41,316 nucleotides of DNA from an uncultured Pseudomonadota bacterium (GTDB taxonomy: Bacteria > Pseudomonadota > Gammaproteobacteria > Steroidobacterales > Steroidobacteraceae), in assembly GCA_903908265.1 (NCBI GenBank), contig CAIVRI010000077.1:1-41316 (forward strand), in the 5' to 3' direction. The first letter of the stretch is position 1; every line of letters starts with the position of its first letter. The translations under genes were made by a program, and so were the position numbers. Shown in pieces: positions 1-41,316 of this stretch. The notes beneath the pieces are model-generated. The model did no database searches. It saw only the letters and a program-made list of their open reading frames with translations, and had not been told where the DNA came from.

Positions 1-1989
1 GGCGCAGTGCAGGTCTATGCGGCCCAGAATTCGGCCTTTTTGAATTCCGTCCGGAATCCGACAGCGGTCACCAGTGAACTGCCGGCGGTCAGTCTGCCGC
101 TCGGCATTTCGATTAACAACGGCAACGGCCGACCCTGGGTCGCAAACGCGCCGAATGGCGCTATCGGAATGGGTACAGTGACCGTACTGGACCCGCAAGG
201 GTACCCATTAGCAGGCCCCCCAAACCCGCTCGCCGGCGGCGTCTTCACTGGCAACGAGACGAATCGAAACACCGCTGCACCCCACGGCCTAACGTCCGCA
301 GCAGTCGGTCTGGCCATAATCACCAAAGCGCCGGATCTGACCGGCAGGGCGGTCTATGCCGCCGTTGAAGCGGACGGCAGCGTCGTTCAGGTGAACGTCT
401 TCCGAGGCGTGGATGACCTGGCGCCTGCGGGCACGGTGACTCCCTTGCGATTGGTGAACCGCGCGACTGCAGAAACCACCCAGCCCGGCGTCGTCGTCCG
501 CAAAGGAGTTGCAGCGAGCTGGGTGCCAACCCGCAACCTGTTCATTGCCGATCCGCAGGCCAACAGCCTCGTCGTGCTTGACCTACAGGACAATGGCGTA
601 CTCTTCACAGCCTCGCGCAGAGAAATCCAACTGGCGGAATTTAACGCGCCCGTGGACGTTGCACCGACCACTCGTGAAGTTTCCTCTGGCAGTTTTGCCA
701 GCAACACCACGCTCGGCGGTGGCTCTGATCTATACGTGCTCAACCGCGGTAACAATACGATTCTGCGCATCAGTACCAACGGTCGTTTCCGTAGTGGGCG
801 CTTCCTCGCTGTCACAGTGGCTGGTTTTCGCGCCAACGGCCTCGCGGTATCCTCAGACGGACAAACTATTTATGTGACGGGAACAACGCCCGGCGGCAGT
901 GGGGCACTGATCTCTACTCCCGCCTTTGGCGGCGCGAAGACAACCGCCAATTTATTTGCGCAGGCGCAGCGTCTCGGACTTGACGGCAGCGTGTCGGACT
1001 TTGGGTCTTTTATTTTCTCTGTAGCTGTGTCGCCGCACGAGGGATTAGGGCCGCTATACAACGCGCAATCCTGCGCCGACTGTCACAGCTCGCCGTTTGT
1101 AGGCGGTATGGGTCTCTTACCGGGACAGTCAAAACGACTCGTGGGTCGTATCCGTGCAGACGGCTCGTTCTCAGATCTAGCCGGTCATGGCGGACCCACC
1201 GCACGTCTGCACTCGGTCACCGAACTCGGTGTCGCCTGTAACCTTCCAACCGGTATTCCGCCAGAGGCCACGTTGGTATCCCGACGTAACGCCATGACAC
1301 TACGTGGTGATGGAATCATCGATACCATCGCTATCGGTGATGTCCTCGCCAACAGGGCACTCGAGCCAGCTGCTGTGCGGGGCCGACCCAATGTGCTTGC
1401 CGATGGGCGCACCGGCAAGTTTGGTTGGAAGGCGAGCGATGCAACACTAGTCGAGTTCGTAGGCGACGCCTTTCGCGATGAGCTCGGGGTCACAAACCCA
1501 CTACAACCATTGGATGAAATCAGCGGCTGCAACGCCAATCAGCCGACGCCGGAGGCCGACGCGCTGGTGCTACAGGCCGCCTCAAAGTTTCTCAATGCAA
1601 TCAACCCCGGCCCGACATCGGCCGCTTGCGCGGTCCTGCCCGGTGCTGCCATTTTTCAAAGCACCGGCTGTTCGAGCTGCCACACGCCGTCACTCCCCGG
1701 TCCTGGCACACGGCAACCGGTCTACTTGTACTCCGACCTGCTGCTACACGCGATGGGGCCATCGTTGGACGATCACATGACACAAGGGTCTGCGGCGGGA
1801 AACGAGTGGCGAACCATGCCATTGTGGGGCGTATCGGAGCGTGGCAAGTTCCTACATGACGGACGGGCATCCACCCTGCTGGCTGCCATTCTTGCGCACG
1901 ACGGACAGGCTCGCGCGGCAAGAGACGCCGTCGCGGCGCTGAACGGCCCCTCACAGGAAGCCTTGACGACGTTCCTGAACTGCTTGTAG
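1..1989 (+). CDS. Di-haem DHOR-family cytochrome c with N-terminal propeller-like region (5' partial)
   Basis: The frame is open from base 1 and has no ribosome site or signal peptide before the GTG at 7, so the gene most likely starts outside the window. Numbering from that GTG, residues 1-340 look like a repeat-built beta-propeller with phrases such as LYVLNRGNNTILRIS. Residues 350-660 carry two covalent haem motifs, C356-A-D-C-H and C555-S-S-C-H. The C-terminal half has DHOR/DUF1111 signatures: KFGWKASDATLVEF, EWRTMPLWGVSERGKFLHDGR. Known members are periplasmic di-haem proteins resembling bacterial cytochrome c peroxidases, mostly of unknown substrate. Periplasmic redox work is therefore inferred and the partner is unknown. 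The stop is TAG at 1987. The next gene converges from the other strand, so there is no operon information here. Confidence is high for the family and low for the exact role. Confidence 0.85.
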   Translation, partial: GAVQVYAAQNSAFLNSVRNPTAVTSELPAVSLPLGISINNGNGRPWVANAPNGAIGMGTVTVLDPQGYPLAGPPNPLAGGVFTGNETNRNTAAPHGLTSAAVGLAIITKAPDLTGRAVYAAVEADGSVVQVNVFRGVDDLAPAGTVTPLRLVNRATAETTQPGVVVRKGVAASWVPTRNLFIADPQANSLVVLDLQDNGVLFTASRREIQLAEFNAPVDVAPTTREVSSGSFASNTTLGGGSDLYVLNRGNNTILRISTNGRFRSGRFLAVTVAGFRANGLAVSSDGQTIYVTGTTPGGSGALISTPAFGGAKTTANLFAQAQRLGLDGSVSDFGSFIFSVAVSPHEGLGPLYNAQSCADCHSSPFVGGMGLLPGQSKRLVGRIRADGSFSDLAGHGGPTARLHSVTELGVACNLPTGIPPEATLVSRRNAMTLRGDGIIDTIAIGDVLANRALEPAAVRGRPNVLADGRTGKFGWKASDATLVEFVGDAFRDELGVTNPLQPLDEISGCNANQPTPEADALVLQAASKFLNAINPGPTSAACAVLPGAAIFQSTGCSSCHTPSLPGPGTRQPVYLYSDLLLHAMGPSLDDHMTQGSAAGNEWRTMPLWGVSERGKFLHDGRASTLLAAILAHDGQARAARDAVAALNGPSQEALTTFLNCL

Positions 1990-2201
1990 CCGGCGCGCTC
2001 CCCATGCGACGGGTCGACGTCCATCGTGTCGCGCGATAGTACGGTTGACCAGCGCGGTGAGGGTATGGCATCCGCATCGAGACACAACCCTTTCGGCAAG
2101 TGCACCAGCAAACCACGGCGCTCAAACGCTATGAGGGTCGTTGGCCAGCAAGCCGAAGTCGCGTGGATCATGCGCCAACGCAACGCCACGGCTTAGAGGC
2201 A

Positions 2202-2227
2202 GTGCCCGGCCGCAATGCGGCCGGCAC
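2202..2227. terminator. GC-rich hairpin between convergent genes
   Basis: GTGCC(C)GGCCGC, an AAT loop and GCGGCCGGCAC form a strong stem with one bulged C. It lies between the stop of the DHOR gene (1989) and the stop of the propeller gene (2265). Neither side has a clear T tract, so its use as an intrinsic terminator is an inference from position. The rest of 1990-2264 shows nothing I recognise. Confidence 0.45.
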
Positions 2228-2264
2228 AACCCGTGGTGAGCGGTCTATGACCGCCCATACCCAC

Positions 2265-3329
2265 TTAGCGCGGACTGGCGACTAGTATGGTGAAGGTATC
2301 CGGCAGCGGCATCGGGCGCGGATGCGGGGATTCCGGCGTCGCCGCCGGCACGGGGCCAAACTCTGCGGTGACCAGATAGACGCGGCGCGTCGTCGGGTCG
2401 TAGGTCATGGTGCGTGCACCCTTCTGCGTGGTTACGGTCGCGACCACGTGATAACGATCCGGCGTGTCCTGCTTGACCACCGTCAGGGTGCCTTCCCCGT
2501 TGGAACTGAATACAGTGCCAGTGGCTTCGTCAAACTCGGCAGCGTCTGGGCCCTCGCCGATTGCAACCCGCGCGATTTGTTTGCCGCTCTTGGCATCCGT
2601 GACGGCCATGACCTTGCCGTCGCAGACTGAGAATAGACGGTTGTGCCGCCGATCGATCGCAAGTCCCGTTGGTGTCGCGCAACCCGGCAGTGCCCAGGTT
2701 GCATCCACCGTCAGGGTGTCGGTATCTACGCGCACGATTTGGCCCTTCTCGCTCTCGATGTTCACGTAGACATGGCCGTGACCGTCGTCCTGCGCGAACT
2801 CGGGCTTGTCGGGCATGGGCACCTTTTTGACCAGCGCGAGGGTCTCTGCGTCCAGCACCACCAAATCACGACTCTTACCATTGAACAGATACAACTGCCG
2901 GTGGCCGGCGACATACAGGATCGCATCCGGGTTCATCGCCGCGACAGGCACCTCGCGCAGCACCGCCAGCGTGTCCAGATCGAATTCAGTGACTGAGTTG
3001 GCCTTGCCATTGCTGCTATAGCCACGGTTATGCTCTGGCACCAGCGCGACGCCGTGCACACCCGAAGTACCGGGGATCTTGCCGACGATCTGACCGTTGC
3101 TGCTATCCACCACCTCGACGCGGTCGCCGCGGGTGACAAATAGGCGGTGGTGCGCTGCATCCATGGTGACGTAATCCCAGCCGCCGACACCGGGGAGCTT
3201 CCAACGCTCCGTGATCTGGTAGTCGGCGGCCGCCGTCGGAGCGGCCGAGGAAGCGGCAATTGGTAGGCTGACCAGCGCAGCAGCACAGGCGCCATATAGA
3301 GTCAGTGAGCGGACAGTGAGCGTCAACAT
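2265..3329 (-). CDS. Secreted YncE-like seven-bladed beta-propeller protein
   Basis: The protein is 354 aa from the ATG at 3329. That start is chosen over one 27 bases upstream because AAGGAG lies nine bases before it and a signal peptide follows immediately (MLTLTVRSLTLYG, then a hydrophobic Ala/Leu stretch, cleavage near SSAAP). The mature part is made of repeated blades with phrases such as DAAHHRLFVTRGDRVEVVD, RRHNRLFSVCDGKVMAV and YDPTTRRVYLVTAEFG. This is the layout of YncE/PQQ-dependent-like propellers. Family members are periplasmic; YncE binds single-stranded DNA in vitro, but for most relatives the function is unknown. No catalytic residue can be named. It lies 141 bases downstream of the RND pump on the same strand and could be cotranscribed or have its own promoter. 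Confidence 0.85.
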   Translation of the reverse strand: MLTLTVRSLTLYGACAAALVSLPIAASSAAPTAAADYQITERWKLPGVGGWDYVTMDAAHHRLFVTRGDRVEVVDSSNGQIVGKIPGTSGVHGVALVPEHNRGYSSNGKANSVTEFDLDTLAVLREVPVAAMNPDAILYVAGHRQLYLFNGKSRDLVVLDAETLALVKKVPMPDKPEFAQDDGHGHVYVNIESEKGQIVRVDTDTLTVDATWALPGCATPTGLAIDRRHNRLFSVCDGKVMAVTDAKSGKQIARVAIGEGPDAAEFDEATGTVFSSNGEGTLTVVKQDTPDRYHVVATVTTQKGARTMTYDPTTRRVYLVTAEFGPVPAATPESPHPRPMPLPDTFTILVASPR

Positions 3330-3470
3330 GGGATCTCTCTCCTTGGGTATAGCCACGACCGCAGCGGCGTACCACAGTGGCCCGGTTCGTGACAGGAATC
3401 AAGCAAAAATCAGTTAAGTTTGTGTACAGTGGTCTTAGGTTCAACTGCAGAGCAGGCAAGAGCGCGGGAG

Positions 3471-6400
3471 TTACCCACGACGCAACCATCCGTAGAGCGC
3501 GGGCAGCGCCAGCAACACCAACGGTAGCGCACCGACCAAGCCGGCGATGATCGCGATTGCCAACGGCGCCTGCATCTCGGCACCACTACCAATACCGAGC
3601 GCTAGCGGCAACAGCGCGAGAATCGCGATCAGCGTCGTCATCAAAATGGGCCGCAACCGTCGCCGGCCAGCGGATACCAACAGGTCTACGGGCACCGCAA
3701 CCGTAGTATCCAACTCAGCAAAATAGAACACAGCAAGCTCGGCGACGATGCCAACCGTCATCGTCAAGCCCATCATCGCTGAGATGTTCAGTTCAGTGCG
3801 GGTCACCAGCAGACCAATGAAGACCGTCGACGCCGCGACCAACACGACCACTAGGATAGAAAGCACTACCGCCCACTGCTCGTAGAGGTACAGCAGCAGC
3901 GCCATGACTAGCAGTACGGCGGCGCCGAAGACCACAGCCAGCGCGCTGAAGGACTTTTGCTGCTCCGCATACAGGCCGCCGTACACGACGCGAACGCCTT
4001 GCGGCAGACTCATAGCGGCGACAGTAGCACGCACCGCCACCATCGCTGTACCGAGGTCTCGGCCCTCCAGTCGCGCAGTAACTGCCACCTGCTGCGCAAG
4101 GTCCTCGCGTTGCACCTGAGGCTGACCGGAGACGACGCGGATCGACGCAACCCGTCGTACGGGTAGCAGCCGCCCATCGTGGGTGTGCAGCCGTAGGTTG
4201 CCGATCGCCTCCACGCGCCGACGCGCTGCGGGTGGGGTCCAGACCCGGACACCGATCAGCTTTTCGCCCGACTGGATGCGGCCCACTAGCGTACCGCCCA
4301 CCAAAGCCTCGAGCTGGCGCGCGATCAAATCGGCGTCCAAACCCTCGGCTGCCGCGCGCGCACGGTCAACGCGCACCTCAACGGCATCGCCAGCGGTCTT
4401 GAGCCCGTCCTGCACCTCGACGACGCCGGATATCTTGCTAAGGCGTTCGGCCAGTTGCGGCGCGATCGCGCGTAACTGCGCGAGATCAGCACCAAACAGC
4501 TTGACCTCCACCGGCTGCGGCACGGCGGTCAAATCACCGATCAAATCCTCCATCAACTGCGCAGTCTCTATCTGCAGGCCAGGCACCTCACCCTCGACAC
4601 GACCGCGCAGGTCGGCCATCACTGCTTCAATGTCGCGGTGCCGATCCGCCTTCAGACGGATAAAATAGTCACCCTCGTTGGCCTCGGTCAGGCCGCCGCC
4701 GAGTTGCACGCCAGTACGCCGCGAGTAGGTCGCGACTTCGGCCGTAGCACGAATCCGCTCCTCGACCTGGCGCAGCAGGCGATCCGTCTCGGCCAATGAG
4801 GTGCCCGGTGCCGCTCGATAGTCGAGAATGAATCCGCCTTCATCCATGTGCGGCATGAACCCGGATGGCAGCAGCAAGTAGGCACCGGCGCCACAGCCAG
4901 TGAGCACGCCGAGCAAGGTCAGAACCCGCAGCGGGTGGGCGACCGCGCGCGTTGCCAGCGCGGCGTAGTGTCGCGTCAAGCGCACCAGCCACGCCGGTCC
5001 GTGGGCCTCGCCAGAAGCACCGCGGCTAATCAACGAGTCCGCAAGCAGGGGCACCGCAAACCACGCTACCAAGAACGATACAGCGAGCGCCGCGGCCATC
5101 GTCAGTGCCAGTGCCTTAAAGAAGCCGCCGGTGACACCGGACAAGAATGCCAGTGGCACGAAGATCACGATCGTCGCCAGCGACGAGCCGAGCAGCGGCC
5201 GCAGCATCTCACCAGCGGCCGGCAACAGCGAGTGCTTGCTGGGCAGGAGGCGCTCGTCGCGGCGACGCACCATGTGCTCGACGATGACCACGGCATCGTC
5301 AACAATCAGGCCGACGGCCGCCGCCATGCCGCCTAGTGTCATGATGTTAAAACTCATACCGAACAGGCGCAGCAGCAGGGAGGTGATTGCCAGCACGGAC
5401 GGCAATACAATCGCGATAACCAGCGTCAGGCGCAGGTCACGCAGGAATAAGAACAAAACGAGCGCGGCGAGCAACGCGCCGATCAGGATCGAATCGCGCA
5501 CGCTGTGCGCTGCCGCTGTCACCAGTTCGGACTGATCATAGAAAGTGGCCACGCGCACGTCAGCCGGCAGTTCATCGCGATGTGCCACGAGCAGCGCATC
5601 GATCGCCTGCGACAGCGCCGGCGCGTTCGCGCCACGGGCCTGTCGGATGTTGATGAGCACCGCATCGCGACCATCGGCCGTGACGCGCGTGTGCAGCGGC
5701 GCCGTCCCCTCGACAACGTCCGCCACCGCGCCCAAGCGTACTACCGCGCCGTTCGCCGCATGCACCGCCAGCGCGAGTAGGTCTTCGCGACTACGTAGCC
5801 TTGCGTCGGTCATTGTCAAAAACAGTGTGCTGCGATCCTCTAGACGACCCGCTACGGCGACTACGTTGGCCGCCTGCAGTGTGGCCATCAGGTCGGTAAC
5901 GGCGATTCCTACGCTGGCCAGGCGCGCCGGATCGATCTGCACTTGATACTCGGCCAACTGGCCACCGAGGACCTCGACCTGGGCCACGTCGGGTACCGTC
6001 GCCAGTAAGGGTCGCAGCCGGTAATAAGCAAGGTCCCGCAACTCGACGAGGCTGCGTTTCTCCGCGGTTAACGACAGCCCAACAATGGGGAACACCGTCG
6101 GATCCATGCGGCGGACCTCGAAAGTAGTCCCCGCTGGCAACTCTGTGAGGCTGCGGTTGACCGCCGAGTCGACCTGCAACTGGGCGGCGACCATATCGGC
6201 GCCCCACGCAAAAACGACCGATACCTCCGCGGCACCGCGCGAGGTCGTCGAGCGGATCTGGTGTACGTCCGGTATGCCGCGCAAGGCCTGTTCGAGCGGC
6301 CGGGTGACCTCGATAACCATCTGGTCGGCAGGCCGTTCGCCCGCATCAACGGACACCACGATGCGCGGAAAATCGATGCGCGGGAACAGGCTCACCGGCA

Positions 6401-6488
6401 ACTGCAAGGCGGCGAGGACACCCGCACAGGTCGCAACGGCAAAGAGAAACAGCACCGAACGACGGTGCATTGCGAGCCATGCGGTCAC
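3471..6488 (-). CDS. RND efflux pump, inner-membrane permease
   Basis: The protein is 1005 aa, full length for HAE-type RND pumps. It starts at GTG 6488 and overlaps the adaptor stop by four bases (GTGA), so translation is probably coupled. There is one N-terminal membrane helix (residues about 10-30), then a porter region, then two blocks of helices. The proton-relay motif GLIVDDAVVIVEH in the fourth helix carries the Asp pair that is essential in AcrB. The second half has the matching LTMTVGIVAELAVFYFAEL segment, which departs from the more common GIVxxNAI form. Expected job: proton-driven export of a drug, metal or metabolite through the outer-membrane factor encoded two genes upstream. 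Substrate cannot be told from sequence; the DD motif favours the hydrophobe/drug (HAE) type over the heavy-metal type. Confidence 0.95.
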   Translation of the reverse strand: MTAWLAMHRRSVLFLFAVATCAGVLAALQLPVSLFPRIDFPRIVVSVDAGERPADQMVIEVTRPLEQALRGIPDVHQIRSTTSRGAAEVSVVFAWGADMVAAQLQVDSAVNRSLTELPAGTTFEVRRMDPTVFPIVGLSLTAEKRSLVELRDLAYYRLRPLLATVPDVAQVEVLGGQLAEYQVQIDPARLASVGIAVTDLMATLQAANVVAVAGRLEDRSTLFLTMTDARLRSREDLLALAVHAANGAVVRLGAVADVVEGTAPLHTRVTADGRDAVLINIRQARGANAPALSQAIDALLVAHRDELPADVRVATFYDQSELVTAAAHSVRDSILIGALLAALVLFLFLRDLRLTLVIAIVLPSVLAITSLLLRLFGMSFNIMTLGGMAAAVGLIVDDAVVIVEHMVRRRDERLLPSKHSLLPAAGEMLRPLLGSSLATIVIFVPLAFLSGVTGGFFKALALTMAAALAVSFLVAWFAVPLLADSLISRGASGEAHGPAWLVRLTRHYAALATRAVAHPLRVLTLLGVLTGCGAGAYLLLPSGFMPHMDEGGFILDYRAAPGTSLAETDRLLRQVEERIRATAEVATYSRRTGVQLGGGLTEANEGDYFIRLKADRHRDIEAVMADLRGRVEGEVPGLQIETAQLMEDLIGDLTAVPQPVEVKLFGADLAQLRAIAPQLAERLSKISGVVEVQDGLKTAGDAVEVRVDRARAAAEGLDADLIARQLEALVGGTLVGRIQSGEKLIGVRVWTPPAARRRVEAIGNLRLHTHDGRLLPVRRVASIRVVSGQPQVQREDLAQQVAVTARLEGRDLGTAMVAVRATVAAMSLPQGVRVVYGGLYAEQQKSFSALAVVFGAAVLLVMALLLYLYEQWAVVLSILVVVLVAASTVFIGLLVTRTELNISAMMGLTMTVGIVAELAVFYFAELDTTVAVPVDLLVSAGRRRLRPILMTTLIAILALLPLALGIGSGAEMQAPLAIAIIAGLVGALPLVLLALPALYGWLRRG

Positions 6489-7555
6489 GGCGCATCCTTT
6501 TGCGCGCGGGCCGGTGTCTCGCCCACCGGGCGCACCGTCATACCGTCCTTGAGTTCATGGTTGCCGGTGGTGACCACCTGCGCGCCCGCGGCGACGCCGC
6601 TGAGCAACTCGACGTACGCGCCGTCGTCGATGCCGACTGTTACGACCTGCCGATGCGCCTTCTGCTCGGCAACGACGTAGACCACCAAGCCGTCTTCCGC
6701 ATGCACTAGGGCTGCGACCGGCACCGCGACACCGCGATGGACAGCGACGACCACGCGCCCTTCAACCTGCACGCCGACCATCAGCGTACTGGTCGGTGGC
6801 AATGCCACGTACGCTGCGGCGAGACGCGTGTCCTTGTCCAGGCGCCGCTCAACGGCCGTGACGCGACCGCTCACCGGTTCGACGGCCGCCTGCGGCACGC
6901 TGACGTGCGCCACCGCTCCAGCCACAACCTGCGCCGCGTCATCGGGCTCGAGGCCTACGTGGGCCTGCAGAGCGTGTGGATCGCCCAAGCGCACCGCGGT
7001 TGCTCCTGCTGCGAGCAGATCGCCCGGCTGCGCCGTCAGGACATCGACAATACCGTCGCGCGGTGCACGCAGCAGATAGTCCTGACCGCCGCCACTACGG
7101 GCACTGAGGCTGTCCCGCAGCTGCGCGAGTGTCGCGGCCTGCGTGCGTGCCGCCGCCGCCTCGGCATCGGTGGCGAGTCCCTCCTCGCGCAGACGCTGCA
7201 GGCGTTGTTCCTCACCGGCGGCAAGCGCCGCCTCGCGGGTCGCGCGATCCACATCCAGTGCCGTCTGTGCGCTCGGCCGTAATTGCAGCAGTGGTGTGCC
7301 AGCCTGCACCTGCGCACCAGGCGCCGTTAGCACGGCAACTACCTGTGATTCGACCTGCACGACCAAAGAAAGCGCATGCCCGGGCGCAAATTCCACTTGG
7401 CCATAACCAGTAACGGTCTGCGCCAGCTCGCGCTCGGACGCCGGTACGGTCTGCACTGCCGCCGTGGGTCCACCCGCCTCGTCTTCTTTTGCGCCTTTGC
7501 ACGCGGCAAGGCCGATGGCAGCAGTCAAAGTCAGGGCAAGTGCGATCCGGTTCAT
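6485..7555 (-). CDS. RND efflux periplasmic adaptor (membrane-fusion) lipoprotein
   Basis: The protein is 356 aa from the ATG at 7555. This start overlaps the stop of the upstream outer-membrane factor as ATGA and begins a lipoprotein signal (MNRIALALTLTAAIGLAAC; lipid on Cys19). The order that follows is a lipoyl half (VTGYGQVEFAPGH), a helical hairpin rich in Ala/Arg/Glu (residues about 85-150), the second lipoyl half (LLRAPRDGIVDVLTAQPGDLL), then beta-barrel and membrane-proximal domains. It would bridge the RND pump and the TolC-like channel in the periplasm. The three genes overlap by four bases each, the normal arrangement for a stoichiometric tripartite complex. An in-frame start 69 bases upstream is rejected because it would bury the lipoprotein signal. 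Confidence 0.93.
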   Translation of the reverse strand: MNRIALALTLTAAIGLAACKGAKEDEAGGPTAAVQTVPASERELAQTVTGYGQVEFAPGHALSLVVQVESQVVAVLTAPGAQVQAGTPLLQLRPSAQTALDVDRATREAALAAGEEQRLQRLREEGLATDAEAAAARTQAATLAQLRDSLSARSGGGQDYLLRAPRDGIVDVLTAQPGDLLAAGATAVRLGDPHALQAHVGLEPDDAAQVVAGAVAHVSVPQAAVEPVSGRVTAVERRLDKDTRLAAAYVALPPTSTLMVGVQVEGRVVVAVHRGVAVPVAALVHAEDGLVVYVVAEQKAHRQVVTVGIDDGAYVELLSGVAAGAQVVTTGNHELKDGMTVRPVGETPARAQKDAP

Positions 7556-8937
7556 GGGGCGAACTCCGCATCCGTCAGGGGTTGTCCGATTGCAATCGCA
7601 AGTCCAATGCGCTCTTCCGCACACATCTGCTGGACGGCAAGCAGTGCCAGCGCGCGATCCGATGCAGCGGCGCGTGCGGCCTCGGCGACCGGGAGGGTGG
7701 TATCGCCGCGCGCGGCGGCGGCCTCATACGCACCGGCAATACGCTCCAGTTCGGGCGCCTGCACCTCAAGCGCAGCACGAGTCCGTTCATCAAGGTCCAG
7801 CGCGGCGACCAGTTCGGCAATGTCCGCTCGCGTCTGATGCAGCCGTCCCGCGTACTCGACGCGCAGCCTGGCCCGGTCCGCCTCGGCAGTACGGATCGCC
7901 CCGCGGTTACGGTTCCACAGCGGCAAGTCGAGGCTGACCGCCTGGCCCGTGGTGTAGACCCGGCTCGTATCGCGCGCGCGATTGAGCGTTATGGCCACCC
8001 TCGGGTACTGACCGAGCACAGCGCGCTGTAGCGCCGCCTGCTGGCTGGTATAACCGGCCGCGAGTGCTCGCAGGTCGAGGCGCGCGACCCGTGCCACGGC
8101 AAACAGTGCAGCCGAATCCGCGCCATGCCATGGGCCGAGCGCTGCGGGTGGCGCCAACTCGAGGGTTGCGCTCGGCGGGAAACCGAGCAGCCGGTTGAGT
8201 TCTAGGCGCGTGGCGCTAGCGTCCCGCGCCGCTGCTAGGGCACGGGCCGCCGCGTCCGCCGCAGCCATACGCCGCAGCTCCATCTCATCGGCCTTCAGAT
8301 CACGGCGTGCGCCAGCGGCGAGACTGCGTGTCAGTGCCTGCTGCGCACGCACTGCAGCGGCGCTTGCCAGCAGCGCGGCGCGCTGCTGATAGTCCAGACG
8401 CACGGCCATCAGCCGCGCCTGCCCTGCTGTTGCCCATTCGGCCCAGGCAATATCTAAGCGCACACTGTCGGCATGCGCGCGCGCCGCGGCGCGATCCACC
8501 GGGTTGGTGAGCAGCGGCCCAAGCACATCCAGAGCAAGGCTTCCCGCCCAAGCTGCCGAGTAGCTCGCGTCCGGCGCACTGCCGACACGATCGCGGCCGA
8601 AGCCGAACTGTGGATCCGGCAGCAGACCGCTGGCGAATACCTGCGCCTCAGCGACGCGCTCCTGCGCACGCAACGCGCGCAGATCGGGGTTGGCGAGTAC
8701 GCTGATGATGCCAAGCGCCTCTGGCGTCAGCGGTGCAGACAGATCCCACTGCATCGTCGCTAGCTGCGGATGGGGCAGCGGCGCCGCGCGCGCAAGCGCG
8801 ACCGGATCTGGTGGCGCTAGGGCCGCGTCAAGCTCAGGGCCCTCGAGGGGCATCGGATGGTAGAACGCACACGCGCCTAGGGCCCCGAGAGCGTAAGCGA
8901 CGGCGAGGACTCTGAGAGCGATGTGGTGAACCGGCAT
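7552..8937 (-). CDS. TolC-family outer-membrane efflux lipoprotein
   Basis: The protein is 461 aa from the ATG at 8937. The start is chosen because a lipoprotein signal follows at once (MPVHHIALRVLAVAYALGAL, then GAC with the lipid Cys). An open frame continues 61 codons upstream but is antisense to the toxin relic and lacks a signal. Two long alpha-helical OEP repeats, rich in Ala, Arg and Leu, fill residues about 70-260 and 270-455 (for example LAVEY-like YEAAAARGDTTLPVAEAARAA). The product should trimerise into the outer-membrane duct of the RND complex encoded next. It is the first gene of the efflux operon, so the promoter must lie in 8938-9070, but I see no convincing -35/-10 pair there. 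Confidence 0.92.
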   Translation of the reverse strand: MPVHHIALRVLAVAYALGALGACAFYHPMPLEGPELDAALAPPDPVALARAAPLPHPQLATMQWDLSAPLTPEALGIISVLANPDLRALRAQERVAEAQVFASGLLPDPQFGFGRDRVGSAPDASYSAAWAGSLALDVLGPLLTNPVDRAAARAHADSVRLDIAWAEWATAGQARLMAVRLDYQQRAALLASAAAVRAQQALTRSLAAGARRDLKADEMELRRMAAADAAARALAAARDASATRLELNRLLGFPPSATLELAPPAALGPWHGADSAALFAVARVARLDLRALAAGYTSQQAALQRAVLGQYPRVAITLNRARDTSRVYTTGQAVSLDLPLWNRNRGAIRTAEADRARLRVEYAGRLHQTRADIAELVAALDLDERTRAALEVQAPELERIAGAYEAAAARGDTTLPVAEAARAAASDRALALLAVQQMCAEERIGLAIAIGQPLTDAEFAP

Positions 8938-9068
8938 GTACAGAATTCCGTTCAAGTCGACTCGGCAGGGTCGCAAAGCGGACAACCGACTAATGCTAGC
9001 GCGATCGGGACGGTTAGTAGAGTAATACTGGCGTACTGTTGTGATCCGAGCAAAGGTTGGCGACGGGC

Positions 9069-9335
9069 ATGAGTCCGAAGGACGTCGACGGATTCTTCGC
9101 GGCATTGGCCAGCACCGCAAAGCCCGTCGAACTACGTTTTTTCTAGCGCCCGCAACTGCGCGATCCAGCGGATGAGTTGATGTTAGAAGCAGCAGTGTAC
9201 GGTCGAGCAGAAACGCTTATCACCCATAACGTACGTGATTTTCAGTCAGCGACAGCACGCTTCGGGGTCAGGACCTTGACCCCAGGAGCGTATCTCAAGG
9301 ATATTACAAAATGCGCACAAGCACCTACTCTTTGA
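9069..9335 (+). pseudogene. Relic of a PIN-domain toxin (VapC-like), 5' truncated and TAG-interrupted
   Basis: Read from the ATG at 9069, the frame gives MSPKDVDGFFAALAS, then ELRFF, a TAG at 9144, then RPQLRDPADELMLEAA, GRAETLITHNVRDF and ARFGVRTLTPGAYLK. It ends at TGA 9333. This is the C-terminal two thirds of the PIN-family toxins that pair with a ribbon-helix-helix/HicB-like antitoxin. In relatives the TAG position is normally Trp (FLW-RPQLRDP), so a TGG-to-TAG change is the simplest reading. The N-terminal third with the first catalytic Asp is not found upstream, where the frame meets a TGA. The acidic DP and N-x-x-D positions of the second half remain. The gene is dead as an enzyme: a PIN RNase needs both halves of its active site. 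Confidence 0.75.
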
Positions 9336-9526
9336 AACTTCCCCATTCACGCAAGGCTGCGGCTGCTGAACTCGCCAAAATCGATGACGTTTCGTTGCAT
9401 TAGTTCATCGCCTCAGCGGTGGCAGAGAAGGTCGGCACGCTGCGTACTGCCAGCGAGTTGCTTCGCCAGCGTGCGGGAACGGCGCAGCCGAAGGATCTGG
9501 TCAGTTTCTTCGTAGAGCGCTTAAGA
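9311..9526 (+). pseudogene. Relic of the cognate HicB-like/RHH antitoxin, TAG at codon 31
   Basis: ATG 9311 overlaps the toxin relic by 25 bases in another frame, as in living toxin-antitoxin pairs. The frame reads MRTSTYSLKLPHSRKAAAAE, then DDVSLH, TAG at 9401, then FIASAVAEKVGTLRTASELL and KDLVSFF. Members of this antitoxin family normally have Asn/His-Gln-Phe-Ile at this point, so CAG or CAA to TAG is likely. The N-terminal ribbon-helix-helix segment is thus cut in two. Recognisable homology fades near 9526. From there to the msrA stop (9660) I see nothing, though the frame stays open to 9697. A GTG at 9419 could restart translation of the C-terminal part, but no ribosome site supports it. 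Confidence 0.75.
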
Positions 9527-9659
9527 CACCACCGGTTGAGGGTGACGAGCGAAATTAGTGCCCACCACCGGATTAGAAATCCCCATGGACCCGTACACGC
9601 TGACGGGGCAATGCTGAACGCAAGGCTTCTTGCGGCTTCCTGCTGGGCTAACGTTGGAG

Positions 9660-10325
9660 CTACGCCTTCTCCCCCACCTGTAACTCCGCAGATTTAAAGG
9701 CAACTCCACACCCGCCAATGCCGCAGTACCCGTTCGGATTCTTCGCAAGGTACTGCTGGTGATAGTCCTCGGCATAAAAGAACGTCGGCGCCATCTGGAT
9801 TTCGGTAGTGATCTCGCCCCGTGCTGCGCCACGCAGTGCAGCGCCGTATCGAGTGGCGGTTTCTCTGGCGATCGCTAACTGTGCTTCTGTTGTCGTATAG
9901 ACCACGGATCGGTACTGGGTGCCCACATCGTTACCCTGGCGCATACCCTGCGTTGGATCATGCGATTCCCAAAATACCTTCATCAGGGTTTCGAACGTGA
10001 TCTTGGCCGGGTCATAGACCACGAGGACCACCTCGGCATGGCCGGTCTGACCGCTGCACACTTCCTTGTACGTAGCGTTCGGCGTGTGCCCCCCGGCATA
10101 GCCCACCGCAGTGGAGTACACCCCCTCTAACTGCCAGTACAAGCGTTCTGCGCCCCAAAAACAGCCCAACCCTACGTAAACCATCTCGTATCCCGCTGGG
10201 AATGGCGCCAGGATGCGTTCGCCATTAACGAAATGACGGGCAGCGACCCGGACCGCTTCGGCGCGCCCCGGTAAGGCCTCGGCCGGATTAAAAACGAACG
10301 ATTTAAGGTTCTGGAACAGGCTCAT
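9660..10325 (-). CDS. msrA: Peptide-methionine (S)-S-oxide reductase MsrA
   Basis: The protein is 221 aa from the ATG at 10325, with GAGGAA seven bases before it; a start 84 bases upstream has no ribosome site. It is collinear with E. coli MsrA: an N-terminal extension (ALPGR, VNGERI), catalytic GCFWG with Cys55, [18 protein letters not shown], and [20 protein letters not shown]. The end [13 protein letters not shown] holds the resolving cysteines. E. coli has CGIGGIGVC, so here the last Cys has moved two residues inward. The enzyme reduces methionine-S-sulfoxide in proteins with thioredoxin as reductant, in the cytoplasm. It is transcribed alone, divergent from the small gene at 10487. Confidence 0.97.
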
Positions 10326-10486
10326 GGAAGTTTCCTCGGCAGCTTCAGCGGCTCCTGGCACGCGATAAGCCCTATCCTGCCCTTTCGGGGGGGCAGTAGA
10401 CAAATCCAAGCGAAACTTCGGCTTTTACCCCCTTCCCGCGAAGGTCCGGTTGGGCTACCGTCGCGGCTCCTGCGAGGAGACTGCCG

Positions 10487-10729
10487 ATGAGCATCGCCAA
10501 TAGCCACAACCTGCACCACCCGCTGCCTGCGGACCGTCCGCATGGGATTCGGGTAGCGACACGCCCCGGCGATCCCTTTAGACTCCTGGTCGGCAAAGAA
10601 TGGGGACAGGAGCACTGGTATGCGACGACCGTCGAGCGGGATACCGCCTTAACGGAAATGGCCCGGCGCCACGAGTATTCCCGCAAGGGCGACGAGCCCG
10701 CCCTGACCTACGAAAAAATCGCACGATAA
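10487..10729 (+). CDS. Small hypothetical protein, 80 aa
   Basis: I do not recognise the family. The case for a real gene is the ribosome site GAGGAG seven bases before ATG 10487, a free intergenic position divergent from msrA, and a terminator-like hairpin with a T run just after the stop. The protein is hydrophilic, with no signal peptide or membrane helix. It has an N-terminal His-rich stretch (HNLHHPLP) and a charged C-terminal half (ARRHEYSRKGDEPALTYEKI). A structural or stress-associated small protein is possible, but nothing in the sequence names a function. Confidence 0.7.
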   Translation: MSIANSHNLHHPLPADRPHGIRVATRPGDPFRLLVGKEWGQEHWYATTVERDTALTEMARRHEYSRKGDEPALTYEKIAR

Positions 10730-10739
10730 CCCCGGCAGG

Positions 10740-10771
10740 GCTCCCCAAGACCTGGGGCAGCGCTGGTTTTT
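10740..10771 (+). terminator. Intrinsic terminator candidate after the 80-aa gene
   Basis: GCTCCCC, a seven-base loop and GGGG(C)AGC form a stem, followed by GCTGG and a run of five T at 10767-10771. It begins ten bases after the stop codon at 10729. The T run overlaps the stop codon of the PAP2 gene (10770), which converges from the other side, so the element may serve both directions. Confidence 0.6.
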
Positions 10772-11315
10772 ACAAACCGGCGCTCATGCGCAGCACCAAG
10801 GCTGCCAGTGCGGCGCCGATCGCAGCGCCCGCGCCGACATCAGTGGGGTAATGCAGTCCCAATATTACGCGCGAGGCAGCCACTAGGACCGCGAACGGCA
10901 CGAGCAAAATCGCCAACACTGGAAAGTGCGCGACCGCAACGATCGTGAATGACACCGCGTGCAGGGTATGACCGGATGGAAAACTATAGCGATCAAGCGC
11001 ATGGGTACCGGCGTGGATGGCCTCGTGCGTGATGTAGGGTCTCTCGCGTATCAACCGATGCTTCAGTGACTTATAAAGCGCCAGCCCAACACCACCGACA
11101 ACCAACATCTGCAGCGCCGCTGTACGGCCCGCAGCGCCGCCAGCAAGCGCTAGCGCCGCAGCCAACACATACCACAGCAGCCCGTCGCCTAAACGACTCA
11201 CCGACTGGAACAAGCGCAGCACAAACGCACGCTCGCAAGCGACGTTGACGCGCACGCAAAATCGGTATTCGAATGCATCGACCCGATCGAACCAACCTGC
11301 GGGCTGCGCCGACAT
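10770..11315 (-). CDS. PAP2-family membrane phosphatase
   Basis: The protein is 181 aa from the ATG at 11315, preceded by GGGAG. All three phosphatase motifs of the PAP2 superfamily are intact and correctly spaced: KHRLIRERP (K-x6-RP), PSGH, and SRVILGLHYPTD (SR-x5-H-x3-D). Between them lie four to five hydrophobic helices, for example LLWYVLAAALALAGGAAG and FPVLAILLVPFAVLVAAS. Such proteins remove phosphate from lipid phosphates such as undecaprenyl pyrophosphate or phosphatidic acid at the outer face of the inner membrane. The substrate cannot be chosen from sequence. The gene follows the metabolic cluster on the same strand but is separated from it by 126 bases. Confidence 0.92.
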   Translation of the reverse strand: MSAQPAGWFDRVDAFEYRFCVRVNVACERAFVLRLFQSVSRLGDGLLWYVLAAALALAGGAAGRTAALQMLVVGGVGLALYKSLKHRLIRERPYITHEAIHAGTHALDRYSFPSGHTLHAVSFTIVAVAHFPVLAILLVPFAVLVAASRVILGLHYPTDVGAGAAIGAALAALVLRMSAGL

Positions 11316-11441
11316 CAGCGGGTGCTCCCTACCTATTCAGATAGGGGCGAGAATGCGCCAGGTCGTCTACCGCACGGTGACAACCGGATGAAGGTTTAGT
11401 GACGCTCGCTGTCCTGCAGCCTGCGCGAGACGTTGGGCCGC

Positions 11442-12611
11442 TCAGGCATCCACATGCTGCAACGCCTGTGACAGATCCTCAATCAGATCGTCCACATCTT
11501 CAAGACCGATCGACAATCGCGTGGTGGTGTCGCCTATGCCGGCAGCCACTTTCAAGTCGCCGGTCAGGTCGCGCGCCTGTTGCAGCGACGGGGGCACGAT
11601 CAGCGACTCCGTCGAGCCGAGACTCGCAGCCATACCAAAGAAGCGCAGCGCCTCCGCAAAGCGACGAGTACCCTCACCAGTACCCTTGAGATCAATACAC
11701 AGCACCGTGCCGAAATCGCGCATCTGCCGGGCCGCCAAACTATGTCCAGGATCCGAGGGCAGCCCTGGATACCGGACTGTCGCCACCTTGGCATGGGTCA
11801 TCAGGAATTCTGCAATTTTTTGCGCTGACTCACAGGCCGCCCGCCGACGCACGTGATAGGTCTTGAGGCCCCTTTGAATCAAGTAAGCGGCGTGTGGATC
11901 CAATGTCGGCCCGAGCGTATTGGCGTGGGAGCGCACCCGCTGGATGATGCTCTCATCGCCAATGATGGCGCCACCCATCACATCGCCGTGCCCGGACGCA
12001 TATTTAGTCAAGCTGTGGACGAACAAATCTACCGGCAACTCCGCATGCGCCTCCAGTCCAGCAAATGTGTTGTCCAAAACAGCCAAGGCACCATGGCGGT
12101 GGGCCATCTCTGCAATCCGATCAATATCGGCAATCTTCAGCACCGGATTCGTCGGTGACTCAAACCAAACCACTGCGGTCTGATGTTCGCCGAGCACCCG
12201 TTCAACGGCTGCATGGTCGTCGATCGACACAAACGTCGAGCGCACGCCATAACGAGCCAACACCTTCGTAATCATGCGCCGCGTCGGCCCATAACTCTCC
12301 GCAAACGACAGCACATGGTCGCCAGCCGATAACAGAGACCATAAGGCTGTAGATACCGCACCCATACCGGAACCCACGGCAACACAGCCCTGGCGCCCCT
12401 GCAGACCTGCCAGAGTCGCTTCTAGCGCAGCGACCGTCGGGTTGGCCGTGCGGCTGTAATTAAAGCCAGCCCCACGCTCCCAAGACTCCTCGGTCTCTGC
12501 CAAGGTTGGGAACTCAAACTTAACTGACTGGTAGATCGGCGCGACCAACGGCCGATTTCCTTCCGGCAGGAGAATCTCAGGCGGGTGATTGGCAAAGGTA
12601 CTCGGCTTCAT
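11442..12611 (-). CDS. PLP-dependent trans-sulfuration (Cys/Met metabolism) enzyme
   Basis: The protein is 389 aa, full length for the cystathionine synthase/lyase and methionine gamma-lyase family. ATG 12611 has AAGGA six bases upstream. Typical segments are YSRTANPTVAALEATLA, GSGMGAVSTALWSLL, the Asp of LAVLDNTFA that holds the pyridine nitrogen, and the PLP-lysine motif SLTKYASGHGDVMGG. SLGSTESLIVPPS and TTRLSIGLEDVDDLIEDL close the fold. Candidate reactions are gamma-elimination of methionine or cystathionine, or gamma-replacement; sequence alone does not separate them. It ends the nine-gene cluster, 33 bases after the YbdL-type aminotransferase. The pair therefore suggests methionine or other sulfur amino-acid handling beside polyamine uptake. 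Confidence 0.92.
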   Translation of the reverse strand: MKPSTFANHPPEILLPEGNRPLVAPIYQSVKFEFPTLAETEESWERGAGFNYSRTANPTVAALEATLAGLQGRQGCVAVGSGMGAVSTALWSLLSAGDHVLSFAESYGPTRRMITKVLARYGVRSTFVSIDDHAAVERVLGEHQTAVVWFESPTNPVLKIADIDRIAEMAHRHGALAVLDNTFAGLEAHAELPVDLFVHSLTKYASGHGDVMGGAIIGDESIIQRVRSHANTLGPTLDPHAAYLIQRGLKTYHVRRRAACESAQKIAEFLMTHAKVATVRYPGLPSDPGHSLAARQMRDFGTVLCIDLKGTGEGTRRFAEALRFFGMAASLGSTESLIVPPSLQQARDLTGDLKVAAGIGDTTTRLSIGLEDVDDLIEDLSQALQHVDA

Positions 12612-12644
12612 GACAGTTCCTTGAAAATTCGGTCAGCGTGCTCG

Positions 12645-13802
12645 TTAGAGCGTTGCAAGACGCGCCGCCGCGGCGCGTAGGGTGTGATCGTGCTTAGCAA
12701 AACACAGGCGAACAAGGCGTTCGTTCGGGCTCTGGGCCTCGCAAAACGGTGAAACAGGAATCGTTGCGACGCCATACTCCCGGAGCAACTGCATCGAGAA
12801 ATCCGCATCGGAAAGATCGGACACGGCGGAATAATCGACCAACTGAAAATACGTAGAACGAGTCGGCGTGAAGCGCAAGCGCGTGGGGGCTAACAGATCG
12901 ACGAGCAGGTCGCGCTTGGCCTGGTAGAACTGCGGCAACTGCGTTTCCCACTCAGGACATTCCACCATGAAATCCGCGATCGCGCGCTGCAATGGCGTTG
13001 CAACGGCGAACGTATTGAACTGATGGACCTTACGCACCTCCGCCGACAACGCGGCGGGCGCTACGCAGTAACCGATCTTCCAACCAGTAGCGTGATAGGT
13101 CTTACCGAAAGAAGAAACCACGACAGCGCGCTCAGCCAACTCCGCATGTCGGTGTATGCTCTGAAATACGGCGTTGTCAAAGACCATATGTTCATACACC
13201 TCATCCGCCAGGACGAAGGCATTGGTCGGTCGCAGAAGCACTGCCAATCGATCCAAATCGTCAGAAGCGAGCAACGCGCCACTGGGGTTGTGCGGCGTAT
13301 TGAGAATGACAAGACGGGTTTGGGCATTCAGCGTCGCAGCCAATAAATCCCAATCGATCGAAAAACTTGGTCGCGTCAGGGGCAACCGGCGGGAGGTCGC
13401 CCCACACAACGCCACCACGGGCTCATAACTGTCGTAGGCCGGATCGAACAAAATCACTTCGTCCCCCGGACCGACGAGCGCTTGGATGGTCGAACAGAGC
13501 GCTTCGGTGCCACCGGCAGTCACCGTTATCTCGCTCTCGACGCTCACGCGCCGCCCATAGCAACGCAACAGCTTGGCAGCAATGGCTTCTCGCAACTCGA
13601 TGGTGCCCGCCATGGGCGCATATTGGTTATGGCCCGCACGCACATGATGGGCCACCCACTCGCACAGGCGCTCAGGCGCGTCGAACTCCGGCACCCCTTG
13701 GCCCGTATTGATAGCGCCGAGTTCGCCGGCGAGGCGCGACATCACGGTAAAAATCGTGGTGCCGACCTTGGGCAGTCGACTCCTCGGAACAGGCGAACTC
13801 AT
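12645..13802 (-). CDS. ybdL: YbdL-type methionine/aromatic aminotransferase
   Basis: The protein is 385 aa and closely collinear with E. coli YbdL from its first residues (RSRLPKVGTTIFTVMS). It has NQYAPMAGTIELREAIA, VTAGGTEAL, NTPHNPSGA, LADEVYEHMVF, the PLP-lysine motif SSFGKTYHATGWKIGYC and the end LVRLCFAKHDHTL. YbdL prefers methionine, His and Phe as amino donors with 2-oxoacids; it is a class I/II fold-type I enzyme acting in the cytoplasm. ATG 13802 lies three bases after the ppgK stop. No strong ribosome site is seen, so expression probably depends on coupling to ppgK. The position next to a methionine-lyase-like gene fits methionine/4-methylthio-2-oxobutyrate metabolism. Confidence 0.94.
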   Translation of the reverse strand: MSSPVPRSRLPKVGTTIFTVMSRLAGELGAINTGQGVPEFDAPERLCEWVAHHVRAGHNQYAPMAGTIELREAIAAKLLRCYGRRVSVESEITVTAGGTEALCSTIQALVGPGDEVILFDPAYDSYEPVVALCGATSRRLPLTRPSFSIDWDLLAATLNAQTRLVILNTPHNPSGALLASDDLDRLAVLLRPTNAFVLADEVYEHMVFDNAVFQSIHRHAELAERAVVVSSFGKTYHATGWKIGYCVAPAALSAEVRKVHQFNTFAVATPLQRAIADFMVECPEWETQLPQFYQAKRDLLVDLLAPTRLRFTPTRSTYFQLVDYSAVSDLSDADFSMQLLREYGVATIPVSPFCEAQSPNERLVRLCFAKHDHTLRAAAARLATL

Positions 13803-13805
13803 CGA

Positions 13806-14558
13806 TCAGTTCGCCGCATTCTCGTGCGCGTACATGGCCGCACCAACCACCCCAGCTGCCTGGCGCAATCCAGCCGGAACGATGCGCACTTTGGTATGCA
13901 GCAGCGAGCCATATTCCTCGAAACGCTCACTTACACCACCGCCCACAATGAACAGATCCGGCCAGAACAGAGAGTGGTACCGATCGAGCACCTTATTGAC
14001 CCGTTCGCACCATGCCGGCCAGTCGAGTTTTTCTACGGTACGCACACGCGCGCTGGCATAGTGCTCAGCCTCAATGCCATCAATTTCCAGATGTCCGAGC
14101 TCGGTATTCGGCCAGAGTTGTCCGTTCAGAAATAGCGCCGAACCGATGCCAGTGCCGAAGGTCACCATCATGACGCAGTCCTTCTCACCGCGACCAGCGC
14201 CAAACCGCATCTCGGCAACACCCGCAGCATCGGCATCATTAACGACAAAACTCGGACGCCCGCCGGAGGCCGCGCGCAACACCGCGGCGGCGTCACAACC
14301 GATCCAACCCTTATCAATATTCGATGCACTGTAGGTAATCCCACGGACCACGACCGACGGGAAGGCCAGACCCACCGGCCCGGTGCACTGCGGGAATCGC
14401 GCGATCAACTCAGTCAGCGCGACCTGCGTGTCCGCCACAGTGGCGCCAACCGGCGTGGGGATGGAGTCCAAGGGACCCACCAACTGGCCGGTAACCGGGT
14501 CCACGGCCCCTGCTTTGATCGAAGAACCGCCCAAATCCAATCCAAGAGTCAGCGCCAT
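13806..14558 (-). CDS. ppgK: Polyphosphate glucokinase (ROK family)
   Basis: The protein is 250 aa from ATG 14558, whose A is shared with the potI stop (TAATG). An open frame runs further upstream but only antisense-free coding from this ATG matches the family. Motifs are LGLDLGGSSIKAG (phosphate loop), NIDKGWIGCDA, NDADAAGVAEMRFGAG (catalytic Asp region), TFGTGIGSALF, PNTELGHLEIDG (sugar binding) and PDLFIVGGGVS. This set marks the strictly polyphosphate-using or poly-P/ATP glucokinases rather than generic ROK kinases or repressors; there is no HTH and no zinc-cysteine cluster. It phosphorylates glucose to glucose-6-phosphate using polyphosphate. Its place inside a polyamine-uptake operon is unexpected. 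Confidence 0.9.
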   Translation of the reverse strand: MALTLGLDLGGSSIKAGAVDPVTGQLVGPLDSIPTPVGATVADTQVALTELIARFPQCTGPVGLAFPSVVVRGITYSASNIDKGWIGCDAAAVLRAASGGRPSFVVNDADAAGVAEMRFGAGRGEKDCVMMVTFGTGIGSALFLNGQLWPNTELGHLEIDGIEAEHYASARVRTVEKLDWPAWCERVNKVLDRYHSLFWPDLFIVGGGVSERFEEYGSLLHTKVRIVPAGLRQAAGVVGAAMYAHENAAN

Positions 14559-15406
14559 TAGTGTGCTCCCGTCGCAATCTGCGCGTCCCGAAGCCGGCGA
14601 CGCTCTGTGCGCATCATAACCGCACCGGCGACGGCTACACAGACGGAGACGAGTCCTACCAAAATCGTGGCCAAGGCGTTGATATCCGGACTGACGCCGA
14701 GGCGTACTTTTGAAAACACCAGCTGCGGCAGCGTGGTGGAACCGGGTCCTGAGACAAAGCTGGTGATCACAATGTCGTCCCAGCTGAGAATAAAAGAGAG
14801 CATCCAGGCCGACGCGATCGCCGGCAGGATCAAGGGAAGCGTAATGACCATAAAGACCTTCCACGGGCGGGCACCGAGGTCCATGGCCGCTTCCTCCAGC
14901 GAACGATCCACGGTCGCCAGTCGAGCCTGAATGACGACTATGGCGTACGCCATGCAAAATGTCACATGGGCAATCGTAATGGTTGCGGCCCCACGGCCTG
15001 GCGGCCAACCCGTCCACTGCTCCAGCGCCACGAACAGCAGCAGCAGCGACAGCCCTGTAATGACCTCAGGCAAGACCATCGGCGCCGTCGTCAAGACGCC
15101 AAACAGTCCCCGCCAACGAAACCGTCGATAGCGCACCAATGCAAAGGCCGCCAAGGTGGCCAGAATCACGGCGCCCGTGGCGCTCACCGCCGCGATTCGA
15201 AAGCTAAGTTGTGCCGCCTCTAATATCTCGTCATTCCCAAACAACTCCAAGTACCACGCCAAAGTCGGTGAGTGCACCGAGTCCCAAACCGTCACCATAC
15301 GAGACGCGTTGAACGAATAGACGATCATCGAAAAGATCGGCAGGTACAGAAAGGCAAACCCGAAGATCAGCATGCTTAAAACGAAGGGCGATAGACGACT
15401 TTTCAT
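14558..15406 (-). CDS. potI: Putrescine-type ABC transporter permease
   Basis: The protein is 282 aa from ATG 15406, which overlaps the potH stop as ATGA. It has six hydrophobic helices, the first in LSMLIFGFAFLYLPIFSMI. The permease coupling (EAA) loop is EEAAMDLGARPWKVFMVITL, where the ATPase docks. Periplasmic and membrane stretches SWDDIVITSFVSGPGSTTLP and VSPDINALATILV are shared with E. coli PotI and PotC. It forms the membrane channel with PotH. Substrate assignment to putrescine rests on the PotF-like binding protein of the same operon. A start 99 bases upstream is rejected as non-homologous sequence inside potH. Confidence 0.94.
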   Translation of the reverse strand: MKSRLSPFVLSMLIFGFAFLYLPIFSMIVYSFNASRMVTVWDSVHSPTLAWYLELFGNDEILEAAQLSFRIAAVSATGAVILATLAAFALVRYRRFRWRGLFGVLTTAPMVLPEVITGLSLLLLFVALEQWTGWPPGRGAATITIAHVTFCMAYAIVVIQARLATVDRSLEEAAMDLGARPWKVFMVITLPLILPAIASAWMLSFILSWDDIVITSFVSGPGSTTLPQLVFSKVRLGVSPDINALATILVGLVSVCVAVAGAVMMRTERRRLRDAQIATGAH

Positions 15407-16326
15407 CCCGCTTCCTCTGCCTGTGCTTGTACTTTCTGCAGCAAAAAAACAAACCCAGACAGAATCACAAGCAGCACGATCGCTAAGGCACTGGCCACAG
15501 GCCAATCGCGGTTCGCAAAGAACTCATCCCACACCACACGACCGATCATCAAGGTGTCCGGCCCACCCATCAGGGCCGGAATAACGTACTCGCCCACTGC
15601 CGGGATAAATACCAGCAGGCAACCCGCGAAAATGCCTTCGCGCGTCAGCGGCAGAGTGATGGCAAAAAACGCTCGCGTCGGGCGACAGCCCAAATCCGCA
15701 GCCGCCTCCAGCAACGTCAGGTCTAGTTTTTCGATCGACGCATACAACGGCAGCACCATGAACGGCAGGTAGGAATAAACCATACCGAGATAGACCGCAA
15801 AATCGGTTTGCAGTAGCTGTATAGGCTCGTGTATCAATCCAAGGTGTAGCAGCAACCCATTCACCGGTCCGCTACGACCCAATAACCCAATCCAGGCATA
15901 CACACGCAGTAAAAAGGACGTGAAAAACGGCAGCGCCACGAACATAAAAAGCACATTTCGCCAGACGCCTGGCGTCCTGGAGATGCCGTAGGCCATCGGG
16001 TATCCAATCAATAGCGTCAGCAGCGTGGTCACGGCCGCCACCCGCAGCGAGTTGATGAAGGCTGCGACGTACAAACGGTCGGCTAAGACGAACGCGTAAT
16101 TAGAAAACTGGACGTGGATTTGTAGTATACGATCGTGACCCCAGATCAGCACCGGCGCAACCGGCGGCATCGCGAGTACCGCGTTGGAGACGGAGATCTT
16201 CAGTACGATCAGGAATGGGACTGCGAAAAATAACAACAGCCAACCGAAGGGCAGCCCAATGACGCTACGGCGCCCGAGTTCGGCGCGCAGTCTAGGCCAT
16301 CGCCCGCTGAAGGCCCGGTGATTCAC
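15403..16326 (-). CDS. potH: Putrescine-type ABC transporter permease
   Basis: The protein is 307 aa starting at GTG 16326. This start overlaps the potG stop by four bases (GTGA) and gives a normal PotH N-terminus (RRSVIGLPFGWLLLFFAVPF); an alternative ATG 42 bases upstream lies within potG. It has six helices, the EAA loop LEAAADLGCRPTRAFFAITL, and conserved SYLPFMVLPLYASIEKLD and PAVGEYVIPALMGG. It pairs with PotI in the inner membrane. The overlap on both sides suggests strict translational coupling of the importer subunits. Confidence 0.94.
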   Translation of the reverse strand: MNHRAFSGRWPRLRAELGRRSVIGLPFGWLLLFFAVPFLIVLKISVSNAVLAMPPVAPVLIWGHDRILQIHVQFSNYAFVLADRLYVAAFINSLRVAAVTTLLTLLIGYPMAYGISRTPGVWRNVLFMFVALPFFTSFLLRVYAWIGLLGRSGPVNGLLLHLGLIHEPIQLLQTDFAVYLGMVYSYLPFMVLPLYASIEKLDLTLLEAAADLGCRPTRAFFAITLPLTREGIFAGCLLVFIPAVGEYVIPALMGGPDTLMIGRVVWDEFFANRDWPVASALAIVLLVILSGFVFLLQKVQAQAEEAG

Positions 16327-17444
16327 CGGGAAACCACGATCGGCGAACCCGCATCCCAACACGCCCACACTACCTCGTTATCCTCGAGATGCTCGTCGTG
16401 GCGATCAAAGTTCGGTCGGGTAACTTGTAGCTGCGTCCCACCCTCCAGCAACACCAAAAATCGTGTCGAGTCGCCGAGATAGGCAATGCCCGACACGGAC
16501 CCCATCACCACATTCTCGCGCTGCTCCGGCCTTTCCCGGGCGAGGCGGATCTTCTCCGGCCGTAACGCCACCGAAACCTTCGCACCAGGCGCTGCACTAA
16601 CGCCGTGATCGACGAAAATATCGACCCCGAGCCCCGCACAGGCAATCCGACAATGGTCCGGTTCGTCAACAACAAGTTGGCCATCAAATAAGTTCACTGA
16701 CCCGATGAAGTCCGCTACATAGCGCGAATTAGGGAATTCATAGATATCGGTAGGCGAGCCCACCTGCAAAATTTCCCCCGATCGCATCACGCCGATGCGA
16801 GAGGCCAGCGTCATCGCCTCCTCCTGATCGTGCGTCACAATGACGAAAGTCACGCCTAGCCGCTCTTGTAGCTTGACCAATTCAAATTGCGTACGCTCGC
16901 GCAGTTTCTTATCAAGCGCACCCAACGGTTCATCCAACAACAGCAACTTCGGCCGCTTAACCAGCGCCCGCGCGAGCGCAACGCGCTGCCGCTGGCCACC
17001 CGATAACTGGTGCGGTTTTCGACCTTCGTAGCCTTCGAGCTGCACCATCGCCAACATTTCGTTTACGCGTTCGGCGGCAGCCGCCTTAGAGACGCCATCC
17101 TGGCGTAGGCCAAAGGCGACGTTTTGCGCAACCGTCATATGAGGAAACAGCGCGTAGGACTGGAACATCATATTAACGGGCCGCTCATATGGCGGCACCG
17201 CAGTCACATCCACGCCATCAATAAAGATGGACCCTGCGCTTGGGGTCTCAAAGCCGGCTAAAATACGTAATAAGGTAGTTTTCCCGCATCCGGAGCCGCC
17301 GAGCAGACAGAAGATCTCGCCCTGCGCGATATCCAGTGAAACGTGGCTCACCGCTTCAAAGTCACCGAAGCGCTTGGTAACGCCATCAATGCGCACATAG
17401 GGCCCTGACGCCCCTCCATTACTCTGCACAGGATTTACAGTCAT
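16323..17444 (-). CDS. potG: Putrescine-type ABC transporter ATPase
   Basis: The protein is 373 aa, the usual PotG/PotA length. Walker A is LLGGSGCGKTTLLR, the Q-loop is MMFQSYALFPHMTV, the signature is LSGGQRQRVALARAL and Walker B is LLLLDEPLGALD, followed by the switch His in IVTHDQEEAM. Residues about 245-373 form the TOBE/OB regulatory domain of the polyamine/CUT1 type (SVALRPEKIRLARE, YLGDSTRFLVLLEGG). It powers import by the PotHI channel at the cytoplasmic face. ATG 17444 lies twelve bases after the potF stop, with GAGGG upstream. Confidence 0.95.
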   Translation of the reverse strand: MTVNPVQSNGGASGPYVRIDGVTKRFGDFEAVSHVSLDIAQGEIFCLLGGSGCGKTTLLRILAGFETPSAGSIFIDGVDVTAVPPYERPVNMMFQSYALFPHMTVAQNVAFGLRQDGVSKAAAAERVNEMLAMVQLEGYEGRKPHQLSGGQRQRVALARALVKRPKLLLLDEPLGALDKKLRERTQFELVKLQERLGVTFVIVTHDQEEAMTLASRIGVMRSGEILQVGSPTDIYEFPNSRYVADFIGSVNLFDGQLVVDEPDHCRIACAGLGVDIFVDHGVSAAPGAKVSVALRPEKIRLARERPEQRENVVMGSVSGIAYLGDSTRFLVLLEGGTQLQVTRPNFDRHDEHLEDNEVVWACWDAGSPIVVSR

Positions 17445-17456
17445 CGACGGCAGCCC

Positions 17457-18593
17457 TCACAGTCCAGTCCGGACCCGTGTCCAGGTGCGATTAGCGTAAC
17501 GCGCGTAGCTTAACGACTCTGCACGATGCGGAAGGAATCGCGCGACGACGTCGGGCGCAGGATAGATGATTGGATCTGCCCGCAGTTCATCCGGCTCCAA
17601 TGGCTCGCTCGCCAAATTACCCGTCGGGAATTTGCGGAACTCGGTAAATCCTGCTGCCACATCGGCTTGCATTAAAAAATTGATAAACCGATGGGCATTC
17701 TCAGGATGAGGCGCATCAGCGGGTATGGCTAGCATGTCAAAAGAGCGCAACGCACCCTCTTTGGGCACCATAAATGCAATCTCAACACCGCGACCGGCGT
17801 CGCGGGCCCGATCTCGCGCTTGCAGCACGTCACCGCTCCAGCCGATTGCGATGCACGTCTCGCCGTTGGCCAGATCGTTAATATACTGTGAGCTGTGAAA
17901 ATAGCGGACATAGGGCCTGATCGCCGCAAGCAGACTCTCCGTCTTAGCCAGATCATCAAGGCTCTCGGACGCCGTATCGAGGCCCAGCCAGATCTTTGCC
18001 GAGAAGATGATCTCAGCCTCTTGGTCCAACAAGGTCAATCCGCACGCTTTTAATTTTGCCGCATTCTTGGGATCGAAAATTACTGACCAGCTATCGATCG
18101 GGACGTCACCGAGGACCGCGCGTATCTTGTTGACGTTATAGCCGATTCCGGTGATCACGCCAGCGTAAGGAACGCCATAGCGATTCCCCGGATCGAGCAC
18201 TTCGAGTTGTTTAAGCACCCGAGGATCTAAGTTCTTGAAGTTCGGGAGCTCTGCGCGATCCAGTCGTAACAGCACGCCGGCCTTCGCCTGCCGCTCAAGG
18301 AAGTAGTCGGTTGGCACAACGACGTCGTAGCCCGTACGCCCCGTCAGCAGCTTGGTTTCAAGCACCTCATTACTATCAAAGACGTCATAGTTGACCTTGA
18401 TACCGGTCTCGCTCTCAAAGCGAGCGAGCGCCTCTGGGGCTATGTAATCGGTCCAATTGTAAACGTTCAACACACGCGCTTTGCGCGAAGGACTGGCAGC
18501 AGAGGCCTGACGACTGTCGTCGTGACTTCGGCCACAGGCTGCCAGGCTCGCCACCACGACCAATGCGAGCCACAGCGCACACAGCGAACGCAA
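17457..18593 (-). CDS. potF: Putrescine-binding lipoprotein (PotF-like)
   Basis: The protein is 378 aa. The start is a TTG at 18593, supported by AGAGG nine bases upstream and by the lipoprotein signal that begins there (MRSLCALWLALVVVASLAAC). In Gram-negatives PotF is usually soluble periplasmic, so lipid anchoring is a small departure. Diagnostic stretches are VLNVYNWTDYIAPEALARFE, VNYDVFDSNEVLETKLL, GVITGIGYNVNKI, RYFHSSQYINDLANGE, CIAIGWSGDVLQARDRA, and the end RTWTRVRTGL. The WTDY, SQYINDLANG and IGWSGD segments contain the residues that cage the diamine in E. coli PotF, so putrescine is the likely ligand. Spermidine cannot be excluded. Spacing from puuA is 13 bases. Confidence 0.94.
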   Translation of the reverse strand: MRSLCALWLALVVVASLAACGRSHDDSRQASAASPSRKARVLNVYNWTDYIAPEALARFESETGIKVNYDVFDSNEVLETKLLTGRTGYDVVVPTDYFLERQAKAGVLLRLDRAELPNFKNLDPRVLKQLEVLDPGNRYGVPYAGVITGIGYNVNKIRAVLGDVPIDSWSVIFDPKNAAKLKACGLTLLDQEAEIIFSAKIWLGLDTASESLDDLAKTESLLAAIRPYVRYFHSSQYINDLANGETCIAIGWSGDVLQARDRARDAGRGVEIAFMVPKEGALRSFDMLAIPADAPHPENAHRFINFLMQADVAAGFTEFRKFPTGNLASEPLEPDELRADPIIYPAPDVVARFLPHRAESLSYARYANRTWTRVRTGL

Positions 18594-18606
18594 GTAACGA
18601 GCCCTC

Positions 18607-19947
18607 TTAGACGTTCAACAAGAGATGCTCACGCTCCCAGGCGGAGATCACCTGTAAAAACGCGTCGTGCTCGCAGTCCTTCACTGCAGTGTAGGCAGAC
18701 ACAAACCGTTCGCCGAAGATATCTACCAGCGGCCTGCACTCACGCAGCAGGCGCAACGACTCCGCGAGCGTTCGAGGCAGCTGGAAGGGCAACAGGTAAG
18801 CGCTCCCAGTGATCGGTTCCGTTGGCTTCAGGCCTTCAATCATTCCCAAGTATCCACAGGTTAGTGACGCCGCCATCGCAAGATAAGGGTTCGCATCCGC
18901 TCCGCCAAGGCGGTTTTCTACTCTTCGCGCTGCAGGCGTTGACATTGGTACACGCAGCCCAGCCGTGCGATTGTCATAGCCCCAGTGCACATTGATCGGT
19001 GCCATGCTGTTGGGCGTGGTGCGCCGATAACTGTTGACGTTCGGCGCCAACAACGACATCGCCGCTGGCAGATAGCGCTGCAGGCCGGCAATATGCGCAT
19101 AGAACAGGTTAGACGGGGAACCATCCGCGTTGCTGAAGATATTCTGGCGTGTCTTTGCATCCACAACGCTCTGGTGCAGGTGCATAGCGCTACCCGGTTC
19201 TTTGGCGTGCGGCTTGGCCATGAAAGTGGCATACATTTTGTGTCGCAGCGCCGCCTCACGAGCAGTACGCTTGAACATAAATGCCTGGTCGGCAAGTGAC
19301 ATGGCATCACCGTGTAGGAGATTAATCTCCATTTGCGCGGCGCCGGCTTCGTGAATCAGCGTATCGATTTGCAGATCTTGCGCTTCGCAGTACGCATAAA
19401 CGTCGTCAAACAACGGGTCGAATTCGTTCACCGCGGCAATTGAATAGCTCTGGCGTCCGATTTCCGGACGACCCGAACGACCGATGGGCGGCTTTAGCGG
19501 GTAGTCCGAATCGATGTTCGGCTCCACCAGGTAGAACTCCAGTTCCGGTGCAATCACGGGGTCCCAGCCGTGACTCGCATAAAGGTCCAGCACACGCCGC
19601 AGCAGGTAACGCGGCGCCATGGTGACGGGACGGCCGTCCCCATAGAAGCAGTCGTGAATGACCTGCGCCGTGGGCTCTGCCGCCCAAGGAACAACGCGAA
19701 TCGTCTTAGGGTCCGCCTTCAAAACGATATCGATTTCGGAAGGGTTAATCGCGCTGGCGTCGTCGGGATACTCACCCGTCACCGTCTGCAAAAAGATCGA
19801 TTCAGGAAGGCGCATGCCCTCCTCTTCCATGTACTTCGCGGCCGGCACAACTTTGCCTCGAGCAATGCCTGCAAGGTCCGGAATGATGGCTTCCACTTCT
19901 TGAATGCCGTGGTCTTTGAGAAATTGTCGAATAGGACTCGTCGTCAT
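18607..19947 (-). CDS. puuA: Gamma-glutamylputrescine synthetase (glutamine-synthetase family)
   Basis: The protein is 446 aa. The glutamine-synthetase fold is intact: the N-terminal beta-grasp half (residues 1-105; IPDLAGIARGKVVPA), ELEFYLVEP (metal ligands), HEAGAAQMEINLLHGD, SAMHLHQSVVD (metal/glutamate His), and NVHWGYDNRTAGLRVP plus RRVENRLGGADANPYLAMAA (nucleotide and phosphate binding). The PuuA/SpuI branch uses ATP to join glutamate to putrescine. Assignment over plain glutamine synthetase follows from sequence style and from neighbours: puuD overlaps it by four bases and the putrescine importer is directly downstream. ATG 19947 has AGGTG upstream. The adenylylation Tyr region of true GlnA is absent. 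Confidence 0.93.
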   Translation of the reverse strand: MTTSPIRQFLKDHGIQEVEAIIPDLAGIARGKVVPAAKYMEEEGMRLPESIFLQTVTGEYPDDASAINPSEIDIVLKADPKTIRVVPWAAEPTAQVIHDCFYGDGRPVTMAPRYLLRRVLDLYASHGWDPVIAPELEFYLVEPNIDSDYPLKPPIGRSGRPEIGRQSYSIAAVNEFDPLFDDVYAYCEAQDLQIDTLIHEAGAAQMEINLLHGDAMSLADQAFMFKRTAREAALRHKMYATFMAKPHAKEPGSAMHLHQSVVDAKTRQNIFSNADGSPSNLFYAHIAGLQRYLPAAMSLLAPNVNSYRRTTPNSMAPINVHWGYDNRTAGLRVPMSTPAARRVENRLGGADANPYLAMAASLTCGYLGMIEGLKPTEPITGSAYLLPFQLPRTLAESLRLLRECRPLVDIFGERFVSAYTAVKDCEHDAFLQVISAWEREHLLLNV

Positions 19948-20729
19948 GATGCACCTGTCGAGTAATGCACCTCCCCACGGGAGCGTGCGTAGACCCTAGC
20001 GGCGTCACCAAACGCCTGGAAAAGGGTCTTGGAAAATTCGTTCTGAGTGGAGCGCCACTCTGGATGCCACTGTACGGCCACCGCAAAACTCTGCGCTGCA
20101 GCGACCCGGATCGCCTCAATCAGACCATCGGGCGCCACGCCCTCCGCCACCAGACCGTCGCCCAAGCGATCGATGCCCTGCTGATGCAGCGAGTTGACCC
20201 GGATACGGCGCGTGCCGGCAAGCGTTGCCAAAGCACCACCCTCCAAAAGGTCTAGATCGTGCGCAGGCGCGTACTGCTCTTCGAGCGGCACATCGCCATT
20301 TTCACGGTGATCGGCATACGGTGCAACGTCCTGCACGCGTTGGTGGAGTGTGCCCCCATAAGCGACGTTCAGTTCCTGAAAACCGCGGCAGATCGCCAGC
20401 AGCGGAATTCCTGCGGCGACGATTTCCGGAATGAGGGAGAGGGTCGTCTCGTCACGCTCAGGATCGTGCCAAGTGCCGGGCGCGCTCTGTGGCCCATCGT
20501 AGCGGTGCGGTTCGACATTTGAGGGGCTCCCGGTCAATAGGACGCCATCACAGCGCTCTAATAGAGCCAAGCGATCATCGTGCCCGCCGAAAGAAGGCAT
20601 TACCAGCGGCGTTGCACCGGCCGAGTCACGTATCGCGGCCAAGTACTTTTCGCCAACGCAATGGAACCAGTGACTGCCGAGCAGTCTACGGTCAGCGGGG
20701 ACGCCAATAATAGGTTTGCGCGCGAACAT
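19944..20729 (-). CDS. puuD: Gamma-glutamyl-GABA hydrolase (class I amidotransferase-like)
   Basis: The protein is 261 aa, matching E. coli PuuD throughout: PIIGVPADRR, GEKYLAAIRDSAGATPL, LLTGSPSNVEPHRY, the nucleophile elbow LAICRGFQELN with Cys114, HRENGDVPLEEQYAPAHD, VNSLHQQGID, and the catalytic His222 and Glu224 in AVQWHPEW. It hydrolyses gamma-glutamyl-GABA to glutamate and GABA, the last step of the glutamylated-putrescine route. It is the first gene of the cluster. A perfect inverted repeat begins at the start codon and there is only a weak ribosome site (TAAGAT), which suggests control at this point. The oxidase and dehydrogenase for the middle steps (puuB, puuC) are not in the window. 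Confidence 0.94.
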   Translation of the reverse strand: MFARKPIIGVPADRRLLGSHWFHCVGEKYLAAIRDSAGATPLVMPSFGGHDDRLALLERCDGVLLTGSPSNVEPHRYDGPQSAPGTWHDPERDETTLSLIPEIVAAGIPLLAICRGFQELNVAYGGTLHQRVQDVAPYADHRENGDVPLEEQYAPAHDLDLLEGGALATLAGTRRIRVNSLHQQGIDRLGDGLVAEGVAPDGLIEAIRVAAAQSFAVAVQWHPEWRSTQNEFSKTLFQAFGDAARVYARSRGEVHYSTGAS

Positions 20730-20746
20730 GTTTATTATCTTAAACA
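20729..20746. promoter_or_regulatory. Perfect palindrome TGTTTA-N6-TAAACA at the puuD start
   Basis: TGTTTATTATCTTAAACA has two exact six-base arms. Its first base is the A of the puuD ATG read on the minus strand, so a bound protein would cover the ribosome site. The core ATCTTAAAC recurs at 20935-20943, beside a TATAAT-like hexamer on the minus strand (20932-20927) with no good -35 at 17 bases. The PuuR-like repressor gene lies 4 kb away. The E. coli PuuR box (AAAATATAATGAACA) is AT-rich too but not the same sequence. The rest of 20747-20953 shows nothing else. Confidence 0.35.
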
Positions 20747-20953
20747 GACGCGTCGCTTAAGGTGTCGCGCCCGAGGCCTCATTTAACCACAACAGAACCC
20801 AGCCCGTCGCCCCAGAGAGCGCTTATAAGTGCCAATAGACGCCGCTTTTTGCGCCGGCAAGCGCCTGTCACGGTCAGCCTGCTGGGTAGACGCCGCACCG
20901 GCCTGTGATGCTGGCGCGGGCCTCTAATTATAAAATCTTAAACGGGAGCGTCC

Positions 20954-23131
20954 TCAGGCGAAGACTTTGGGTCGCAAAAGGAAACAGCGATGGATACGCG
21001 GATGGCGCTCAAAGTCCCGCGGCACCGTAGCGCGCGAAATATCCTCGACCGCGGCGATCGCCGTGAGAGAGGCATCCATTTCAAAGCGGGTGAAGTTAGT
21101 CGAGAACACCAAGATCCCGCCCGGCGCCACCAGCCTAAGTGTCGACTCCAGCAGCGCGACGTGGTCCCGCTGCACGTCTAGGGTTTCAGACATGCGTTTA
21201 GAGTTTGAGAACGTCGGTGGGTCGAGAAAGATCAAATCCCACCCGCCACTGGGTGCGTTACGTACCCACTCGAGCGCATCAGCCTGCACCAAGACATGCT
21301 CGCGCCCATCGAAGCCATTTAACTCGAGGTTCCGGTACGCCCACTCCAGATAGGTCCTCGACATATCGACAGTGGTCGTTGAGGTCGCCCCGCCAGCCGC
21401 GGCATACACCGTCGCGCTTCCCGTATAGGCGAATAGGTTGAGGAAACGTCGCCCCGCCGCCAATTCACGCACCCGCGCGCGGGTCATTCGATGATCGAGA
21501 AACAAGCCGGTATCTAGATAATCATCGAAATTCACGAGAAAACGCAGACCACCTTCGGCGACTTCGTGGAACGCTTGTTCACTGGCGAGCTTCGTGTACT
21601 GATCCAGCCCTTTGCGGCGTCGCCGAGTGCGGAACCAAATGCGGTCCTCTGGCACACCCAACACTTCCGGTAAGACAGAAACCGCTTCTGCGCGACGGTT
21701 ACGCACCCGCTCCTCCATAACGGAAGCGGGCGCTGCATATTCCTGCACATAGGCGTAGCGCCCGGCATTCGTATCGTTCGACCCATAAACGTCGATCGCG
21801 AAGGAATACTCCGGCATATCCGCGTCGTAGACGCGCCAACAGGTCACGCCCTCGCGCCGGGCCCATTTGCCCAACGTATCGAGATTTTTGCGCAGTCGAT
21901 TGGCAAACATCTGGGCACCGCCACTCTCCCGGCGCGCCGGATCGACCGGCGGCAAGTGTCCCGGCCGGTGTTCACGCGGCCGACTAGATACGGACACATC
22001 AAAACGCAGCAAATGTGCCTCGATTGGTCCGTTGTACAAGTGATGCCGGCGTTTAGCATCCAGGCCGATCTCTCGACCCAAACCTGGATTGCCGGTAAAT
22101 ACGGCCGCCTGCCACCCATCAAAGCGTTCTCGCAAGACGAGGCCTAGTTCGCGATACAACGCGCGCAAGCCCTCTTCCTCGCCCAAACGTTCGCCATAAG
22201 GCGGGTTCACCAAGAGCAAGCCTTTCTCAGCCGGCCGTGTGACCCGAGCCAACGGCATCGTCTGTAACTTCACAATGCGCTCTACACCAGCGAGACGCGC
22301 ACCCTCCTGCGCCGCCTGAATAGCCCGCGGATCGATGTCGCTGCCGAAAATCCGGTCTGGCTCGAACTGTGCGCAGGTACTGCGCGACTGCGCCTCCTCG
22401 AGCAGTCGCGCCCACAGGGCAGCATCGTGTTGGGCCCAGCCGAGAAAACCGAAATACTTGCGGGTGATGCCAGGCGCCGTATCCGTGGCAATCAGTGCCG
22501 CCTCAATGGGCAGCGTGCCGGACCCACACATCGGATCGACGAAGGCACCACCAGCAGCCGCGATATCGGCCCAACCGGCGCGTAGCAATAGGGTGGCCGC
22601 AAGATTTTCCTTCAGCGGCGCTGCCACGCCAGCGCCACGCCAGTCGCGACGATGGAGACTATCGCCCGACAGATCGATCGCAAATGTGGCCCGATCGGCA
22701 ACAACGCGGACGCTAACCCGGACATCCGGATGGGCCGTATCGATATTCGGCCGATCTCCCCGCAACTCCCGCAACTGATCGACGATCGCATCCTTGACCT
22801 TGAGCGCACCAAAACGCGTGTGTGTCACCGCCGACCGGACACTGTCGAAATCCACCGCCAACGTGGCCGACGGGCCCAGATGTAGGCTCCAGTCGATCTC
22901 GCGCGCGGAGGCATACAGCGCCTCAGGCGTCCCCGCATCACCCACATGCAGGGTCATCAGGACACGACTGGCAACGCGGGACCACAGGCACGCGCGATAA
23001 GCGACCTCGAGCGATCCAGAGCAGGTGGAGCCAGAGGGGCGCTCCCGCAGCTCCTGCGCACCAAAGGTGCCGAGTTCTGCGGTGAGTAAATCAGCGGCGC
23101 CGCGAGGGGCCGTAGCAACAAAATCGGGCAT
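20954..23131 (-). CDS. rlmL: Bifunctional 23S rRNA methyltransferase RlmKL
   Basis: The protein is 725 aa, the length of the gammaproteobacterial fusion. Residues 45-155 form the THUMP RNA-binding domain. The RlmL half (m2G2445) carries FVDPMCGSGTLPIEAALIA and the N2-guanine motif LLVNPPYGERLGEEEG. The RlmK half (m7G2069) has FLNLFAYTGSATVYAA, TTTVDMSRTYLEWA and LIFLDPPTFSNSKRM. ATG 23131 shares its last base pair position with the stop of the upstream exonuclease gene (TGATG) and has GTGGAG eight bases upstream. It acts on the large ribosomal subunit precursor. In other bacterial groups the halves are separate genes, so the fusion supports a gammaproteobacterial origin. Confidence 0.97.
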   Translation of the reverse strand: MPDFVATAPRGAADLLTAELGTFGAQELRERPSGSTCSGSLEVAYRACLWSRVASRVLMTLHVGDAGTPEALYASAREIDWSLHLGPSATLAVDFDSVRSAVTHTRFGALKVKDAIVDQLRELRGDRPNIDTAHPDVRVSVRVVADRATFAIDLSGDSLHRRDWRGAGVAAPLKENLAATLLLRAGWADIAAAGGAFVDPMCGSGTLPIEAALIATDTAPGITRKYFGFLGWAQHDAALWARLLEEAQSRSTCAQFEPDRIFGSDIDPRAIQAAQEGARLAGVERIVKLQTMPLARVTRPAEKGLLLVNPPYGERLGEEEGLRALYRELGLVLRERFDGWQAAVFTGNPGLGREIGLDAKRRHHLYNGPIEAHLLRFDVSVSSRPREHRPGHLPPVDPARRESGGAQMFANRLRKNLDTLGKWARREGVTCWRVYDADMPEYSFAIDVYGSNDTNAGRYAYVQEYAAPASVMEERVRNRRAEAVSVLPEVLGVPEDRIWFRTRRRRKGLDQYTKLASEQAFHEVAEGGLRFLVNFDDYLDTGLFLDHRMTRARVRELAAGRRFLNLFAYTGSATVYAAAGGATSTTTVDMSRTYLEWAYRNLELNGFDGREHVLVQADALEWVRNAPSGGWDLIFLDPPTFSNSKRMSETLDVQRDHVALLESTLRLVAPGGILVFSTNFTRFEMDASLTAIAAVEDISRATVPRDFERHPRIHRCFLLRPKVFA

Positions 23132-24561
23132 CAGACGAGCTCCACGACGCGGGCCTGACCCGGATCATCAAAGAATCGGCGCAGTATGCGGTAGATATCG
23201 GGATCAAAGTCAGCACTATCGACCGGTATCAGTTCACGAGCATCCATTTCGTCACGCACAGTACCGAGGTAGCGCCAGCCCTCGATCACGTGAAAATCCT
23301 GACATCCGCGCCAATCGCTCTCCACCACGGCCACCCGGCCACGAAATGGCCAGGGCACAATGCGACTACTAGCAAACGCCACACGGGCACGGACATTATG
23401 CAGCCCCGGCGCTTCATGGCCCAGACAGGCGCCCTTGCAGCGCCCAAGTTGGTACGCAAAACAGGAGGCGCCCTCATCGCTGACACCCCGCCCAGCGTCG
23501 AGGCCGAGCGCTTTGGGACACAGCCGATGTGCACGGCAAATTTCTTCGGCGGCACGTAAGGCGGTCTTTGCATCTTTATAGAGGCCGAAATAGTCCCCCT
23601 CCGAAATGACCGTGGACTGCTCGATAGCCACCACGTCTAAGCGGTCTAGGCCCTGCGACCCGGGTACGAAGTGCAAGGTGACGGCGTGCGCGTTACGCAA
23701 GCGCCGATTGTGCAGCGGCTTGGTCTGCTTGACCGCACGCGCCTCGCTAAGCAAAGCGCCCAATTCACCTGCTGTTTCCGTCCATTCCACACGCTGCACC
23801 AAACGGGCCAACTTCGCTTCAGACACCGAGCGGTGTTCTGCTGCAAAATGTTCAAGCACACGCTTGCGTATATTCTTACTCTTGCCGACATAGAGCAGCG
23901 CGCCTTCCTCACCGTATAAACGGTAGACCCCAGGCGCCTCAGGCAGTTCGTCCGCAAGATCCGCCCCTAACTGAGGGGGCAGTGACGTCTCCGTCAGTAG
24001 GCCATCAACCAGCGCGACCAGTCGATCTTCAGCCACTTCTCGCCGCCAGATGGCCAGCAGGTCACGTAACACCGTGGCATCTCCCAATGCACGATGACGC
24101 GCCGCACACGACAGTCCATGACGCGCCATGACCGAATCGAGGTTGTGTCGTGGGTGCTCGGGATAAATACGTCGAGATAGTTTGACGGTGCAAAGCACCG
24201 GCGAGACGAAGCGTAGCCCCAGTCGCAATAACTCTGCGCGCACGAAACCATAGTCAAATCGCGCGTTATGGGCCACGAACAAGCGCCCTGAGAGTCGCTC
24301 CAGTAGTTCGCGATGCACGTCCTCAAATGAGGGGGCATCCGCCACCATCTCGTTGCTTATGCCGGTAAAATCCTCAATCTGCGAGGGAATGCGGACGCCG
24401 GGATGCACCAGAGTGCTCCAGACGCGCTCCGAGCCGTCCCGATCGATCTCGATCAGACCGATTTCGATGATGCGGTTTCTGGACGGGTGACCGCCGGTGG
24501 TCTCCAGATCAAGGCAGACTAAATCGCGATCGAGTCCGCGGCCGGAGTTCGCTGAAGACAA
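23131..24561 (-). CDS. DnaQ-like 3'-5' exonuclease fused to UvrC/Cho-like GIY-YIG nuclease
   Basis: The protein is 476 aa, starting at TTG 24561 with GGAG eight bases upstream; no other in-frame start keeps the first exonuclease motif. Residues 12-180 are a DEDDh exonuclease: D18-L-E20 in CLDLETTGG, then HNARFDYGFV and HRALGDATVL. Residues about 210-290 are a GIY-YIG domain: PGVYRLYGEEGALLYVGKSK, IRKRVLEHF. Beyond it CFAYQLGRCKGAC, with an earlier Cys in RLCPKALG, repeats the four-cysteine pattern of UvrC. The UvrB-binding and C-terminal RNaseH-like parts of UvrC are missing, as in Cho. The expected role is incision next to a DNA lesion coupled to 3' trimming; that is inference. It is coupled to rlmKL by a one-base overlap. 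Confidence 0.92.
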   Translation of the reverse strand: MSSANSGRGLDRDLVCLDLETTGGHPSRNRIIEIGLIEIDRDGSERVWSTLVHPGVRIPSQIEDFTGISNEMVADAPSFEDVHRELLERLSGRLFVAHNARFDYGFVRAELLRLGLRFVSPVLCTVKLSRRIYPEHPRHNLDSVMARHGLSCAARHRALGDATVLRDLLAIWRREVAEDRLVALVDGLLTETSLPPQLGADLADELPEAPGVYRLYGEEGALLYVGKSKNIRKRVLEHFAAEHRSVSEAKLARLVQRVEWTETAGELGALLSEARAVKQTKPLHNRRLRNAHAVTLHFVPGSQGLDRLDVVAIEQSTVISEGDYFGLYKDAKTALRAAEEICRAHRLCPKALGLDAGRGVSDEGASCFAYQLGRCKGACLGHEAPGLHNVRARVAFASSRIVPWPFRGRVAVVESDWRGCQDFHVIEGWRYLGTVRDEMDARELIPVDSADFDPDIYRILRRFFDDPGQARVVELV

Positions 24562-24608
24562 GGGTGTTGCTCCGAAAGTCCGCTCATCACGCGCCAGCGG
24601 CGCGCGAT

Positions 24609-25163
24609 TCAGTAATTCGGCGGTGTGCTGGCGCTAATGATCTCACAATCCTCGTCCCCCACGTTGCGCATGCGATAGGGCACCGCCGTTGAGAAGTAAT
24701 ACCCATCGCCTGGCCGCAATACCGTGACTTCGCTGCCAACTGTCAGTTCGACGCACCCTTTGACCACAACCCCACCCTTCTCGCCCGGATGCGCCAACCG
24801 ATCAGGCCCGGTATCGCCACCCGGGGCATAACGCTCGTGCAGGATGCACATGGCGCGCTGGGGCCTGCGGCTGGCAACCAAACGCAGCTCGACCGCACCG
24901 ACGGACACCGCGGTTAGTTCGCTCGCCGAATAGCGCACTGAGGGCGCCGGTGCAGGAGCCGCGGCAAAAAATTCAGCGATCGTGGTCGGGATCCCATCGA
25001 GGACTTTCATCAAGGATCCGACGGACGGACTGACCCGATTCTGTTCGATCAGGGAAATCATCCCATTGGTCACGTGTGCCCGTTTGGCCAACTCCCGCTG
25101 CGACAGGCCGTGTGCGACTCGCAATGCACGCAGTTGCGCGCCGACGTCAAAGGACTCGGTCAC
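24609..25163 (-). CDS. puuR: PuuR-like XRE/cupin transcriptional repressor
   Basis: The protein is 184 aa from GTG 25163. Residues 8-65 are an XRE helix-turn-helix (LRALRVAHGLSQRELAKRAH, NGMISLIEQNRVSPSVGSLM). Residues 105-180 are a cupin: ERYAPGGDTG, HPGEKGGVVVKGCVELTVG, LRPGDGYYFSTAVPYRMRN, IISASTPPNY. It is collinear with E. coli PuuR, including its last residues (IISAHTP in E. coli). PuuR represses putrescine-utilisation genes and is released by putrescine. The targets here are probably the puuD cluster and perhaps gabP or the porin; that is inference. No strong ribosome site precedes the GTG and no in-frame ATG lies upstream. It is followed by the exonuclease gene after 47 bases. Confidence 0.88.
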   Translation of the reverse strand: MTESFDVGAQLRALRVAHGLSQRELAKRAHVTNGMISLIEQNRVSPSVGSLMKVLDGIPTTIAEFFAAAPAPAPSVRYSASELTAVSVGAVELRLVASRRPQRAMCILHERYAPGGDTGPDRLAHPGEKGGVVVKGCVELTVGSEVTVLRPGDGYYFSTAVPYRMRNVGDEDCEIISASTPPNY

Positions 25164-25236
25164 GCGCTTAATTCGAGTTTCATAATCATCAACATAGCGG
25201 ACTAAATATCCGACAGGGCGCCTGCGGAGTCAAATG

Positions 25237-25271
25237 GCTGGCGATTACGCAGGCTGTGAGTAATCGCCAGC
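25237..25271. terminator. 12-bp perfect hairpin after the porin-like gene
   Basis: GCTGGCGATTAC and GTAATCGCCAGC pair perfectly around an 11-base loop, nine bases past the stop of the barrel gene at 25280. The strand after it has only a short T stretch (CATTTG). It probably terminates the barrel transcript or protects its 3' end. It also lies upstream of the puuR-like gene, so a role in that leader is possible. Confidence 0.55.
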
Positions 25272-25279
25272 GGCGCAAC

Positions 25280-26398
25280 TTAGAACTTAAACAAGGCCTG
25301 CACAGCCACCGAATTTTGGCTGGACGCCACCGTAACGGCCTGCAGATTTGTCACGAACGACGGCACATCCGAGGAGTCCGCACGACCTTCCAGGCGAAAT
25401 TCCAAGGACTTCACCGGCAAATACGCGATCGTGGCAGTGACTTCCTTCCACTTCTGCGCCACACCCGTGCGGTAACCGTCGCTGTCGCTCAGGTACTCGG
25501 CGCGCAGCGACGCCTTCCACTGATCGCTGATCGTGTAGTTCGCGTAGGCCGCAAGCCCACTCCACTGCGCTTGCACTGGGGCGGCAATGCCATCGGTGAC
25601 GCCGGCCTGCTTGGCCCAATCATAATTTACAACGACCGTGAGGGCATCGGTAATGGCCCAAGTAGCAACCAAATCGACCAAGGCGCGACTGCCCTGCGGA
25701 CCGGTATCCACCAACCCAGCAATGCGCTGTTTACCAAAGTAGCCCGTGGCCGCCAGCGTGACGGTCTTCAACGGCGCATAGGTACCGCCGACTTCAACGG
25801 TCTTGCCGGAATTTGCCGTTTTCAGCGCATCCCAGCCGTTGTTGACGCCGAACACCAAGTTCACGGTGTCAGATGCCGCATAGGTGGCACGCAGGCCCGT
25901 GTGCGTGTATGGAATCGCATAACCGAACAAAATAGAGCGCGAGAAGTTCGGATTTGTCGGTGAATTAGTGACTTCGGCACCAGCTAACGTGACGAACTTA
26001 CCGGCCATTACCGTAAGCGCATCTGTCGCGTATTGGACGAAGGCTTGGCTGACATCGAATTTGTCATGGCCGCCCGTAATCGCCCCGTAGGAAGCAATTA
26101 GGTTGGCATCGTTACCGGCCGTGAGGTTCACGACAGCGCCTAGACCTTCCTTCGGCTGGTACGCGATTGTCACCGCCGCTTGCTGTAGTGAAAATCCGTC
26201 GGCTTTGACGTCAAACACACGATCCGCCGCGCCGCTCGTAAATACCCCAGCACCGGAAAGGTGTGCATAGGACGCATCGATGTAACCCGTGACTACCATG
26301 ATGGAGGTTGGCGCATTCGCAGGTGCATCGGCCAGCGCCATTGCGCTCGCCAGTAGAGCCATGGCGCCAAGGTTCACCGTCTTGAAGATCGCGTTCAT
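25280..26398 (-). CDS. Outer-membrane beta-barrel (porin-like) protein
   Basis: The protein is 372 aa from ATG 26398, seven bases after AGGAG; a TTG one codon upstream is rejected. A signal peptide (MNAIFKTVNLGAMALLASAM, cleavage after MALA) is followed by alternating beta strands and turns. Examples are VVTGYIDASYAHLSG, EGLGAVVNLTAGNDAN, DKFDVSQAFVQYAT, LTVMAGKFVTLAGAEV and IPYTHTGLRATYAAS. The last residues are VAVQALFKF, with the terminal Phe expected for BAM-assembled barrels. It resembles the putative beta-barrel porin-2 (BBP2) group. The role is probably passive uptake of a small solute. Its place next to puuR and the polyamine genes hints at polyamine or amino-acid entry, but the sequence gives no substrate. 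Confidence 0.85.
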   Translation of the reverse strand: MNAIFKTVNLGAMALLASAMALADAPANAPTSIMVVTGYIDASYAHLSGAGVFTSGAADRVFDVKADGFSLQQAAVTIAYQPKEGLGAVVNLTAGNDANLIASYGAITGGHDKFDVSQAFVQYATDALTVMAGKFVTLAGAEVTNSPTNPNFSRSILFGYAIPYTHTGLRATYAASDTVNLVFGVNNGWDALKTANSGKTVEVGGTYAPLKTVTLAATGYFGKQRIAGLVDTGPQGSRALVDLVATWAITDALTVVVNYDWAKQAGVTDGIAAPVQAQWSGLAAYANYTISDQWKASLRAEYLSDSDGYRTGVAQKWKEVTATIAYLPVKSLEFRLEGRADSSDVPSFVTNLQAVTVASSQNSVAVQALFKF

Positions 26399-26486
26399 CA
26401 AAAATCTCCTGAGATTGCATCGGGGTGAGCAAAGACCCTCCTCCCTATGCAGGGATCGTGCCGACAGTCTGGCGGACTTCCAAAAA

Positions 26487-26510
26487 TATTAACTCATTGA
26501 ATCTATTAAC
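26487..26510. promoter_or_regulatory. AT-rich direct repeat TATTAAC x2, 17-bp period, in a divergent promoter region
   Basis: TATTAAC occurs at 26487-26493 and 26504-26510 inside the 267-bp gap between the barrel gene (minus) and the small conserved gene (plus). On the minus strand GTTAATA and TAATAT-like hexamers could form a promoter for the barrel about 90-110 bases upstream of its ATG. No consensus -35 is visible. The remaining gap sequence shows nothing I recognise. Confidence 0.3.
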
Positions 26511-26665
26511 CCCGCATAGCGGCGCCTGCGCCGGAATAGCGCACTAGAACCGAGCTCGCGCACTTGATGAGGGCGCTCTATGCGCACAATCCCTCAGTGC
26601 AAGACCGCCGATTGGGACTAGGATTCAGGCGATGGTTGCAGGTGGACACCCCTGCGGAGAATGTC

Positions 26666-27025
26666 ATGACTACTCGCCTGATTCCGGAGGTAGGTTGCTG
26701 GTATCGCAACCGCCTCGATGGCCATTTGTTCCAAGTGGTGGCCCTAGACGATCATGTCGGTACAGTGGAGCTACAGGACGCTGACGGCGATCTCGATGAA
26801 ATCGAGCTGGAGTCCTGGTTTGAACTGCGCCTCGATGTGGCCGCTGCACCCGAAGACCCGATTGGTCCGGCCGATCGACTAGAACCCGAAGAACGGGAAT
26901 ACGCACTCTCAGGCGAAGGATGGGAGCCGGCGCTGCCCCGCGAAATTGCTGCGTTAGCCGATGGGATCGACGATACGGACGACGTGGACGAGCTGCTCGG
27001 CGAGCTCGAGCAACCGTTGCACTAG
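26666..27025 (+). CDS. Small conserved gammaproteobacterial protein (DUF6763-like)
   Basis: The protein is 119 aa from ATG 26666, chosen for GGAGA seven bases upstream and because the conserved part begins here; the frame is open 34 codons further up. Residues 4-55 (PEVGCWYRNRLDGHLFQVVA, TVELQDADGDLDEIELESWF) match what I recall as the DUF6763 family, a short all-beta module of unknown function. The label was not verified. The C-terminal half is very acidic (DGIDDTDDVDELLGELE). There is no signal peptide, so it is cytoplasmic. It ends seven bases before the stop of the convergent stress-protein gene. Confidence 0.75.
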   Translation: MTTRLIPEVGCWYRNRLDGHLFQVVALDDHVGTVELQDADGDLDEIELESWFELRLDVAAAPEDPIGPADRLEPEEREYALSGEGWEPALPREIAALADGIDDTDDVDELLGELEQPLH

Positions 27026-27032
27026 GCGCACT

Positions 27033-28010
27033 TCAGAAAGCCGGAACCACCAAGGGGCGCACATAGGTCCGCTTCGGCACATCGGTCCGGAAATTAGCCG
27101 GCTTCACCACCAGGACATCACAGGTCAATTCGTCGATCACGCGTTCCGCCGTATTTCCCACAAATAGCCGCTTCATTGCGCTGCGAGAGACGGAGCCCAG
27201 AACCACTACACCGGCACCAATTTCTGCGGCCAGTAGCGGTAACCCTTCCACCGGTACGCCCGCAAGCACGTGCCGCCTCGCGCGAGGTAACCCCAAGGGG
27301 TCAACCAGCGCATCGAACGCGTTCGTGACTTCGTCGAGATATTGCTCCATCACCTCACGCGACATCGGCACCGGCTCTAAGACAAAACCGGTCATCAGTT
27401 GCGGTCCGATTGGATGGAAGTGGGCCGCATGTACAGGCGCTCCAAACCACTTAGCGAAGTCCTGCCCCGACTGCAACAAACGCGCATCCAGGGCCTCCGG
27501 CTTGGCATGGGCATGCATCGGATCCACCGATACCAACACGGGCGCGCCGTCATACGGCTCACGTCCTTTCACTAGCAATACAGCGCACGGGCAGGAACGG
27601 ATGAGTTGCCAGTCGGTATTGGTCAAGACCAGTCGCGCGACTACGCTATGACGATGACTGCCCACAAGTAAGAGCCCAATTTTTTCACGCAGCACTTCGC
27701 GAATGATGCTCTCGTGTGGTGGGTAGTCCCACCGGACGCGAATGTGCGTCTCGATACCGGCCGCGCGCAGCGGTTGTGCGAGCAACTCCAGTTTGGCCTT
27801 GCACCCTTCCACCAGCGCGGCGATCGCCTGTTGCAGTTCCGATTCGGAGTAGTACTGCTGACTGCTTAGAAAGGGACTGTACAAACTGTGAAAAATCGTG
27901 ACGCGCGCGCCCGAGCGACCGGCAATCTCAAGTGCGCGATCTAATAAAGGGCCGTGATAGTCGGTCGGGTTGGCAACCGCCAGTAAGATATGTCCGGCAC
28001 CGGTACTCAT
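27033..28010 (-). CDS. Tandem-domain universal stress protein (UspE-like)
   Basis: The protein is 325 aa with two UspA folds: residues 5-150 (HILLAVANPTDYHGPLLDRA, GLLLVGSHRHSVVARLVLTN, CAVLLVKG) and residues 155-310 (VLVSVDPMHAH, VVVLGSVSRSAMKRLFVGNT, CDVLVVKP). The second domain keeps the G-x2-x-x9-G-N/S phosphate-loop spacing, and the first has TNT in place of the final Gly-Ser. The protein may therefore bind nucleotide in one domain only. ATG 28010 follows GGGAGAATTGCC. Family members aid survival under starvation or membrane stress in the cytoplasm; targets are unknown. It is monocistronic by spacing. Confidence 0.92.
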   Translation of the reverse strand: MSTGAGHILLAVANPTDYHGPLLDRALEIAGRSGARVTIFHSLYSPFLSSQQYYSESELQQAIAALVEGCKAKLELLAQPLRAAGIETHIRVRWDYPPHESIIREVLREKIGLLLVGSHRHSVVARLVLTNTDWQLIRSCPCAVLLVKGREPYDGAPVLVSVDPMHAHAKPEALDARLLQSGQDFAKWFGAPVHAAHFHPIGPQLMTGFVLEPVPMSREVMEQYLDEVTNAFDALVDPLGLPRARRHVLAGVPVEGLPLLAAEIGAGVVVLGSVSRSAMKRLFVGNTAERVIDELTCDVLVVKPANFRTDVPKRTYVRPLVVPAF

Positions 28011-28093
28011 GGCAATTCTCCCGAAGAGTGACCTCAGGGTACGCGGACCGCCGCGCTGCGGATTTAAGTGCTTTCCGCTAAGCTTTTCGGGGT

Positions 28094-29035
28094 CTACTTA
28101 AGCCACGGCAACTGACTGAGATCGACATTCCCGCCGGTCAGAATCATGGCCGTGCGTGCCGCGGACACCCTCCCTTCCAGCACGGCAGCCAGCGGCACCG
28201 CGCCCGAGGGCTCGACCACCAGTTTCAAACGATCGAACAGCAAGCGCATGGCTGCCACGATCGCGTCCTCACTAACCGTGACGATATCGTCTACATAGGC
28301 TTGCGCCAGCCGAAACGTACGCGCGGACAGCGCGCCGCGTAACCCATCTGCTAGGGTGGCCGGCGCCAACTGCGGCTGTAGGATGCCGCTCGACCAGGAC
28401 CGTGCGGCATCGTCGGCGCCGACCGGTTCTACGCCAATGACCCGGACACCGGGCCAACGGGCCCGAGCTGCGAGCGCCGTTCCAGCCAACAACCCGCCCC
28501 CGCCCACCGGGGCCAGCACGACATCCGGCGAATCCATCGACTCGGTTAGCTCCAGCAACGCAGTCCCCTGTCCGGCAATGACCGCGGGGTCATCGTACGG
28601 GTGAACCAAGACACCGCCCGTGCGCGCGCACAACGCAGCCGCTGTGGCCTCACGGGAAACCAAAGTCGGCTCACATTCGGTCACGATTCCTCCCCACTCC
28701 TCGACGGCAGCTCGTTTCACGGCGGGGGCACCACGGGGCATCACAATATAGGCGGGGATCCCGCGCAAACGGGCAGCCCGTGACAGGGCTGCCGCGTGAT
28801 TGCCGGACGAATGGGTCACTACGCCGCGCTCAGCTGCGACATCGGACAGGGCAAAAACGGCATTGCACGCACCCCGCGCCTTGAAAGCACCCACCGCCTG
28901 CAGGTTCTCGCACTTAAAGTAGAGGCCGGCCCATGGCCCCTCCCCCGCCAAAACCGGCGTTCGACGCACGTAGGGCGCAATGCGGTCCGCGGCACGCAAA
29001 ATATCGTCAAAACAAGGATCTATAGGCTGCGGCAC
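28094..29035 (-). CDS. Threonine dehydratase/serine racemase-like PLP enzyme (fold type II)
   Basis: The start at GTG 29035 is preferred because AGGAG lies ten bases upstream; GTG 29059 is the alternative. The protein is 313 aa. The PLP-lysine motif is LYFKCENLQAVGAFKARGA. SSGNHAAALSRAARL binds the carboxylate, PVGGGGLLAGTALAAR cradles the phosphate, and MILTGGNVDL contacts the pyridine ring. There is no C-terminal ACT regulatory domain, so it is not a feedback-controlled biosynthetic IlvA. Likely reactions are deamination of threonine, serine or a hydroxy-amino acid, or serine racemisation. It is divergent from the gabP-like permease, with 120 bases between their starts, which hints at a shared catabolic role. 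Confidence 0.88.
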   Translation of the reverse strand: MPQPIDPCFDDILRAADRIAPYVRRTPVLAGEGPWAGLYFKCENLQAVGAFKARGACNAVFALSDVAAERGVVTHSSGNHAAALSRAARLRGIPAYIVMPRGAPAVKRAAVEEWGGIVTECEPTLVSREATAAALCARTGGVLVHPYDDPAVIAGQGTALLELTESMDSPDVVLAPVGGGGLLAGTALAARARWPGVRVIGVEPVGADDAARSWSSGILQPQLAPATLADGLRGALSARTFRLAQAYVDDIVTVSEDAIVAAMRLLFDRLKLVVEPSGAVPLAAVLEGRVSAARTAMILTGGNVDLSQLPWLK

Positions 29036-29155
29036 GGTCTTCAGTCTCCTGCGGGCCACCCGACCCAGTACTCTCCGATTCTAGAACGACTGCCCGACCG
29101 GCGCTGCATTGTGTAACCTCGGAGCGCGCCCTAACGCGCGTGGAGCACGCCAACC

Positions 29156-30532
29156 ATGACCCATCCTGATACCGACGAGTCCAGTCCGCCGAATACCTTG
29201 AGCAAATCGCTCAAGTCACGCCATGTCACCATGATCACCATTGGCGGAATCATAGGCGCCGGACTTTTCGTGGGCAGCAGCGTCGCAATCGCTGCGGCCG
29301 GCCCCGCCATCTTGATCAGCTACGCACTCACTGGACTCTTGGTCCTGCTGATCATGCGAATGCTCGGCGAAATGGCGGTCGAGTTTCCCAATATCCGCTC
29401 CTTCACTGAATTCTCACGCGCCGGCCTCGGTCATTGGGCTGGCTTCTCCGTGGGCTGGCTGTATTGGTACTTCTGGGTCGTCGTGATTCCGGTAGAAGCC
29501 ATCGCGGGCGCCAACATATTGCAGGAATACCTGCCGCTGCCCCCACTCTGGATCGGTCTAGGACTCATGGGGCTGATGACGTGCGTCAATCTCATGTCAG
29601 CGCGCGCCTACGGCGAATTCGAGTTCTGGTTCGCCTCGATCAAAGTTGCAGCAATCATTTCGTTCATCCTGCTGGGTCTTTCGCATGCTTTCGGCTTCCA
29701 CTCAGCGGCAGGGATGACTTTTTCGAACCTGTATAGCCATGGCGGCTTCGCGCCCAAGGGTGCGTTTGCTGTACTTGCCGCCGTAACCACCGTCATCTTC
29801 TCCATGATGGGCGCCGAAGTCGTCACCATCGCGGCGGCGGAATCGGAAGAGCCGGCACGCGCTGTAGCGCGCATGACCTCAACGATCATCAGTCGCATCT
29901 TGATCTTCTACGTCGGTTCGATTTTTGTCATCTGCAGCATACTGCCCTGGACTGAGGTCAAATCCGGCGTCTCGCCCTTTGCCGCAGCGCTCGACACACT
30001 GCACATCCCCTATGCAGGGACCATCATGAAGGGGATTATTCTGACGGCCGTCTTGTCGTGCCTGAACTCCGCCTTCTATGTCGCCTCACGAGTGCTGTTC
30101 GTGTTGGCAGAAAAGGGCGATGCGCCGCGAGGACTGGTCAAAACCAATGCCCGACAGGTGCCGGCGCGCTCCGTATTGCTCGCCAGCGCCGCAGGCTTCA
30201 TTGGCGTCGTGGCGAACCTCGCGCTGCCTGGCGTATACGCCTTTCTGACCAATGCTTCGGGCGCGCTGATCGTCGTGATCTATCTGGCGACCGCCGTATC
30301 GCAGATAGTGACGCGGCGCCGGCGTGAAGCGGCCGGCGGCCCGCCACCCATTCTACCGATGTGGCTGTTCCCTTGGCTAAGCTATGTAGCCATCGCGGGC
30401 ATGGTATTGGTTTTGGTGGCCATGGCTATTACGCCGTCGCATCAGGAGGAGTTCTGGACTAGCGCTGTATCCATCATTGTGGCGCTGTTGCTGTTTGTCG
30501 TGTTTCGCCGCGGCAAGGCGGACTCCGCTTAA
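29156..30532 (+). CDS. gabP: GabP-like amino-acid/GABA permease (APC family)
   Basis: The protein is 458 aa with about twelve membrane helices. ATG 29156 follows GTGGAG with ten bases between. It tracks E. coli GabP closely: LKSRHVTMITIGGIIGAGLF, GSSVAIAAAGPAILISY, MRMLGEMAVEFP, GWLYWYFWVVVIPVEA, YGEFEFWFASIKV, MMGAEVVTIAAAESEEPARA, CLNSAFYVASRVLF and LWLYPWL-like MWLFPWLSYVAIAG. The GAEIVTIAAAESxxP phrase is shared with the GABA/proline/aromatic permease branch. It would import GABA or a related amino acid with protons at the inner membrane. This fits the nearby putrescine-to-GABA genes, but proline or another substrate is possible. Confidence 0.88.
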   Translation: MTHPDTDESSPPNTLSKSLKSRHVTMITIGGIIGAGLFVGSSVAIAAAGPAILISYALTGLLVLLIMRMLGEMAVEFPNIRSFTEFSRAGLGHWAGFSVGWLYWYFWVVVIPVEAIAGANILQEYLPLPPLWIGLGLMGLMTCVNLMSARAYGEFEFWFASIKVAAIISFILLGLSHAFGFHSAAGMTFSNLYSHGGFAPKGAFAVLAAVTTVIFSMMGAEVVTIAAAESEEPARAVARMTSTIISRILIFYVGSIFVICSILPWTEVKSGVSPFAAALDTLHIPYAGTIMKGIILTAVLSCLNSAFYVASRVLFVLAEKGDAPRGLVKTNARQVPARSVLLASAAGFIGVVANLALPGVYAFLTNASGALIVVIYLATAVSQIVTRRRREAAGGPPPILPMWLFPWLSYVAIAGMVLVLVAMAITPSHQEEFWTSAVSIIVALLLFVVFRRGKADSA

Positions 30533-30547
30533 GTTAGTCAGCGCATT

Positions 30548-30577
30548 GCGCGAGCGAGGGTCTGCCCCCGCTCGCGC
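30548..30577. terminator. Strong GC hairpin between convergent gabP and GNAT genes
   Basis: GCGCGAGCGAGGG and CCCCCGCTCGCGC pair over 13 positions with one A-C mismatch around a TCTG loop. It sits 16 bases after the gabP stop and 53 bases from the GNAT stop. No T tract follows on either strand. A bidirectional transcript end is inferred from position. Confidence 0.5.
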
Positions 30578-30630
30578 GGATTGCCACAGCGCCAACGAAC
30601 TCTCAGCGCCGGCGAAGGCAAGGGCGTGCC

Positions 30631-31182
30631 TTAGAGTGCGCGCAACAATGCGCGCCGGCGCCATTCGGCTGTTGTTTGCCCATAGACGTCGATGCGTTGC
30701 CCTATCGGGGCGGGTAAGTCCGCCTCGCGCAACCGCGCCGATCCGAGTCTGATCGCAACGGCAATGGAACGGTGATTCGACGGGTCGATGCAATGAATGA
30801 AGTCATTCCAACCGAGCGTCGCTACGGTCCAATCAATGGCCGTCACTGCCGCCTCGGTCGCGTAACCCCGGCCATGCACCTCGGACAAGAGCCCCCAGCC
30901 GACCTCGTTGCCCGGCCAACCATCCGGACGCCAGGGACCCACGCGCCCGATCCAACGGCCAGTGGCGCGTTCGATCACAGAGAACATGCCGAAACCGTAC
31001 AGGGACCAAGAGCCGGCCATTTGTACAAACGCGCGCCAAGCGATCGCCCGTGGCTGCACGCCGCCCAACGTGGCCATCGTGATTGGGTCCGCGGCCATAC
31101 GGGCCCAACCCTCGAAGTCGTCCCCAATCGGCGGCCGCAACAGTAACCGGGCGGTCTCTAGCCGCGGCGCCGTTACGGCCAT
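30631..31182 (-). CDS. GNAT acetyltransferase (RimJ/RimL-like)
   Basis: The protein is 183 aa from ATG 31182, which lies inside the last codons of the upstream GST gene (10-base overlap). The frame is open 114 codons further up, but that part is out-of-frame GST sequence. Features are LETARLLLRPPIGDDFEGWA at the N-terminus, GRWIGRVGPWRPDGWPGNEVGWGLL, and the acetyl-CoA loop HGRGYATEAAVTAIDW. IHCIDPSNHRSIAVAIRLG follows. This is the Acetyltransf_3 layout, whose members acetylate protein N-termini, small amines or antibiotics. The acceptor is unknown. Overlap with the GST points to coexpression. Confidence 0.9.
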   Translation of the reverse strand: MAVTAPRLETARLLLRPPIGDDFEGWARMAADPITMATLGGVQPRAIAWRAFVQMAGSWSLYGFGMFSVIERATGRWIGRVGPWRPDGWPGNEVGWGLLSEVHGRGYATEAAVTAIDWTVATLGWNDFIHCIDPSNHRSIAVAIRLGSARLREADLPAPIGQRIDVYGQTTAEWRRRALLRAL

Positions 31183-31808
31183 CCCGACAGATCCTCCGCC
31201 GCACTTAACTGCTGAAAACTTGCTCGCGCGGTCATGCGCTCGACCAGGGCAGCGATCGATGGCCATTGCAACGCCGGCTTGGGCAAATGCCGTGACCACC
31301 GCACCAGCATGGTGGCGTAGAAGTCTGCGGCGGTCGGGCCGAACGACCCACAGATATAGGGACCATGCGCGCGCAAGTGATCGTCCAAACGCTGAAAAGC
31401 GGCTTCTAACTGGGTGCGCGCGCGGGTCTGTGCCGCCGCGACCACACTCTCCCCTGCCGCCTCTGTTGGATAAAACCAGAATCGGAAGGCTGGCTGCACC
31501 GTATTGGCTAAATGCAGCATCCACTGCAGGTACACCTCGCGGCGGATATCGTCTACCGGTGGCGCAAATCCAGCCTCTGGGTGTCGTTCCGCCAGCAATA
31601 AGGCAAGGGCGGCCGCCTCGTAAACGGGGCGTCCATCGATCAGCAATAACGGCACCAGCCCGTTCGGATTGAGCCGCAAATAAGCAGGTTGCTTATGCTC
31701 ACCCGCCTCGCCATCCAGACGCACCAATTCGTACGACGCGCCGGTCTCAATCAACATCCAGTGCACCACCAAACTGGCGGCACCCGGCATATAAAATAGT
31801 CTGTACAT
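31173..31808 (-). CDS. Glutathione S-transferase
   Basis: The protein is 211 aa. The N-terminal thioredoxin-like domain holds LFYMPGAASLVVHWMLIETG, with the Ser that usually activates glutathione. The cis-Pro follows in NPNGLVPLLLIDGRPVYEAA, and the E-A-A glutathione gamma-glutamyl contact replaces the usual E-S. The helical C-terminal domain (residues 90-205) has the N-capping box region FGPTAADFYATMLVRW. The cytoplasmic detoxification or reductase role cannot be made specific. ATG 31808 is divergent from the desaturase gene. The downstream GNAT gene overlaps its end. Confidence 0.92.
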   Translation of the reverse strand: MYRLFYMPGAASLVVHWMLIETGASYELVRLDGEAGEHKQPAYLRLNPNGLVPLLLIDGRPVYEAAALALLLAERHPEAGFAPPVDDIRREVYLQWMLHLANTVQPAFRFWFYPTEAAGESVVAAAQTRARTQLEAAFQRLDDHLRAHGPYICGSFGPTAADFYATMLVRWSRHLPKPALQWPSIAALVERMTARASFQQLSAAEDLSGWP

Positions 31809-31880
31809 TCAGCCACTCCCGCGGTGCGAAAGCCTATCTCGAACCTGCACTCTGTCCCCCGAGCATCAGAGCGTTCATAA

Positions 31881-31903
31881 TGCCTAGGTTTATCTTGCCT
31901 AGG
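31881..31903. repeat. Direct repeat TGCCTAGG x2, 15-bp period, before the desaturase start
   Basis: TGCCTAGG occurs at 31881-31888 and 31896-31903. Each copy contains the palindrome CCTAGG. The pair lies just upstream of the preferred ATG (31916), and the second copy supplies the AGGA of the ribosome site. If translation instead began at ATG 31880, the pair would encode a repeated Pro-Arg five codons apart. It may be a regulatory site or a small tandem duplication. Confidence 0.35.
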
Positions 31904-31915
31904 AACGACTTTTCA

Positions 31916-32980
31916 ATGTCCGCCGCCGTAGATTTCGTGACCGAAAATACAACTGTTTCAAAGACTTATAGCATTCCGCGCCTACGCGAAGTTCTGTCAG
32001 CCTACTATCGCCGCTCGACCACGCTGGCCGTCCTACTACTGGCTAGCGACATCGCCCTGTTCGGTCTAGGGGAATGGTTAGTCGCCAGGCACAGCTTGGG
32101 TTGGCAGTTGCTGGGCGGTGTCCTCGCGACCCTCGGTATCGTTCGCCTGTTCATTATCGGCCATGACGCCTGCCACGGCAGCCTCACCGATCATGAGGGC
32201 CTGAACAAGGTGCTCGGCCGGATCGCTTTCCTGCCCTCGATGACGCCGTTCAGCCTCTGGCGCGTCGGCCACAACGTCATCCACCACGGCTTCAACAGCC
32301 TCAAAGGGCGCGATTTTGTGTGGGAACCGAAAGACCCGTCGGAGTGGTCCAAACTATCGTCGGCCGGTCGGTTCGTCGAGCGCATCTACCGCAGCGCAGC
32401 GGGTCCGTTGCCGTACTACCTGATCGAAATCTGGTGGCGCCGCTTGTATTACCCACGCGGCAAAAACTCGCCGGGCAAGCGTAAAGAATTCTTCTGGGAT
32501 TCAACCTTGGTCACCGTCTTTGCCGCCCTATGGATCGCGGGACTGGCGCTGTTCTCAACCGGTTCGTTCGGTGTCTCCTTCCTGCTCGGCTTTCTGATTC
32601 CGTTCCTTGTCTGGAACTGGACCGTCGGCTTCGTCGTGTATTTGCACCACACCCATCCGGACTTCGTCTGGTACGCGGATAAAACGTCCTGGATGAAAGA
32701 CCAAGGCATCCTCCATGGCACCGTGCGCTTCCGCATCCGCCCGTGGTGGAACTTCCTGCTGCACAACATCATGGAGCACGCAGCGCATCACTTAGATGCA
32801 AAAATACCGCTGTACCGGCTCAAGGCGGCACAGACCGCATTGGCGAAGTTGGTGCCGGATATTCCGGAAATCGAACTCTCGATGCGTACCTACTGGCGCG
32901 TAGTGCAGGAGTGCAAATTGTTCGATTTCAAGAGCAAGACTTGGGTGCGATTCCCGCGAAAAACCAGCGCTGAAGGCTAG
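31916..32980 (+). CDS. Membrane fatty-acid desaturase
   Basis: The protein is 354 aa from ATG 31916 (AGGA eleven bases upstream); ATG 31880 in frame lacks a ribosome site. The three di-iron histidine boxes of the FA_desaturase family are present: H83-D-A-C-H87 in IGHDACHGSL, HNVIHHG in VGHNVIHHGFNSLKG, and HAAHHLD near residue 285. Helices at 35-80 and 205-245 form two hairpins. The enzyme would insert a cis double bond into an acyl chain of membrane lipid with O2 and a ferredoxin or cytochrome partner. The regiochemistry (delta-9 or delta-12) cannot be fixed; HDACHGS is common among omega-6/delta-12-like bacterial enzymes. The lone gene is divergent from GST. Confidence 0.92.
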   Translation: MSAAVDFVTENTTVSKTYSIPRLREVLSAYYRRSTTLAVLLLASDIALFGLGEWLVARHSLGWQLLGGVLATLGIVRLFIIGHDACHGSLTDHEGLNKVLGRIAFLPSMTPFSLWRVGHNVIHHGFNSLKGRDFVWEPKDPSEWSKLSSAGRFVERIYRSAAGPLPYYLIEIWWRRLYYPRGKNSPGKRKEFFWDSTLVTVFAALWIAGLALFSTGSFGVSFLLGFLIPFLVWNWTVGFVVYLHHTHPDFVWYADKTSWMKDQGILHGTVRFRIRPWWNFLLHNIMEHAAHHLDAKIPLYRLKAAQTALAKLVPDIPEIELSMRTYWRVVQECKLFDFKSKTWVRFPRKTSAEG

Positions 32981-32993
32981 GTCTGACTGCGCG

Positions 32994-33025
32994 CGGTGAG
33001 TGGGATCATACAACACCACTCACCG
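32994..33025. terminator. 10-bp perfect hairpin between convergent desaturase and small gene
   Basis: CGGTGAGTGG and CCACTCACCG are exact complements around a 12-base AT-rich loop, starting 14 bases after the desaturase stop. TGTCC follows rather than a T run. It is probably an end structure for the desaturase messenger. Confidence 0.5.
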
Positions 33026-33100
33026 TGTCCTAAGACGGTATCGCTGTCGTGGCGGCAGTGCTGCGAAGAAACAAGAGCCGCGATTGCGCGCGCTGCTGAC

Positions 33101-33478
33101 TCACTCGTCCTGAAGCGCTAGCCTTTCTCGGCTAAATGCATCATCCGTTGCCGCGCAATCAGCCCGCGTATCACACGGAAAGTCTTTCTCGATCAGCACT
33201 TCAAGCGCAGCCCCTGCAAGTGCCACAGTGAACCCGTAAGACGCGACATTGGCCTGCACCCAGGCCTGAAAGGCCGCGGCCGGCAATCGCAGGTCCACCA
33301 CACCGGCACTACAACTCACCGCTGGTGTCGTCAGCGTCGCGTCCAAATGCAAGTCAAAACGCAGCTCTCCATCGGGAAACCGGGTCCGGGACTGCGCACT
33401 CCGGGTGGCCACGAGGGCCGCCAATTCCTGGCGGCCCAGACGACACCGAAACGAATCGTCCCGCAGTCGAATCTTCAC
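33101..33478 (-). CDS. Small conserved protein downstream of fdhD (DUF7009-like)
   Basis: The protein is 125 aa. GTG 33478 overlaps the fdhD stop by four bases (GTGA), so translation is coupled. The pattern is MKIRLRDDSFRCRLGRQELA at the start, a central all-beta region, and the end LEVLIEKDFPC followed by a short acidic tail. I recall this as the family named DUF7009, found near molybdoenzyme and FdhD genes, but the label is not verified. There is no signal peptide and the function is unknown. Coupling to fdhD suggests a part in formate-dehydrogenase or molybdenum-enzyme maturation. Confidence 0.75.
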   Translation of the reverse strand: MKIRLRDDSFRCRLGRQELAALVATRSAQSRTRFPDGELRFDLHLDATLTTPAVSCSAGVVDLRLPAAAFQAWVQANVASYGFTVALAGAALEVLIEKDFPCDTRADCAATDDAFSRERLALQDE

Positions 33479-34323
33479 GGCGGCCCCAGCATCAGATCGC
33501 CAAAGCGCTCCGGGTGGGCGTACACCACATGCCGCCCCGGTCGAGCAAACCCAACTAGGGTCACGCCAAAGCGTTCCGCCGAGCGAATAGCAAAGCCCGT
33601 AGGCGCCGACACAGTCACCAGCGCCGCGATGCCTACAGTGGCGACCTTCTGCACCAGTTCATAACTGGCCCGGCTAGACATGACGACAAAGCCATCCGAG
33701 AGATTCTCCCCACGGCGCACCAAAGCACCGATGAGTTTATCGAGCGCGTTGTGACGACCTACGTCCTCGCGGACCAGGACAACGCCCTGGCCTGGAATCG
33801 CCCAGCCCGCCGCATGAATACTACCGGTGCGGGCATTCAACGCCTGACCTGCCGCAAGACTATCTAAGGCGGTCTGGACATCCAGAGCCGTCAGTCGCAA
33901 ACCGCCGCCAACAGCAGGCGGCGGCCGGATCGCATCATCTACCGTTTCGGCTCCGCACATCCCACAACCGGTCCGACCGGTGAGATTGCGTTGCCGCTCC
34001 AGTAGCTTGGAAAACCGTTCCGGGACAATGTGGAGCCGCACTTCAAGTGCCTGCGCCGTCACGATCGCGGCGACTTCGCGAATCTCGGCCGGATGACCCA
34101 CGATAGCTTCCGTCAGCGTGAAGCCTACCGCCAGGTCTTCCAGATCGCAGGGTGTTGCCAGCATGACCACGTGGGGCACCCCTTGATAGAGAAAGGCAAC
34201 GGGCCACTCCTCCGCTACCACGTCGGTGACCTGCGAGACCGCACCGGCATCCCAGCGCAATACCTCCACCGCGCCGGTGGGGGCTGCGGCATCAGAAAGC
34301 AAGGGTGTAGACGATTCAGACAC
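33475..34323 (-). CDS. fdhD: Formate dehydrogenase sulfurtransferase FdhD
   Basis: The protein is 282 aa from GTG 34323. The catalytic pair is Cys120-Gly-Met-Cys123 in TGRTGCGMCGAE, the CxxC that carries sulfur from IscS to the Mo-bis-MGD cofactor. Other family marks are TPCDLEDLAVGFTLTEAIV, TGSIHAAGWAI, VREDVGRHNALDKLIGAL, VVMSSRASYELVQKVA and SAPTGFAIRSAE. It is needed for active formate dehydrogenase, yet no formate dehydrogenase subunit is in the window, so its client must be elsewhere. The ribosome site before the GTG is weak, and a slightly different start is possible. Confidence 0.95.
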   Translation of the reverse strand: MSESSTPLLSDAAAPTGAVEVLRWDAGAVSQVTDVVAEEWPVAFLYQGVPHVVMLATPCDLEDLAVGFTLTEAIVGHPAEIREVAAIVTAQALEVRLHIVPERFSKLLERQRNLTGRTGCGMCGAETVDDAIRPPPAVGGGLRLTALDVQTALDSLAAGQALNARTGSIHAAGWAIPGQGVVLVREDVGRHNALDKLIGALVRRGENLSDGFVVMSSRASYELVQKVATVGIAALVTVSAPTGFAIRSAERFGVTLVGFARPGRHVVYAHPERFGDLMLGPP

Positions 34324-34540
34324 TGCAATTTACCGAGGACTGGAGTGGGAACGGCGCGCCGTACACGACAACCAAAATACACCCCGGACCGGTTGCGCCT
34401 ACCCACCGGGGAAACCGTGGCGTGGCAGGGGCTGCAGCGGGGCCCGGGGTGCAGTTTACACGCAGGCCACCGCCCAGCTGGACCCGATCAAGGGATCCGC
34501 GAGCGCTCACGAGGCGATCCCCCTCCCAAACAACGCCTAG

Positions 34541-34583
34541 CCAGTGGCGGCCCTCGATGCGCCCCGTCTAGGGCCGCCACTGG
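34541..34583. repeat. 14-bp perfect inverted repeat (long hairpin) in a gene-free stretch
   Basis: CCAGTGGCGGCCCT and AGGGCCGCCACTGG are exact complements around a 15-base loop. It lies in the 519-bp gap between the start of fdhD (minus) and the transporter gene (plus), so it is not at a gene end and no T tract follows. The stretch 34324-34540 has no gene or motif that I recognise. Confidence 0.6.
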
Positions 34584-34735
34584 CCCCACCCCCGCACCCT
34601 TGAGTAGAATTTGCGCCTAGCCACCAGCCGGAACACCAATCAACCCACAGAAGAGACCGCACAGCCCTCCCCGTTCAGCCAAAAGTCATCTGCGCCGGCC
34701 GCCCCGGGTCAGATATGCTGTTGGATTGGCAAATG

Positions 34736-34764
34736 CACCCGCGATCACAGGGTTATCGCGGGTG
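34736..34764 (+). promoter_or_regulatory. 10-bp perfect hairpin in the transporter leader
   Basis: CACCCGCGAT and ATCGCGGGTG flank a nine-base loop (CACAGGGTT). The element ends 79 bases before the transporter ATG and so probably lies in its 5' leader or promoter. A leader attenuator or operator is possible; no T run follows. No family of riboswitch is recognised. Confidence 0.4.
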
Positions 34765-34842
34765 GGTCTCGCCCAGCCCCATCAGGAGTCCGGCCTTCGC
34801 TAATCGGCCGGCGATCTCTGTGTCATGAGGAATCGAGTTCGT

Positions 34843-37119
34843 ATGAAGAATGTATTCTCTCTTTTGCTTGCCGCCCTCTTCGTTGTACCCGGCGCACTGT
34901 GCGCTAGTACGGTCGCCTCTGCGACCGGCACCAAACTGACGTCACCTGCCGACCTGCACGGCAAGCGCATCGCAGTCGCTGTCGGTTCGGCCCAAGAAAT
35001 GTTCGTCACGAAGAACTACTCCGACTCGATCATCTTGCAGTACGACTCGATTCCCGATCTGGCCGTCGCCGTCATCACTGGCAAGGCCGATGCAGCGCTG
35101 AAGGATGAAGGCACCTTAGGGGAGATACTGCGGACCAATCCTGCCGTCGCCGTACTGGGCGAATCGATGTTCTCCGCATCGCTCGCGTCGGGCTTTCGCA
35201 AAGGCCACCCTGCACTGCGCCTGGAGTTCAACGCTTTCCTCAAGCACATACGAAAAAACGGCGAATACGACGAGATGGTGACCCGCTGGATGAAGGGCCC
35301 CAACGGGGTCATGCCAAAGATCCACAACCCCGGCACCAAGGGAAAAATTGTCGTCGGCGTCTCGCTGTTCGGCCTGCCGTTGGCAAGCATTAAGGACAAT
35401 GTGCACTCCGGCCTGCTGCTCGAAGTAGTAGAGCGCTTCGGCGCCTTTCTCGACAAGAAAGTTGAAATCCAATTATTGGAAATCACCGGCATGATCGCCG
35501 CGACTGCCTCCGGCAAGGTCGACATGATCACCGCCTTGTATGACAACGAAGAACGACGCAAGCGGATCGATTTTTCAGACCCCATTTACAAAATGGAAAA
35601 TAAATTCTTTGTACTGAAATCAAACCTCGCATCGGAGCCAGGCGCAGCAGTCAGTACGCAGAGCGACACAAGCGGAAAAATTCGCTCGGCCGCGGATCTC
35701 CATGGACGCCGGATCGCGGTCATGATGGGTACGGCCTACGAGTCCTACGCTACCAAGACGTACCCTGACTCCACAATTCTTCAATACCAGAACGCGGCCG
35801 ATGTCATTGCCGCCGTAAAGTTTGGAAAAGCGGACGCCTCTATTAACGATACCGACTCGCTGCGGGAAATCCTAAAGGAGAATCCGTCCCTAGAGACAGT
35901 CGGCGAGTCCCTGTTTACGTTTAGTGTCGGCGCCGGATTCCGCAAGGATCGCACGGCCCTGCGCGATCAGTTCAACCAGTTTCTAGCGGGCATTCGCAAG
36001 TCCGGGGACTATGACGCGATCATTAACAAATGGATGACCGACAACCCCGCAAAGACGCCTGCATCCGGCCAAGTGGCGAACAAAGGCGAACTGCTCATCG
36101 GCACTTCCAATGTCGGCTTCCCTTGGGTGGCATTCCAAGATAACGCCTTGGTCGGCGCGGATATCGACCTGATGACTCGCTTCGCCGAATCCATCGGCAA
36201 GACGCCGAAGTTCTCTGTAATGGATTTCAGCGCCCTCATCGCGGCGCTGGTAAGCGGAAAAGTGGACATGATTGCCAGCGATATTTTTATTACTGAAGAA
36301 CGCATGAAGCGAATCGATTTCTCCGATGCCTATTACGAGGCGGGGAATAAAGTCTATGCGCTGAGAGAAAATATAGGCGCTGCCACGACCGAACCTGCGG
36401 CAGAACCTCCGAAATCCACGTTTCTCTCAAGACTCAAAGACAGTTTTGAGTCGAACATCATGCATGAGAGGCGGTATCTAATTATCTTCGATGGCCTGCA
36501 GACCACCGTTCTGATCTCGATACTGGCGACGTTGTTTGGCACCGCACTCGGTGGCGTGGTCTGCTTTATGCGACTCTCGTCCAGTTTTTGGTTGAATACG
36601 CCGGCAAAAGTGTACATCTCGATCCTGCGCGGCACGCCCGTGCTGGTCCTGTTGATGCTGATTTTCTATGTCGTCTTCGGGTCCGTAAACATCAGCCCAA
36701 CATTGGTTGCAGTCATCGCGTTCGGCATGAACTTCGCCGCTTATTTTGCGGAAATCTTCCGCGCTGGCATGAGTGGCATTGAGGATGGCCAGCGGGAAGC
36801 AGGCATCGCGATGGGCTTAACGCCGACGCAAACTTTTATCAATATTCTGCTACCGCAGACGATTGTGCGAATTCTTCCGGTCTACAAGGGCGAGTTCATT
36901 TCATTGGTGAAAATGACTTCCGTCGTCGGCTACATCGCCGTACAGGACCTCACTAAAGCGGGTGACATCATTCGCAGCCGCACGTTTGATGCATTTTTCC
37001 CCTTGGTCATGGTTGCGATCTTGTACTTCATCGTCGCGGCAGTGCTTATCCAAGCGCTAGAGTATCTCGAACGCAGAACAGATCCGGTAGCCAGACGCCG
37101 TCAGGGAGGCGCCCAATGA
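34843..37119 (+). CDS. Amino-acid ABC transporter: tandem permuted binding domains fused to permease (GlnP-like)
   Basis: The protein is 758 aa from ATG 34843, where a signal peptide begins ([20 protein letters not shown]); ATG 34825 is the alternative. The order is unusual. Residues 34-156 are the second half (B) of an SBP_bac_3 domain ([28 protein letters not shown]). Residues 166-262 are a first half ([28 protein letters not shown]). Then come a second B (278-400) and a second A (412-510; [31 protein letters not shown]). Residues 524-758 form the permease with coupling loop [20 protein letters not shown]1/B2 and A1/A2 are clearly similar, so the duplicated unit is B-A. It should import glutamine-like or polar amino acids. 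Its stop overlaps the ATPase start (ATGA). Confidence 0.9.
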
Positions 37120-38207
37120 TCAAGATCGAACACCTATCGAAGAGTTACGGGAATCTGACCGTTCTCAAGGACATTTCCACCGAAATTCATAAGGGTGAGG
37201 TCGTAGCAATTATCGGGCCCTCCGGTACCGGCAAGAGCACGTTCCTGCGTTGCCTTAACCTCTTGGACAGACCCACGGGTGGGGCCATCCATGTTGACGG
37301 TCAGGACATCCTGAACAAGCACACAAATGTGCCGAAGATTCGTCAGAAAATGAACATGGTGTTTCAGTCCTTCAACCTGTTCTCGCATCTGACGGTTCTG
37401 GAGAATCTGATCCTGGCACCGATCAAGCTACGCGGCGTGTCCGAACAGGCAGCAAAAGCGCGCAGCATGGATCTGCTGCGCCTCGTTGGATTAGGCGAAA
37501 AAGCGGATTTTTTCCCGCAGGAACTGTCCGGCGGTCAAAAGCAGCGCGTCGCTATCGCCCGCTGTTTGGCGATGGACCCTGAGGTTATTCTGTTCGATGA
37601 ACCGACCTCAGCGCTGGATCCTACGATGGTGAGCGAAGTGCTCAGCGTGATCCGACGCTTGGCGAAGGACGGCATGACGATGGCCATCGTCACGCACGAG
37701 ATGGACTTTGCTCGCGATGTCGCCAACCGGGTCTTCTATATGGATCAAGGCTTGATCTATGAGGAAGGCACCCCGGCGCAGATCTTCGACAATCCGCAAA
37801 AAGAACGCACCCGGGTCTTCATCAACCGCGTGCGTACCTGTCGTTATGATATCAACTCGCCAGACTTCGATATCTACGCGATGAACGCCCAGATTGAGCA
37901 GTTCTGCGACAAACACAATCTAACGGCGAAGACCTGCTCCAACCTGCTGTTGGTGTCAGAAGAAATCCTACAGATGTACAAGCCGTTACTGCACGACTGC
38001 AAGCTCACGGTCGTCGTCGGTTATGCCGAGAAGACCGGCCAGGTCGAACTGCTGTTTGAAAGTGCCACCCGTATCGGCAACGTACTGGAAGTGGGCGGCG
38101 AGGAAGATGATTTGGCGTTGATCATCGTGCGCAACTATGCGGAGGAGATCGATTACCAGGTCGTCGATGGCACCGAGCGATTACGGCTTGTCGTAAAGAA
38201 GACCTGA
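37116..38207 (+). CDS. GlnQ-like ABC ATPase with extra C-terminal GHKL/RsbW-like domain
   Basis: The protein is 363 aa, against about 240-250 for usual GlnQ. Residues 1-240 are a complete polar-amino-acid ATPase: Walker [12 protein letters not shown]-loop [13 protein letters not shown], signature [15 protein letters not shown], Walker [14 protein letters not shown] and the switch His in IVTHEMDFA. Residues 243-363 are additional. [33 protein letters not shown], and [20 protein letters not shown] ending LRLVVKKT follow the order of anti-sigma-type histidine-kinase ATPase folds (N-box helix, then I-V-x-x-Y-A-D-x-I-x-Y near the end). The Asn that binds magnesium and the DxG box are missing, so it would not bind ATP normally. 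A regulatory role on transport is inferred. Confidence 0.9.
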
Positions 38208-38222
38208 CGACAGCCGCGGAGA

Positions 38223-38245
38223 CGGGGACTGGCTGGCGGTCCCCG
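38223..38245 (+). terminator. Hairpin after the ABC ATPase gene
   Basis: CGGGGAC and GTCCCCG pair around a nine-base loop, beginning 16 bases after the stop codon. No T tract follows, so termination here is plausible but not certain. Confidence 0.45.
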
Positions 38246-39305
38246 ATGGCCCCAAACTGATCTAAAACGCGATGATTGGGTAACGCCTTCTAACGCGCAG
38301 GTAATCGGAGCAACTCTCTGCGAAGCGGATCGCGCTGCGCGCGACTGCTGCCAATTTGGCGCGCACTGTATGGCCTCATCGTACTGGAGGCGCGCGCCGG
38401 CTTGGCGAGTCCGTCGCCCCACGCCTTGAGCGTATCAGCCCAATGAGCCCCTTCAGGTAGCCATGTCCAGATAGCGTCACGCCGAAGGAGTAGTGACCGG
38501 TGGGACTGCTTGGTGCCAGGGTAATGGATCTAGCGTAGCAAGCCGGCGCACACGCGGCGCAGGGGCAATGTCCCACAAGGCGTTCTTAGTGTGCGGAGAC
38601 TGCCGCCGATGCGGTTTCGGGGGGAGGCCAGCGACGGTCAACACGATCGTGGTATTAGCAGAACGGGTTGGCGTTACTTTGGGGCCGAGAGTGCTGCGAC
38701 CCAAGCCTCTATTTAGTAGGGCCTATGCGGCCCACGAGCCGCGAGAACCGTACGTTGCGTCGGATTGAATTACCGGTTTCCGAAGAAATGGTGGCTAGGG
38801 AGGGAATCTAAGTCCAATAGAATCAGCTCTGATTTAAGACCCTAAACGGATTCTACTTTGACTGATACCAACAAAATACCAGCAAAATCCGGAGGCTTGC
38901 TCGAGGGCGGCTCGAGAGGATTATTGTTAAACCCTATCCCCGCGATATCTTCACCGGCGCAAGATTCAAGAATAAGCCGCCAAAGCGGCAGCAGGCAAAA
39001 GAAGCGATGCAGCCTGTCGGATTCAGCCCGCAGATTGATCGCGGCGACCTTCTCGCCGTCTGGGTCCATTACCAGCCGCGTGCCCAGACCGGCGTGAGGT
39101 GATGACCGAGATGGCAGCAGCAATACCCTTATCCATTCCGAGGAATTAGCACGTCACGATACTGCACGCCAAACAACCCCAACTTTTGGCGTCGATGGGC
39201 GTACTAGTTAATATTGGCCTGTTCAATGCACGTCAAAATGTTGGCGTTTAATACCCAGCAATGACCAATGGACCAACATTGGCTGTTCTGCTTCAAAGAG
39301 TGGTA
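38246..39305. other. About 1 kb with no recognisable gene
   Basis: Open frames here are short. Those at 38493-38768 (plus), 38842-39123 (minus) and 38858-39097 (plus) have no ribosome site and no recognisable motif. The base composition turns more AT-rich from about 38760. No tRNA, terminator with T run, or insertion-sequence end was seen. The stretch could be decayed sequence at the edge of an acquired region. Confidence 0.5.
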
Positions 39306-39572
39306 GTGAAAAAGATGACCTTTGGTGATGTTGCCGTATCCTTAGTGGGCTGTGGCACCTTTGCCCTGCTCACCGCCTGTGGCGGCGGCTCAGCCTTCCA
39401 GGAGGCGGCAGGCACCATCACCGCCGCCAAACCCACCGCCGACCAAACCGCGACGAACGCCGCGACAAGCCCGGCAGAAGCCGCAGTCGCGACCGCCGCG
39501 GAAGGCAGCGCAGCTGGCAATGCCTCCAGTGCGAAAGCCACGACCGAAGTGGGGGGGCACGGTAAAAAATAG
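39306..39572 (+). CDS. Short alanine-rich lipoprotein, 88 aa
   Basis: The start is taken as GTG 39306 (VKKMTFGD), five bases after AAAGAG; ATG 39315 and ATG 39261 are alternatives. A lipoprotein signal ends in LLTAC with a CGGGS tether. The mature 64 residues are Ala/Thr-rich with no predicted fold (AAVATAAEGSAAGNASSAKA) and end GGHGKK. I do not recognise a family. A run of seven G at 39551-39557 precedes the stop by 15 bases; losing one G would extend the frame by about ten codons with an end reading NCRVFPCK. It may be a genuine small surface lipoprotein or the shifted 5' end of a former gene. Confidence 0.55.
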   Translation: MKKMTFGDVAVSLVGCGTFALLTACGGGSAFQEAAGTITAAKPTADQTATNAATSPAEAAVATAAEGSAAGNASSAKATTEVGGHGKK

Positions 39573-39695
39573 CAAGAACTGTCGTGTCTTCCCTTGTAAG
39601 TGATTGACTTGTTTACTGTGCTCTCTGGGCCAAAGCCAGCCGTTCTGGTCGAACAATGACACCGCGCTAACCCTGGCGCTCCGGACAATAACCCC

Positions 39696-39717
39696 CCCCA
39701 ACGGAGACCCGTTGGGG
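39696..39717. terminator. 9-bp hairpin between the lipoprotein and fic
   Basis: CCCCAACGG and CCGTTGGGG flank a four-base AGAC loop; on the plus strand TGTTGATATT follows. It sits between the convergent lipoprotein and fic genes and could end either transcript. The rest of 39573-39808 shows nothing further. Confidence 0.55.
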
Positions 39718-39808
39718 TGTTGATATTGGTGACGGATGGTTGACCGCAGAACTGGGGCCTCGGTCAGCCGTTTCGGACTACTGTGAACCGGTGCGTATTC
39801 CCGCGTAA

Positions 39809-40957
39809 TCACCGCGACAGCAGCTCGATGTAAGGTTGGTAGCTGTAGCTGCGATTCTTCTTCTGGCCGGTCATTTCCATCACGATGTCCAGGTCTTCCA
39901 GTACTTTGACGGCGGCAGTGGCGGTCGGAAAGGTGGTTTCCAGTTTTTGCCGCACACGCTCGATGGTGAAGCGCGGCATCATGGGCAGCAACTCGAACAG
40001 CCGGTAGCTGGCGGGGCTGGCCCTGGGTGCTTCGAGCAGGCGGCGCCGATCCGCCGCTATCAGGCTGGCGACGGCGATGATGCTGCGTTCAGCGTCACTG
40101 GCGGCCGTCGCCACGCCTTCAAGGAAGAACGCGACCCAGGATTCCCAGTCGCCTTCGGTGCGGATGATCGACAGGCGCCGGTAGTACTCGGCCTGATACT
40201 GCTTCAGGTAACCGCTGACGTACATCAGCGGTTCCACCAGCAATCTCCAATGTTCCAGCAGTGCGGCGATCAGCAAGCGCCCAATGCGACCATTGCCATC
40301 AAGGAACGGGTGGATGGTTTCAAACTGGGCGTGTGCCAGCGCGATCCTAACCAGCGGCGGCAGCGTGCCTGCCTTGTCGTGAATGAATTGCTCCAGGTCG
40401 CCCAGCAGATCTACCACCCGGTCGGCCGGCGGCGGCACGAAAGCGGCGTTGCCCGGACGGGTGCCGCCGATCCAGTTCTGAGAGCGACGCAGTTCCCCGG
40501 GCTGCTTCCCGGCAACTCGCACCCCTTCCAGCAGGATACGGTGGGCCTCACACAGGAGGCGCACGCTGATGGGCAGCCCGTTGGGGTCGCGCAGGTTGTC
40601 CTGCACCCGTCGAAAGGCGCGCAGATAGTTGGTGACTTCCTCGACATCGTCCGTGTTGCTGACGGCGAAACCTGCTTCCTCGTCGAACAGATCGGTCAAT
40701 GTCGCCTGGGTACCTTCGATTTGTGAGGTAAGCAGGGCTTCCTTACGGATCGCGCTGTACAGCAGCCAGTCTACCGACGGCACCAGCCCGGACACCCCGG
40801 ACAGGCGGGCGAGCGCCAGCTCTGCCTGATGATTCAGGTCGGCATACGCCTCTGGGGCCAGTTCAGGGTTGCTGGGCGGCAGGGGATGCGGGACGAAGGC
40901 CCGAACCGGTTCGCCCTGCGTGGTCGAAATGGCGTAAGTGCCCGTGGTCCGCTTCAT
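39809..40957 (-). CDS. Fic-family AMPylase/nucleotidyltransferase (class II)
   Basis: The protein is 382 aa. Residues 15-100 are a Fic_N-type region with the inhibitory helix T77-S-Q-I-E-G82 ([S/T]xxxE[G/N]); Glu81 would block the gamma-phosphate of ATP. The Fic core has the full active motif H216-P-F-L-D-G-N-G-R-I-G-R (HxFx[D/E]GNGRxxR), so AMP transfer to a target hydroxyl is expected. NWIGG and AFVPPP form the target flap. Residues about 315-382 (FTIERVRQKLETTFPTATAA, VLEDLDIVMEMTGQ) look like a winged helix, as in SoFic-type proteins, and could bind DNA. ATG 40957 has no Shine-Dalgarno; a palindromic site abuts it instead. The target is unknown. It lies beside an integrase relic, which suggests acquisition. 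Confidence 0.93.
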   Translation of the reverse strand: MKRTTGTYAISTTQGEPVRAFVPHPLPPSNPELAPEAYADLNHQAELALARLSGVSGLVPSVDWLLYSAIRKEALLTSQIEGTQATLTDLFDEEAGFAVSNTDDVEEVTNYLRAFRRVQDNLRDPNGLPISVRLLCEAHRILLEGVRVAGKQPGELRRSQNWIGGTRPGNAAFVPPPADRVVDLLGDLEQFIHDKAGTLPPLVRIALAHAQFETIHPFLDGNGRIGRLLIAALLEHWRLLVEPLMYVSGYLKQYQAEYYRRLSIIRTEGDWESWVAFFLEGVATAASDAERSIIAVASLIAADRRRLLEAPRASPASYRLFELLPMMPRFTIERVRQKLETTFPTATAAVKVLEDLDIVMEMTGQKKNRSYSYQPYIELLSR

Positions 40958-41037
40958 GATAAAGGCATCTTTAATGTGAGCTTGTAGAATTAAAGCATTC
41001 TTTAATATTAAGCGCCAGCATTAAAGCAGCCTTTGAT
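40958..41037. promoter_or_regulatory. Three palindromes AAAG-N4-CTTT at an exact 31-bp period upstream of fic
   Basis: AAAG-N4-CTTT cores lie at 40961-40972, 40992-41003 and 41023-41034, with centres 40966.5, 40997.5 and 41028.5. Flanks extend the best copy to ATTAAAGCATTCTTTAAT (40989-41006, perfect seven-base arms), and the third to ATTAAAGCAGCCTTTGAT. The spacing equals three helical turns, so all sites face the same side of the DNA. The first copy covers the place where a ribosome site for fic should be. An operator array for the winged helix of Fic itself, or for a linked regulator, is inferred. Confidence 0.6.
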
Positions 41038-41079
41038 CAGAGGATCTGCCGCCGGCCGCCCCGCCCGCGAGGGATGCCT

Positions 41080-41316
41080 TTACAGTTGCCGCGCGCAGCG
41101 GGTGATGGGGCTGCGGTAGCCATGGATGGCGCGCATCAGGGCACCTACGGCCTTGGGGTCCACCAGGGCGGCCCGCGGCTTGGTCTTCACGGCTGTGAGC
41201 ACCTCGCGTGCCTGAATGTCTGCCACGGGGTTCCGGTTCATCTGGCCCGTCTGAACGCCGTAGCCGAAGATGCGCCGCAGCAGTTGGGCCAGTCGCCGAG
41301 CAGTCTCCGCCCGCCC
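41080..41316 (-). pseudogene. Truncated P4-type tyrosine integrase (runs off the right edge)
   Basis: The minus-strand frame from the window end to TAA 41080 (78 codons, no start inside) reads TARRLAQLLRRIFGYGVQTG, QMNRNPVADIQAREVL, KPRAALVDPKAVGALMRAI and HGYRSPITRCARQL, then stop. This is the core-binding (SAM-like) domain of P4/DUF4102-type integrases. In intact relatives the sequence continues (TRxALxLxPL) into the catalytic domain with the R-H-R-Y residues, none of which is present. The gene is therefore cut before its active site. The 5' part lies beyond the window. It marks the scar of an integrated element next to fic. Confidence 0.8.

Follow-up and report, generated by a model that had tools for sequence, protein, structure and literature searches.

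The question raised by this locus is what role three short palindromes at regular distances in front of a fic gene play, and which protein binds them. We address it in the window, i.e., the whole stretch of 41,316 bases that was analysed, which is identical to contig C77 and ends about 280 bases past the box array. The features discussed below are collected in Table 1.

Table 1. Features of fic and of the box array, with positions in the window
Feature	Position	Strand	Basis or remark
fic, 382 aa	39809..40957	-	Fic_N, Fic and predicted C-terminal winged helix; SoFic-type class II AMPylase by sequence
Predicted winged-helix codons (about residues 314-381)	39815..40018	-	AlphaFold model
Predicted recognition-helix codons (residues 343-355)	39893..39931	-	AlphaFold model; operator covariation over residues 341-353
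Catalytic Fic motif HPFLDGNGRIGR, residues 216-227	40277..40312	-	Sequence
Inhibitory motif T-S-Q-I-E-G, residues 77-82	40712..40729	-	Sequence; class II Fic, N-terminal
Box 3 (nearest to the start codon)	40961..40972	none	AAAG-N4-CTTT, 3 bp before the fic ATG, over the expected ribosome site
Box 2 (middle)	40992..41003	none	Within the perfect 18-bp palindrome ATTAAAG-N4-CTTTAAT (40989-41006)
Box 1 (farthest from the start codon)	41023..41034	none	AAAG-N4-CTTT

An exact search for AAAG-N4-CTTT in the 41316 bases of the window yields three matches, namely the boxes of the array, and no others, with box starts that are exactly 31 bp apart. Dinucleotide shuffling of the window produces on average 0.16 matches, and none of 100 shuffled sequences reached three. 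The gap between box 3 and the fic ATG (40957, minus strand) is 3 bp, such that this box covers the place where a Shine-Dalgarno sequence is expected. Both the triple with its exact 31-bp spacing and its reach to the fic start, where a ribosome site should be, had been described in the initial annotation and are confirmed here. In the longer ATTAAAG-N4-CTTTAAT form, boxes 1 and 3 are perfect on the side that faces box 2 only. When the pattern TTAAAG-N4-CTTTAA is searched with at most one mismatch, the array boxes are the sole sites in the window's 3.4 Mb genome, and if two mismatches are allowed, fewer sites are obtained than with the control pattern (24 vs 64). That is, the window's genome holds no second site or array, which rules out a general host regulon there.

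Judged by its sequence, the protein encoded next to the array is a class II AMPylase. Its Fic domain is matched by Pfam PF02661 at 9.7e-20, Fic_N is matched by Pfam as well, and HPFLDGNGRIGR agrees with the motif HxFx(D/E)GNGRxxR. Within this catalytic motif, H216, P217, D220-R224, G226 and R227 are invariant among 47 aligned sequences. The inhibitory motif of class II Fic proteins is defined as (S/T)xxxE(G/N); TSQIEG (residues 77-82) has this form, and its S78, E81 and G82 are likewise invariant among 47 aligned sequences. Similar inhibitory motifs appear in the excerpts on CbFic2 (PMC10628234) and CccR (PMC9755527) on which we draw. With regard to the subfamily, the PADLOC SoFic model matches residues 17-381 at 1.1e-110, and solved SoFic chains align by sequence to residues 23-380 or 44-380. 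The NCBIfam SoFic equivalog cut-off is missed with 142 bits vs 550, and we therefore treat the protein as a SoFic relative for which the equivalog is not established.

The AlphaFold model of the protein (47 sequences, mean pLDDT 93) contains helices at residues 315-326, 332-339, 343-355 and 374-381 and strands at 329-331 and 370-372. Given this order of helices and strands, the C-terminal domain is named a winged helix as a prediction; a Pfam search for an HTH in the window's Fic gave no match. The model thus supports the winged-helix-like C-terminal end that had been proposed from the sequence.

We next consider how far the array is kept among relatives. Matches to fic at E <= 1e-60 occur in 74 of the 369 genomes of the class, and of 572 loci encoding a relative, the best 80 named ones were kept. 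Among the 113 loci compared, 82 had at least 60% identity and at least 150 upstream bases; two identical ones were dropped, which leaves 80 regions. Of these, 78 were anchored on box 2, leaving out L109 (best protein segment from residue 76) and L101 (edge). Boxes 1 and 3 were scored as the best of seven offsets, in letters of 8.

In these regions, which are anchored on box 2, that box is present at 7/8 or better in 75/78 cases, while 6/8 or better is reached by box 1 in 67/78 and by box 3 in 73/78. All three boxes show at least 6/8 in 63/78 regions and at least 7/8 in 44/78. As background, 2.5% of 1120 farther-upstream windows from the same regions reach 6/8, again as the best of seven. Where box 1 scores at least 6, its distance to box 2 is 31 in 61/67 and 30 in 6/67 regions; for box 3 at the same score, the distance to box 2 is 31 in 56/73, 30 in 15 and another value in 2. 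The spacers between the boxes are weakly conserved. The comparison of regions upstream of fic homologues, suggested along with the initial annotation, was thereby carried out: the AAAG-N4-CTTT boxes are kept, nearly always 30-31 bp apart. The exact triple at 31-bp pitch is found in 9/229 fic loci, i.e., most homologues keep the array with one or more mismatches. In the main clade, the boxes are mostly located at about -77/-46/-15 relative to the start codon. Inverted repeats near the start (p <= 0.05) are observed in 64/84 homologues with at least 60% identity, in 24/51 with 45-60% and in 42/83 below 45%, compared to 14, 7 and 15, respectively, when the same test is applied farther upstream.

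In cellular genomes, the array is also almost restricted to fic. Exact double boxes at 30-31 bp occur at 8 places in 6/369 genomes, compared to 3 places for the reversed control pattern. Seven of the eight are directly upstream of fic (5/6 without those of the window), i.e., two in the window, four in three further genomes as judged by coordinates, and one in genome G036. In the latter (contigs C37 and C11; L185 and L007), the fic reading that follows the array stops by eye after 12 codons, and another contig carries the greater part of a fic gene, beginning at residue 17. The remaining double box, the sole one away from fic in the 369 genomes, is at positions 1501-1542 of locus L184 (genome G256) inside a 141-codon reading frame, and we take it as chance. 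The surroundings of L184 look by eye like an integron cassette array.

Together with the conservation among homologues, the specificity in the 369 genomes supports the idea of a conserved, operator-like array tied to fic. Chance repeats are ruled out for the window and its orthologues by the shuffles, the genome scan, the conservation and the double-box specificity. Single extended boxes elsewhere in 12 genomes, however, are found near control level, which counts against autorepression. The same applies to viral contigs, where at least 120 loci (L188-L307) contain an exact double box and a Fic relative is found in 1/120 of the listed ones (L269, 51% identity). These listed loci are AT-rich (median GC 0.41) and show the exact triple in 0/120 cases, such that most of their double boxes are tentatively taken as chance.

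To describe the spacing across the whole family, 226 full-length homologues were grouped at 75% identity into 85 representatives; L007, where fic has no start, is part of the 226 sequences but not of the representatives. For each, the 120 bases before the start codon were compared with base-shuffled sequences. Averaged over the 85 representatives, we observe a repeat at lag 31 (z 10.8) and at lag 41 (z 14.7). Lags 30, 40 and 42 belong to these peaks, and the next highest values are found at lags 46 (3.9) and 18 (3.0), while control stretches from farther upstream (n=83) reach 1.6 at lag 31 and 0.8 at lag 41. Distances of 31 and 41 bp correspond to about three and four DNA turns, which makes the second pitch longer by roughly one B-DNA turn. 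The 18 representatives with at least 48% identity, from which L326 was left out since it is placed elsewhere on the tree, peak at lags 31 and 62. For the 66 representatives below 48%, the peak is at lag 41 (15.4), and the value at lag 31 is much lower (3.7). Considered individually, the repeat is significant (0.05) in 23/85 representatives vs 10/83 control stretches. We count this against autorepression, and the statement on the repeat thus concerns the family average. The tree labels, assigned with a loose cut-off (p up to 0.12), were not relied on.

Some relatives combine the same pitch with different box sequences. On viral contigs, eight homologues with about 50% identity have upstream regions to which AGTAAAG-N4-CTTTACT-type boxes can be fitted with 17 to 23 of 24 letters in a search for which the pitch was set to 31; at this preset pitch, the first box is located at -81 in 8/8 examined members of the 50% clade. 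The respective loci are L311, L312, L314, L316-L318, L320 and L354. Boxes similar to AAACGATCGTTT, with a best lag of 31, are found in L315 and L358, both on viral contigs; L352, a viral contig from the L358 cluster, looks like L358. Further clusters, which represent other Fic lineages, have operators of their own, i.e., of GGAAAGGATCCTTT type in the L326 cluster (13 loci) and of CCTTTAATAA/TTATTAAAGG type in the L335 cluster (12 loci), and in both the half-site geometry is unlike that of the window.

Given this diversity of boxes, we related operator sequence to protein sequence, using the 46 of 85 representatives that show an operator signal and defining the protein body by the identity of residues 18-300. 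The operator correlates with the recognition helix when the body is accounted for (partial Mantel r=0.219, p=0.0005), while no such relation is seen between operator and body given the recognition helix (r=0.007, p=0.45). For the whole winged helix, the correlation is r=0.277 (p=0.0007). When far-upstream arms replace the operator as a control in the helix test, r=-0.03 results (p=0.74). A scan with 62 overlapping protein windows yields a mean r of 0.156 for the 10 windows from residue 308 or later vs 0.009 for the other 52 (nominal p 1e-5). Due to overlapping windows and shared ancestry, the p-values of this covariation analysis are to be read as nominal. The comparison of sequences indicates that the operator tracks the winged helix and not overall protein identity. 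With protein identity held constant, this covariation lends support to the autoregulation that had been suspected from the layout.

Protein windows outside the winged helix correlate as well, i.e., those at residue 55 (about 55-67; 0.23), 187 (0.18) and 1 (0.16), which we count against autorepression. A simple rule that pairs an FPT-type helix with TTAAAG half-sites was tried and fails among the representatives (5 versus 72, p=0.29, not significant); for all sequences the association is modest (12 versus 127, p=0.015).

Concerning the neighbourhood of fic, no flanking frame of at least 35 codons is common to more than 10/86 homologous loci (at least 60% identity; flank lengths differ). An HsdS-like frame is found in 10/86 loci and an HsdR-like frame in 10/86, with either in 14 and both in 6 (L057, L060, L071, L073, L107, L154), which is a defence arrangement that recurs. 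Examples of these frames are assigned to Methylase_S and HSDR_N by Pfam. Among the longest flanking frames, HSDR_N occurs in 8/80 downstream and Methylase_S in 4/76 upstream, which places some fic copies within a type I restriction cluster. In this set of longest frames flanking fic, no regulator family is seen more than once, and the candidate of a widely common neighbouring regulator was rejected, none being found among these frames. The scanned neighbours in the window itself are transport and metabolic genes, not defence genes.

Based on these sequence comparisons, we consider the three boxes to be a candidate operator of fic with Fic as its own repressor, a reading to which we assign a probability of about 0.77. 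Fic dimers would bind the array via their winged helices. Neighbouring sites, about three turns apart, would be on the same face of the DNA, which would let bound dimers touch. Occupancy from about -80 to the start codon would block RNA polymerase and possibly ribosome loading, and the blocked expression would hold a dangerous AMPylase at a set, low amount. Synthesis of Fic would rise once free Fic drops or Fic is drawn off the array. Such autorepression agrees with the reports on Sofic, which describe an anti-phage role by abortive infection and problems with leaky expression. On the other hand, a search for a sigma-70 promoter in the window's upstream stretch, array included, gave no match, and the relatives show a weak -35-like signal next to box 2 (29 vs 20 of 78). 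Both observations count against autorepression, and in view of them we do not claim a promoter position.

Other explanations have to be weighed against this reading. Since covariation fits any binding by Fic and not repression alone, the array might mainly control the enzyme, i.e., as proposed for CbFic2, a DNA-bound Fic dimer would have altered activity and the boxes would act as parking site or sensor, with transcription control being secondary. The array overlaps the start region, yet no promoter was recognised, and for CbFic2 the excerpted report states that binding of DNA via the HTH stimulates and switches the activity (PMC10628234). We nevertheless consider enzyme control unlikely as the main function: the near-fixed place of the array before the start codon is the one required for an operator acting on transcription or translation, and three sites would hold very few Fic molecules. 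The boxes might also be bound by a different regulator, conserved in the hosts or encoded elsewhere, that represses fic. AT-rich palindromes of the AAAG-N4-CTTT form are generally suited to many wHTH, MarR or TetR proteins, and the regulator survey covered the longest frames beside fic. Such a regulator is nonetheless quite improbable, given that the window's genome has no second extended-box site within one mismatch, that double boxes are nearly confined to fic in the 369 genomes, that no widely common frame flanks fic, and that, across hosts, the operators vary along with the winged helix of Fic itself. Finally, the repeats could be what is left of a mobile element or of a recombination site that travels with fic and has no regulatory role, which would agree with the fic homologues on plasmids and viral contigs and with the contig end shortly past the array. 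However, the box bases are kept while the spacers are weakly conserved. Furthermore, the box sequence changes together with the winged helix at a constant pitch in the 31-bp clade, which is not expected of a passive remnant, and we regard this origin as very improbable.

A further alternative concerns the way in which dimers would be placed on the boxes and is compatible with autorepression rather than exclusive of it. A Fic dimer might bridge the half-sites of neighbouring boxes (CTTTAAT-N13-ATTAAAG), such that three boxes would carry two bridging dimers in a chain; we see this geometry as a tentative possibility. Within the main clade, conservation is higher for the half-sites that face box 2, with an information content of 9.0 vs 6.3 bits for box 1 and 9.1 vs 7.8 for box 3, and in a thinned set (n=60) the bias of inner vs outer half-sites has p=5.5e-4 for box 1 and p=1.9e-6 for box 3. 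Bridging would also resemble CccR, for which the excerpts give a distance of 26 bp between the two arms and of about 70 angstrom between the DNA-binding helices (PMC9755527). However, the start codon, too, constrains the outer half of box 3, and it may just be that the middle box is the strongest one. For the clade at 50% identity, the right half of box 2 is best or tied in 8/8 loci and the left half of box 1 in 7/8, where two of the eight loci (L311 and L314) are near copies. That is, the best half-sites of this clade are not the two inner ones of boxes 1 and 2. With the main clade in favour and the 50% clade against, a uniform bridging-dimer geometry was rejected.

Autorepression by a Fic protein is already known from CccR of Yersinia pseudotuberculosis (PMC9755527), where, in the excerpts used here, a reporter rises 3.3-fold without CccR and CccR protects AGATAATCAT-N26-ATGATAATCT. 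Like the window's Fic, CccR belongs to class II and has an inhibitory helix and a C-terminal DNA-binding domain, the latter being predicted in our case. It is a dimer that binds inverted repeats in its own promoter, and fic in the window has inverted repeats upstream as well. The CccR operator measures 46 nt and is made up of a single pair of 10-bp arms on either side of a 26-bp spacer. From this, the window's array differs in its sequence, in its three short-spaced palindromes at 31 bp and in the SoFic-type gene that it precedes. CccR is moreover a T6SS effector, unlike the SoFic-type Fic of the window, and the two are likened by description (PMC9755527). The initial claim that no operator of such a form is known for Fic proteins has to be corrected in that a Fic operator as such, of a different form, has already been published.

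For the toxic and dimeric Sofic of E. coli, which has an inhibitory helix and a C-terminal domain as the window's Fic does, the parts of the report considered state that the wild-type gene was uncloneable behind a single lac operator (PMC12249575); a need for tight control agrees with this finding. The operators mentioned there are the lac operators of the cloning vector, an antitoxin gene, AS1, is located downstream of Sofic in E. coli H397, and the activation mechanism is called elusive (PMC12249575). CbFic2 of Coxiella burnetii shares the N-terminal inhibitory helix and has a DNA-binding C-terminal winged helix, which for the window is a prediction. The report on it presents this DNA binding as nonspecific for the most part and coupled to the activity of the enzyme, and the terms operator, inverted repeat and own promoter are absent from the part of the text examined (PMC10628234). 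Repeated inverted repeats before the own operon are also the targets of AbiEi and Rv2827c, which are antitoxin autorepressors (PMC7319586). There, the repressor is a separate antitoxin, while in our reading of the window it would be the toxin itself, and the repeats are 23 bp long with a spacing other than that of the window. According to the same excerpts, AbiEi shows positive and Rv2827c negative cooperativity (PMC7319586), which is a warning against assuming positive cooperativity in the window's array.

Within the partial coverage of the literature, including parts of PMC9755527, PMC10628234, PMC12249575 and PMC12894286, the phased triple array, the 31/41 bp pitches and the covariation of operator and helix are undescribed. 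A conserved self-operator would allow for a direct test of how SoFic-type toxins stay harmless before infection. For such work, the homologues supply natural variants of operator and helix as matched pairs in one set, and the 31 vs 41 bp pitch is a testable constraint on dimer packing. More speculatively, and with little probability in our view, anti-phage toxins that join Fic to a winged helix might generally use lineage-own operators at three- or four-turn pitch, each read by the own recognition helix. An inactive Fic chain stored on the array would then be released when a phage attacks or remodels the host DNA, which would at once free the toxin and derepress its gene.

Two minor observations concern the surroundings of fic. 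A frame on the minus strand at 41081-41314, truncated where the contig ends, stops about 45 bp short of the array. It has no match in Pfam, PDB sequences or plasmids, and by eye it presumably looks like the core-binding region of a tyrosine integrase. Citrobacter plasmids, whose fic DNA gave no match in the ecoli_genomes collection at blastn sensitivity, carry a fic homologue of 64% identity, which in the one record examined is located beside a relaxase gene.
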